Shown: positions 1 to 64,000 of the stretch, one piece after another | Position numbering within the stretch: position 1 is the stretch's first letter | Layout of the letters: each line of letters begins with the position of its first letter | Assembly (NCBI RefSeq): GCF_032854445.1 | Contig: NC_088305.1 | Coordinates: 13,087,606-13,151,605, forward strand | Direction of reading: 5' to 3' | DNA: 64,000 nt | Source: Liolophura sinensis | Lineage: Eukaryota > Mollusca > Polyplacophora > Chitonida > Chitonidae | Notes under the pieces: model-generated | Databases searched by the model: none | Seen by the model: the letters and a program-made list of their open reading frames with translations, nothing else | What the model was told of the DNA's origin: nothing | Position numbers and translations under genes: made by a program

Positions 1-579
1 GCGAACTTGGGCCATTAACGTTCCAAGATGGCACTAGGCGATTCCTAACGGCAACTGAGCATTGATTGTACATTCATTCACTTTCCGATACCAAGATGTA
101 CAATTCACCCTGCTGCTATAGACTTGCGGCATGACCAGTTCATTTTCAACCACCAGAACGTCATGTCCCGTTACCTTGACAACACCGTATCACCATACAT
201 GTCTGCTAAGGTGTCAAGAGAAGCTTGTTCGAGAGCTGTCGTTCGATGGAATGCGCGGGGTTAAATTCTATTCTGCTCCCCTGTTGACCTAATCCCTGGT
301 AATGTTGCTACGGATTTAATTCTCAAAAGAAAGAATAAAATGTTGATTCATTACCTGTCCAGTAACCGGTTATATTTTTTGCTGGTGTTTATTTGTCTGT
401 TTGCCTGTCCGTCTGTACGGGAAAAGTCATATTAGACGGTGGTGGCGGAACCGGATGAGCCCCCCCCCCCCTTCTTTTTAATCGTCAATATCTTGACAAA
501 GGTCGATGGTTTATGCCGCGTACCCCTGTCCCCCCCCCCCCCCACAAATATTCTTGAGGATTACATAAATCAACAATGG

Positions 580-828
580 TGGGCCTCCGTGGCTCAATTG
601 GTTAGCGTGTTAGGGCATCGCAATGACCCAGGGGCCTCTCCTCTATGCGGCCGATGTGAGTTCAAATCCAGCTCATGTTGGCTTCCTCTCCGGCCGTATG
701 TGGGAAAATCTGTCAGCAGCCTGAGGATGGTCGTGGATTTCCCCGCGGGCTTTGTTCAGTTCCCACCCATCAGAAGGCTGGCCGCCGTGGTATGGAGTAA
801 AACACCAATCAAACAAATAAATAAATTA
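580..828 (+). mobile_element. SINE family A, near full length
   Basis: tRNA-like head (GCCTCCGTGGCTCAATTGGT, A box; GAGTTCAAATCC, B box), a central conserved part (GTCAGCAGCCTGAGGATGGT to the AGAAGGCTGGCCGCC region) and a tail ending AAAACACCAATCAAA and AAATAAATAAA. This is the dominant repeat of the window; the layout (tRNA head, conserved core, A-rich short tail) is that of an RNA polymerase III SINE, possibly of the MetaSINE type (inference). The 133-codon open frame over it is not a gene. Confidence 0.9.
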
Positions 829-2339
829 GCAATCAGATAAATATGTCATGTGTGTAACATAAGTGATGTGATATTGGGAAAGAGTTATGTTTGAGTATGT
901 GTTCTGAAATGCAGCAATGCCTTGGCGGTATACTTGGAATAAATCCATACATGTAAGAGCAAACGTCTACAGAAGGCAGGTCTAAAAGATCTGTAAGTAA
1001 TTAATATAATCAGTTAACTTACTCGATCTGAAATTACTTCTCTTTTTTGCTCCATTTTAGGTCATCCATGGACAAATGAATTTGTTAAGTTTTCAACAGC
1101 CTAACTATGCTCACAATCCTACATGGCTGCACTCAACAAATTAATCTCTTAAATTTAACGTTAAAACGTTAAATTCTGTTAAAATTTAAGTCTGTTGCCT
1201 GAGTGATGCTAGAATGTATTCCGCGGTTATAACACAAGAATGTCTTGTATTAAACATAATATTCCGCTAATCTAATAGAATGGTTATACTAAATTAATTG
1301 ATAATGTGTGTCATGTAGAATAATCTGTTGCAATAACAGATCAAATACGTTTTAACATCATTCAGATAACAGACTTTCTGTTAAATTTATTAACAGATTC
1401 TTCTTTACAGCGTAAGATTTCTTATAGCGTTACTAAACTCACAATCGTATACATGAGTGAGCGTAAATATTGATTACACTTCACAAGTATTTCCCTTTGG
1501 AGGGATGATTAGAAATATGCTTGTACTGACTACTTTGCCACAAGCAAATAATGTGACCCGTATCGCACAATGGAATCTTCCATACAAAGTGGCCTGGATT
1601 CTATGTTCTTGACTTCCGGTTAGTTAGTTGACATTGCTGTTGTTGGCTTTTGCGGCTGCGTTATTATTGATTTTAATTCAATGTTACTTCCTTATATTAG
1701 ACAGAGTGGAAGCAATTTACGTTTTCCCATAGGGTTAAAGCGTGTGGTGGAACTGTGAAAGCCCTCACTATAGATATATATGGCCATAGAATTATAGAGC
1801 GGCATGACCCTAAATCTTTGAATCCTTGCAGAGTACAAGAATGAATGATTATGGTTTAACTCCACATCGGCAATATACTTAAGCCATATCGTGCCGAGCA
1901 GAGTACAAGTAAAAGGGATACAATACTTTAGAGCTTTTGTTCTTTTCCCCACTGCCAGATCTTGTTTGAAGAACTAAAAGCAATTCAAGACAATTCCTCA
2001 GTAAGGCTGGTATTCTATTGGGAACTGTTCCAGTTAAACTCGCAAGGTTTCTGGAACGTCCATTTTTTGGTATTTGAAATATTCTTCACTTCTGGACAAT
2101 ATCTGAAGTCTCTAAACCAGTGTTCGCTTTGGTAAAGCCTTTAAAAATTAAGTACACTATTGATTTCAAATATTAAGTTGCAACTAACATCAACAACACA
2201 AACCACTAAGAACAGGAATATTGTAAATTTGACGCTTGAAGACTTTGCCAAAAAATTGTCAAAACGGGAGAAGGCTTAAGTCCTTGACACTAGGCTTGGG
2301 CGAGTAAAGAAATTAAATAAGAACCAAACAAATAAATGT

Positions 2340-2460
2340 ATGTGTGAATGCCTTGGGTTTTACGTCGTGCTTTACAATTTTTCGTCATATGACAACGAGG
2401 AGTCATTAGGTGTGTGGACATACACTGTGTCTTCTTCTGGCGGGGCGAGTCCACTCCACC
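2340..2460 (-). mobile_element. SINE family B tail fragment
   Basis: GAATGCCTTGGGTTTTACGTCGTGC followed by ACAATTTTTCGTCATATGAC matches the reverse of the family B end. A similar fragment lies at about 5928-5990 and a short tail at 48000-48032. Confidence 0.65.
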
Positions 2461-2869
2461 AAAATATCATGCATAATGGTACACGATTTGAACACGGATT
2501 TCTCTTTCGCTTGGAATAAAGGCAATACCTTGGGCCTTTCCAACATCTTTGAAAAGCGGTGCACTGTTTCTATTTGCAATTGTTCCGTCCTATTTTCGTA
2601 ATTTACTGTATACTTTCTTAGTTCTCTTTTGATAGTTTGTATTAAACGTCGTTTTGGTACTAGGCCTTGCGATTATTGACCTGGAACGTCCATCTTCCTA
2701 GGTCTTTCTCGACGCATAGAATCACTGCATTTATTTAAATGTACCATACTTAATTCCAGTTGAACTATGAACCACGGTAGGCCTTCTAAGGTTGTGTATA
2801 CGTTCCTATGCCTATAAAATCAAGACTGAATTTACAAGAGGTCGTTCTTCACCGGAAATACGTACGTAG

Positions 2870-3300
2870 GGCAGAGTGGGGTATAACGGACCCTGCAGCG
2901 GGCAAAACGGATTTTTGCACCATATGTGGCTTATGCGAGTGGTAGTAGGCTACCATATGTATGGTCAGTTCTAGTGTTAGATATAGCTATTTGTACAACA
3001 TAAACGTTGCAGTTGATGATAAATGTTGACAAATATAGTTACCCTAGAGGCGGGAGAAAATTTCGATCACCTTTGATCTATGGTAAGTTGCATTGGTTTT
3101 CATGGCCATATCATCAAGCTAAAAAACAAAACAAAAAAACAGACCAAGAGGAGAACGGCTGGTGAGCTTCTTTTGAAAGGTGTCAACATTAAAGAAAATT
3201 AACAACATAGGGCAGAACGGACCGCTATGGGTAGGGACAAAACGGCACACCAGTTCGTTTTGCGTTGACCCACGATCCATTTTGCGCCGTTATGTCTAAT
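2870..3300. mobile_element. Possible DNA element with inverted ends
   Basis: The left part has GGGCAGAGTGGGGTATAACG and GCGGGCAAAACGGAT; the right part has GGGCAGAACGGACCGC directly, and ATCCATTTTGCGCCGTTATG inverted. These look like partial inverted and direct copies of one motif. No coding region seen. Confidence 0.35.
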
Positions 3301-5199
3301 AAGCTCAATTAAATACTGTAATTCAGGCAAACACTCTCTAGTCTATTAAAGAAAAAATACCAATTTGAAAACAACAAACACAACACATCAGAAGAAACAT
3401 AGGTGAACGCAATTGTTTATATAAATGTGTAGGATATATAACGGTTACAGTATATAAATAGTATATAATATACACTTTCACAGCAGCTTGAAATGGGATT
3501 TTAAGATAACAAAGTAAGCTAACAGCCCTTTACATATTATTTTTCCTCATTAATACTGTAAAATTATCCAAGTTGAAAACATGTCATATATTACACGTCG
3601 AGTAGAACGACAAAAAAACAAAAAAAAAAAACAAAAAAAAAACATAACGTTTCATGAATCTTCTAAACGTGGGAGGCAGATACTCTAATCTGGCTTATAT
3701 CTGACTTCTCATTCTAAAATTTAAACTCTTCCACATTCATTGCTTTTGCTTTTACTAAAATGAACACCAAAGGTTTATAAGAGCAGTGTATTCATCCAAT
3801 GGAACCATAGTAAACCATGGAACAGTCCGTCAATTATCGCTTCTGTATTATATTAGTGCAGGGCAAGTTGATAACCACAATAGCTTGCACATCTCAATTT
3901 ATTTAAAACAAAAACAGTTCAGAAAAAAGAAAATGACGGAAAAAGTACCAACATAAGTATCTGCAATATTTTCATTTAACATAAGAGTTTATAGTGATCT
4001 GGGGCATATTACAACCTTTGTAATTCATATAGGCCTACAACTGCATATTGATATTTAGACAGATATTAATAATGACTTATTACATATTTTTACTATTAAA
4101 TTGAAAAATATATTCAAAATTAAAAACATTCATTGGCCTACGTATTAAAAATAAAACTTACACATCTGAGTTTATGTTTGTGTTATGGGCCAAGTACAGG
4201 CATTCAACTTCAGTCTGGGAAGGTCTTTAGGTGTCCTTCCACACACTTGCATAACTTGGCACATGTAAATGCAGGAAATTAACTCCGATAAAGGAACAAG
4301 TTGAAATCATTGTCTGTTGAAGTCTTTTTAATTCTTTCTAACAAATGTTTTCTTATAGGCCTACGCTAAAATAGAGTATATGCTTTATAGTTAAAATACA
4401 TCTGCTTTTGAAATGTGAAAAAGTTGTTGAAAATATTGTATATTGTGCCTTTTTCACACGGTATGCATGTCTAAGCCTACCATCGCTGTGGCACAGCTAC
4501 CGATATCATTTTGTGAATATTTCACAACGTATGTTACAAATCGTGTTTACCTCATTAAAACAGAAAGAAGAAAATGCGTAGACCTAATATAGGCCTACCA
4601 GTGAAGAGTTAAAACGTCGAAAGGCAAAACAGAACCCCTATAGATCCCAGGTGAGCGTTATTTTCGCCTATACTGGACGAAATGTGGACATGTGAGAATC
4701 CTGGCTGTTTATAATGAAAGTTTACGAAGTCTGTTACAACATGGTCGTTTGTGCTCTATCCATAGAACTATTGAATCTAGCGCCTGAACCTCCAAAGTTA
4801 GCGAGTTATGCCCCACTCTCTCTACGTGTGACCATTTGCCATTGGTCGCACTATAGCCTAGCCGTCGATCGTCACTGATCTGCGGGTTTTTACTCAATTT
4901 CTATGCCGTACATAGTCTTTTATTAGCTATTATTAGCACAATGAAAACCATTGATAAAACAAAAATGAAAGGAAAAATGATCTGACACTTCTGAAACAAT
5001 GACTAGAATTTTCAACATGAAAGTACAGTCTGTTGTTTTAGGGTGTCACTCTCGCGGTTCAGCTCCGCCAAACGTGATAGAATTTTACCGACTCATTTAA
5101 TTCAATTCCTCCCAACGTAGTTCTATTCACGGGGATTCACAGACACGTAACAAAGATAGAAATTAAAACAATTTGTCAACATACACTACACGTGCTTAT
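3301..5199. other. No gene found; AT-rich sequence
   Basis: Long A-rich stretches (3613-3642) and no supported exon. The GGCCTA motif is frequent (for example TAGGCCTAC at 4032, 4350 and 4593). Confidence 0.55.
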
Positions 5200-5365
5200 T
5201 TTTTTGGCGTATTCAAGCGTATGAGCATGCGCGTCAGTGTGACCACGTGATGTCAGATCCGGTGTACAAATTTTCTGAAGATTTCATGTTATGCCCGCAA
5301 GCATGTGCAAAGAGGTGAAAGGTCAATACATGTGTTGTCGATGTTTCAATGTCTGACCTCTTTCG
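5200..5365 (+). promoter_or_regulatory. Promoter-like segment with E-box; possible first exon donor
   Basis: Contains GCATGCGCG (NRF1-like) at 5225-5233 and CCACGTGAT with the CACGTG E-box at 5244-5249, followed about 115 bp later by a consensus donor TTCG|GTAAGT at 5365/5366. No TATA box is obvious. CACGTG boxes of the CLEAR type drive lysosomal genes in vertebrates, which would suit GPR155, but the distance (about 17 kb) makes the link speculative. Confidence 0.2.
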
Positions 5366-6189
5366 GTAAGTCAGATACATGCAATGCACATTTTGACATA
5401 AGGTTAGCTAGGACCTCACTTAGAACTGCTCTGAAGATCTGCCTTCTTTCAATTTACTGCGGTAAGGATTTTTAGATTTTAACTGAAGATAGAGTGAGTG
5501 TTGTTGTTGTTGTTGTTGTCGTTGGAGAACGACGCCTTTCTTCGCAGCTTCTTCGTGTTGACATGATTTCCACATTGACATATGGCCGATAAAATGTGAA
5601 CATGTTTTGCTTTTGGGAAGCCATTGTGTTGCTTTTTTGGGGCTTTTCCCCCCCGAAGACTGTTTCAAAACAGCGGCACCCAGTATGAGTCCAACTGAAT
5701 TAATATTTAATAATAATAATAACAGCTGTTAAATAACCTGTGGGAGAATTGTGAGGACTAGGGTGCTGTTTACGTGCTCATTTCCCCATGCTTTTTGACG
5801 TCATTTTTTCCCATGCTCACATGCTTTTATTGATGTTTCATTGGTTAAAAATGAACCAGAGACGTTCAATTTACAAAAAAAAAAAAAAAAAACAGCAAAA
5901 GAAAACAAAAACATAAATAAAGTTAGTGATTGAATGCTTAGGGTTTAACGTCGTACTTAACAATTTTTAAGGCGTATGATGACGAAAAAAAAAAAAAAGG
6001 AGAAAAAGCAGTCAAATTGAAGTAAGACGTTCTTCGCTGTGGTCTGTGTCATTCACGAATGATCAGCTCTCAACTGTTCGTGGTTTATAAATATTCCAGA
6101 AAGTCCTCTCTTGCTTGTTGTGAAAACCTCTGGATTCGTCTCGAACTTTTTTTGGGAAGGAAACTAGTGTTGTCCGAGTATACTGACTG

Positions 6190-6535
6190 GTAGGCCAGTT
6201 GGTCTGCCAGCAACCTGCGGATGGTCGTGGGTTTACAGTTGTGTCCTATGCACATGGTATAGTATTTACTGTATAGTATGATGTCATTGTACACAACACT
6301 GTATGGTCTTTCTATGACGTACCAAGTGTAGCAAGAATGCAATGTCTATGACTGTATATGTTACAATGCAAGTTTTGGAAACCAATACATACGGTTGTGT
6401 TGGGTTACTCCTCTATAAACTGCCATATTTCCCTTGGGCCCCGCCCGGTTTCCTCCCACCATAAGGCTGGTTCCCCTTGTATAAGTGAAATATTTTTGAG
6501 CACGGCGTGAAACACCAGTCAAATAAATGAATCTA
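6190..6535 (+). mobile_element. SINE family A interrupted by about 190 bp
   Basis: Core GGTCTGCCAGCAACCTGCGG up to about 6237 and the remainder (GGGCCCCGCCCGGTTTCCTC to AAACACCAGTCAAATAAATGA) from about 6432 are split by unrelated sequence, suggesting a later insertion. Confidence 0.8.
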
Positions 6536-6827
6536 ATAACAGGCCAATTGGTCCTGTATGCAATAATGACTGCATGTGTTTTTATGCTTTTTATGAGTTC
6601 TGTAGTCATTGCTCTAGTGGCAGTTGGAAACAAAGTGCACATTCACTGATGTGATGTATGTTGTTAAATTTTGGGAAAAGACAAAAAATTGCTGTTAAAA
6701 AACATCGGCCGGGAACAGTAGATTTAGCCTTGAGTGGGATCATAATGTTACAGCTACACATACAACGCACAGGCTTTTATTTCTGTACCAAAATGACATT
6801 GTTAATCTTAGTTAATATCAGCCCTAA

Positions 6828-6964
6828 GAAGATCTGTCAGCAACCTGGATGGTCATGGATTTCACCAGACTCCTTCACCTGGTTTCGTCCGCCTATAATG
6901 CTGGCCGCCAGCGTTTAAGTGAAATATTTTTGAATTCATAGTAAAACACCAATCAAATAAATAT
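6828..6964 (+). mobile_element. SINE family A, 5'-truncated
   Basis: Starts at GATCTGTCAGCAACCTGGAT and ends AACACCAATCAAATAAATA. Confidence 0.88.
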
Positions 6965-7654
6965 TAGCCCTAAAAAATTTGCTCTAAAAATTTGCCCAAA
7001 AATGTGCATTTTTGTGGAGGAAAATAAAAATCATAAATTGTTATTTTTTGTGCTGAAACCTATATTTTTCAACTAGGATATTGTCCATCTTCAAACTAAA
7101 CTTGAAACACTCTTTTAAGATCAACAAATGTCTCATAGTCTGACAAAACAATTTAGTCCTGGACAAAATTTTCAGTCAACTACATTGCATTAGTCCTATA
7201 AATTTGTTTGGCCATTGAGAAAACATAGTTATCATCCTAACATAGGAATAAGTGTACCTGTAGTTGTAACGAATCTCATTAGTTACATGTGATTTACAGT
7301 TACATGTAATGGCAGATTTTCACTGTAGTAAAATCAGGATTTTAACGGATTAACCTACTTGTAGGTATACTACTACGGTTAATCATTTGACATATATCTG
7401 TCTGGAGCCATCTTCTGTTCAACATGAGGATATCATGTGAAATGTCCAGGTATGTACAGGTGTGCAAATGTACCTGTGTGTTGTAATAGACGACTGCCAA
7501 ATGAACACAACTGTCAGATGACCGTCCTGTGGTTTTGTCCTCGTATGTAACATCGTAACAAACTCGGGTCATGTTCTCAGAAGGCTGGGGTGATTCAGGG
7601 CAAACATGCAGATATGTGTATAATATGATGTGCTCTCTTTCTGCTGCCTAGCAG

Positions 7655-7760
7655 GTGCCCCCTCCCATGTGACCCGGTCATGTGACCAGTGGATGGGTAG
7701 AAGATATGGAGCAGTGTGACATGTACCTTGTGTGTGAACACTTGATTAATGACAATCCTG
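7655..7760 (+). other. Candidate upstream (5' UTR) exon, possibly of GPR155
   Basis: A good pyrimidine tract and acceptor (CTCTTTCTGCTGCCTAGCAG|G, 7635-7654) and a strong donor CCTG|GTAAGT at 7760/7761 bracket 106 bases. An ATG at 7706 stays open to the donor, and on joining to the exon at 22043 or 22046 gives a reading frame of 33 or 32 codons ending at TGA 22084-22086, 13 nt before the main ATG. This would make it an upstream ORF. Linkage to GPR155 is inferred from strand, phase and position only. Confidence 0.35.
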
Positions 7761-8674
7761 GTAAGTACATGTAGTCTTAAGTGTTTGGAGAGGAAAAAAA
7801 TTATTTTATAATATGTGCATTTTGCTGTCTGGAACTGTATTTAAAGTTAGATTTAAGCATGCTTTATTTGGATCTGGAAACAAAAGTAAGTATAAGACGT
7901 ACATGCTTCGCTAACATATGTAGAGGCAACAGATTTACAGTAACATAAACTTAGGTAATGGGAAGAAAACTTTATATTGAACTGACTTAACAGTGGCGGA
8001 GTCATAGTGTGTCACAGCCTAGGGGATTCGTAGCAGGTGAAGTTTATTTGAAAATTTAAAGTTTGTTCATATAGGTGTACGTATACATATATTTCATTTT
8101 GCTTGGTTTATTTTCCATGCTTACATAACATGTATCAGTACCTGGTGTATTTTATATGCTGTATTGTTATTTCCACTATACTATTCAATGATCTTGTGTC
8201 GTGCATTTTGTTCAGTGTACACGCTCTTTTTAATGGTGTCATTGTCGGAAATAGAAATGTACATGTACAGTAAGTTGATGTAAATTTCCAAATTCTGAAA
8301 CATGTAATTGTGTTATTTATAAGACTACATCATATCCTTAGGGTTGTGTTTTAGGGTTATTTTTTGCTGTCGACAGAATATACATGTACTGGATCGCTAT
8401 GTACATGTACATCCGGAAAAATGGGAATTTCTCTTTGGTCCCACATTTGAAGTACAGGTTCAAATCCCAACAGGGTCACTCCCAGATGCCCAATCATGAT
8501 AGAATTGAAAATTATTTTGATACAGAGAAGGTTACATGCATAATACAGTAAACAGTAAAAATGTTGAATAATTAGATTTAACATTATATAAACAGGGATT
8601 TTGGAAGAATGCCACATGATGAAGAAAAATTAAAACAGAGAGTTCATCTGACAACTGACTGACAGTTTGTTGTC

Positions 8675-9287
8675 ATGTACATGTAGCTTGCATATACATG
8701 TAGCTTTCATATACATGTACGTGTAGCTTGCATATACATGTACATGTAGCTTTCATATACATGTACGTGTAGCTTGCATATACATGTACATGTAGCTTGC
8801 ATATACATGTACATGTAGCTTGCATATACATGTACATGTAGCTTTCATATACATGTACGTGTAGCTTGCATGTACATGTACATGTAGCTTTCATATACAT
8901 GTACATGTACGTGTAGCTTGCATATACATGTACATGTAGCTTGCATATACATGTGCGTGTAGCTTGCATATACATGTACATGTAGCTTGCATATACATGT
9001 GCGTGTAGCTTACATATACATGTACATGTAGCTTTCATATACATGTACGTGTAGCTTGCATATACATGTACATGTAGCTTTCATATACATGTACATGTAC
9101 GTGTAGCTTGCATATACATGTACATGTAGCTTTCATATACATGTGCGTGTAGCTTGCATATACATGTACATGTAGCTTTCATATACATGTACGTGTAGCT
9201 TGCATATACATGTACATGTAGCTTTCATATACATGTACGTGTAGCTTGCATATACATGTACATGTAGCTTTCATATACATGTGCGTG
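8675..9287 (+). repeat. 23-bp ACATGTA-rich minisatellite
   Basis: About 26 units alternating GTAGCTTGCATATACATGTA and GTAGCTTTCATATACATGTA with CAT or CGT linkers and occasional 6-bp additions. Each unit contains the palindrome ACATGT. The minus-strand frame here is a repeat artefact. Confidence 0.93.
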
Positions 9288-10525
9288 TAGGGTATTTATA
9301 AAGATAAAACCACTGTACATTTATACATACATGTATTTCATAGAAGCCATAAATACATGTCTAGTCAGGCTGGCTTTTTAGAAGCGTTATGCACCTTGTA
9401 CTGGTAACAGTATTATGTGGGAGTGTTGATGTTGTGATGACACAGTGAAGTTGTCTGTTGGACATGATACTTTTTGTGTCGAAACTGTCTGTACAGAAAT
9501 GTTTACCTGCAGGCTGCCACTGTTAGTCTGTGATCACCATCCCCTTCCCCCCAGCAGGAGTTGGCTGCCCTTGTACTGTATCTACCTTATGAATTTACTA
9601 AAAGAAGTGTATTTTAGAGGCAAAAGAAAGGTCATAACACATTACTTTTGTTGTTGAAACTTACATCTTTTCAGTAGGATATAATCATACCTTTCAAACA
9701 GTCTTCATAACACCTTTCTAAGATCAATGGAACTCTCATTAAAACATGTAACACAGTAAAGAATAAAATTTTAGGAGGAATACAGTAGTGTCTATTGTCA
9801 GAGGTAGTATTGAGCCGGATTCCCCACCCACCACAAGTAATTAGCTAGGGTTGTGGACAGGTGTGGAGGTTTACCTGACAGGTGAGCACAAAGCTCGTTA
9901 ACCTGCATTTCCTCAGGTACAGCCTGACGAGTGACATTGTTTACAGAGCCAGGCTGTTTAGCTGAGGTGTTGCAGTTCATTGTGTGGCCATGCAGCTTTA
10001 CGTAAGTAAGTATATATGCATCTCTGCGCTGAAGCACACGTCCTGCTAATTAACACGAGGACTTCCTTAATGTGGTAATATGGGTTACCTTACTTATCCT
10101 AATTCTGTGTTATTGAGGTACAATAATCTCATTTGTTTAGGATCCCAAATGATTCACTGACAGAAAATAACTGTGTCCAGTAGTCAAGGCCAGGAGTGTA
10201 GATTTACATGTAGCCAGAATGAGGAATATGGACTTTTTACAGTGTATTTGAAAAAAGCACAGAATAACCTACTTGACAAGGATGTACAGCAAGTGCCTGT
10301 GATTGCATTAGGTCTGCTAAGGTGCGCATTTTGATAATGGCAATAAAGTGTCTCTAACGCACACAAACACCTGCAGTGTGCCAGTTTACACATGAAAATA
10401 ATTTCATAAGGGTCTATTCAGATTTATGAACAGGATATACAGGTATGTTTTGTAATAAAGCAAAGATGATGATGAATATACGTTTATGTACATGTACATG
10501 CACTGATTTTATGGTTTAATGTTTC

Positions 10526-10780
10526 TTTATTTATTTATTTGATTGGTGTTTTACGCCGTACTGAAGAATGTTTCACTTATACGACGGCGGCCAGCATTGT
10601 AGTGGGTGGAAACCGGACACAGCCCGGGGGAAATCCATGACCATCCGCAGGTTGCTGTCAGACCTTCCCACTTACGGCCGGAGAGGAAGCCAGCATGAAC
10701 TGGACTTGCACTTACAGTGACCGCATTGGTGAGAAACTCCTGGGTCATTACGTTGCACTAGCGCGCTAACCGACATGGTT
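10526..10780 (-). mobile_element. SINE family A, full length
   Basis: Reverse copy: TTTATTTATTTATTTGATTG tail to the CGCTAACCGACATGG head. All parts are recognisable. Confidence 0.9.
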
Positions 10781-11599
10781 TAATGTAATTGTATGTCATG
10801 AAGTATTTGTAAATATTTACTCTGAAGTTATGACTGTTAGTGTCATAAAAATTAGGGGATTTACTCTGTGTGGGTTAATGGAAAACCGGTTAAAAATGCA
10901 ATCTTACACAGAATGTCCCTTTCACACAGGTTTTATGTAAGTCCATTATATTTATATAATTTGTGGCACACCACATGGATTAGCCTGCTCTGAATAGCAT
11001 ACATACACAATACTGAGATTTAGTGATTTGGCGGTGTTGAGCTTGAAAGTGAATGGTGAGTTTTGTTTTACCTTCGTGTTTTGAAAATTTTGACGAACGT
11101 GTGAAATACGTGTGCAGGTGTACTGTTTACAGGTGAGGTGAGGTGGAATGTAAAATTGGGGGGGGGGGGGGATGGTGGGGGGATGGTGTGGGGCTGAAAC
11201 TGCGAAAGAAGTTTCCCAGCCCATCAGGTGAGGGACCAGGGACCGCCTATGCCCCTGAAGCTCTCACCATTCATTTTGTTGGAAATGCAATCTAGGTTAT
11301 TTCTGGTGAAAAAATTGTGATACATTCAGGATAAACTGCATGTTATACTTTATTTATTAATCATTTTTATTCGAACGCCTCAGCCTGTGTCATTTAGTCT
11401 ATAGAACAAAATTTTATTTGAGGGTATTTTCAGTACCCAACAAACACCCACCCACCCCCGTTTCCGCCGCCTGTGAAGATGTGAAACTTGCATGTGATAC
11501 CTGCACTGTACATGCATGTAGGGTTTTCATTATTTAATTGAGAAGGCTGCTTGTAACCTGGGAAAAATTATAGCAAATACATATAGAATATTAAAGGCT

Positions 11600-11925
11600 A
11601 TATTCAGAAAGTGTAATCCCTATTAACGATACTTACTGTTACTTAATCCACTTTCTAAATGACATCTATACCTATCTGATATATTCACCTAAGGGAGTGA
11701 CGTCGTTTGTGATCATCAGAGGGGTAATGCATGTTCGCTGTAAAGTCTACCGGTCAACTACCTTCCATTTTTGTGGAAGGCCTGTTGGTCAAGTGGTCTA
11801 GACAGTTGACATGTATTGCTGGCGGTTATGTGCCTGACTCTGAGGTCGCTGGCTCGAAACCCGCAGTGATTTCAGCACTAGAATCTGTGCCATATTCAGA
11901 AAGTGTAATCCCTATTAACGATAAT
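11600..11925 (+). mobile_element. tRNA-like retroposon between 32-bp direct repeats
   Basis: A perfect 32-bp repeat (beginning ATATTCAGAAAGTGTAATCC) occurs at 11600-11631 and 11892-11923. Between them, 11782-11868 has tRNA-like boxes (TGGTCAAGTGGTCTAGAC; GGCTCGAAACCCGC). It could be a third SINE type with a long duplication, or a tandem duplication containing a tRNA-derived piece. Confidence 0.5.
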
Positions 11926-12242
11926 ACTGTTAATATTAAAGGAAGTAAAAATAGGAGCTTTGAAGGTAGGCAGCTACCTTATCAATTTTCTGTAGAAGTA
12001 GCAGACTGCAGATGGCTGGTACCTGTCTTATAATGAAACCCCTGAGTATATTTTCTGGTTAACTGTCCTACATCATCACAGAATTGGTATACTGTATGGG
12101 TATACATTGTAATAGCTCTAGTGCAGATAGGTCACAAGTAATGAACTATGACAGTGATTTTTCCTTTTGTATGCTTGTATAATACCTGTTTGCATACCTG
12201 TTTGCATACCTTAAATCTTCAACGTATTTGACAACAGACATT

Positions 12243-12437
12243 CCTTAATTCCTCAACCTTTTCTCATATGTCAAGGAGCTACCTTTTTACTTTGATTTTG
12301 GAGACAAAACTACTTTAGTTGGTTGAGCTAATTTTAGAGCTTCACAAAATAGTCTACACAGAGTAATGCCCCCAGAATATGCTTGAAGTTGAATAAACAC
12401 CTTTGCAAACATGCGAAAAGGTTGAAGAATTACAGTA
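12243..12437 (+). mobile_element. MITE family 1 copy
   Basis: Terminal inverted repeats TTAATTCCTCAACCTTTTC and GAAAAGGTTGAAGAATTA around about 195 bp with the shared interior (TTTTGGAGACAAAACTAC, ATATGCTTGAA). No coding capacity; typical of a non-autonomous DNA element. Confidence 0.85.
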
Positions 12438-12447
12438 GTACATGTTT

Positions 12448-12712
12448 TGAAGGGGCCTTCGTGGCTAAGTTGGTTAGCACGCTAGCGCAGCGTAACGACC
12501 CAGGAGTCTCTCACCAATGCGGTCGCTGTGTGTTCAAGTCCAGTTCATGCTGGCTTCTTCTCCGGCCGTATGTGGGATGGTCTTCCAGCAACCTGCGGAT
12601 GGTCGTGGGTTTCCACAGGGCTTTCCTCCCACCATAATGCTGGCCACCGTTGTATAAGTGAATTATTCTTGAGTATGGTGTAAAGCACCAATAAAATAAA
12701 TAAATAAATAAA
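12448..12712 (+). mobile_element. SINE family A, full length
   Basis: GGGGCCTTCGTGGCTAAGTT head through the (AAAT)n tail. It sits immediately after the MITE copy at 12243-12437. Confidence 0.92.
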
Positions 12713-14699
12713 TACAGTACATGTTTTGACATATTAGAGGAATGTTATCTGATCTAGATGCGTTATTTTATTATCTCTACGAAGTCCATATACATACATA
12801 TATATATATTCATATAGTATGCCTCTACTCATACATTGCATTTTTAGTTTTTGAAATCTTATAAATTATGTTATCAAATTGCATGTAAAGTTTGTTGAGT
12901 ATTTAAGGTAATTGCTGTCTTGATTTACTGAGTTGTTACACTTGAGTTCCAGTGCAGATAGGTCATAGAATCGTTACCCTAGATGACCTAGAATTTCCTT
13001 CCATGCCTTTTGGTGTTTCTGAGTCTCTTTCTATCTGAATAGAAAAGCGCGTTGAACTTTATGTGGATAGGTAGGATGATACCCTAGTGGAAAAAATTAA
13101 CTTTCAGTGCCAATTGTCATCTTTTGTGACATTGAAGATATGAATACGCACCAAAAAAATGCACTTTTTGGGGTGAAATATTGGGTTTTTGACCATAAAA
13201 CATGTGGGTTAAAACTTTTCATTAAGGATACTGTGTTGTTGTAAACATGTGAACTTTGATGTATCGTGTACAGCGAAACATGATTATGTCTTTGCACATG
13301 TGTGGAGGGTGCGTGTAAGTGGCTATAAGGACAGGTGAGTTGACAGGTGTTAAACTTGTACTGGACAGCAGTGTGTTAAAACTGACCCAGCTGGGTATGG
13401 ACTATCATCTCTGCTCTGAGAACACAGATGTATACAAGTGCATGTACATGCTGCTGGATGAAGTCAGACCTTTTTATACCATGTGAGCTTCAGGTGGCTA
13501 TTGTGTACATGACCGTCAGCTGATCAATGGTGTTTTTGCTGCTCTGGTGCCATTTCTCTGTGAGTTAACATTGAATAGGTTAAATAGGTACAGGTATTTA
13601 TATCTGAGCATCATTAACCTGTAATTTGTAATAATAATTTTTTTTCACTGTCTTTTTTTGAATTTTTATGATGTTGATGTTATTAAAAACAAGACAGAGG
13701 CTATCAATGTTACTGAGTCAAGGCTGACATTACCACGTCATGCTGTCACAGCTCACAGCCATCAGTGCTTGACTACATGCCTGAGTGCTAAACATGCGGT
13801 GTTCAGACACTGGGGATAATGTTATTAAGAAAAGAGTTTTCAGTATTTTGGACACAAAGGAAATGCTGATTCTTTGTAAGCAGTGGTTACGCAACATTCA
13901 GGTACGTTGCGAAAGAATATTAATGAACTGAAATTCTGCAAGCTTGAGTGAGTAGACTCCTTATGTAGATTTCAATATTTTCTTCAGACACATTGTCACA
14001 TAAAATCACATTTTCAAAGCAATTAAATTTGTATTAACTTTCAGCAAGTTGTAGTAGAATTATTTCTCTTATAATGCTACACCGTGTGTTCATTTATTTT
14101 TGGGTGTTTTATGCAGTACGGACAATGTCAGAATTTTCCTCTTCCAAATGTACACGTACAAGTAAATAAATACACTTGTAAATATGAGAGATGAGGTCGG
14201 TAGACACAGGACGAAGGCTATGTCGGCATGATTGTACGTTATGTACTTTCACAAGTATGTTACTTTGTATTTCACCTGTGAAGATGTTTGCACTGTGTGT
14301 TTGATAAAGCAGCTATCTATTGATATTTGTGGATGAACTTTGCCCTTTGACAGATGTCAGACATTGACATGTCAGCTGACTTCTCTATACAATGTCTCAC
14401 ATATGTTCTGCGTATATACATGTAGATATACACGTTCTAATGACTATTTCTCATATTCACGTTTATGTGCAGATGTATGTAGTGCCTGGTTATTTTAGTG
14501 CTTTTGCATTTCACTTCAAATAAAAGGGGAATGAATTTTTTCTTGGAAACAGGTCAGAAGTGCGCAAATCCTTGATCAAAGTTACTCTTTCATGTAAATC
14601 TTCGACCTGTTCAACCACTAAAAGCTCTTTTTGAAGAGGTATTTATGCTTACATGAAAATGATGTTAAACATGATTTTTTATTTTCATTAATGATGTAA

Positions 14700-14960
14700 G
14701 TTTCCCCAGTAATATTCCAGATTGTATTAATCCACTGTGCATTATTTGACTGCATGATGTAACAATACAGTATGAAACGCCACTGCTTATTAGGGCGTAT
14801 TATCAACATGTAACAAAGGCCGTAGTGCTGAAGTGGGAGTAGATCTGTGACTGTGACAGTGGATGTGACAGTGACAGTGACAATAGAGGCTGTAACTGTA
14901 ACAATAGAGGCTGTGACTGTAACAATAGAGGCTGTAACTGTAACAATAGAGGCTGTGACC
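14700..14960 (+). repeat. Dispersed duplicate segment, copy 1
   Basis: The stretch from the TATTCCAGATTGTATTAATC region through GTAGTGCTGAAGTGGGAGTA to the start of the 21-bp array is nearly identical to 17050-17285, 2.35 kb downstream, including the inner repeat. It is either a local duplication or two copies of an unclassified element. Confidence 0.85.
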
Positions 14961-15035
14961 ATAACAATGGAGGCTGTAACTGTAACAGTAGAGGCTGTGA
15001 CTGTAACAATAGAGGCTGTGACTGTAACAATAGAG
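14845..15035 (+). repeat. 21-bp minisatellite (GAGGCTGTAACTGTAACAATA)
   Basis: About nine units on a 21-bp theme within a longer segment that is also found at 17.1 kb. Preceded by GTGACAGTG short repeats. Open in both strands because the unit is a multiple of three without stops. Confidence 0.9.
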
Positions 15036-15277
15036 TAAGTTTCATAAAACTGAGCAGATTATTGCTGTACACGCAACAGTTGTCTGGGAATGTTTCAGAA
15101 TATTAGTTGTAGAGGCACTTGAAAAGAATTAGGGTAGTTATATGTATAATTTCAGTTTCGATAAGAATGTGAATTATTCTATTTCGCCTGCAGTTCGGTA
15201 TGTAGGAATGCACTTTCAGAGGCATTAAAAGTTTTCTCATGATAAAATTAATTAAACTTCACAAAAACTTTCAAGTG

Positions 15278-15516
15278 AGCTTCCCAGGAGCATCTCACCA
15301 GTATGGTCGCTGTGAGTTCAAATCCAGCTCATTCTGGCTTCCTCTCTATAAGTAAGTGTGAACGTATGCAGATGTAGGTATACAACCTGCGGATGTTCAT
15401 GGGTTTCCCCCGGGATCTGTGTGGTTTCCTCCTACCATAATGCTGGCCGCCGTCGTGTAATTTAAATATTCTTGAGTACAGCGTAAGAAACACAAATCAA
15501 ATAAATAAATAATTAG
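15278..15516 (+). mobile_element. SINE family A, lacking the first head bases
   Basis: Starts at CCCAGGAGCATCTCACCAGT; a short insertion (GTGAACGTATGCAGATGTAG) interrupts the core; tail AAATAAATAAATAATTA. Confidence 0.88.
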
Positions 15517-16564
15517 AAGGTGGATGAATCAATCAGAATCAAGCAAAATGTGTCATTTGAAAGCACTAAACTTTTGGAGGAACTAAAGTAACTGTAATTT
15601 TAGCCTGCATACATACACATGAATGTATGATCCCTGTTTTCAACTCATTGTAGGGGTGTTAATAATTTGCATGTAAATGTACATGTATGGTGTTACAATG
15701 CACATTGTTGACCTTGTGTGTTTTCATGAGTGTACATGTACCTGATGAATTGATTCAAGCTGTATTGTTTCAATGAGGCAGTCAGGGCCATGTCTTAAAA
15801 AGCTTCAAAGGCTCTGATCCCAAACTTTAATGGTGACACTGTGACTGCTCATAAAGAAATTTTAAAAATGCAAGTCAAAATGATGCTTTCGAAGAGCTTC
15901 TTAAGTGTGTGAATTAAAAAGAAATTTGGATGAAAACTAAACTTTTTATAGGTAAACCATCACATTTATCTTTAATTTATGTCTTAGTTTTAATAAAGCT
16001 TGTTTAGTTTGGGCGACCAACAGTTTGGGAGCCCAGACGTTTTCCAGAACCAAAGTGACTCAAGATGTGGCCCTGGCAGGGTGAAATAGAAAGGTTCATA
16101 CATGTGTGTACAGTAAGTCTTGACTAGAGTTAAGATTCTGAACAGAGTCGGTCAAGTAGGCTATTTTTTTTTTTTGTGGTTGATCAACACTGATTGTTCT
16201 CCTGTGGATTGCTGTGAAGTTCTAGGCACGTATCGCATAGCAGACGTCAGTTGACACACTCCTATTCATGCTGTCGTGATACCTGTGTTGTCATTCTCAT
16301 GGGAAAAGTCACGGCTGATTTTTTTCTGCTTTGTCGTGGGCAGTTTATCAAAGAAATTTAAAATACGAAGTGTTTACAAGAAGTAACATGAACCAGCACA
16401 TGTTTTCAGTAGTGGGAACATTTCATGTCAGTTACATGAGTTTAACTATTACACACCTATGTATATAAACATGTATGTCTACTAATTAAAATACAGCATT
16501 AATGTGTAATTAAGTAGTTGATTTACCCAGTACCGCAATGTTTTGTAATCACTTAACAGGTTGT

Positions 16565-16787
16565 ACTGTAATTTTTCAACCTTTTCGCATGTTTGCAAGG
16601 TGTTTGTTCAAGCTAATTCTGAAGGCATTACTCTGTGTGGACTGATAAAATTATACTTTTTGTGAAGCCCTGAAATGGGCCAATCCAACCAATTTAGATT
16701 TGTCTCCAAAATCAAATTAAAAATGTTCATAAATTGCATGGATTTTGCTTTTTCATGTGTGAAAAGGTTGAGGAATTTAGGGCTTTT
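16565..16787 (+). mobile_element. MITE family 1 copy
   Basis: GTAATTTTTCAACCTTTTCGC to GTGAAAAGGTTGAGGAATTTA with the interior AAGCCCTGAAATGGGCCAAT. A partial copy lies at about 17896-18030. Confidence 0.85.
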
Positions 16788-17049
16788 GTTAAAAAATCAA
16801 TGAGTGTTAATCCAGTTGAATTTTATTATTGCAGAATAGCACAAATAATTACCTTTGACAAGATATCAGCCTGGTCTGTGCACGCGTAGCCGTTTGATGT
16901 TGGTAGTAAAATTCGTATAAGTTGAAAAATTATTTCAACACCATGAATAGCACGAGCAATAACTTCAGTTTACGGATTTTTTGCCAAAAGTCACCATGCA
17001 TTTATGTTAACATTTTTTTTTCTCTTCTCACAGGTACACATCTTAGCAT

Positions 17050-17325
17050 ATACCTGAAATTACCCAGTAGTATTCTAGATTATATTAATCCACCATGCAT
17101 TATTTGACTGCATGATGTAACAATACAGTATGAAACGCCACTGCTTATTAGGGCGTATTATATACATGTAACAAAGGCCGTAGTGCTGAAGTGGGAGTAG
17201 ATCTGTGACGGTGACAGTGGATGTGACACTGACAATAGAGACTGTAACTGTAACAATAGAGGCTGTAACTGTAACAATAGAGGCGGTGACTATAATAATA
17301 GTGAGTGTGATTATGACAATAGATT
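17050..17325 (+). repeat. Dispersed duplicate segment, copy 2, with short 21-bp array
   Basis: Nearly identical to 14700-14960 but with only about three units of the 21-bp repeat, showing copy-number change between the two copies. Confidence 0.85.
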
Positions 17326-17570
17326 ATGTGATGTGGGGAGAAATTCCCTGTTTACAGAGTGTGCTGACAACGCAGTTTGTGAACGCAGCACCTAGAACCT
17401 GACCACCAGCTGTTATCCATCACACCTGGCTGGCTGTGTTACCTGGATAACACCTGGCTGGTTGTGTTACCTGGACGACACCTGACCTTAATTACACTTC
17501 ACACCACACTTCCTTGTTCACTGCCCTTTGAAGGCCAAAACAGTTTAACCTTTCAGCTTTTACTCTTACA

Positions 17571-17808
17571 TAGCGCAGTGTAATGACCCAGGAGCCTCTC
17601 ATCAATGCTATTGCTGTGAATTCAGGTCCAGCTCATGCTGGCTTCCTCTCTGGTCATAAGTGGGAAGGTCTCTCAGCAACCTGCTGATGGTCATGTGTTT
17701 CCTGTGGGCTCTGCCTGGTTTCCTCCCACCATAATGCTGGCTGTTGTCGTATAAGTGAAATATTCTTGAATACGGCGTAAAATACCAATAAAATAAATAA
17801 CTAAATTT
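17571..17808 (+). mobile_element. SINE family A
   Basis: From TAGCGCAGTGTAATGACCCA to CCAATAAAATAAATAACTAAA; first head bases missing. Confidence 0.9.
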
Positions 17809-18930
17809 ACTCTTACGATCACTTTCACTTAACAGACTATATACATATTATGAGGTGTACGTGTAGATTTCAATCACAGATACATCGTATATAGTGTAAT
17901 TCTTTAACCTTTTCACATGCTTGCAAGATGTTTATTCAAGCATACTCTGAGAGAATTAATCTGGTGTTAACTGGTAAGATTTGTGTGGCTCTGTAGTCAC
18001 CCAACCCAAGGAAGGTGAAAATTATATCAAATCAAGGTGCATAGATTGAACTGAAAGGTGCTCTTTTTTTTTTTTTAGGAATTAAGATAGGACAAATTTT
18101 GAGAAAATATGTAATGTGTACTATAAATGTATTATTCATACAGTGCATTTCTGTCAATATCAGATTGAATGAAATGTGTGTGAAAAATAATTATTAGCCC
18201 TATGAAATCACCGACCTTGACCTTTCAACTCTTACAACCTTGTCTAATACAAGTAATAGCTGTTTTATTTTAATGAAATTTATGAATACATGTACCTCTT
18301 ATAATTTCATGAGAAATTTAAAATTAAGATTTTATCAATCTGTCTATTTCCATTGCTAGCTTCAGTTTTGCAAAAATTGAACAAATTGATGTAAGCATTG
18401 TTTGTACATGCACTGAGTGCCATTGTACTTTATTTGTTGTAGAGCTAATTATTGTGTGGCGTATTTACATGGTTCATATTTGCATTGTCCTTGTGAGCGT
18501 GGTACATGGTGCATGTTTATTAATTTTAGGGAACATTCTATGCTTTTTACAGAGTACTTTTTGTAAAACCTAACTACCACTAGACTAAACTTACATGTTT
18601 AGATTATATTAATGTAGTAAAAAGATGTTGGCTAATTGCAAAATTTGTTGTTTTTTTTTTTTTTTTGTGGCAGGGATATAGATGTATGCCCTATAACGTT
18701 GACTGCATTATCAATATGCACATGTAATCCCACAGTGTAACAGATGCACAATTTAACTCCGCTAGGCAGTTCTTTAACACACCCTTGCCTAGAGCTGTTT
18801 TTTTTTTGTTATGACAACATTTTATTAATACATATATAACAATAAAATGAATCTTCTGCCTGGTTTTGGTACTGGTGTCATCGCATAAGGGAAATATTCT
18901 TGAGTATGGTGTAAAGTACAGATCATATGA

Positions 18931-19375
18931 ATCATTTTGTACTGCATCTGGAGTACAGACTACATTATATGTAGTAAAAATTGTTTTGTACTGCATCTGG
19001 AGTACAGACTACATTATATGTAGTAAAAATTGTTTTGTACTGCATCTGGAGTACAGACTACATTATATGTAGTAAAAATTGTTTTGTACTGCATCTGGAG
19101 TACAGACTACACTATATGTAGTAAAAATTGTTTTGTACTGCATCTGGAGTACAGACTACATTATATGCAGTAAAAATTGTTTTGTACTGCATCTGGAGTA
19201 CAGACTACATTATATGCAGTAAAAATTGTTTTGTACTGCATCTGGAGTACAGACTACATTATATGCAGTAAAAATTGTTTTGTACTGCATCTGGAGTACA
19301 GACTACATTATATGTAGTAAAAATTGTTTTGTACTGCATCTGGCGTACAGACTACATTATATTTAGTAAAATACA
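18931..19375 (+). repeat. 49-bp minisatellite with two hairpins per unit, seeded at a SINE tail
   Basis: About nine units containing TGTACTGCATCTGGAGTACA (stem GTACT/AGTAC) and CTACATTATATGTAG (stem CTACA/TGTAG), joined by TAAAAATTGTTT. The array begins directly after the SINE tail fragment at 18858-18930. Confidence 0.92.
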
Positions 19376-19861
19376 CTAGGAGTAGAGTCACAGAAAGTCG
19401 AAGATTAATCTACCCTTAAATGATGCGGTGAGATTAGGATGTTCAGGAGATAATAGATCAAGCTGTGTCATTGTCACACCTGCCCTTGTGTTTAGATAAT
19501 GACAGCGCTCTTTGTTTTTGTTTATATGGGATGAGTTGGAGGCCGGAAACAGGGGCCCCATTGAGGTTTTACCCTCTCTGTGTTGGTGTGGAGAGTACAT
19601 ACGCATATTATGCTGTCCTAGTTTTTTTATTCATGACAGCCGGCATGGGATCTTTCCTGAAATTCGCTGATTGTTATATATTGTCTTTAGGATGTTGTGG
19701 AAAAAATAGTTGAATATTTTGGCTGACAAACTGAACTATGTGTACACCTGTATATAGATGTACATGGGTATGTAATTTCCATCAGGGGCATGTGTATAGT
19801 AGTTTTTTTAATGTCTGTATGTTATTACCCAAATAGACTGAGTGTGATCTCATACGTGGGA

Positions 19862-20010
19862 ATCACACGTGGGAAGGTCTGCCACCTGCGGATGGTCGTG
19901 GGTTTCCCCCGGGCTCCGATCGGTTTCCGCCCACCATAAAGCTGGCCGCCGTTGTATAAGTGAAATATTCTTGAGTACGGCGTAAAACACCAATCAAATA
20001 AATAAATCAG
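19862..20010 (+). mobile_element. SINE family A, 5'-truncated
   Basis: CACACGTGGGAAGGTCTGCC to CAATCAAATAAATAAATCA. A second, more decayed fragment follows at about 20057-20205, and a third tail fragment at about 20380-20460. Confidence 0.88.
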
Positions 20011-21334
20011 TGCGATCTGCCAGTCGAAGACGTACATGTGCATGTATGTGGAATGGTGACAGCAACCTGCAGAAAATTCATGGGGTTTTCCTCAGGCTCT
20101 GCCCAGTTGGCTCCCATCATATGTTTGTCAGTTGTCATAGCAGAAGTGTCATACTGTTAAATATGCATGGCATAACACAAATTAAATAACTACATGTAAA
20201 TAAATCAATGTCATCAGTCAGTATAGACCCCTAGAGCAAGGCTGCATTGAAGAGGACAGTACTGTGACTCGATAGATAACATACATGTACTGTGTAATAT
20301 TTTAAGACTTAAATGTTTTAAATTTAATGCTTTCCAAAAGGGTGGAGGAAACTAGAAAGACTTTGGGAGGGTACCACTGACAAAACATCATGCTGGTCGC
20401 TGTCGTGTAAATGAAATATTCTTGAAAACAGCATAAAACATCAATTAGTTAAAATAAATACCACTGAGAAACCTTTTGATATTGATAATGAAGCACTGTA
20501 GCTAGATGTGTGATCTTTACCGGTCAGTGGCTATTGGCAGGGTACTGTACCTGTAGGTGTTTGTTTACCTGGTTCTCAATTTCCTGTACCTGATACCGAG
20601 TCTACCTGTATAAGCTGTACTAGTGTTCCTGTATACCTGAACCAGTGTGTAGCTGTGGTCACTGTGAATCAGTCACATGTTCATGTAGTCTAGTAGTACC
20701 TTGTCACTGTTTCCTCCGTGGGCTCCATACTAACAACGCCCGTGACACACAGTTCTGTCAAGGCTTCTATGTTTTGTGGCTTATTTGAACAGTCTTGTTT
20801 CCTGGTGTGGATGTAAGATTGCCTGGTATCTCTTTGCCGACTTGACATGTTCGCTATGTAATACAGTATAAAGCAGGCTCATACATTTACATACATACAA
20901 GCTTAAGGTCCCAAGCTTAAGGTCACATGGAGTCAGCTACAATGAAAACTTCATGATATAAATGTTCTTCATAATCTGTTCAAACATTGAAACCTACTAC
21001 ATGTACTGCAAAACTGAGTTAATGGATTAGAGTTATAATTTGCAGCTGTTCTGTTATATCTATGTCATTTTTACACAAACGGTCGTGGGTTTCCACGGAT
21101 TCTGCCCCTGGTTTCCTCCCACAATAATGCTGGCCACTGTAGTGTAAGTGAAATTATTTTTGAATGCGGTGTAAAACACCAATCAAATAAATAAATGAAC
21201 AGATTTACTCTTTAGATCACTTTCACTACACAGATGAAATTTAATCAGAAACTGGGGTACCTAGATGTACGTGTAATTTCTAATCCTTGTGTCTTGTACA
21301 TGTACATTTACATTTTCATCTAATTATATCAGTT

Positions 21335-21582
21335 AAAGCGCTAGCGCAGCGTGATGACCCAGGAGTTTACACCAATGCGGTCGCTGTGAGTTTAAGTCCA
21401 GTTCATGCTGGCTTCCTCTCCGGCCGTACATGAGAAGGTCTGTAGCAACCTGCGGATGATCGTGGGTTTCCCTCGGGCTCTGCCCGGTTTCCACCCACCA
21501 TAATGCTGGCCGCCGTCGTATAAGTGAAATATTCTTGAGTACGGCGTAAAACATCAATCAAATAAGTAAACAAATAAATCAT
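21335..21582 (+). mobile_element. SINE family A
   Basis: From AAAGCGCTAGCGCAGCGTGA to ATCAATCAAATAAGTAAACA. A 5'-truncated copy lies just upstream at about 21080-21197. Confidence 0.9.
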
Positions 21583-22042
21583 CTCATTATAATTAATGAC
21601 AGCAATAACAATGGGACTCTTGTTTCAAGTTCAAGTTATGTCACCCAATTATGAAATATTCATGTTGTTGTTAAAATCTTATCACTGTCTCCTACAAGAA
21701 CAATGCCATATTTAATATACATGTACATCTTGCTGTGAGAAGTACAGGCGTCATTACCTTTGTATCAAGACAGAGGTCATTGTTGTTGTTGTCCTGTCCA
21801 GGTAATCTCTCAATTCATGTGCCAGGGCTCCCTTTGCTGTCTGCATGTACCCCTGTGAACCTACTGTACTAGCAAAATACATCACAGTTTCTTTCCAACA
21901 ACTGCTACAAGCTGTGTTTGATTTTGATAAAATTGGATGTGCTGATTTGTTTTGTGAGAAAACTATCATGTTGTGCCCATGTTTTATAGTATTGAATACT
22001 TTGCATTTGGTAGAAAGTCTAAGTGTTTGTTTTTTCTTTCAG

Positions 22043-22099
22043 CAGGTGGCAAAAATCCAGCTGAAGATTCATCCATGGTGAGGTGACGCCGCTAGCAGG
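22043..22099 (+). other. GPR155: 5' UTR part of GPR155 exon with tandem acceptor
   Basis: A pyrimidine tract followed by TTTCAGCAG (22037-22045) gives a NAGNAG acceptor, so the exon can begin at 22043 or 22046. An in-frame TGA lies 21 nt before the ATG at 22100, which supports that ATG as the first usable in-frame start in this exon. The existence of an acceptor here implies at least one upstream non-coding exon. Confidence 0.7.
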
Positions 22100-22580
22100 A
22101 TGCTTAGTTTTGTGCAGCACATGGCATCTGAAGGGTCAGGTGGGGGTCATGCACACCACCTGGTGCTGGCGTCGCGTTTGGGTAATATCACCACGCCCAA
22201 ACCCATGGGCGGGGGAGGTTCCTCAGAGACTGTATCCTTCGACAATCTGTACCCCGCCATTGTGCAGTGCTTTGCCATCATTTTCGCTGGTTATCTGGCG
22301 GGTAGGACTAATATGATCAATGGCTCACAGGCTCGAGGTATCGGAACATTCGTGTCCAAATTCTGCTTGCCGTCCTTGCTGCTAAAGAGCATGTGCGAGC
22401 TCAAGTTCAACGAAGTGAACTGGAGGTTTCTTGCCAGCATTCTCATCGCCAAGACTGTGATATTTTTCATCATCGTATTCTTCACCTTGTTAATAAAACG
22501 CCCCGTCAACCTTGGATACGCTGGTCTCTTCGCAATATTTAGCACCCAGAGTAACGATTTTGCTTTTGGCTACCCTATAG
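22100..22580 (+). CDS. GPR155: GPR155 coding exon 1: PIN-like transporter start
   Basis: Residues 1-160. A glycine/histidine-rich, non-hydrophobic N-terminus (1-45) precedes membrane segments at about 50-66, 81-98, 108-132 and 139-158. Diagnostic family blocks are YPAIVQCFAIIFAGYLAGR (51-69) and the STQSNDFAFGYPI block (148-160), matching the transporter fold of GPR155. The YP pair and the GYLAGR tyrosine correspond to positions I recall as implicated in cholesterol sensing of human LYCHOS (from memory). The donor is ATAG|GTAAGT in phase 1. A SINE tail fragment lies just inside the intron (about 22600-22712). Confidence 0.95.
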
Positions 22581-25500
22581 GTAAGTTACCAGGCCAAGGC
22601 ATGAAATATTCTTGAGAACAGTGAATCTAACCAATTGGCATTAAATAATAATATCCAATTTTTTTCTAGAGCACGACATCAAACACCAACTACGTAAATA
22701 AATAAATAAATCAAATTGGTACTGGATGGCAGGTTGCAGTAAGAAGCAAGTGTCGTGTGAGACGTTCCAAACTGGGATTGCAAGGGAACAGGACAAGCTG
22801 TTGATTATTGACCGGCAGTGATTCTTTGATTCAGTTGTAGTCTACAGGACAGAATGACCTGACGAGAAAAAAACCACCAAAGTTATGAAAACTAATGGCA
22901 GATAGGTTTGGTGTGAACTACACCCTCAACTGCCAGGCAAGTGCATTCATCTCTAAGTCTTAGTTCATCCAATCAAAATTGTCTGTCGACGACTCAGCAC
23001 AGTGGTCATGTAAGGTCACACGAGAATTTCCAACTGGCTAAATAGTGACATGAAGGCTTACTCTCAATGTAATGTTGACACTAAAGTAACATGAAGACCA
23101 ACTCTCAGTGCAAGGTGACACCAAAGTTACATGAAGGCTTACTGTCAATGTAACGTTGACACTAAAGTGACATGAAGACCCAGACTCTCAATGCAATGTG
23201 ACACCAAAGTGACATGAAGGCTTACTCTCAATGTAGCGTTGACTCTAAAGTGACATGAAGGCTTACTCTCAATGTAACGTTGACACTAAAGTGACATGAA
23301 GACCAACTCTCAGTGCAATGTGACACCAAAGTTACGTGAAGACAGGTTCTCAATGCAATGTGACACCAAAGTGACATGAAGACAGGCTCTCAATGCAATG
23401 TGACACCAAAGTTACACGAAGACAGGCTCTCAATGCAATGTGACACCAAAGTGACATGAAGACAGGCTCTCAATGCAATGTGACACCAAAGTGACATGAA
23501 GGTTTACTCCCAATGTAACGTTGACACTAAAGTGACATGAAGACCAACTCCCAGTGCAATGTGACACCAAAGTTACGTGAAGACTGACTCTCAATGCAAT
23601 GTGACACCAAAGTGACATGAAGACTGACTCTGAATGCAATGTGACACCAAAGTGACATGAAGACTGACTCTGAATGCAACATAACACCAAAGTGACAACT
23701 CTCAGTGCAACGTGACACCAAAGCAAGCATCCAAACAAGACTAAGTAGAATAGTGTTGTGTTAAATTAAAGATGAAGGCAAATACATAGATGAAACAGGA
23801 ATGAAAATAGAAAGTCACTGTGACACAAGGAAAGGACACACAGTGGCGCACATCCAAAATTGTTGTCAGAAACTCTTATTGAAATGATTCTCCTTTTTCA
23901 ACCGAGTCTTGACTGGCTTTGCTTGAGTCATGATGGCAGGAGGTTTGTATAAAATGTCCATATATACACATACATGTATGTAGGTGGTTTCCTTTATATT
24001 CTACCTGGTTTCCTACAGATACTGCCTGGTTTCCTACAGATGCTGCCTGGTTTCCTACAGATGCTGCCTGGCATCCTACAGATGCTGCCTGGTTTCCTAC
24101 AGATGCTGTATGGTTTCATACAAATGCTGCCTTGTTTCCTACAGATGCTGCCTGGTTTCCTACAGATGCTGCCTGGCATCCTACAGATGCTGCCTGGCAT
24201 CCTACAGGTGCTGCCTTGTTTCCTACAGATGCTGTATGGTTTCATACAAATGCTGCCTTGTTTCCTACAGATACTGACTGGTTTCCTACAGATGCTGCCT
24301 GGTTTCCTACAGATACTGCCTAGTTTCATACATATACTGCCTGGTTTCATACAGATGCTGCATGGTTTCATACAGATCCTGCATGGTTTCCTACAGATGC
24401 TGCATAGTTTCCTACAGATACTGCCTGGTATCCTACACATACTACCTGGTTTCCTCCAGATTCCAAAAGGTTCCTTCACCAAAAATGATCAGATACACAT
24501 GTATTCTGCCCTATGTGCACTTCTGTGGACCAATGAGGTCAGTCAGGTATCAGTATAATGGTTCGGGCGGGGCGGCTTACTTGCCTTTGATAAGACGTCT
24601 CATTGAAGCAGCACTAGATAAAACAGCGGTGGAAATCCGTCCTGCAACAAGGAGGCACATTACATACACTTTAAGGATTCCTTCGTCGTCATATGACTGA
24701 AAAATTTTTGAGTACGACATTAACCCCAAGCACTCACTCAATCACTCACTTTAGGAAGGCGTATTAATCAGCCCTCTGAGTTCATAACAAGTGCAACTCT
24801 TGCATACTTGTTCAACTGTAAAACATAGTAATAAATATATAACGTATGTATGGTGAGAATTTAAAGCATTGCTGGAGTTCATCAGTTGACATTAAAGATG
24901 TTTTCTATCTTGATGTAGATAGTCTGTTTGTTGCCTAGTTCAGTTGTTTACTGCCTTGTAGTAGATTGGTGTGTTGGTTGCCATGTTGTTGAACATGTGT
25001 GTTGGTTCCCTTGTTGCTGATCAGTGTGTTGGTTTCCTTGTTGTTGATCATTGTGTCGGTTGCCTTGTCGACCTGTATGTTTGTTACCTTGTTGATCATT
25101 GTATTGGTTGTCTTGTTGTTGATCTGTGTGTTGGTTGCCTTGTTGTTGATCTGTGTGTTTGGTTGCCTTGTTGTTAATCACGATTTTGTGTGCCAGTTGA
25201 TGATTAGTGTATTCGTTGCCTTTGTTTTAAGCATTGTGTTTGTGGCTTTGTTATCGATGAGTGTATTGTTGCGTTGTAGCTGATCGGTTTGTTCTTGCCT
25301 GGTTCAGTGCATTTATTGCCATTTTTGTTGATCATTCTGTTTGTTGCCTTGTTGTTGATCAGTCTGTGTGTTGTCTCGTTGTTGATCAGTCTGTTTGTTG
25401 CCTTGTTGTGGATCCGTCTCTTTGTTGTCTTGTTGCTGATCGGTCAATTTATTTATTGCCATTTTTGTTGATCCGTCTGTTTGTTGCCTTGTTGTTGATC

Positions 25501-28500
25501 ATTGTGTTTACTGGCTTGTTGACAGTACAGGCCCTGTACGAGGAGACCCACCCTGACTACCTGAAGTATATCTACCTCGTGGCCCCCATCTCGCTTGTCT
25601 TCCTCAACCCTATTGGTTTCATGATGCTGGAGATTCACAAAAACCACTCCAAAGAGAATCACAAAGGTGCCTGCATCCTCATCCTGCATGTGGTGAGAGG
25701 CGTCATTACCAACCCCATCGTCTTCATGACCGCCCTCGGCATCATCGCTAACTTCATCTTCAACCAGACCACGCCTTACATCATCAAGGATATATTGCAG
25801 GTCCTAGGTAAGCCGATGACCCCATTCCACATAGCCATTGTAGATAGTGACCAGTGAAGTTGCTACTGTCCGATGCAGCATAAGGTAAAGAGGTTAGTCA
25901 GGTATATGTGCGGTCGCTGTGAGTTCAAGTCCAGCTCATGCTGGCTTCCTTTCCGGCCTTATGTGGGAAGGTATGTCAACAACCGTGGGGCGTGGGTTTC
26001 CCTTCAGCTCCGCCCGGTTTCCTTCCACCATAATGGAATGGTGGAATAAGTGAAATATTCTTGAGAACGGCGTAAAACACCAATCAAATAAATAAATAAG
26101 AATATGTACATGTATGAGATGAAGATCTCTGGGTTTCTTCACCAATGTCAACCTGACTAACGTGGTAAACATGCGTAAATTAAACAGCAGTTAATCATTT
26201 ATTTACTGAGTTATGAACATGCTGTAGATACTACATAAGGACACATGTATGGTGTGGTGATTACAATGATACTGTAATTCTTCAAGCTTTTCACATGTTT
26301 GCAAGGTGTTTATTCAAGCATATTTAGAAGGCACTATTTTTCGTTGACTTATAACATTATATTTTTTGTGAAGCCCTGACACTCCAAAATCAAAGCGAAA
26401 ATGTATATAAATTGCACTTAAAGTTGCTTTTTATATGCAAAAAGGTTGAGGAAAAGGACTCTAAGTTGTCATGTTTGTTGAAGATTTAAGGTATGCAAAG
26501 AAGTGTATCATACATGTTTATACAAAGCAGACAGAATGAAAACTCACCGCCATAGCTCATTACTGAGCCTGTATATTTGAAGAACAGGATTGTGAGGTGG
26601 GTGGTGCATGATTTATAGTAAAGTTTGAGATATGTCTGCTGCCTTTAACCAGAAAGGAGTGGCCCTTGTAACACACCAAAAATGGATTGTTTTACCATCA
26701 GACCTTTGTCTCAGTGAGATGAAACATTTTTCTCAGTGCAACCTTTGACCGGTGATGTTTTAAGCTTGAATCCAGCTCTCGCTGATTCAGCAGTGGCTTT
26801 GTCAGGAGGTTTGTTGGTACCTGGTATAAAAGGGTATGGTTTACTCCGGGTAACATATCCAGTTTACTCCAGGTGATACAGTTTACTCCAGGTAATCCAG
26901 TTTACTCCAGGTGATACAATTTACTCCGCCCACAAACCTGACTGCCTTTGTATGAGAGAAAAAATTTTGAACAGATTTTGACCACAGTCGGCCAAATAAA
27001 TACTTACCTGTTTTATTTGCTCTGACAGGTGATGCCTACAGTGCGTCTGCCCTGTTTTACCTGGGCCTCAGTCTGGTGGGGAAGGTTCATGGACAGGTGG
27101 GCTTTGCTCTCATCGTCCCTGTCATGCTTATCATGGCAAAGACGTAAGTACAAAAAGTGTATAAGGTTGATTATACAAAGCAGTTTTCTTGGTGACTTAA
27201 AACAGTTCTACTGTAAATCTTCAACCTATTCAACCATTATAGCACTCCTTACTGTGGAATTTTTGCCAACAGTTATTATGAAAATGACGCTAAAATGATT
27301 TGTCTGTCATTAAAGATGCAAGCTTCAAAAAACTCCGCTTATTATTTCTTATTATTATGTGTTTTCAAGATATTGTTTGCTGTGGCAGTTGAAGAGGTTG
27401 AAGAATTAGGGTATATCAGGTCTGTGTTATATGAATATCTGTCACATCCTTTCAAGGATGGTTAATTATTAAAGAGGTGTGTTGCAAGCTTTTATTTATT
27501 TATTTATTTGATTGGTGTTTTACGCCGTACTCAAGAATGTTTCACGTATACAACGGCGGCCAGCATTAGGGTGGGAGGAAGTCGGGCAGAGCCTGGGGGA
27601 AACCCACAACCATTCGCAGGCTGCTGACAGACCTTCCCACTTACAGCCGGAAAGGAAGCCAGCATGATGCAAGCTTTTGGTACCAGATGTATATCTACGC
27701 AATCTTCTTCATTCGTATGTGGCAAGGTCTGCCAGTGGATAGTCGCAAGTTTTCCCCGAGGCTCAACCCAGTTTCTTCCTAAAACTCCAACCAAAATTAC
27801 TAAATAAACAGATGTATATCTATATTCAGTATTGGTTATTAATTGTTTCGTGTGGTTGTAAGAATTCTGCTGTTTCATCAGAATGTTTTCTGTGTGCAGA
27901 ATCTTGTTGCCGCTGATCACATGGGAGGTGGTCAGTGCCCTGCACTCCGGGGGAGTCAAAAATGAAACAATCTCGCTGAGTATGTATGGTTTTCTCTACG
28001 GCACATTCCCAACAGCACCTAGTGTCTTCCTCTACGCCAGCCAGTACGCCATTGCCACAGAGATTGTGAGTGCTTTGTTGTAAATGTTTATAAACTATGA
28101 AAAAAACACTGACTTGAAGTATGTGACGAATAATAGATCATCAAAGAGTATCTCGTTAATTAATTTGATTTTTGTTTTTAGAAATTTTTTAACGCTCTAA
28201 TTCAGTTGCACCATTGCATTTAAGTTTTTAACCATCAAGTCTGATTGAAATACATGTGTTCTTGATAACATAACATTGTTTTTTAATATTTTAAACAATA
28301 TCATGATGTATTTTGTATTAATCCCATATTCTTTGATATTCAAGTACAAGTAGATAGATTTGCCAGCATGTATTAAGGAGTCTTGCGATGAATTATTTGT
28401 AATCTTTAAACCTATAAGGACATATTTATCTCATAAAAAGATGTATTGAATTAACAGTTTATATTTACTGTTGTTGAGGACTATATTGATTCTTGTGGTC

Positions 28501-31500
28501 ATGGTCATGGGTTTTCTTGATGTCTTCCCATTATGTGGGAAAGTTTGCCAGCAACCTGCGGGTGGTGGTGGGTTTCCCCCCGGGCTGTGCCTGGTTTCCA
28601 CCCACCATAATGCTGTCTGCCGTCACTTAGGTGAAATATTCTTGAGTAAGACGTAAAACGCCAATCAAATTTATAAATAAATCTCGATGTCTGTCAGGTT
28701 TCTTTCCAACATGATAGTGGTTGTTGTCGTGTAAGTGAAATATGCTTTGATTAGTGAAAATCAACTGTTTACCAAAAATCTCCCATATAGCCTCTTTATA
28801 CAAAACATTGAACAGGTTTTATTATAAAGGAACCTTAACTTCAACCACAGAGATATATTTACAGACCAAGTCAGTTTTTCAACTGAAATTTTCTCACCTT
28901 GAATGTTTCATCAATGCAGCGGACACCAGTGGACTTCATACTAGCATAGTCACGATACCTTTTGGCTCTTCTGTACACTATGCCGCGCCGATTTCCTTTC
29001 TAAGTGAAATATTCTGTGTAAAACTTAACTGCAATCAAATAAAAACAAATAAATACTTTGCTTCTTAAAACTAAAATGCCATGTATATAATCGAGAAAAA
29101 AAAAATCGAGAAGTCTTGGGAACCATCTGTGTTTTGAACCACGTATTTGTAGGTGGCCTCGGGTATGGTCGCATGTACATTTGTCGCTGCACCTCTCATG
29201 TTCATATCAGCCAAGATGATGACCCTGGTGGTGAGCTCAGAGACGGACTACAAAAGCGTTCTACTGGACACCTCGCTAGATGTCTCTATCGTCAGTATGA
29301 TCGGCTGTGTGAGTAATGGCTCGTCGTCCCAAAGCTGTTCTCTTGTGCTGATTCCCACGAAGTTTTGACTTTGACTCAGAATTTGAAACATGATTTTAGA
29401 GCTTATTTTCAAGCCTTCTGAATTAAAATTTTTGACCACCTCATTATCAAGTTATTGTATGACGAATGTGTGAAAATTTCAACTTCTAAAAACCAAGAAC
29501 TAATTATTGTGATAATGTTTTAAATTTTGACTTTATCAGAAATGTCAGGAATTGGCCCCTGGTCAAGACAGGGCTACATTCTAACACTATCATCGTCCAG
29601 TCAGACTAAGCTTTTGAAAATACTTCAACTTTTACTTGATCATTTGAATGATTTGCAGTGGAAATGGCTCATTTTTTTTCGTTTTTTGCCAAGACTACAG
29701 TGCAATTTCATTATTTACATGTAATGTTTTCGTTTCAAAATGTGAAAATAGTAAAAAAATCGAGATAAATTATACATGTAGAATGATTATAACTCTCTGG
29801 TTTCCTCTGGTCATAAGTGGGAAGTATGGTGTTATACAACATTCAAATAAATAAGTAAATTTGCTTTTTGTGTGGTTGCAGGTGTGGGTGGCTGGTGTGT
29901 TCATTCTGTCCAGGAAGTGGAGGCGTGTGCCTCATCAATTCACACTCTGTCTTATCTTCTCCCAGGTAAAATATTCACACAAATCGGTGGACTTTTCTCA
30001 AAGGTTCTACACTGTCAACTCGATATTTAAATTATTTGACAGTGTTCCTGACACAGCTCTCGTAGAAGATCTTAAGGCAATTAGCCTATATCATAAAACA
30101 TAATTTTATACATTTCTATGTGTATATAAAATTTCCTAGATTATACGTTATATCAATGCGAGGTTTTCAAATATTCAGGTGGATAAATTGTTTTCAAAGT
30201 TGTGAACAGTTGTGAACAAGTTCTAAACATGTGAACAGGTTTATAAATAATTAGGTTGAAACGATTAAGAAATAGGTCAAAATGCCTGAAAAAAAGCTTG
30301 CAAGTAATTTCACTGGCTGTTTGTTGTTTCAGTTTTTGGCATGCCTGGGTATGGTCTTGTACCGGGCTCTGGATGCTGATGACACCTGGCAGCACTATGC
30401 CCAGTTTGTCGTCCTCCTGGTGGGCGTGCTGTCGTCACGCTGCTGGACAGCCATGATCGCCGTGGCAATATGCCTAGAGCGCGTCAAGAGCCTGTGTTAT
30501 GTTTTGCGCGTCAGAGTCTGGATGGCTTTCTTCGGGTTTGGGTGAGTGGGAGTTGCCAGTTTCTGCCCGAAGAATCAATATGTTATCCCACCAGTTTTTC
30601 TCACCTGAATCTTTTTTTCCTGGAATGACTTACCTAATTATCTGAAGTTTAGTGGGAATAAGGAAATGACTTATACATCCCACCAGTTTTTCTCACCTGA
30701 ATCTTTTTTCCTGGAATGACTTACTCACTTATCTGAAGTTTAGTGGGAATGAGGAAATGACTTATACATCCCACCAGTTTTTCTCACCTGAATCTTTTTT
30801 CCTGGAATGACTTACCTAATTATCTGAAGTTTAGTGGGAATGAGGAAATGACTTATACATCCCACCAGTTTTTCTCACCTGAATCTTTTTTCCTGGAATG
30901 ACTTACTCACTTATCTGAAGTTTAGTGGGAATGAGGAAATGACTTATAAATCCCACCAGTTTTTCACACCTGAATCTTTTTTCCTGGAATGACTTACCTA
31001 ATTGTCTGAAGTTTAGTGGGAATACTGAATGACGTATACATCCCACCAGTATTTCTCACCTGAATCTTTTTTCCTGAAATGACTTAGCTAATTGTCTGAA
31101 GTTTAGTGGGGACAAGGATATGACTTATACATCCCACCAGTTTTTCTCACCTGAATCTTTTTTTCTGGAATGACTTACCTAATTGTCCGAAGTTTAGTGG
31201 GAATACCGAATGACCTATACATCCCACCAGTTTTTCTCACCTGAATCCTTTTTTCCTGGAATGACTTACCTAATTATCTGAAGTTTAGTGGGAATGAGGA
31301 AATGACTTATAAATCCCACCAGTTTTTCTCACCTGAATCTTTTTTCCTGGAATGACTTACCTAATTGTCTGAAGTTTAGTGGGAATACTGAATGAAGTAT
31401 ACATCCCACCAGTATTTCTCACCTGAATCATTTTTCCTGAAATGACTTACCTAATTATCTGAAGTTTAGTGGGAACAAGGAAATGACTTATATATCCCAC

Positions 31501-34500
31501 CAGTTTTTCTCACCTGAATCTTTTTTCCTGGAATGACTTACCTAATTATCTGAAGTTTAGTGGGAATAAGGAAATGACTTATACATCCCACCAGTTTTTC
31601 TCACCTGAATCTTTTTTCCTGGAATGACTTACCTAATTTTCTGAGGTTTAGTATACAAAAAGGCACTTTCAGAAGCTCACAATGACCTTATAATGCGGAC
31701 TCCTTAAGTGGACCTGTCAGACGGATGAATCCAACCAACTGTGTCACTTGCAAAAAGCTAAACTTTAGGAGATATACAGTACATGATACATCATGATTTA
31801 TTCTGATCAATCGGTTTTGTAAAGGTTGATTACTTTATTATTAGAAAAACTTAAAAAAGTATCATTTTCAGGCTTTTAGCAAGTGCATTTTTACATACTA
31901 AACTTGCAGGAAAGAAGTACAGTACATATAAGTGTAATTCGGGATGCCCGTGTAGGTATTGATTTTTTGCCTTGGCACATACTGTATTTCTGATTCGTTT
32001 ACAGGGTTCCAATGATTAGTACTGGCATCCTGCTCATAGCTGCCAATAACCACACCAAGAATGAGATAGACCCATCCTTCCACTATGGAACAGACCAGGT
32101 ATTTCTTTTCCTTTGTGAACCGAGCTGAATGTTTATTCACAAAATGTACAATGTATGTACAATGATAGAGTTTCTCATAAAAGGCAGGAATAAAGTCCGA
32201 GGGACTTGAACAGGGGTATAAACAGGGGAGACAACTCCGGCAGTACTCTTAGAATGCTAAGAATATTAAGATTTTAATCTGAATTCTGATGCCTTTGTGG
32301 AACTTGTGGACAAAACTCAAAAGAATATGTAAAACCAATAAAAAAATGATCTGTGAAATAGAAATCAGTCTTTCAAAGTTTGACGTAAGTGAAATTAAAA
32401 TATTCACATCTAACTGTAAGTATCTAACAGGAAGTAACCTTTGTCTGTCTTCTTGGCGGGAGTATTGCTGTGGACATAATGATTGCATTGACAAAGATCA
32501 TGTGACAAATAAGAAGAGCACGAGTTCTTATAAATTTAAAATTGTCATTTTTGTGTTCCAGACGATCCTGTCAGTGGTGATATTGTTGTTGTGTTTTGTG
32601 ATCTGCGTCGTGTCGCTGGTGATTCACCAGAGGACTGAATGGCATGCAAAGCATCGCACGTTCTCCTGGGCCTCAGACGAAGAGGAACCCCTGTTCTCTA
32701 ATGTCGACGAGACGATGTCATCTGGCCCCAATATGGCAGCCACAGAAGTCAACGGGGCCATCAACGGAGCTGTCAAGAGTGAGGTTGCCAAAGTGAAATC
32801 AGTGAAAGGCAAGAAGAGAGAGAAGGTCACGAACTGTCACAACTGTGAAAATAGTGAAGCCATTCGCTGTGGAGGAACAGGAGAAGGTAAAAACTAATCT
32901 GGTGGTGGTGGTGGTGTTTTTATGTGACAGTTAATATGGTGTTGTTGTTGTTTTTATGTGACAGTTAATGTGGTGTTGTTGTTGTTTTTCTGTGACTGTT
33001 AATATGGTGTTGTTGTTGTTTTTCTGTGACTGTTAATGTGGTGTTGTTGTTGTTCTGACTTTTCCTGCTTTGAAGTACTTTGTATCACATTGAAAAGTGT
33101 GAAATGCACCGCAGTCGAGTAAAATAATGTCCGATTAAGCAGTTCATGGCTATCTTCTACAGCTGGCACACTGTTGATCTTCAAATATCTTTAAAAAAGA
33201 ATCAGATATTCCCAAAAGTTGTGATGTCCCGCCTTGACTGAGTGCTGTCTTGCACTCAAGAACTTTGTTAACTGAATCACCCGTCTCATATTAAATGTTG
33301 GGATGGTAAAAGTATGAGTGACCGAATGATGGTGAAACCAACGGAGAGACAGACAAAGCAACTTATCGTGCAGCTAAAAATTTAATAATCAACCTTACAT
33401 GTATAATTAGCTGGTTTTTGTTTTGAATTATTCAAATATTTGAATATCTGTGGTCAGTGTTTAATTTGAACTTCAGTCGAGTTCGTTCAGACAAAGCTGT
33501 TGTGCATGTTACAGTTCAGAGTATAGAGGATATCATCCCGTTCCCTAAATCTCAGGACAGTCTGGGGTCATCCACGACCAGCAACAGTGCAGACAGCATG
33601 GAGTCCCTCCTGCATGAGGTGATAGATGATCACACCTGTGTCACGGCCTGCAATGATCAGCAGCGGCGTGAGTGTGAAGGTCTGCTGCGGCATTACACGG
33701 CTGTCAACGCGGAGAAGGAGGAGGAGCCGAAAGTGCTGACGAGGGAGGCGGAGCGTGAGAGTCAGGGAGACATGCAGCTGTCACGACACCTAATTCTGCT
33801 GTTACTGCTCTGTCTCTCCATGTTCATTGTAAGCCTTTGGCCCACCCTGGCCCAAAACAGGGCCTGTATTTATCAATTGTATTAAAGACTCAAAAATTTA
33901 AACTCAGCTACAGTTAAAATGTTCTGCTCTAGGAAGTATAAAATTTGCACACTCTTTCATGCAGGATATTGAACCAACGAAAATTTTGAGTTCTTCCCTG
34001 TTCTAATTTTGACTTTTTAAGCAGTTGCAACTTTTTTTGTGAGTCTTAAGATGCTTGATAAAACACTTGATATATGATGTCACAGATCTGTGGTGAGAGT
34101 ATCTTAGTTAAAATGGACTGTGTTATTGATAATAACAAAGAAGTTGAGGCAACACCATGTAAATATGAACAGGCTTTTCACCCTCTTTGGATCTTTGTGT
34201 AGATCAAGTCATTTAAATCAAAGATCCATATTCCTTTTAAATTGCAAATTTTAAATTTTAAAAAAATTTTGCACATTTTTATCACTTGACAGTGAGTCTT
34301 TCAAAAGGCTTGTGAAACCGTTTACATTTACGTGGTGGTGCTTCGACTTTTTTATTGTTATCATTGACCATGAGTTTAAAGCAGTTTATAATATTGTGTC
34401 ACTGTTTTCTACTAATGACAGTGAATTTTGGGTACTGAAATTCTTCAACCTTCAAAATATACTTGTTGTAAAGCCCTAAAATCTGCCGATCCAACCAATG

Positions 34501-37500
34501 TTATTTTGTCTCCAAAATCTAATAAAAAGTGTGCATACATTGCACTGAAAGTTGCTCTTTCATATGTGAAAGGGGCCTCCGTGGCTCAGTCGGTTAAAGC
34601 GCTAGCGCAGCGTAATGACCCAGGAGTCTCTCACCAATGCGGTCGCTGTGAGTTCAAGTCCAGCTCATGCTGGCTTCCTCTCCGGCCATACGTGAGAAGG
34701 CCTGTTAGCAACCTGCGGATGGTCGTGGGTTTCCCCCGGGCTGCGCCCGGTTTCCACCCACCATAATGCTGGCCGCCGTCGTATAAGTGGAATATTCTTG
34801 AGTACGGCGTAAAACACCAATCAAAAAAAAAAAAAAAAAAAATCATATGCGAAAAGGTTGAAGAATAAGGGTAACATGGAATTATACATGCAAGTCATCA
34901 GTGAGGGGGTGAAATTGGAGGGGTAGTACATGTACCTGTACTGTTTCTGATGACCAGGGTCTATTTCTGTGTGTGTGGAGATTGTTTAACAAGGAGACTT
35001 CTGGCATCTACGTGGAGATTGAATTCATCGACGGGGTCTTCAACTATGGACAGGTACCATGGACAAGTGTGATTTTCAACATCCAGCTTGTTTTCACAGA
35101 TAGTTAGCTCTGATACAGGATCACTTCATGTGCTGTTTAATTTCAAATTTTAATCAGGATATAGAAACAGAATCCTGATGTAAGAATTCAGAAAAAAAAA
35201 CTTCTTCTAAAGGGCTGTAAAGTTTTAACCATCAAATCTCATCGTTACAGCAACCCTGCAATACATCAATCTGACAATGGAGTCGTCAAATCTTAGCTCT
35301 TTCTCCCTTTTTTAACAAATACAGTCATCAACTTTATAGAAATGTATGATTGGATGTATGTGGGAGTCTATAAAAGGGTAGTGCCCAGGGATTGTCTCCT
35401 TGTAAAGCTTTTATAGCTGAAACTGAAGGATTTGCCTGAATATATCTAATGTTTCTCTGCTTTAAAATACAGACTTTGATGTTTTGAGTCTTCATACATG
35501 TATTTGTGCACCACATGCTTAAACTTCTACCGTTTTTCCATTTTCAGGGCTTCCTACTCTTTGCGTTGTTTGGCTTGGACTCTCAACTTATTGTGGTACC
35601 ATTTGTCAAAAGGTGAGTAGTATACTATGGTACAGTCAGTTGACAGACAGGTGGTTGTATATGGACTTATCGCATACAATGGTTGCTGGTTGAATGCCTG
35701 AGACTGTTTTGGGGTTGTTGGATTTTTTTGTGTCAGCTGTGGTAAATAGGGTAAAGGATTAAGCTGTGTTTCATGAAATTTGGAACATTCGGTTGAAATT
35801 GCATGGCCTTTTTTTTTTTTCCATCTTGGTTGAATTCCACGATTTTGAGTGATAAATGGCAGCATGGGATATGGCATTGCGTCAAATGACAGGAGGGGAT
35901 ATTACGGCATTGTTACTTGCTGTCTTAATGTGAAGGATCCCAAATGTCAGCATTGATAGGCATGTTAGTAAAGGGTTAGATTAAGCCAGGGATACAGTGG
36001 GGAAAATTGGTGGCTGAAAACCAGCTTGGACCTTTATACTGGTGAAAAAAGGCGACCTAAACTAAACCTGTTTGAATTAAGACAGCTTTTTCGCATCCAC
36101 CGGTTTTAGTGCCCAAAGATAGAATAGCTCGGGTTTTTGTCCACAATTTTCGTCATTGTAAATGCAAAACAGAATTTGGGGACTCAGGTGCATACTGTTT
36201 GACGATGTGACAGGTGCAAGTTTGCTGTGTCTTGGGAGTTGTTATGTACCATGGTAACCAATTTGATACGGTGTTCAGAGCTATGCATTCTGTGGTGTCT
36301 GATCACATAATTTATGTGCATTGCTGTAAGGCTGTGAGGGAAGGTTTAAATCTGCATAAGACGTATGAATTTTCATTCTGACGTACATGAAGTTTATGGG
36401 ATGAAGGTTTATAGGAGCTGACAAGTCTAGAGGTTGCATGAATCAAGGTGCTGGTACATGTAGATTATACAGTCGTACTATTAATTTAAGAATGATTTAT
36501 CTCCCTTGATATACTTAAGCAGTAAATTATCGCATATGTCAGAACTTCACATCGTAACCATTTTCTTATATCTTCAATCATCAGCTTAACTAATGTTCTA
36601 ATTCTGCGATGCTCAGTTCAACTTTTGCCCTTTAATATCTGGCGCTACATCCATCTACATTTTGGTTTCTTTTTTAACACATGTATAGCATTTGTTTGGT
36701 TGTTTTCGTTTGATGTTGTATTTTTCTCGTGTAACACTGTAACTGTTTTCTACCTATTAGCCTGGCTTGGGCTAAGACCAGATGGCTGCTGTTAAGATAC
36801 CTCAGGTAACAGTTTATCAGATTTGTCCCATCCCATGGACCTGGTACAGTCAATCTGCATGATGTCACCTACATTTACATCTATAACTCGTACTCAATGT
36901 CATGAAGTTTTGTTTTTTTCTTTCAATATATCGTATCTATTTTCATTTTTTTATGTATATATATTTTTTTACGTGCACTATTTCTTCAACCTTTTCGCGT
37001 ATGAAAGAGCATATTTCCGTGTAATTTATTGCTCATTTTAAATATGATTTTAGAGACAAAACTACACTGGTTGGATTGACCAATTTCAAGGCTGCACAAC
37101 AAATATAGTTTTATCAGTCAACACAGAATAATGCAGTCAGAATATGCTTGAATAAAAACCTTACAAACATGCGAAAAGGTTGAAGAATTATGGTATATAT
37201 ATTTTTCACTATAATTTTCCTTTAAATACATTGTGTTTACTTTTATTTTTTATATGTAATTTTTTATTATAATATGAGTACTTTTTTTATTTTATTTTTT
37301 AAATTTTATTTGTTTGATAACCCTTTTCACAAAGCAGATCTCCAGTTTCATTCCTGTCACCTGGATCACTCCAGAGTTATCTTCCACCAAGCAACTGTCC
37401 AATAAAAGGAATCCCACTTCTAAAATGTTGTGTCAACAACTACAGTGTTCAAGAAAAGTGAAATTTTTGGGAGTGAAATCTGTGAAAACAGGCAGGAATT

Positions 37501-40500
37501 TTGCTGTTTAAGATTGACTTTGTGAAATGGTTTATGGGAAGGGTATGTTTTTTTATGAACAGGTGTATATGGGTTATGTGGTATTTTGTTGTGTTTTGTT
37601 GGGTTGTCTAAATCCTGATATAAATTATTCATGTATTACAGTTATTGGCGTGCCTGTACGAAGTACAGGCATAGCTTATGTCGTACCGTGAGCGTCGGTT
37701 TCGGCGTCAGGGTCTAATAACAGGGAAAGTAATGTAAACAAATTATTAGGGGTGGTATTTTAAAAAGTACTACCGGTATTGAGATCAGGGTTTGCAGATA
37801 TGTAGTGCACAATGACACGACAGGGATATTCCATCGTTGCTTGAGTGTGTGCATATTAAATACCGTAAATTACTGAATTGCTGACTGTGCATTGTGTATT
37901 AGAATAAATGTTAAGCAAAGTGTTAGGGGTGGTATCTTAAATAGCGCTGCACATATAGAGCTCAGAATTTGCGCACATGTAGGACACGATAGCATGAGAG
38001 GGATATTCCATTGTTGATTCAGTGTGTACATATTAAATATCGTAAAGTATTAAATTCCTGACTTAGTGTATTGCGTATTAGAAACCACGGGTAAACAAAA
38101 TGTTTTGGGTTGTATCTTAAAAAGTACACCATGTAGTGATCGGAAGTTTTATGTTATATAAAGCATAATAACACATGGGAGATGTTCCATCGCTGATCTG
38201 TGTGCATATTGATTACCGTAAATTACCAAATTCACGATTTTAGTACATTATGTATTGAGCTGAAGTTTTGCATTCATGTGTCTCTACAGGCAAGCTCTTC
38301 AGTAGCCTTGCCACCATTTCTAAGTTTTCGATATATTCACATTGACAAAATACTTGAGACAGTGTACACGTGCATGCGGGCTTACAGTTATAAGTATGTA
38401 TTGTTGTTTGTATGTGCATGTGTTATGTGCAGCTACGCTATTGCTGCCGTGGTGTGCATTTCTGGAACAGTTCATCAGTCACTTGTCAAAGATCGCTGTT
38501 TTACCCCAGGTGCTGTGGTCTCCTCCACCCACAAAAATGACCGCCGCCCTGTGAGCGAAACATTAAACATAGCATTAAACAGCCATCGTATAAATAAACA
38601 AATGTATTGCTTAGTGTCTGATGTATATAACATAAAGGTCAATTTTAAAAACTCAGAAGCACAGCGCAATGACCCAGGGGCCTCTCACCCATGTGGTCGC
38701 TGTAGGTTAAAGTCCAGCTCATCCTGGCTTCCACCCCTTCCATACTTGGAAAGGTCTGAAGCAGCTTGCCAATTATCGTGGGTTTTGCCTGGGCTCTGTC
38801 CGGTTTCCTTCCACCATAATTCTTGAATATGGTGTAAAACACCGTTGAAATAAATGAGTAAATGAAATGAGCGTGAATATCGTCTTATCTTATCTCAGAC
38901 AATATCTCACAACCATTGTTTGATGGAAGGGGAATCTTTCTGGAATGCACTTGGCTGGTTAAGGAGTGTAGATTTTCAGGTGCATAACTACAATCGCCAC
39001 GATATGGCTGAAATATTGCCGATGTGGCGTTAAGCCATAATCATTCTTTCATTCATAACTACAATAACCCTGACATATATGCAATAATCTTATACTCTGG
39101 CATGAGTCATACATGTATGATGCCCCTAATTTACGTACAAATCATCCTTGCATACATACAAGCCATCCTTGCATAAATACAAGCCATCCTTGCATACATA
39201 CAAGCCATCCTTGCATACATACAAGCCATCCTTGCATAAATACAAGCCATCCTTGCATAAATACAAGCCATCCTTGCATACATACAAACCATCCTTGCAT
39301 GTCCTGGCCAAAAATGAATTACATGTATAAGACTACAGGAGATTGTTTTCAAGGTAAAGGGGCCTGTTGCACAAAGCCATTTTAGGCTAAATCCTGAAAT
39401 TATGATCATTACAAAACAAAATATTTGAAGCTGGATGCTTAAATGTGCCTGAAATTGAACCACCACACCGTAGAGTGAGTGCTTGGGGTTTAACACCGAA
39501 CTTGGCAATTTTTCAGTTATATGACTATGAAGGAGGTCCTAGAGTGTATATAATGTTGCTCCTTGTTGCTGGACATATTTCCATCGCTCTTTTATCTAGT
39601 GCTGCTTCACTGGGACAACTTACCGAAGGCAAGTAAGCCGCCCCGCCCGTCATACTGATATGGGTCAACCAGTCGTTGCGCTATCCCCTTAAGTTACAAC
39701 TTTTTTAAGTCTTAGGTGTGACCCGACCCAGGATTGATCCTGGATCTACACCCCCCCGATGTGGATGCTCTACCGACTGAGCCATCAAGACCACACCATA
39801 GAATCAGTTGTCAAAATTTTTATCGATATGATGTACACATTGTGTAAACGGTACATGCATTTAAGAATTTTGGACAGTTTTGGGGTAAAATACTAACAGA
39901 TTTGTGTCACATGTATAAAGTGGACTGTGTACATATGTTGCTTAGTGGCCAAATTAACCAGTGCCATTGTTATCTCCCTTACTCACCAGGTGGCGTCGTA
40001 TGATGTACGGTGTAGAGGTCGTGACCTTGCCAAAGAGCTCAGATCTGGATGAGGAGACCAAGCACGTGTGTGATCAGTTCGTGAGATACCATAAAGAAAA
40101 TTGTAAGAAAGAGATAGTCCAGGATCTCAGGTAAGGCCAGCGCACGATCACACTGCACTTGCACAGTATATTTGATTTGACCTCAAGAAACAAAGAAAAA
40201 GAAAAAATTAACAGTTCTTAGCTTAAATATCATTTACTATAGTGTGGATTGACTGGGTTGGTGATTATTTTTTTTACAATGAAGAATTTCAGAATGATAG
40301 ATTCTTTCCTGTAAACATTTTGCTCTCTGAAAATCCTGAGGTATTAACTGAGATGCGCTGGTACAATATGGATTGACTGGGTATGTACTTATTTTTTTGC
40401 AGTGGAGAATTTCAGATTCTTTCCTATAAAAGCAGAAGTCGTTAGCTTGTATTATCTTTTGATACCATGTGGATTGACTTGATTTATACTTATTTGTCGC

Positions 40501-40808
40501 AAAAAAGCAATTTCAGATTCTGTCTTACAAGTGTATAAACAATTTGCTGTGTGAAAAGCCTTAAGTATTAACTGTGATGCGTTGTGATTAACAGGTACCG
40601 GCTGAGAGTGTACAAGAACGTATTTTCTGGGACGGACTTGTGTGAATGGCTGATGGAGGCGGGTCTTGTACAGGATCGAGGTGAGGCGCTGACGTACGGA
40701 CGGAAACTCTTGATGGGCGGCGTCATCCGACACGTCAAGAACGAACATCATTTCCATGATATGCCGTATTTTTACACCTTTGTGGAAGGTGAAGGGGGTG
40801 ATAGGTAG
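22100..40808 (+). CDS. GPR155: GPR155/LYCHOS: lysosomal PIN-like/GPCR/DEP membrane protein (14 exons)
   Basis: Spliced gene. Coding exons at 22100-22580, 25526-25807, 27029-27143, 27900-28065, 29153-29308, 29882-29965, 30333-30541, 32005-32098, 32562-32886, about 33491-33828, 34958-35053, 35548-35612, 39990-40130 and 40595-40808 chain with matching phases (1,1,2,0,0,0,2,0,1,0,0,2,2) into 2766 nt, about 921 residues; human GPR155 is about 870. Order: N-terminal auxin-carrier/PIN-like transporter region (to about residue 400), GPCR-like helices (about 400-570), a hydrophilic loop (about 570-725), more helices (about 725-800) and a C-terminal DEP domain (about 815-917). Family knowledge: vertebrate LYCHOS sits in the lysosomal membrane, senses cholesterol and relieves GATOR1 inhibition of mTORC1. 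Every exon aligned, from memory, to successive parts of human GPR155. Uncertain points are the acceptor of exon 10 and the C-terminal tail. Confidence 0.93.
23050..23725 (+). repeat. Minisatellite of about 40 bp in GPR155 intron 1
   Basis: About 16 units of the form CAATGTGACACCAAAGTGACATGAAGACAGGCTCT, with two subtypes alternating (TAACGTTGACACTAAAG and CAATGTGACACCAAAG). Open frames on the minus strand here are by-products of the repeat. Confidence 0.9.
23992..24461 (+). repeat. 21-bp minisatellite with acceptor-like units
   Basis: 22 units of consensus CTGCCTGGTTTCCTACAGAT in GPR155 intron 1; 18 of them end in CAG after a short pyrimidine stretch, resembling 3' splice sites. A 126-bp higher-order repeat is visible: the TATGGTTTCATACAA variant recurs six units apart. 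Open in several frames but with no protein signature. Confidence 0.93.
24525..24755 (+). mobile_element. SINE family B, 5'-truncated, in GPR155 intron 1
   Basis: Starts near GTCAGTCAGGTATCAGTATA and ends GCACTCACTCAATCACTCACT; body matches 46195-46535. Confidence 0.88.
24950..25520 (+). repeat. Degenerate minisatellite abutting GPR155 exon 2
   Basis: Units of about 27-30 bp built on TTGTTGATCAGTGTGTTGGT and GCCTTG; diverged copies continue to within a few bases of the exon 2 acceptor (25524-25525), so the last unit supplies the pyrimidine-rich tract. The frame of exon 2 is open through the last 260 bp of the array. Confidence 0.85.
25526..25807 (+). CDS. GPR155: GPR155 coding exon 2
   Basis: Residues 161-254, starting V-Q-A-L-Y-E-E-T and carrying the LVAPISLVFLNPIGF helix and the NPIVFMTALGIIANFIF helix. 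The acceptor used is GACAG|TA at 25525/25526, because only this one gives phase 1 and V after GYPI; the CAG five bases later (25528-25530) would break the frame. Donor CTAG|GTAAGC, phase 1. The intron just upstream is a degenerate minisatellite that runs right up to this acceptor. Confidence 0.92.
25905..26100 (+). mobile_element. SINE family A, 5'-truncated, in GPR155 intron 2
   Basis: From GTGCGGTCGCTGTGAGTTCA to AAACACCAATCAAATAAATAA, with a small deletion in the GCTGGCCGCCG block. Confidence 0.88.
26271..26462 (+). mobile_element. MITE family 1 copy in GPR155 intron 2
   Basis: GTAATTCTTCAAGCTTTTCAC to GCAAAAAGGTTGAGGAAA; interior AAGCCCTGAC and CAAAATCAAAG. Confidence 0.83.
26838..26937 (+). 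repeat. 19-bp tandem repeat with donor-like words
   Basis: Five units of CAGTTTACTCCAGGTGATA or the CCAGGTAAT variant, about 90 bp before GPR155 exon 3. Each unit carries CAG|GTRAT, similar to a 5' splice site. Confidence 0.85.
27029..27143 (+). CDS. GPR155: GPR155 coding exon 3
   Basis: Residues about 255-292, G-D-A-Y-S-A-S-A-L-F-Y-L-G then the helix around GFALIVPVMLIMAK. It matches the SALFYLGLTMVGK region of vertebrate GPR155 in the transporter domain. Acceptor CTGACAG|GT, donor AAGAC|GTAAGT, phase 1 in and phase 2 out. Confidence 0.92.
27208..27415 (+). mobile_element. MITE family 2 copy in GPR155 intron 3
   Basis: TGTAAATCTTCAACCTATTC to GAAGAGGTTGAAGAATTAGG with an interior unlike family 1 (GAAAATGACGCTAAAATGA). 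The related copy at 44788-45000 is in reverse orientation and a partial copy is at about 14595-14700. Confidence 0.75.
27488..27668 (-). mobile_element. SINE family A, truncated, in GPR155 intron 3
   Basis: Reverse copy from the TTTATTTATTTATTTATTTG tail to CCAGCATGATG in the core. A decayed direct fragment follows at about 27712-27812. Confidence 0.88.
27900..28065 (+). CDS. GPR155: GPR155 coding exon 4
   Basis: Residues 293-348. Contains ILLPLITWEVVSAL, a short luminal-type stretch with an N-E-T glycosylation sequon, then MYGFLYGTFPTAPSVFLYAS, the conserved YGFLYGxFPxAP block of the PIN-like domain. Acceptor TGTGTGCAG|A, donor ATT|GTGAGT, phase 2 in and phase 0 out. Confidence 0.93.
28505..28683 (+). 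mobile_element. SINE family A, 5'-truncated, in GPR155 intron 4
   Basis: TCTTCCCATTATGTGGGAAA to CGCCAATCAAATTTATAAATA. Smaller fragments of the same family at about 28690-28750 and 28955-29055. Confidence 0.85.
29153..29308 (+). CDS. GPR155: GPR155 coding exon 5
   Basis: Residues 349-400. Completes the transporter domain: ASGMVACTFVAAPLMFISA helix followed by a loop and LDVSIVSMIGC, equivalent to the FDISIVSLI block that begins the GPCR-like part. Acceptor TTTGTAG|GTG, donor TGT|GTGAGT, phase 0 both ends. A MITE-like palindromic element starts just after the donor. Confidence 0.92.
29882..29965 (+). CDS. GPR155: GPR155 coding exon 6
   Basis: Residues 401-428: end of a helix (VWVAGVFIL), basic SRKWRRVPH loop, then start of the next helix ending FSQ. 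The loop corresponds to LSKKYKQLPH of the vertebrate protein. Acceptor TTGCAG|GTG, donor CCCAG|GTAAAA, phase 0 both ends. Confidence 0.9.
30333..30541 (+). CDS. GPR155: GPR155 coding exon 7 (GPCR-like helices)
   Basis: Residues 429-497. Two to three hydrophobic helices (FLACLGMVLYR; YAQFVVLLVGVL; AMIAVAICL) and a basic loop, then VWMAFFGFG. It begins with TTT after a TTGTTTCAG acceptor; the donor GG|GTGAGT is phase 2. A 91-bp minisatellite starts 46 bp into the following intron. Confidence 0.9.
30587..31655 (+). repeat. 91-bp minisatellite in GPR155 intron 7
   Basis: About 12 units beginning CCCACCAGTTTTTCTCACCT and including GAATGACTTACCTAATTATC and GTTTAGTGGGAATAAGG. Copies differ by a few substitutions; some carry GAATACTGAATGACGTATAC instead of the GAGGAAATGACTTATAC form. 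Confidence 0.95.
32005..32098 (+). CDS. GPR155: GPR155 coding exon 8
   Basis: Residues 498-529: VPMISTGILLIAANNH helix and a hydrophilic segment ending DPSFHYGTDQ, matching vertebrate SAFFYGKEQ. Acceptor GTTTACAG|G, donor ACCAG|GTATTT, phase 2 in and phase 0 out. Confidence 0.9.
32562..32886 (+). CDS. GPR155: GPR155 coding exon 9 (helix plus hydrophilic loop)
   Basis: Residues 530-637. Starts with the ILSVVILLLCFVICVVSLVI helix, then a long polar loop with acidic (DEEEP) and lysine-rich stretches and a cysteine-containing CHNCEN motif. The loop is poorly conserved in length and sequence in the family. Acceptor GTGTTCCAG|A, donor GAAG|GTAAAA, phase 1 out. Confidence 0.87.
32920..33055 (+). 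repeat. GTT-rich tandem repeat in GPR155 intron 9
   Basis: About four units of TTAATATGGTGTTGTTGTTG followed by TTTTTATGTGACAG or TTTTTCTGTGACTG, starting about 34 bp after the exon 9 donor. Confidence 0.88.
33491..33828 (+). CDS. GPR155: GPR155 coding exon 10 (loop plus helix)
   Basis: Residues about 638-750. Serine/glutamate-rich loop leading into QLSRHLILLLLLCLSMFI, the counterpart of QLTRHVLLCLLLIIGLF. The acceptor is not certain: CGTTCAG|AC (exon from 33491) and GTTACAG|TT (from 33515) are both phase 1 and differ by 24 nt (8 residues). Donor ATT|GTAAGC, phase 0. Confidence 0.85.
34436..34873 (+). mobile_element. MITE family 1 copy split by a SINE, in GPR155 intron 10
   Basis: GAAATTCTTCAACCTT start, interior AAGCCCTAAAATCTGCCGAT, and end GCGAAAAGGTTGAAGAATAA; the SINE at 34565-34845 interrupts the right terminal repeat. 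Confidence 0.9.
34565..34845 (+). mobile_element. SINE family A inserted in a MITE, with target duplication
   Basis: Intact copy with head GGGGCCTCCGTGGCTCAGTC and a pure poly-A end. It is flanked by TCATATGTGAAA (left) and TCATATGCGAAA (right), a 12-base near-identical target-site duplication inside the MITE's terminal repeat. It is the best-preserved copy in the window, so probably young. Confidence 0.95.
34958..35053 (+). CDS. GPR155: GPR155 coding exon 11
   Basis: Residues about 751-782: GLFLCVWRLFNKE, then YVEIEFIDGVFNYGQ, matching vertebrate CLWWLFNQE...YVELQFFCAVFNFGQ. Acceptor GATGACCAG|G, donor GACAG|GTACCA, phase 0 both ends. A SINE inside a MITE lies in the intron directly upstream (34436-34873). 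Confidence 0.92.
35548..35612 (+). CDS. GPR155: GPR155 coding exon 12
   Basis: Residues about 783-803: GFLLFALFGLDSQLIVVPF followed by a basic KR, the last predicted membrane segment before the cytosolic tail. Acceptor TTTTCAG|G, donor AAAAG|GTGAGT, phase 2. The next intron is about 4.4 kb. Confidence 0.92.
36980..37195 (-). mobile_element. MITE family 1 copy in GPR155 intron 12
   Basis: TTTCTTCAACCTTTTCGCG to ATGCGAAAAGGTTGAAGAAT; interior is reversed relative to the 16565 copy (AGACAAAACTACACTGGTTG). Confidence 0.87.
37641..37735 (+). repeat. Palindrome-containing segment before the 178-bp repeats
   Basis: Contains GCCTGTACGAAGTACAGGC, a near-perfect inverted repeat (stem GCCTGTAC/GTACAGGC), followed by a GC-rich CGTCGGTTTCGGCGTC stretch. 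Probably the end of a transposable element; family unknown. Confidence 0.4.
37735..38262 (+). repeat. Three diverged tandem copies of a 178-bp unit
   Basis: AGGGGTGGTAT-type starts at about 37748, 37925 and 38104 (period 177-179). Each copy holds a TCTTAAAAAGTAC-like block, GGGATATTCCATCGTTG and CATATTAAATACCGTAAATTA. Divergence of roughly a quarter suggests an old satellite-like remnant, in the 4.4-kb GPR155 intron 12. Confidence 0.85.
38654..38866 (+). mobile_element. SINE family A, in GPR155 intron 12
   Basis: From GAAGCACAGCGCAATGACCC to AACACCGTTGAAATAAATGA; deletion before TTCTTGAATATGG. Confidence 0.87.
39130..39300 (+). repeat. 21-bp minisatellite (CAAGCCATCCTTGCATACATA)
   Basis: About eight units, alternately CATACATA and CATAAATA. 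Within GPR155 intron 12. Its open frames on both strands have no protein signature. Confidence 0.93.
39468..39800 (-). mobile_element. SINE family B, full length
   Basis: Reverse copy. Its head (at the right) reads TGGCTCAGTCGGTAGAGCAT and GGATCAATCCTGGGTC, a tRNA-like A and B box; the body contains CAACGACTGGTTGACCC and CTTGCCTTCGGTAAG; the tail is ACACCGAACTTGGC reversed to GTTAAACCCCAAGCACTCACT. Distinct from family A. Confidence 0.88.
39990..40130 (+). CDS. GPR155: GPR155 coding exon 13 (linker and DEP start)
   Basis: Residues about 804-850. Basic WRRMMYG, acidic linker, then CDQFVRYHKENCKKEIV, aligning with CQQFIHYHRDLCIRNIV in vertebrates. Acceptor CTCACCAG|G, donor CTCAG|GTAAGG, phase 2 in and out. 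Confidence 0.9.
40595..40808 (+). CDS. GPR155: GPR155 coding exon 14 (DEP domain, stop)
   Basis: Residues about 851-921. Core DEP domain: VFSGTDLCEWLMEAGLVQDRGEA-type block, then GRKLLMGGVIRHV and the closing FYTFVE. DEP domains mediate membrane or partner contacts; in LYCHOS the C-terminal region serves signalling to GATOR1. Reads to TAG at 40806-40808. An internal donor AAG|GTGAAG at 40788/40789 lies right after FVE, so the stop-containing form may be intron retention with the true tail in later exons. Confidence 0.9.
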
Positions 40809-41579
40809 TCAAGAGCGTTTAGCCATGACGGTTTTACAGACTGAAATCTAAAACCTATGACTGGTTTTTGAGTGAATTTGTGCAATTGGCTGGTTCATTT
40901 ATAAATACCAGGTGGCTAGTGATGTGTTGTACTGGAGCAGGACTTCCATGTGCATAGCGAACAAACAGACTCAGATTTATAGTGGATGGAGTTTTCACAG
41001 GTTATAACAGGTGATTTACTACCTTGTAGCTTTGCGCATTGTGAAATGCGTAAAAGTTGTTTGCTTTGCATATTGGTCAACAAAACGACTTCAACCAATA
41101 GTTGTTAAGAATGTATTTTGAAAGAGCCAGCATAGAGAGCTGAATTGTTACTGTTTGTTATTGAGTGGAGTTCATGTGTATTTGGACACAACAATGTAAT
41201 TCCATCCTTGGTTTGAATAACAGGTTAACATGAGGTGAACCTATGATTTTCATGCTACTTCCATCTGCAATAAATGTAGATCACACAAGGATTTGAACTC
41301 CACAGCTGAAGTCCAGCACTGTGCCAGCTGTGCTAAATGGAGATTCCCACCAGCTACTACTGTGGTGGCCTGAGCACTGGAAAGATGTTCTCATTACACA
41401 GCAAATCTTCCTTGGGTTTTCTTGTGGCAGGACTGGTTATGGCGCTGCCTCACTAAAGCACTGCGCTGAAAAAGATCGCCATGAGGCACTATATCTAGTT
41501 GCTAGTCATGGGTGTGCTGATGTTTGTACATGCTGAGATCAGGCTGTATACTCAGGTCTATGCTGACAGATTGATGTCA

Positions 41580-41695
41580 TTTTGTAATAACCATGGCAGT
41601 TTGTAATAATCATGTCAGTGTGTAATAATCATGTCAGTGTGTAATAACCATGCCAGTTTGTAATAACCATGTCATTTTGTAATAACCATGGCGGT
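41580..41695 (+). repeat. 20-bp tandem repeat downstream of GPR155
   Basis: Six units of TTTGTAATAACCATGGCAG and variants (ATCATGTCAGTG). Confidence 0.88.
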
Positions 41696-41876
41696 TTGGT
41701 GTGTATTTGATGGAATGATGTCCATTTGTTTATTAGAATCATGTTTTTTCTGAACAGAGATGCGTCTAGAATGTGATAAATTGTTTATGATCTCATCCAG
41801 TAAACCTTACCAAGAAAATTTCATATATTTGTTAAAATTGAGTGGAGTTCAATAGCATTTTTTGTTATGCTCACAG

Positions 41877-41936
41877 GAGTGAGCAGTTTCTCCGAGTCCT
41901 TGACAGTTTCCGGGCATAAGAAAGAGGAATTCCAGG
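41877..41936 (+). CDS. Candidate alternative GPR155 tail exon A
   Basis: Strong acceptor (TTTTTTGTTATGCTCACAG|GA) and donor CAGG|GTATAT bound 60 nt, phase 1 in and out. This is compatible with the internal donor at 40788 and would add a polar peptide, G-V-S-S-F-S-E-S-L-T-V-S-G-H-K-K-E-E-F-Q, of the low-complexity kind seen after the DEP domain in vertebrates. It has no sequence family signature, so this is inference from splice signals and phase. Confidence 0.4.
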
Positions 41937-42089
41937 GTATATATAGAAATTTGGTTGCTTTCCAAGGTTACCAATAGGATAAAAATCTTGATAAAGTTCA
42001 TTAAATTTCCCATAGTTCATAGTTCAGCATATACAGTGTTTGTTCTCAACAAAACTAAAAGGCAAAAACCACTCTAATATGAAGTATAC

Positions 42090-42312
42090 TGTAATTCTTC
42101 AATCTTTTCACCTGTTTGCTAGGTATTTATGCAAGCATATTCTGAAGGCATTATTCTGTGTAGACTGATAAAATTATACTTTTTGTGATGCCCTGAAAGT
42201 GGCCAATCCAGCTACATGTAGTATAGTTTTGTCTCCAAAATCAACTTAAAAATCTGCAGAAATTGCACTGAAAGTTGATCTTTCATATGCAAAATAGTTG
42301 AGGATTTAGATG
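42090..42312 (+). mobile_element. MITE family 1 copy downstream of GPR155
   Basis: GTAATTCTTCAATCTTTTCAC to GCAAAATAGTTGAGGATTTA; interior GATGCCCTGAAAGTGGCCAA. Further copies at about 45903-46090 and 50443-50634. Confidence 0.85.
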
Positions 42313-44236
42313 TACATGTAGGGTATATCATATGAAAGACTTAAAAACTCTCCAGGAAAATGGTTAGATTTATTTTCTTTTCCAATTTTTCTAACCAAGT
42401 AAAATTGTGTTAATAGATGAGATTCTGTGGTGGTCTGTTGTGACCTAGAAGGTATCAATTACATCACGTTTATACTTTTTGCCTGAAATAATTCGTTTTG
42501 AAGTCAAATCAGCGAATGCATTCATAGATCTATATGTATATACTTTCTAATGATTAAATGTAGCAGTCTAATGTGTTTTATCAAGCAAAAAGCTTACTTG
42601 ATGTTACTGGTTCTATTGTGGTCAGAAAGGGCCACCATAGAATAAAACATTCAAATGCATTTTACTTTACTAGTATTTTCTTTACCTTTAAGGCAAACAC
42701 ATTATATGTATGAGTATTTAGCTAAACACTGAACCAGCATGGTAGTTTCTGAAGACTTTGTTGCTTCGGTAAAATTATATTTCCACTGCAAAACTGTCCA
42801 TGTGACTTTTACTGATGGCATTATAGGAATTAGGAACAGTCCATGATAACTAAACACAGTGGATACCAAAAGATAACATATCTAAGCTATTGTAAAACAT
42901 GGAGAGATCAGCCCTTTTTAGTATGATGCTACAAATTTTGAAATCCCTACTTTGAGAAGTTTCTCTAGAATTTGAGATGTTATGTACAGTACCTGTACAG
43001 GTAGATTCTAATTTACCAAATTATATGCATTTACATGTATGTATATATGTTAACCAATTAGAGATGCTATGTTGTTGTTGTTGTGAATAATCTTGTTTAT
43101 TTTTGGAGAATTTGTCCGCAATTAGTATATCATGAGTCATGGTTGTATAGTGTCATCCATTAGACATTCGAGATGCGGGTTCTGAGTGTGGGTACCAGTG
43201 CACTGTACAATTTAGCGTGGTCCAGTTATGCTTATAATGACGTGCCTTTCCATATGCACTTGTTGTAAATGCCTTCACAATCCGATTACATGTAACAGTA
43301 CGTCATTTTCTCCTCTGGAGAGTGCTCCCACATGTCACAGAGTAAAATATGTGATTTGTGCATGGTTTTAATGTTTTTGTTACATGATCAAATGTTCTTG
43401 CTTCCAGCTACGCTATTCTCTCCATGACGCAGAATTTGTTAAGACTTTGCACGGCTGGAATGAGAGAGTACCAGCTACTTGTATTAAGCTTGTAGGTATG
43501 TGAGAGTGTCACTTGTAACTGTTCTCAAATCTGTTGTTTCACAAATGGCCAGTATTTTGCCTGCAAATGCCACTGTTTTGTATACTACCCTGGATGTGAG
43601 CTCTGTGTAAAAGGCTCTGAATTCTGTCAGATATGCTAAATAAAAGTCAAAAGCACTGAACTTCTAGAGCTATTTTGCAAGCAGTTTGAAAAGGTGTATG
43701 AGATTTGTTCTTCATGTGACGAGTTCAAATCTTTTACTTAACAACAAGGCTTATTTCGACACTTTTTTTAAAAAGTATGGTATTAACCTTGTCTATCTAT
43801 AGTGAGACATGTTGAATTGATGAAACCAACGAAGGCAAATTAATCTCAGTACTAAAATTATACTGTCAGAAAAAAAAAAAAAACAGCGGATGATATTCAC
43901 TATAAATGAATCATGATTTTTCAGTATCTCTAATTGGATAAACAGACAATTGATGTAGAGGATGGTGTATGGACAAGTTTTAGTGGTGATAGTATCAGTC
44001 AACTTACCAACAGCACGTGAACCGAGTGACAAGTTTGAGTGCAAAGCAGAGTCACGTGCATATAATGCAAGACACCCACAGGGCAATGGTGTGTTTTGAC
44101 GGCTGGTGAACAACCCAACATGATAGTGTGTGGAAAGTATTACATGAACGTAGTTTTTCATGTGCATTGTACATTTGGTAATGTTTTGTGGTGAAATAGA
44201 ACTCCATGCAGAAATCCATGTGAATGTGTACACTAT

Positions 44237-44504
44237 ATTTATTTATTTATTTGATTGGTGTTATACGCCGTATTCAAAACTATTTCACTTATGCGACAGC
44301 GGCCAGCATTATGCTGGGAGGAAACCGAGCACAGCCTGGGAAAAACCCACAACCATCCGCAGGTTGCCGCCAGACCTTGCCACATACGGCCGGAGAGGAA
44401 GCCAGCATGAGCTGGACTTGAGCTCACAGCGACCGCATTGGTGAGAGGCTTCTGGGTCATTACGCTGCTCTAGTGCACTAACCAACTGAGCTACAGAGGA
44501 CCCT
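44237..44504 (-). mobile_element. SINE family A, full length
   Basis: Reverse copy from the TTTATTTATTTGATTGGTGT tail to the AACTGAGCTACAGAGGACCC head. Confidence 0.92.
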
Positions 44505-44524
44505 GTACACTGTATAGAAAATGT

Positions 44525-44527
<3 letters not shown>

Positions 44528-44562
<35 letters not shown>
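44528..44562. repeat. (AT)n microsatellite
   Basis: Uninterrupted AT dinucleotides for over 30 bases. Confidence 0.95.
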
Positions 44563-44563
<1 letters not shown>

Positions 44564-46194
44564 AAATGTAGAATGTCTATTTACACTATCATAATTAATT
44601 TACTTTATTATATAACATGTACAAGTACATGCAAATAACTTCATGAAAGAAAAATTGTTGACAGGCATGTGTATCTATTGTGTTTATTTAAGTATAATTC
44701 TCCTGTATCTTTGTAATGTGTAATAAACATGTGATCTGTACTCACTGTGATTTGTGAACATACACGCCCCTGTATTGTTGTATACCCTAATATTTCAACC
44801 TTTGTGAAACAGCCTCTGTAACCAATATTTTGAAACATTCTGTGAGAACTATGGGGCGTAGAGAAATAATTTGCACAGTTTTATGAAGCTTGCATCTTCA
44901 ACAAGACAAAGAAATCATTTTTAGCATCATATTTATAATAATTATATGCATAAATTCCACTTTAAAAGTGATTTAGTGGTTGAAAAGGTTTAAGATTACA
45001 CAGTATATTGTGTAATTCTTGTCGACGGATTATTGTGGGAATATTCAAGCAGACTAAAGTCTAATTTTAGACCAAAGCAAGGATAGATAGGGGGAAAAGA
45101 AAAACACTTTTGTTGTAAGCACCTTCCTAAACTCCGTTTAATAACATTTATATAAGTATTGACAAAGGTAAATCTTATTATCATCTTTATACCAAACTTG
45201 TATCTGCACTTTCAAAGGTCTGAATATTTTGTGGGTCAAAAACAAAAGAGAAATTTTAAGTCCTAATTGTTAAAGAAGTATGATGAAATTGGATTAATGG
45301 ATGCCAGATCATTAATGAAATCCTAATATTCACCTTGTAAAATACATCTTTAATATTTTCGCTCTGAATATGAATAATTAAGGTCTTGTTTTTAGCACGA
45401 AAAAAAAATTGTCATGGCTTTTCCTTGTAAATGCTATCAGTCTTCAACTGTAAATCATTATTTCCAACATAGAAATAAAAGATGAAAGGGATTTTTCAAG
45501 ATTTATGAAATTGGCTGAAGATTTCAATTCTGGGGTCTATTTAGTATTATATAGTAGGCCTGCTTGTGTATGGAGAGGGGTTGGGTTGTATGTAGATTTC
45601 ACATTCCATGGCAGTAAATACATAAATTAGCTGTCTGATACGCAGGAGATTAGTGCTTCTAGGGCTGGGCATTTTTGTTGTGTGACGGTTACTTTGATGT
45701 GAACACATATGTATGCTCAGAAATGGTCTAAGTGTGCAATTTGATGTGTGTTCCATGCTCTGATTTTGGATGCACATGTATCATAGTACTTTAAGATTTC
45801 CCTTGTAATAAAATCAATTGTGGATGTCATAATATAAAAATACTGTTCAAAGCAACTGATTTTTGGGAAGTTTTTCTTGCATTCTTAGATTTACAGAGTA
45901 CTATAGTTCTTCAACATAGTGAATGTGTGTGAGATGCTTGTTCATTTATTATCAGGCGAAGACTGATAAAATTATACCTCAGGTGAAGCCGTGAAATTGG
46001 CCAACCCAATGAGTGTAGTTTGTCTCTAAAATCAAATGAAAAAAGTGAATGTCACACAGAATGTGATTCTTTGATATGCGAAAAGGCTGACTTCAGGTAG
46101 TGTGTTTTCATTGGCCTATCATGACTTGTACAAGGAAAATCTCTACTGCAGACAGGCCTCTAACCAGTTAGATCTTGTGTTCATTTCCAGCTCA

Positions 46195-46535
46195 GACCGG
46201 CCCTGATAGCACTGTTTTTTAGAGCGTCTGCTTCGCGAGCTTTAGATCCAGGGTCAATCCTGGGTCGAGTCACACCTAAGACCTTAAAAAGAGGGTTGTA
46301 ACTTCCTCGCTTGGTGTTCAGCATGAAGAGGATAGTGCAACGACTGGTTGACCAGTATCAGTATAATGGCTCAGGTGGGGAATCTTACTTGCCTTCGTTA
46401 AGGCGTCTCAGTGATGCAGCACTAGATAAAAGAGTGGTGGATATCCGTCCTGCAACAAGGAGGCACTTCAATTGACTGCAAAATTGTTAAGTACGACGTT
46501 AAACCCCAAGCACTCTCATTCACTCAATCATTTCA
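46195..46535 (+). mobile_element. SINE family B, full length
   Basis: GGCCCTGATAGCACTG start with a decayed A box, B-box-like GGGTCAATCCTGGGTC, body AACGACTGGTTGACCAGTAT and CTTGCCTTCGTTAAGGCGTC, tail GACGTTAAACCCCAAGCACT plus TCATTCACTCAATCA. Confidence 0.88.
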
Positions 46536-46544
46536 AGCTCCCTG

Positions 46545-46858
46545 TCTGGGGCCTCTGCAGCCATTTCGGGCTGAAGTCCTACACTTAAATCAACGTCACA
46601 AAACCGAATATTTGACTGATTCATTTGATTGATGTTTATGCAGTACTCGAGAATAGTTTACTTACATGACAGGGGCCAGAAATACGGTGGGGGCTGAATA
46701 TTTGAAGCTAAATGCTAATACTTGGCTAAAAATTGTATTACCACAGATTAGATTTAACTAAATTTTATCGTTTTGTTCCACATATTTATGAGTTTAATCC
46801 AGATTACAGTTGTAGGCTAAACCCCCAAATCACTTTGTGAAACGGGTCCCAGAAGGTT
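46545..46858 (+). mobile_element. MITE family 4 copy with nested SINE A fragment
   Basis: GGGGCCTCTGCAGCCATTTC-like left end and CACTTTGTGAAACGGGTCCC right end; the interior (TATTTGAAGCTAAATGC) matches 39360-39440. A reverse fragment of SINE A (TTTGATTGATGTTTATGCAG, about 46615-46695) is nested inside. Confidence 0.6.
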
Positions 46859-47058
46859 TGCTGCAGACAGCACCTGGGAAAAGGTCAAGGTTTCCCCTGT
46901 TATCTGCCTGGTTTCCTCCATTCCTAATTATGTTTACAGGGATGAGACGGACACTGGGATGAAAAAGAAGAAATTATACATCATACTCATAATTTTAATA
47001 TTTTTAGCAATTCTGAATTAAACTGAACATTTTTCTGATGCATTTTTCGTATAAATAG

Positions 47059-47099
47059 AAGAAGTCCTCCAAAAAGAGGACAAATCTCATGTCGGCTGA
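47059..47099 (+). CDS. Candidate alternative terminal exon of GPR155 (B)
   Basis: After an ATAAATAG acceptor, phase 1 reading gives E-E-V-L-Q-K-E-D-K-S-H-V-G then TGA at 47097-47099. The pyrimidine tract is weak. It is an alternative to the exon at 48218; support is only phase and composition. Confidence 0.2.
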
Positions 47100-47379
47100 T
47101 GTTGTTGAGCCTTGAGCGCAGATGAAAACCCCAATTCAGATGGTGAAGGTTAAAGGACAGCATAATTGTCCATGTCCTGAACAGAAATATTCTTGGATAT
47201 GTTGCAATATTCTTTTACTACAATATCAATGGATTTTGACGGCAAGATTCAGTGCTTACGGTCCAAGTCTTAGTGGAAACCATGAACATGTATGTACATG
47301 TATTCCCAAAGCTACTGGCCAAGTACGTAGATGTTCATTAATTTCATAACACAATAACACAATATCCAAAAATTTTTCG

Positions 47380-47645
47380 CGGCCTCCGTGGCTCATTTTG
47401 TTAGTGCGCTAGTGTATTGTAATGATCTAGGAGCCTCTCAACAATGCGGTCGATGTGAGTTCAAGTCCAGTTCATGCTGGCTTCCTTTCCGACTGTGCGT
47501 GGGAAGGCCTGTCAGCAACCTGCGGATGGTTGTGGGTTCCCCCCGGCTCTGCCCGGCTTCCTCCCACCATAGTGCTGCCCGCCGACGTATAAGTGAAATA
47601 TTCTTGAGTATGGCGTCATAAACCAATTAAATGAATAAATAAACA
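47380..47645 (+). mobile_element. SINE family A, full length
   Basis: GCGGCCTCCGTGGCTCATTT head through AAATGAATAAATAAACAAG tail. Confidence 0.92.
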
Positions 47646-47689
47646 AGAATTGTTAAAAAAGTGGCAGTCAGTCACTTTAATACAATGGC

Positions 47690-47790
47690 AGTCAGTTTTG
47701 GCAGTCAGTCACTTTAATACAATGGCAGTCAGTTTTATGGGTGGAGAAACCGGAGTGCCACAAGTAAACCATCAACCTTTTGTAATCAAG
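47690..47790 (+). repeat. Fragment related to the 56.2-kb tandem unit
   Basis: AGTCAGTTTTATGGGTGGAG and the following AAACCGGAGTGCC-type block match the unit at 56.2-56.7 kb. Preceded by a 37-bp direct duplication (GGCAGTCAGTCACTTTAATA) at 47662-47736. Confidence 0.7.
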
Positions 47791-48217
47791 TTTCTAATAA
47801 ACTTTCCCATACTTTTTCATACAGATAAGCACACCATATTGGTTGAAGACAAGTGGTCATCAATAAACGTTAAGCCTGTGCAAATGGCTGCACAAGCATA
47901 ATCTGCCTATAGTCATTAAGGCTATATAAACAGTCAAGAGCTCCATATGCTTCATACATGAACATACGTATAAGATTGGCAGCAGACTTAAACATCTAAT
48001 GTTAAACCCCAAGCACTCACTCACTCACTTAATCATCTATAAATATGTCGACTGATAGATGCACTCAAACAGAATGCCTTGTTGATCAGAGGCTAAGGGT
48101 CTACCTTGTACAAGACAACAAATGCATGTAATCACAGCTTACTCAGAAATATTGTAATAATAATGTATTTATTATCAATTTTCGCCTGTACATATGCATG
48201 TTTTTTTTTTATTACAG

Positions 48218-48282
48218 AATACTCCAAAATGGGAAGAAATACAAGTGGATTTTTCTCAAGTAAAACCCACCACAGCACTTGA
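48218..48282 (+). CDS. Candidate alternative terminal exon of GPR155 (C)
   Basis: The best acceptor in the downstream region (a run of ten T followed by ATTACAG) opens an exon that in phase 1 reads E-Y-S-K-M-G-R-N-T-S-G-F-F-S-S-K-T-H-H-S and T, then TGA. The serine/histidine-rich end loosely recalls the vertebrate tail. Spliced after 40788 and 41936 it would stay in frame. Needs transcript support. Confidence 0.35.
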
Positions 48283-48299
48283 CTGGTTTGTGAAAAGTT

Positions 48300-48485
48300 C
48301 TTCAGCGTGACATTCCCCAGATGTCGCAGAGCCACACAACTCCAAAGTCGTAGAGCCCCACAACACCAGAGTCACAAACCACACGACTGTAGTGTTGCAG
48401 AGCCACATAACACCTGAGTTGCACAGCCACACAACACCCGAGTTGCACAGCCACACAACACCCGAGTTGCACGGCCACTCGCAGT
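48300..48485 (+). repeat. GAGTTGCACAGCCACACAACACC-type tandem repeat
   Basis: About seven units of 23-27 bp, cleanest at 48405-48475 and more diverged at the left. It starts just after the candidate terminal exon at 48218-48282. Confidence 0.85.
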
Positions 48486-51400
48486 CGCCAGAACCTCAAG
48501 CTGCGGAATACAAATTACTTTACACCAATATAAATTATGCAAATACAAGGTAAGAAATTCTGCATCCATTTACACAGAATATATCGCAAAGATACTGTAT
48601 ACAACAGATAAGTATTGGTCTTAGGTCAGCGCAAACTGTCACAGGAAAAGCACACACCTGTCTTTTTTCAAAACTACAGGTGAGACAAAATGATCACGGA
48701 CCTCGCTAAGGTACTACAAACTATCATGTCCACTTTTACACCTGTTGGTAGCTCTCACCCATAGTATAGTAAGAATGAATCTAATATAAACAACAAAGTG
48801 AAAAAAAAAGACCAACAAAAAAACGAAAGATATACATGGACATATATGCACTGTACTTCAGCACTGATCATCTGGGAACCATTCACACAGATCACAACAT
48901 TTTGTCCAATAACACATTGATACACTGTCCTTTTCACATACAGCCCAATCTACAAACATGTGGTTCACATGTGTTATTTCTACTCATAACCTGGTGAAAA
49001 CTGTGTCAGAGCTTGGGTCTGTCTATCTCTGTCAGCAATATTACAGAAAAGGTTAGCTTAAAGTTTCTGCGAATCTCAGGGCCCCAGGGCTAGGCTCCAA
49101 GCCATTACATGTTGGTGGTGACTCGAATCTGGATTCGGATCCAGTTTTTTCCCTATCAAACAATTCTACACCACTGCCAGATAAGACACAAATAGATATT
49201 CTTCTTTAATCTTGTAATGAAGCCTAGCAGAGTGTTCTCCCTTTGTTTAGTATCCTTATTTTGTCAATGTTAGCCTCACTTAGTTGGGGAATTTGTACTT
49301 TGCGGAGCTGTTGTCACATTTGTAGAGCACTTTCTGTTTTTTTTCTTTTTTAACAATCATTCAAAACCATATCTGAAACACAGATTTTCTTTTTTGGGCA
49401 TTTTTTCCCCTTTGGATCAAAACGTTGGTACCCGAGATGCACTCCCCTAAAATAGTAAACATTATAATCAATTTTCAACAATACGTTTTATGTCCTAACG
49501 ATAGGTAAATATGACTGTAGCATCTGTAACGACCTGCGTACCTGGGATAAGTGCTTGTACACGTAACACAAAAGCTAACAGAAAGGAGAGGATCACATCA
49601 TATCTTGACATACCACACCCACATTACAAACTGAAAGACATTCACATATAAATGTATCTAATGCTGGAAATCAAAATATTCACTGTCAATCATTCACTCA
49701 TATAGACTTGCAGTAGAACAGTTACATGTTCGATGTCTTGTACATGTATAAACACTCCTGTATCATAATATATTAAAAAATAAAGGAATGTCCATTTTAA
49801 TTTTGGACAAAATCACCTTCGAGTCAGAACTTTTCATCAAGATATCGAGGAAGTTACAAAAGACAATTTGCAAGATCAATCTTTCCATGTACAACATGAT
49901 TGCCTTTTATAGTACAATTTTCACTGCACGTAATTCATGAAACTTCCACACAGACTTGCCGTGGAGACCCAGTTCCAAAAAGCTTACATAAAATTACATG
50001 TACATCTGATGGCACTGCGGGCATGGCATGTCTTATCCATAGGGTTAATGTGCACAGGATTGTACACAGGTCAATGCACTGTTTGGTCACACTTCATACA
50101 TGTGCGATTATAGCAATGCTACACAGTTTATTACTTTCCCCATGGTAAATGAACATAAATGTGCATGTATGTTGTTGCGTGCACACAATATATTTGCTCT
50201 TCCACGCACATGTACATTTGTAGTTAACATTTACATAATGCTGTAACACTCTGTACCGCTCTGTCAGTGCTCACTCAACGCCACATGTAGACACTGTCAA
50301 ATGGGATCTTGCACATGACGACGACGGCAGCATTAAATCTTGGTATAAATGTACACTACTGAAATGTGAAGTGAAAGGGGTACTAAAAGATTTTAATATT
50401 TCGTGATCGAGTGATTCAGGCTTTAAATGTTCAATCTTACTGTCATTCTTCTACCGTTTCGCATGTTTACAAAGGGTTTATTCAAGTCTATCCTGAAGAC
50501 ATTTTTCTGTGTTGACCCTAGGCCCTGAAACTAGCCAATCCAAACAATGTAGTTTTGCATCCATAATGAAATTAATTATGTGCAAAAATTGCACTCAAAG
50601 TTACTCATTTATATTTGAAAAAGGTTGAGGAATTTGGAGTCAGGATTTTAGCTCCCAACGAAAGTGTAATTTTCCAGCTATCTTATATACCAAATGTGAG
50701 GCCAATTCCTCGAAGCCATTTCTGACTTTAGTCATAAGTGGAAATGTGACCTTAAAGCTTGTTTTTCGGCTTTAGAAATTAAAATTTTGTCCATGTCACG
50801 AATATTAGCTTGAAACAGAATGTGCCCAAATTTCAACTTGCAGTACTAAAAACTAAGCATTGGGAAGAAGTTCAAAATTTTGACTGAAGTCACAAATGGT
50901 TTTGTAGAGTTGGACCCTGATGTTTAATTCCTTCTTGTTCCATCACATACACTTAAGCAAACACAAGCTAACAACAAATGCAAAGTGTTAATTCACCACC
51001 TGACTGTAGTGAATCTGATCAGTGTGGCGGTTACCTCATCTACGTCACAACCTGAACCCAAACACTGTTACCACAAGACAAAAATACAGAGTGCTGTTTT
51101 AAGGGGAGGAGATGGGGATGGGTGTATGGATTGGGGGCACGACGGTATACAAAAATACTTTGAAAATGTTTATGTACAGGAGTTTATTCTAGGGTTACAA
51201 GAGTGCTAGGAAAAAATGTCCAAAATGCTGAATAAGCAAACCTCAAACCCTGAATGTATTTTGCCCCCCCTCCCCCTCCCCCCATTTCTACTGTACCAAA
51301 TTACCAACTTTAAAAAAACAAAAGAACTGGGGACTGATATCTTATCACTGATAGTGGATAGTCGTCATTGCAGTACATGCTAAGCAGGCTCTCTTTCCAT

Positions 51401-52014
51401 TCCACTTACATGTACATAGTCCTAGGATAGCAGAATGCAGAGCTGATCAGTTCACATAATTCTTTTGTATTTAATCATAAAAATAACTTTTTTATAGAGT
51501 CATAATTTGTCATACATAATTCCAAAAGTTGAGACCACAATTATTGTTTTGTCCATCCAAGGCAAAATCATGATAAACATGTACACAAACATGTACGTGT
51601 GAATACACGTACAACCAACATTTCTGTGATTAGAGAATTACATGTACACATTCCTATACATGTAGACTACACATGTAAGTACGTCCATGTATATGTCTGT
51701 GCACCTATCACCTGTAACACCAACACCTTGTTCCACCAACTGTACATAAACCATACACCTACATAGGTAACAACAGGGGAGTTTTGAAAGATTTGAAAAA
51801 CTTTTTTCCGCCTTTTACAAGACAGCAAATGTTGCACTAAATATAATCAAAAATAGTTGCTTAACATTTCTGACGGGTCATATGGTACATTAGGACTCTT
51901 TTTACCTTTGGTGACCAAAGAGCTGGATCTCAAAACTCCTTAATTTCAGCTGGTTGTCATGGTGACATTACGGTATTTGTGCCTGCAGCCGAGGCGTGTT
52001 TGCATTGTGAAACA

Positions 52015-52218
52015 CGGGCCGATTTCACAAAGCCATTTCTGACTTAAAAACCTCTTCACAATGCTTAGTTTTTGGTAGTGGAAGTTGAAATTTGGACATA
52101 TTTGTCTTAGGATAACGTTGGGGACAACATTTTAATTACAAAAGCCGAAAAGTGAGCCTTAAGATCGCATTTCAAATTTTGACTCGAGTCAGAAATGGCT
52201 TCGAGGAATCGGCCCCAG
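52015..52218 (+). mobile_element. MITE family 3 copy
   Basis: Inverted ends GGGCCGATTTCACAAAGCCA and TGGCTTCGAGGAATCGGCCC enclosing about 200 bp; interior TTTTGACTCGAGTCAGAA and CTTAGTTTTTGGTAG. Related copies at about 50695-50925 and, more decayed, 29315-29570. Confidence 0.8.
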
Positions 52219-53696
52219 ATGTCGTACACGCTTTAGCTCAAACCCTGTGTCTTTTTCACCTGAGACATTTAGTTATCTACACCTACGTGAAGGAAAAAAA
52301 AAACCCCAAAAAATTCTGTGACCAAGCAGAAATTGTTTGCCTTATGAACATGTATGTCTGTATAAATAGAGGTATTTCAATTCAGTGAACACACACACCA
52401 CGATCCCTATTCGTGCGCCAGTCATGTCTACCACTCAAATCCAGTGGAGTAATTCCAAAATTACTAACTGCTGTACATTCTTACTTGACTTGGAAGGTTT
52501 GATCAGATTTCCTTTAGATTCTACAGATTTAAATTTTTTTTTTTTTTACAGGGACGAGGTCATAATATCTACTTATATACTTATCTATTTGTTATTGTTG
52601 TCACTTTTTTGTTTTAGTTTCGCAAATTTTGCTTCATTATATTTGTTATATCATTCCATTCAACACTGTGGTCACCTCAAATGAAACACCTTTACAATGT
52701 ACGTTCACCACCGATACGGAACTGTTGTGTTTTTCACCAGGTTTTTCTGCCTCACTCAATAGAGGAATATATCTATGGTATACCAATAGGAATATAATAT
52801 AAGCTTGATCAAACATAAAATCTCTCTTTCCCACTCGACTTGACAAAGAGCTATCCATTGCATAAAGCCCTTTATGCTGTATATACAAATAGAAGAGTTC
52901 TACCTATCGCCTAGTCTCTGGTCGAGTTGGAAGGCAGTGGGTGTAGTAGAAAGTCTCAAGGAATAATAGACCTACTGTTTGGGCCTATGAATCACAGCTC
53001 CTCACAGCGCAACCTGGAATGGAGGAGCAAACTTGAGGGAGTTGCAAGGGCAGATAACTCTAGATTTCCAACTAGAGTTCTTTCCCCTATGTTTGGTTTT
53101 TTGTGTTTTTTTTTTTTCGTTTTTGTCTAAGCAGATGAAAATCAAGACAACTGGTTTTCTACCAGTCTAGATTATGTACACATATACACAACCCCACAGA
53201 GTCCGACATCCGCCTATTACACTGTGACGCCGTTATTCGTTTCCTCGTTTATTGTCGAGACATGTAGCACTTGTTCATATGTATCCCTGCCAAGCACAAA
53301 TACTCATGCATCCTGGCCTCCCATCAGAACCACATAGGTACAAAGGGATACATCAGTAAGCTCTCTCTTCTGTCTATCAGAGCGTTCAAAACTCCACCAG
53401 ACAGCGGTTGCGTTTGAGTATGGCCAGTATATATGTACACTGTTGTAACCCACATCCAGTGAGGGGACTTGAAACTGATCCAATTGACACAAGGGCTTGG
53501 AATATTAACACGAAGCCCCGTTGGTTTCATCATCACAAGAATTCTGCGTTGCTTGTCATTTTCAGACCTACACATGCTCGCTGTCCAATCCACCAGCAGT
53601 TTATGTCTACCCCGAACCCCAGACGGAGCCACTTCGTGAAGCTGGTGAGTGCCTGAGGGACAGACTGGTGTAAGGGTCGTTACATTACAGCTGCCC

Positions 53697-53743
53697 TCAC
53701 CGAGCCCCTGGAGGCGGAGGAGGGGGACCTCGTCGAGATGAAC
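53697..53743 (-). CDS. WIPF1: WIPF terminal coding exon
   Basis: Acceptor GTGTGTTTCAG|GT, 15 full codons: S-S-R-R-G-P-P-P-P-P-P-G-A-R then TGA (53699-53697). With the split glycine it matches the vertebrate ending GSNRRERGAPPLPPIPR in plan: basic pair then a proline run and a final arginine. The 3' UTR continues towards lower coordinates; its end is not determined. Confidence 0.88.
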
Positions 53744-56700
53744 CTGAAACACACACAAATCCATTAGTTAAATATTTCTCACATGTACACCTTAAAGATT
53801 TCGAGCTTCCAGGCTTTTTGCGGGAGAAACATTGAAATTTCCAAGCTTTTTGCAGGGGAAATATTGAAATTTCCAAACCTTTTGCAGAAGAAACTATGAA
53901 ATTTCCAAGGTTAAATTAGGTTAGGCTCACGAAATGGATAGCGGGAAACTTGGTGTAACAAATAGTTTTTTGTTCAACTTTTTGTTAAAATGTGTTAAAT
54001 GCATTCAAGTGTATGAATTTTATGGTGGGCTTTAAGAACCACATACATTTGTTTAGCTACTCTGCTGTCACAAGAAATTTTTTCCCCACTCTACACATAG
54101 CTATCAGTGTAATAACTCTTACTGCCGATGTGTTACTGGTTCCTTAAATAAAGTTCAGGAAGAAATCATGGTAATTTGACATCCGCGTACTTTTCCACTG
54201 GCAGTATGGTCCATATAACCCACCTTACAACTTCAAATATTAGGCTGCTTTTATTCAATAAATTACATCTTTATAGCCAGTTCTCAATGGTCTTACTTCA
54301 TTTTCCCTTGTCCAGAATGCTTTACCTACTAGTCCAGACTTTGTACATCAACATGCTCAATACACCATTCACCTGGATTCTGGCTGTGACACTGGCATGA
54401 ATACTCGACCTACTTAAAACACACCACTCACCTTGATCTATTCTGGCTGTGACACTGGCATGAATACTCGACCTACTTAAAAGACACAACTCACCTTGAT
54501 CTATTTTGGGTGTGACACTGGCATGAATACTCGACCTACTTAAAAGACACAACTCACCTTGATCTATTCTGGGTAAGACACTGGCATGAATACTCGACCT
54601 ACTTAAAAGACACCACTCACCTTGATCTATTCTGGGTGTGACACTGGCATGAATACTCAACCTACTTAAAAGACACAACTCACCTTGATCTATTCTGGCT
54701 GTGACACTGGCATGAATACTTGACCTACTTAAAACACACCACTCACCTTGATCTATTCTGGGTGTGACACTGGCATGAATACTCGACCTACTTAAAAGAC
54801 ACCACTCACCTTGATCTATTCTGGGTGTGACACTGGCATGAATACTCGACCTACTTAAAGCACACCACTCACCTTGATCTATTCTGGCTGTGACACTGGC
54901 ATGAATACTTGACCTACTTAAAACACACCACTCACCTTGATCTATTCTGGGTGTGACTGGCGTGAATACTCGACCCACTTAAAAGACACAATTCACCTTG
55001 ATCTATTCTGGGTGTGACACTGGCATGAATACTCGACCTACTTAAAACACACCACTCCCCTTGATCTATTCTGGCTGTGACACTGGCATGAATACTTGAC
55101 CTACTTAAAACACACCACTCACCTTGATCTATTCTGGCTGTGACTCTGGCATGAATACTCGACCTACTTAAAAGACACAACTCACCTTGATCTATTCTTG
55201 GTGTGACACTGGCGTGAATACTCGACCTACTTAAAACACACCACTCACCTTGATCTATTCTGGGTGTGACACTGGTGTGAATACTCGACCTACTTAAAAG
55301 ACACAACTCACCTTGAGCATTTCTGGGATTTGTACTAGGATAAGTTTTTGTACAATTTGCAAACGTTTCTGGAGGGGGCAATGTATTCACTTCATGGAAC
55401 TTAAACCTGGATTCAAAATCTGAAAGAGAAATGAAAGATCAGCAATATGCAATATACTAAGGATATACTATAGGATATACTATAGGATTACGATGAAGTG
55501 TTACTCATTACTCGCTGCTTCTCATGCTACCAGTTCTGTACTATCACAGATGATCCCTGACGTTCATGTTGGGGTCTCCGTGGCTCACTTTGTTAGTGCG
55601 CTAGAGCAGAGTAATGGCCCAGGAGCCTCCCACCAATGCGGCCGCCGTGAGTTCAAGTCCAGCTCATGCTGGCTTCCTCTCCGGACGTACATGGGAAGGT
55701 TTGGTAGCAACCTGCGGATGGTTGTGGATTTCCACACGGTTCTTCTCCGCTTCTTGAGTACGGCATAAAACACCAATCAAATAAAATGATGTTTACGGTT
55801 TTCACTTTCTAAAACAATGCAATATAAAATATAAAATAAAATAAACACCACCAAGAAAAGTCTTTAAAACCAAGAACAATTTCATCCTGATAAATAAATA
55901 CATCATTAGAAATACATATATACATATAGGGAAAATGACATGTATACCCTAATAAATAAAAGGCATTCAATTTTACATGTACCTTATCTGTCTGACCTTG
56001 GCAATCAATAAAAGCCTGTTGTACACAAGTGACACTTTCTGTTTCCATACTGCAGTAATGTAGTACGTTTCTTATCAACTTTAAACTGTGAGTATATTTA
56101 ACACATACATGAACACTGCAGTTTCCTGGTTGGAAAAAGACCCTTCTTATCATGTGCATGTGTCATTGGTGTTAAATGCTCAAGGCAGGTTTACTTAAAC
56201 AATGTCGATCAGTTTTATGAATGGAAGAAACCAGAATACACCGAATAAAACCACTCGCCTCTGGCAAGTAACTGGCTCACTTTTCCAGATGCAGACTTTA
56301 ATGCTCAAGGAAGTTGTGCTTAAATGATGTTAATGTAGTCAGTTTTATGAGTGGAAGAAACCAGAATGCACCGAGCAAAACCACAGCCCTTTGGCAAGTA
56401 ACTGACTGACTTATTCAAATGTAGACTTTAATGCTCAAGGAAGTTGTACTTAAATGATGTTAGTGTAGTCAGTTTTATGAGTGGAAGAAACCAGAATGCA
56501 CCAAGCAAAACCACAGCCCTTTGGCAAGTAACTGACTGACTTATTCAAATGTAGACTTTAATGCTCAAGGAAGTGGTACTTAAACGATGTTAGTGTAGTC
56601 AGATTTATGAGTGGAAGAAACCAGAATGCACCGAGTAAACCACTCGCCTTTGGCAAGTAATTGACTCACTTTTCCAGATGTAGACTTTAATGCTCCAGGA

Positions 56701-59051
56701 AGATCTACTTAAACGATGTTAGTGTAGTCAGTTTTATGAGTGGAAGAAACCAGAATGAGAACATCATCAGGATTAGAAACTTAACCTATGAGCAGTTTCA
56801 CCCTATTGCAGAATGATTTCCTGTCAGGCTAATCAAATTATGAGTGGCAATGAACGAAGCAGTTGGTTGTTCAACACCAGCTAATGTAGCCATCAAACTA
56901 ATGTCACAGGTTTTCACAAATACACCACTGGTAAAAATAAATAAAGCTTGAGTTTAACTGAATGGGAAAAAAAATGAATGTTAACTCCTTGAAATTTGAT
57001 TTAAAATTTTGGCAAGGTCCTCAAATTCTCCATCACAAGCTTCGAGGTACGGCATGCAGAGAAGACACACCCTTAAAGTGACCTGGAGTCAGACAAGGTA
57101 TGAACTGAGCTGGCAGGTGATTGCCGATCTGTAATCCTCGTGGCACCCGTTTGTGTTACAGAATTCTGAATTGTTCTGAATTGTCCTGAATACGCAAGTA
57201 ATAACACTTGGAAGTGAAAACCCAGACTTTCCTCTTTAGTGGACAATAATGCCCTTTGGCTTTGTATCTCTACAAGTCCTCCATCACCACAATGTGTCTT
57301 GGAAGAAAGTTGGTCCAAATTTTCTCAATCTGTGGCATTCTTTTCTGACGATGTGTGTAACACGACAGTGTCCTGCACTGTGTTACAGTAGTGACAAATA
57401 ATACATGGGCAAGGCACGATTGCGAAATCAGCTGTGGAATAAAGCAATTGTCTCCAATGGCCTGTGTTGTAAACATGGCTGTGACGCCACACAGTCCAGG
57501 CAAGGATCACTGTAATAGTGAAGCCGATCTTCTGATGTTTGATCACCAAATTTGATCTATTGTTGATCGGGATCTATTTGAGAAACATCATACCACCTGA
57601 TGTTGGGTGCCGGGGATCTACTTCAAACATTATTTGGGGCAGTGTACTTGTACTGAATATTAATCAAATATTCTGACAATGTTATTAAATCTTATCATTA
57701 AGCCCCCGTCATGACATTATGCTCAAACTATCATCTCTGTATGACGGCTAGACAAAACATGTACACTGATCATGACAATCGATTTGATCAACGAAGGCCA
57801 CTGGTCTCATCCCGTTGGGATACAGTCGGTATATCACATACTAACCACCAGGCCACAATAGATGTGGGATTTAAAGTTAGGAAGCGGCTGTACTTGTAAT
57901 GTACACCACCAGATATAAAGCTGCACCTGACATCAGCACGAACTGAAGAAACACCCTAACCTTCCAAACTAATGGTCAAGGACCACACAGTATTACGGTG
58001 GGAGGAAACCATCTGCAGGTTCTGGAAGACCCTGCCACACTCAAACGGTGAGGAAGCCAGCATAAGCTGGGCCTGAACTCAAAGCAACCACATTGAGGAG
58101 AGGCTTCGGAGCCATTGTCCTCCACTGGCATGCCAACCATTTGGCCATAGAGACCCCCCAGAAACCAACGAGGATTAAGGCGCTGATATGGATCAGCTTA
58201 TACGAGACAAGGTACAGTAACTGAGGAAGCTTGAGTATCGTACGTTACCACCTGATCTCAACAAAATAACTTACCATTTTCATTTAAACTAGTGCTGCTG
58301 GCCCCTCTTGACGGTGGAGGGGGTGGCTTGGAACCCATGTTTCGTATAGGAGGGGGAGGGGCAGCATGTGGGGGAGGGGGTGGGGGCGCCCCAGGTCCTC
58401 TAGCTGGAGGAGGGGGAGGCTTAGCAGCTGGGGGGCCCCGCCCAGTCGACCCGGCAGACACTGTCCTCTGTGGTGGAGGGGGAGGGGCACTCCGGTTGTT
58501 AGGAGGAGGGGGTGGAGCTTGTGAGCGTGTTGGCCCTGTGGGGAAGCGCCCACCCGACACGCCAGGAGGAGGCCCAGGGTGAGCTGGGGGAGGGGGTAAG
58601 GGCCGCGTGGATATGGTCTTTGCGTTCATACTGTTCTTGTTCAGATTCACACTTGGCGGTCGGCTATTGGTTTCGTTCTCTGCTGTCACAGAGGGTGGCG
58701 GCCTGCTGGGTGGGGGAGGAGGGGGTCCTCCCGGAGCACGTCTGGCGTTGGGAGGCGGGGGTCGGTTAGCTACTCTCCCTGGAGGTGGGGGAGGAGGTGC
58801 ACCATGGTTGGATCGAGAGTCAATGTTATTAGAGTTGTGATTGCCGTTTTCCGATCCAAAACGATTGCCGACAGCAGGAGCACCGTACTTGGTCACTGGC
58901 TTATTAGAATTGGGCGGGGGTGGAGGAGGCCCGTTACTTGCGGCTACTGGCCCGTTGCTGATCTGTCTGTTCGTCACCGGCTTGTTAGAGCCGTAACCAC
59001 CAGCTGGTCCAGCACGATTTGCCCCTGGAGGTTTTAATGGTTGTGGCGGAG
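53697..59051 (-). CDS. WIPF1: WASP-interacting protein (WIPF/verprolin), 3' part, three exons
   Basis: Minus-strand exons 59051-58275, 55419-55312 and 53743-53697 chain in phase 1 at both junctions: ...S-L-N-E-N-D-F-E-S-R-F-K-F-H..., then N-A-Q-G-S-S-R-R-G and proline-rich end. The product is the C-terminal 310 residues of a verprolin/WIP protein; these bind WASP/N-WASP through the ESRFxFH...LPPPE motif, profilin and SH3 domains through poly-proline, and with an N-terminal WH2 domain bind actin. The WH2 exons are not in the window or were not found. Vertebrates have three paralogues (WIPF1-3), so this is best called a co-orthologue; the symbol is by neighbourhood and similarity. Confidence 0.9.
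53805..53910 (+). repeat. 41-bp tandem repeat next to the WIPF terminal exon
   Basis: Three units containing GAAATTTCCAAGCTTTTTGC and GGAGAAAC; about 60 bp upstream (in gene sense) of the terminal exon acceptor. Confidence 0.85.
54380..55311 (-). repeat. 63-bp minisatellite carrying duplicated 5' splice sites
   Basis: 14 units of 63 bp (one with a 2-bp deletion near 54955) follow the WIPF WASP-binding exon without a gap. Each unit copies the exon end (CCCAGAATAGATCAAG against CCCAGAAATGCTCAAG in the exon), the donor GTGAGT and about 40 bp of intron. Donor boundaries after the real 55312 include 55249, 55186, 55123, 55060 (GT lost), 54997 and 54936, ending at 54432. Units are 21 codons long, stop-free and in frame with the exon until the 2-bp deletion. 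Confidence 0.95.
55312..55419 (-). CDS. WIPF1: WIPF WASP-binding exon
   Basis: 108 nt, acceptor TTTCTCTTTCAG|AT, donor CTCAAG|GTGAGT. Encodes (D)F-E-S-R-F-K-F-H-E-V-N-T-L-P-P-P-E-T-F and then T-K-T-Y-P-S, matching the WASP EVH1-binding segment of WIP (ESRFYFH...LPPPEPY...TKSYPS). This is the functional hallmark of the family. The end of this exon and its donor are copied 14 times in the minisatellite immediately downstream. Confidence 0.95.
55570..55788 (+). mobile_element. SINE family A with internal deletion
   Basis: Head GGGGTCTCCGTGGCTCACTT and core present; the ATAATGCTGGCCGCC to GTGAAATA segment is missing before the tail. Located in the WIPF intron. Confidence 0.9.
56170..56752 (+). 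repeat. 130-bp tandem repeat in the WIPF intron
   Basis: About 4.6 units, with ATGCTCAAGG at 56176, 56301, 56431 and 56561 and a variant at 56690. Each holds AGTCAGTTTTATGAGTGGAA and GGCAAGTAACTGACT. A related single stretch occurs at 47690-47780, so the unit derives from a dispersed element. Confidence 0.9.
57985..58164 (-). mobile_element. SINE family A, 3'-truncated
   Basis: Reverse copy lacking the tail half: TTACGGTGGGAGGAAACCAT to GGCCATAGAGACCCCCC. Just downstream (gene sense) of the WIPF proline-rich exon. Confidence 0.85.
58275..59051 (-). CDS. WIPF1: WIPF proline-rich exon
   Basis: About 259 codons. The acceptor TTCTTACAG|CT is at 59052/59051 and the donor AATG|GTAAGT at 58275/58274, phase 1 at both ends. 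It is rich in proline and glycine with repeated APPPPP-type profilin/SH3 motifs (GAPPPPPPG, QAPPPPPN, SAPPPPPQ, KPPPPP) separated by serine/asparagine linkers, including a N-rich stretch. This is the central region of WIP proteins. No globular domain is seen. The G-rich plus strand gives misleading long open frames opposite to it. Confidence 0.9.
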
Positions 59052-59859
59052 CTGTAAGAACAAAAAGAGAAAGGTAAGTTCATGTTGAATTGGTCTTTTC
59101 ATTACCTGGGTACATGACAGGTGTTTTATGTGACATTTTACTCCAGATTCAGTGCGGGATTATTAGTGCCGGATACTAACCTCATTTGCTTGCCCAGATA
59201 CGTCAGCAGACAAGTCTCTTAACAAAGCCACAGCTGAACCAGCAAAAGCTAGAAAGTAGATTTGAACTTGTAGACCTAATTGGTCAAGGTGCCATAAATG
59301 CTTTGAAGAATCGAGATTAACAATGACACCTCCAATCTCTATTTAGATAACATCACCTTTAATTCTCAGTTTTAATCTGAGCCCGCTCTTTATGTAGCCC
59401 CATGTCTGAACCCAGGGATCAACATTGACCATAAAATGTCACAGGACTAACTCGGCCAATGGGCTTTGAAAACTACAGGTCCTCCTCAATACTAGCTGGT
59501 ATTTTTGTTATAAATACAGAAATTACTATGAAACTGTTCTCTAAGACTTATTTTCATCTTAATGCATAGTATCTAGTGGGAGCCACAGTGGTGATTGCTT
59601 CCTGAAAAATGTAGGTATGTTGACTGGTATCAAACTATGTAAATCACAGGCAATACTTAAACTGGGACGGCGCAGCGAAAACACCACTGGCCTTAGACCA
59701 ATGGACCAGTTTTACATGTTTATCATGATCCCTGCAATCTCCAGTATGTAAAAAACACTCTTTGAACTCCAACCACGTCTGATTCTCTGGGACAACACTT
59801 GAAACCTTACTACATGACTACATGGAAAAAAAAATACCTACTGTATCCAAGTCAGGAAG

Positions 59860-60112
59860 AGGATTTATTTATTTATTTATCTGATTGGTGTTTTATGCCG
59901 TACTCAAGAATATTTCACTTATACAATGGCGGCCAGCATTATGGTGGGAGGAAACCGGGCAGAGCCCGGGGGAAACCCACGACCATCCGCAGGTTGCTGC
60001 TAGACCTTCCTACGTACGGCCGGAGAGGAAGCCAGCATGAGCTGGACTTGAACTCACAGCGACTGCATTGGTGAGAGGCTCCTGGGGGCTAACCAACTGG
60101 AGGCCCCAGTCA
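59860..60112 (-). mobile_element. SINE family A, nearly full length
   Basis: Reverse copy from TTTATTTATTTATCTGATTG to CTAACCAACTGGAGGCCCC; a few bases of the region between B box and head are missing. In the WIPF intron. Confidence 0.92.
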
Positions 60113-60739
60113 GGAAGGGGAGTTAACCCACAAGTCATACCAACTCCAATTCTCTGGGTCATTTTAGATCAGTGAATCGGGGCTGGAACAGTGTACCCAT
60201 GTAGTCTGACGCAGCTTGGTGCAATACACAAATTTCACATCAATAGGAGGGACTTCTGTTATCACAGCCATGGTATTTTAAGTCTAATTTCCCAAGTACA
60301 CTTCATGTACAAGTATACGAGATAAATGTACATAGATATATACTGTACATTTCCAAGACAGGGGACTGAACCATGAGTGAGTTCAATGTACACAGGTGAG
60401 TTGACTGAACCATGAGTTATGTTCCGAACAAATTTTCTTTCTATAAATACAAATACCACCGTCGAAATCTCTCATGAAAACTGCCAGGTGTACTGCCACA
60501 ACCACATATCACCTGGACATCACCTGATACGTGTAAATGTACATACTGATGTATCTACATGCTCATGTTTAACCTGTCCCCTCTACAGCTGTTCCTACAT
60601 GTACCTGTTATGAGGACCATTAGTCATGAATTCTGGGCTGTTGTAAACATGTACCTGCACAGGTGTTTATACAATCCATACGCTGTAATCAATATCATAC
60701 AGGCACACATGCATATAATGTTACAATGTTCTCGGGAAA

Positions 60740-60766
60740 TGTATATATATATATATATATATATAT
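60740..60766. repeat. (AT)n microsatellite
   Basis: Pure AT dinucleotide run in the WIPF intron. Confidence 0.95.
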
Positions 60767-60965
60767 TATACATACGTCTTCTGAATTGTCAGTGCATTGA
60801 ATAAACCTGCACGCTATCAAAAAACCTGTATCACATAAATGAACACCACTAGTTCACAGTCCTGAACTGTCACATAAATAAGCAGCAGACAGTTGTCCTG
60901 AACTATCCCAGTACTGCACAGTTCTCAACTATCACATAAATGATCAGCAGACCACTGGATCAAAC

Positions 60966-62930
60966 TATCACAGAGCCTGCCACACACATTACACACATGT
61001 ACATCTTTATGATCAGAGCCTGCCACACACATTACACACATATACATCTTTATGATCAGAGCCTGCCACACACATTACACACATATACATCTTTATGATC
61101 AGAGCCTGCCACACACATTACACACATGTACATCTTTATGATCAGAGCCTGCCACACACATTACACACACATACATCTTTATGATCAGAGCCTGCCACAC
61201 ACATTACACACATGTACATCTTTATGATCAGAGCCTGCCACACACATTACACACATATACATCTTTATGATCAGAGCCTGCCACACACATTACACACATG
61301 TACATCTTTATGATCAGAGCCTGCCACACACATTACACACATGTACATCTTTATGGTCAGAGCCTGCCACACATATTACACACATCTACATCTTTATGAT
61401 CAGAGCCTGCCACACACATTACACACATGTACATCTTTACGATCAGAGCCTGCCACACACATTACACACATGTACATCTTTACGATCAGAGCCTGCCACA
61501 CACATTACACACACATACATCTTTATGATCAGAGCCTGCCACACACATTACACACATATACATCTTTATGATCAGAGCCTGCCACACACATTACACACAT
61601 GTACATCTTTACGATCAGAGCCTGCCACACACATTACACACATGTACATCTTTACGATCAGAGCCTGCCACACACATTACACACACATACATCTTTATGA
61701 TCAGAGCCTGCCACACACATTACACACATGTACATCTTTACGATCAGAGCCTGCCACACACATTACACACATGTACATCTTTACGATCAGAGCCTGCCAC
61801 ACACATTACACACATGTACATCTTTACGATCAGAGCCTGCCACACACATTACACACATGTACATCTTTACGATCAGAGCCTGCCACACACATTACATACA
61901 TGTACATCTTTATGATCAGAGCCTGCCACACACATTACACACATGTACATCTTTACGATCAGAGCCTGCCACACACATTACACACATGTACATCTTTACG
62001 ATCAGAGCCTGCCACACACATTACACACATGTACATCTTTACGATCAGAGCCTGCCACACACATTACGCACATGTACATCTTTACGACCAGAGCCTGCCA
62101 CACACATTACGCACATGTACATCTTTACGATCAGAGCCTGCCACACACATTACACACATGTACATCTTTACGATCAGAGCCTGCCACACACATTACACAC
62201 ATGTACATCTTTACGATCAGAGCCTGCCACACACATTACGCACATGTACATCTTTACGATCAGAGCTGCCACACACATTACACACATGTACATCTTTACG
62301 ATCAGAGCCTGCCACACACATTACGCACATGTACATCTTTATGATCAGAGCCTGCCACACACATTACGCACATGTACATCTTTACGATCAGAGCCTGCCA
62401 CACACATTACGCACATGTACATCTTTACGATCAGAGCCTGCCACACACATTACACACATGTACATCTTTACGATTAGAGCCTGCCACACACATTACGCAC
62501 ATGTACATCTTTACGATCAGAGCCTGCCACACACATTACACACACATACATCTTTACGATCAGAGCCTGCCACACACATTACACACATGTACATCTTTAC
62601 GATCAGAGCCTACCACACACATTACACACACATACATCTTTATGAGCAGAGCCTGCCACACACATTACACACACGTACATCTTTATGATCAGAGCCTGCC
62701 ACACACATTACACACACATACATCTTTATGATCAGAGCCTGCCACACACATTACATACATGTACATCTTTATGATCAGAGCCTGCCACACACATTACACA
62801 CATGTACATCTTATGATCAGAGCCTGCCACACACATTACATACACGTACATCTTTATGATCAGAGCCTGCCACACACATTACACACATGTACATCTTTAT
62901 GATCAGAGCCTGCCACAAACAGTACATGCA
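60966..62930 (+). repeat. 43-bp minisatellite, about 45 copies
   Basis: Unit begins GATCAGAGCCTGCCACACAC and ends with ACATCTTTAT or ACATCTTTAC. All copies are direct and contiguous, with substitutions such as TACACA/TACGCA, and one 1-bp deletion near 62266. Because 43 is not a multiple of three and the unit has no stop in any plus frame, it produces a spurious 473-codon open frame. It lies within the WIPF intron, antisense to the gene. No spacers, so not CRISPR-like. Confidence 0.95.
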
Positions 62931-63684
62931 TTTACCACTTTATTCACCTAAAGTTTAGCATTTTTCAAGTGACACATTTGGCTTCTTTATAATTGGCTCA
63001 TCGGCTTTCGAGTTTTTTGTGATTTAACTAATTTCTTATCGAAAAAAGACTCTGTATCGTTATACAGGCTTTTTGTGCTTATATGAAAGTGCATTTTTGC
63101 ATAACTAGGTGAAATGAGCAATGTGTCGCAATTTTAAGCACTTCCCCACTGGTAAGCAATTTTAGAGATAAACAATTTTGCCACACATCCTGCAATTTCA
63201 CACAAATGGTCATAGCTATATGTGTCGACTAGTGTGAGGCTCAGGCAATGCAAACGCACTGATATGCTATCACACTTCCTACAATGGTACGAGAATGGGT
63301 AACAGAACCAGCCTCTACAACCTTAATGTCATCAACACACAGATCGCATACTATACCAAGGGAGAGGTCAAATCACAGAAGTAAAGTTTACTAAAGGTTG
63401 ACAACAAACACCACAAACCTACACGCCCTACCCTTTAATAGGAACTACTGCATTATGGCAGTTTGGGGTTGTAATATGTACCCAGTGTCCTCAACTTAAA
63501 GGAGACAGATCCCACAGCAGTTCCCAAACCTGTTCCTGGTGAAGCGTATATTATTTAATCTCTCTTATGTACTGAGAGTCTATGTTTAAACAAGAGCACT
63601 GCACCTGCATGGTCTTACACTTAGGTCATCCAATTATAACTGAAGACCAGCTATATTTACATACATGTATCATTACAACCGGTA

Positions 63685-64000
63685 TACCGTATTTACCTAA
63701 TTATTGCACATACAATATACCGTATTTACCTAATTATGGCACATACAATATACCTTGTTTACCTTATTATGGCACATACAATATACTGTGTTTACCTAAT
63801 TATGGCACATACAATATACCGTGTTTACCTAATTATGGCACATACAATATACTGTGTTTACCTAATTATCGAATATACAATATACTGTATTTACCTAATC
63901 ATCACACATAGCATGCACTGTATTTACCTAATTATCACACATAACATGCACACAATTTACTTAATTATCACACATAACATGCACCAAATTTACCTAACTA
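63685..64000 (+). repeat. 33-bp minisatellite reaching the window edge
   Basis: About ten units of CGTATTTACCTAATTATGGC plus ACATACAATATAC, degenerating toward the right edge (ATCACACATAACATGCAC). Continues beyond the window. Confidence 0.9.

Follow-up and report, generated by a model that had tools for sequence, protein, structure and literature searches.

Within a 64,000-nucleotide stretch of the Liolophura sinensis genome (hereafter the window), the 5' splice site of a coding exon has been multiplied by a minisatellite that begins inside that exon. This raises the question whether the resulting row of donors serves the gene or is a mere by-product of repeat growth. The gene is a WIPF gene, given that its WASP-binding exon matches the WIPF1 chains 9s9x_B (E 8.6e-8) and 2ifs_A (E 1.8e-6) in a phmmer search. 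All features that concern it lie on the minus strand (Table 1), and the upstream proline-rich exon joins the WASP-binding exon in phase 1 (G/AT).

Table 1. Features of the WIPF locus, in positions of the window; a slash marks an exon end.
Feature	Position	Strand	Remarks
Upstream proline-rich WIPF exon	58275..59079	-	Donor GT at 58274; open frame 58258..59079; 5' end approximate
WASP-binding exon, 108 nt	55312..55419	-	Encodes FESRFKFHEVNTLPPPETFANCTKTYPSTNPRNAQ; ends in ...NPRNAQ G/
Real 5' splice site GTGAGT	55306..55311	-	9-mer AAG/GTGAGT; GT begins at 55311
63-bp minisatellite	54377..55327	-	TRF: period 63, 15.1 copies, 93% matches; begins within the exon
Donor positions 1-8	55311, 55248, 55185, 55122, 55059 (GT to GG), 54996 (GTGAAT), 54935, 54872	-	
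Donor positions 9-16	54809, 54746, 54683, 54620, 54557, 54494, 54431, 54372 (CAG/GTGAAT)	-	
Copy with lost donor, GGGAGT	55054..55059	-	
Copy with altered donor GTGAAT	54991..54996	-	Last in-phase donor
2-bp deletion	54956..54957	-	Approximate site; ends the phase for later units; spacing 61
Stop codon in the exon's frame	54932..54934	-	Reached once donors up to 54935 are skipped
Last degenerate donor copy CAG/GTGAAT	54367..54372	-	Spacing 59
Last coding exon	53697..53743	-	GSSRRGPPPPPPGAR and stop; acceptor TTTCAG directly ahead of 53743; open frame

The array as delimited by TRF spans the exon-intron boundary, with its edge inside the exon. As the original prediction had proposed, the 63-bp units carry a copy of the last 16 nt of the exon together with the donor: CCCAGAAATGCTCAAG, with which the exon ends, and CCCAGAATAGATCAAG, with which the unit ends, are identical at 13 out of 16 positions. 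The predicted row of candidate donors comprises 16 positions when the real one is counted. GT is kept at 15 of these (14 of the 15 that follow the real donor), and the 9-mer AAG/GTGAGT is identical at 13. Two positions read GTGAAT, and one copy has indeed lost its GT (55059). Only the coordinate of the real donor needed a shift by one base, as 55312 is the last base of the exon and not the start of the GT. Spacings between donors amount to 63 in 13 out of 15 cases, the two exceptions being 61, due to a 2-bp deletion, and 59 for the last one. The edge copy stands outside the homogenisation of the array: the exon end differs at 3 out of 16 positions from the tail (AATAGATCAAG at its end) that is common to 14 of the 15 units. 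A unit with the donor consensus begins at the real exon end, which is the arrangement of the IFI6 type. In the 609-Mb assembly, all eight matches to the exon end plus the first units fall in the WIPF locus alone, in a search that ignores very common words. An unrelated intronic minisatellite that resembles the exon end by chance, or an assembly artefact, would be a conceivable source of a shared exon stretch of just 16 nt with 13 identities. Yet, exon tail and unit tail line up precisely relative to the donor, the array runs on directly from the exon, and further exon ends of the genome show this anatomy too, which makes this explanation hardly credible.

Other repeats occur in the window as well. 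In a 91-bp array on the minus strand (30585-31652), each unit holds two motifs that resemble donors, AGGTAAGT as well as AGGTGAGA, with no coding exon visible by eye at the 5' edge of the array. A 21-bp array on the plus strand (23985-24461) has an acceptor-like TTTCCTACAG in its units and matches a simple acceptor pattern 14 times, with no exon visible by eye. A further array extends over two kilobases (60971-62926; 43-bp unit, 45.5 copies, 96% match). Two similar stretches, at 55580-55770 (minus strand) and 59885-60074 (plus strand), have GVLCRTQE in common in their translations; presumably they resemble a molluscan tRNA-core SINE.

If later WIPF donors were used, the outcome would depend on the copy. 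When joined to the last exon, which starts at 53743, donors 55248, 55185, 55122 and 54996 are in phase and would add 21, 42, 63 and 105 residues, respectively. From donor 54935, the last exon would be read in a different frame, and from 54872 onward the extended exon runs into the stop at 54934..54932. The exon's frame is the sole open frame of the unit consensus. The units ahead of the deletion, which we place at about 54957, are thus in phase and stop-free, as predicted. It had also been suggested that the array tunes isoforms, with the copy number determining the number of 21-residue blocks placed between the WASP-binding motif and the C-terminal tail. Copies 1, 2, 3 and 5 keep the phase, contain no stop and are provided with a GT, three of them share the 9-mer of the real donor, and the downstream copies of the human IFI6 array set a precedent (PMC4526556). 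The units themselves, however, show no constraint on the encoded protein. The 13 full-length units show 30 departures from their consensus, of which 7 are synonymous and 23 nonsynonymous, with 21% synonymous changes expected (4 out of 14 when only distinct changes are counted). Selection on the encoded 21-mer is therefore not supported by the 30 changes in these 13 units, which are as often nonsynonymous as by chance. The 9-nt donor stretch collected three changes compared to 40 across the other 54 positions of the unit, but it is not exceptional, as 10 out of 63 circular 9-nt windows (itself counted) have equally few. Taken together, neither the peptide nor the donor of the WIPF units is clearly protected. 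The sister arrays described below add that 9 out of 10 reach no later donor in phase before a stop, and we regard the tuning of isoforms as quite improbable.

The frequency of such arrays was estimated by a census of three AGGTRAGT octamers in tandem, separated by gaps of 40-70 or 70-100, with the reversed octamer as a control. The donor motif gave 2553 matches versus 1394 for the reversed octamer with gaps of 40-70, and 3050 versus 1143 with gaps of 70-100. The tandem ratio of donor to reversed motif is thus 1.8-2.7, while single octamers are nearly balanced (50,973 versus 47,894; ratio 1.06). Hand-counting arrays on one contig (C1) up to 5.02 Mb over both gap ranges resulted in 27 donor and eight reversed-motif arrays (binomial P 0.003, with the single-octamer counts as null). 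Because a single reversed motif makes a thin control, a shuffled octamer was added, which yielded 2007 matches (reversed: 965), the former number being inflated by GAT microsatellites. As match counts vary by motif, the enrichment figure is rough and the claim based on match counts is weakened. In the same part of C1, hand-counting at gaps of 70-100 gave 22 donor, seven reversed, seven shuffled and four acceptor-like arrays. Among the matches listed, 19 (gaps 40-70) and 22 (gaps 70-100) arrays are found per 100.

Do these donor arrays start at coding exons? The 32 donor arrays among the matches listed (L005-L036), which all lie within the first 10.5 Mb of C1, were oriented by donor strand, and edge frames of at least 25 codons were scanned with Pfam (E 0.001). 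The 51 frames of the 5' edges gave six distinct kinds of hits (Ank, SUFU, Prominin, Branch, SNF2 and DUF3535), taken as six out of 32 arrays. No Pfam match occurred at the 3' edges of the 32 arrays, neither antisense (62 frames) nor sense (58 frames), or at both edges of 16 reversed-motif control arrays (52 frames). Since the edge scan does not name its members, five hits were placed by direct scan (L006, L012, L019, L029, L034) and SNF2 was placed in L010 via a PDB match. The contrast of 6/32 with 0/32 has a Fisher P of 0.024, and that with 0/16 a P of 0.16. Restricted to arrays that gave frames, the values are 6/26 versus 0/29 (P 0.008) and versus 0/14 (P 0.07), and merging two hits in one gene leaves 5/25 versus 0/29 (P 0.017). 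PDB searches with chosen 5' edges confirmed L010 and added L011 (E 3.8e-11) as well as L007 (E 1.8e-15) and L030 (E 1e-6), both RPTOR; the search with L036 found no match. Homology hence indicates that nine of the 32 donor arrays have a coding exon at their 5' edge; the nine are not independent, as three lie close together in what is apparently one gene and two in RPTOR. By eye, L025, L036 and L075 also seem to be coding, without a match found.

The exon ends belong to genes of different kinds: BTAF1/Mot1-like (L010, L011, L012), RPTOR (L007, L030), SUFU (L029), prominin (L019) and ankyrin (L006). BTAF1/Mot1 is the name that we presume both for DUF3535 and for the chains labelled 'Helicase-like protein' to which L010 and L011 match. 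The protein match extends to the last residue ahead of the donor in L007, L010, L011 and L030; the exon end is only approximate for L034. Each unit of the exon-end arrays includes some 16 to 56 nt of exon sequence. Three separate donor minisatellites (L010, L011 and L012; C1 4.18-4.20 Mb) lie in the apparent single BTAF1/Mot1-like gene. The 81-bp array L026 encodes a cysteine-rich repeated sequence, to which the antistasin hit probably belongs; its AGGTGAGT may therefore be coding and not a donor. The yield of arrays per 100 matches listed, combined with nine out of 32 arrays with homology, suggests some hundreds of such exon ends genome-wide, an order of magnitude extrapolated from one end of one contig. 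Donor-copying boundary arrays are apparently frequent in the genome of L. sinensis.

Ten arrays were read beyond their first donor (L006, L007, L010-L012, L019, L025, L029, L030 and L036; eight with homology). A stop follows after two codons in L010, L012 and L025 and after 10 to 30 codons in L006, L007, L019 and L029. Only in L011, which stays open for 64 codons, does the frame arrive in phase at a later donor before it is stopped. This one case among the 10 arrays read does not support the view that copies are generally in phase, so that a unit that is a multiple of three and stop-free is an ordinary outcome and no evidence of design. Given these stops, splicing routinely from later copies would disrupt most of these proteins. 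When the next exon of L011 is joined in phase at the first donor, the homology covers 102 residues and needs no insert (E 2.4e-31), and the first copy is therefore the conserved donor in this one case tested.

A row of donors might also be useful without being spliced. The original prediction mentioned a buffer of U1 sites. On this reading, U1 bound to the extra donors would make splicing more efficient or shield the intron from premature polyadenylation, and selection would retain the arrays. The enrichment of donor octamers in tandem, as opposed to their near balance as singles, agrees with such a role, and so does the variation of the donor motif relative to other unit positions in four exon-end arrays, where the ratio stays below one half (L007: 0.17; L019: 0.16; L029: 0.40; L030: 0.46). 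Four other exon-end arrays show no such reduction (L006: 2.26; L010: 1.02; L011: 0.91; L034: 1.84), and the median of the eight homology-supported ones (0.685) is close to the 0.63 of the control motif. Overall, donor positions are about as variable as the rest of the unit: after dropping four of 32 donor and four of 16 control arrays whose TRF consensus lacks the motif, no protection of the donor motif was detected across arrays (median ratio 0.90 for 28 donor versus 0.63 for 12 control arrays; Mann-Whitney P 0.31). As the motif is no better kept than the control motif, and the donor stretch of the WIPF unit is not exceptional, a U1 buffer seems quite unlikely.

On the acceptor side, triples of the acceptor-like TTTYCAGR gave 1488 matches versus 590 for the reversed motif. 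Single motifs are skewed as well (163,988 versus 84,669), so that the acceptor-like motif is little enriched in arrays relative to singles. With gaps of 70-100, the first 100 listed matches stretch across 71 Mb of C1 for the acceptor-like motif and across 5 Mb for donors. A Pfam match at the exon-side edge was obtained for one of 25 acceptor-motif arrays (25 fetched of 29 listed). This array, L068 (about 488-1220, oriented), precedes a C2H2 zinc-finger exon whose start and acceptor have been copied upstream, mirroring the WIPF case. Arrays across an exon-intron boundary are known from amphioxus as 'mirages', and L068 demonstrates that acceptor mirages exist in L. sinensis too. They look rarer than donor mirages, possibly because pyrimidine tracts may be poorer minisatellite formers or because copied acceptors may be less tolerated. 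The Pfam contrast alone (6/32 versus 1/25) is weak, and the contrast in array density carries more weight; a preference for donors over acceptors is only suggestive, as neither gene density nor the effect of the motif is controlled for. The presence of donor arrays along with one acceptor array at exon boundaries would suit an intermediate of intron gain, in which copies provide proto-splice sites and later new exons or introns, a model proposed for amphioxus globins (PMC3087553). Nonetheless, a simple scan of the WIPF array gave no pyrimidine-tract acceptor, and the model describes a possible future and no present role, leaving this a very improbable account of the array.

In our judgement, the WIPF array is most likely a neutral donor-type mirage, of which the first donor is used and the other copies have no function. 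The basis for this reading is the anatomy of the array, the identity of the gene, the sister arrays that start in coding exons and the lack of a clear sign of selection; from these we infer how the array arose, that the first donor is used (nearly) exclusively and that the copies lack a function. The array would have started when a segment across the exon end and the intron start was duplicated in tandem, and it would then have grown and homogenised within the intron. Selection on the exon would have fixed the first copy in place, where it would serve as the used donor. The remaining 15 positions would be neutral by-products that are ignored or seldom used by the spliceosome. Some points speak against a neutral mirage. 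The first WIPF copies are in phase and open, unlike most sisters read, and 13 out of 16 donors are perfect. In some exon-end arrays, the donor motif is far less variable than the remaining unit positions, the excess of donor-like octamers in arrays is not obviously predicted by plain random seeding, and human IFI6 is reported to make use of downstream copies of such an array (PMC4526556). Tentatively, and with more doubt than belief, we propose that in L. sinensis minisatellites preferentially arise or persist at real 5' splice sites, far above 3' sites, that in hundreds of genes an exon end is trailed by between several and dozens of nearly identical donors and that the exon-proximal donor is reliably taken. 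If true, this would amount to a genome-wide natural experiment on donor choice. Exon ends with strings of identical donors would test the choice between exon-proximal and intron-proximal sites and its failure rate, and also whether splice sites attract repeat growth or merely tolerate it.

Comparable arrangements are known from other animals. A minisatellite with multiple splice donor sites was reportedly described in human IFI6 (6-16) by Turri et al. in 1995; its repeat unit is short (12 bp). It lies at an exon end, and two downstream units are reported to be used as donors, giving three mRNAs (PMC4526556). The WIPF array likewise is a minisatellite at an exon end with a donor consensus in its units; the IFI6 downstream units are donors in mRNA, whereas those of WIPF are candidate donors read from sequence. 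In human segmentally duplicated genes, internal tandem repeats at exon-intron boundaries change gene structure (PMC2812944). These share with WIPF the expansion of a minisatellite at a boundary, but include exon-retained repeats and new introns and are not specifically donor-copying arrays. No mollusc mirage reports were found among the open-licence papers searched, and the retrieved portion of a gastropod intron paper (PMC7931591) makes no mention of minisatellites or tandem repeats.

The closest relatives are the mirages of amphioxus, as described in two papers (PMC3087553, PMC3902484): minisatellite-like tandem duplications of an exon-intron boundary, with many units bearing AG/GT signals, edge copies that escape homogenisation and both boundary types represented. 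They are described in Adh3, the globins BflGb6 and BflGb9, TnC and PGBD5, and are reported not to interfere with regular splicing. The WIPF array resembles them in its boundary-spanning position, its copies of a splice signal and its unhomogenised edge copy. It differs in its mollusc host, in the many arrays on one contig with several in one gene, and in the donor type, which by motif census looks commoner here than the acceptor type. The mollusc origin is mirrored in eight consecutive haemocyanin beta-sandwich matches on contig C8, a molluscan feature that 14 control genomes lack and that makes amphioxus an unlikely host. The amphioxus mirages also come with RNA evidence, while the WIPF array was read from DNA. 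The kind is already known, and the WIPF array by itself is a curiosity of a named kind. Mirages are nevertheless present outside the amphioxus genes found in the literature, and it is their frequency in the L. sinensis genome, over the single WIPF array, that is worth pursuing.
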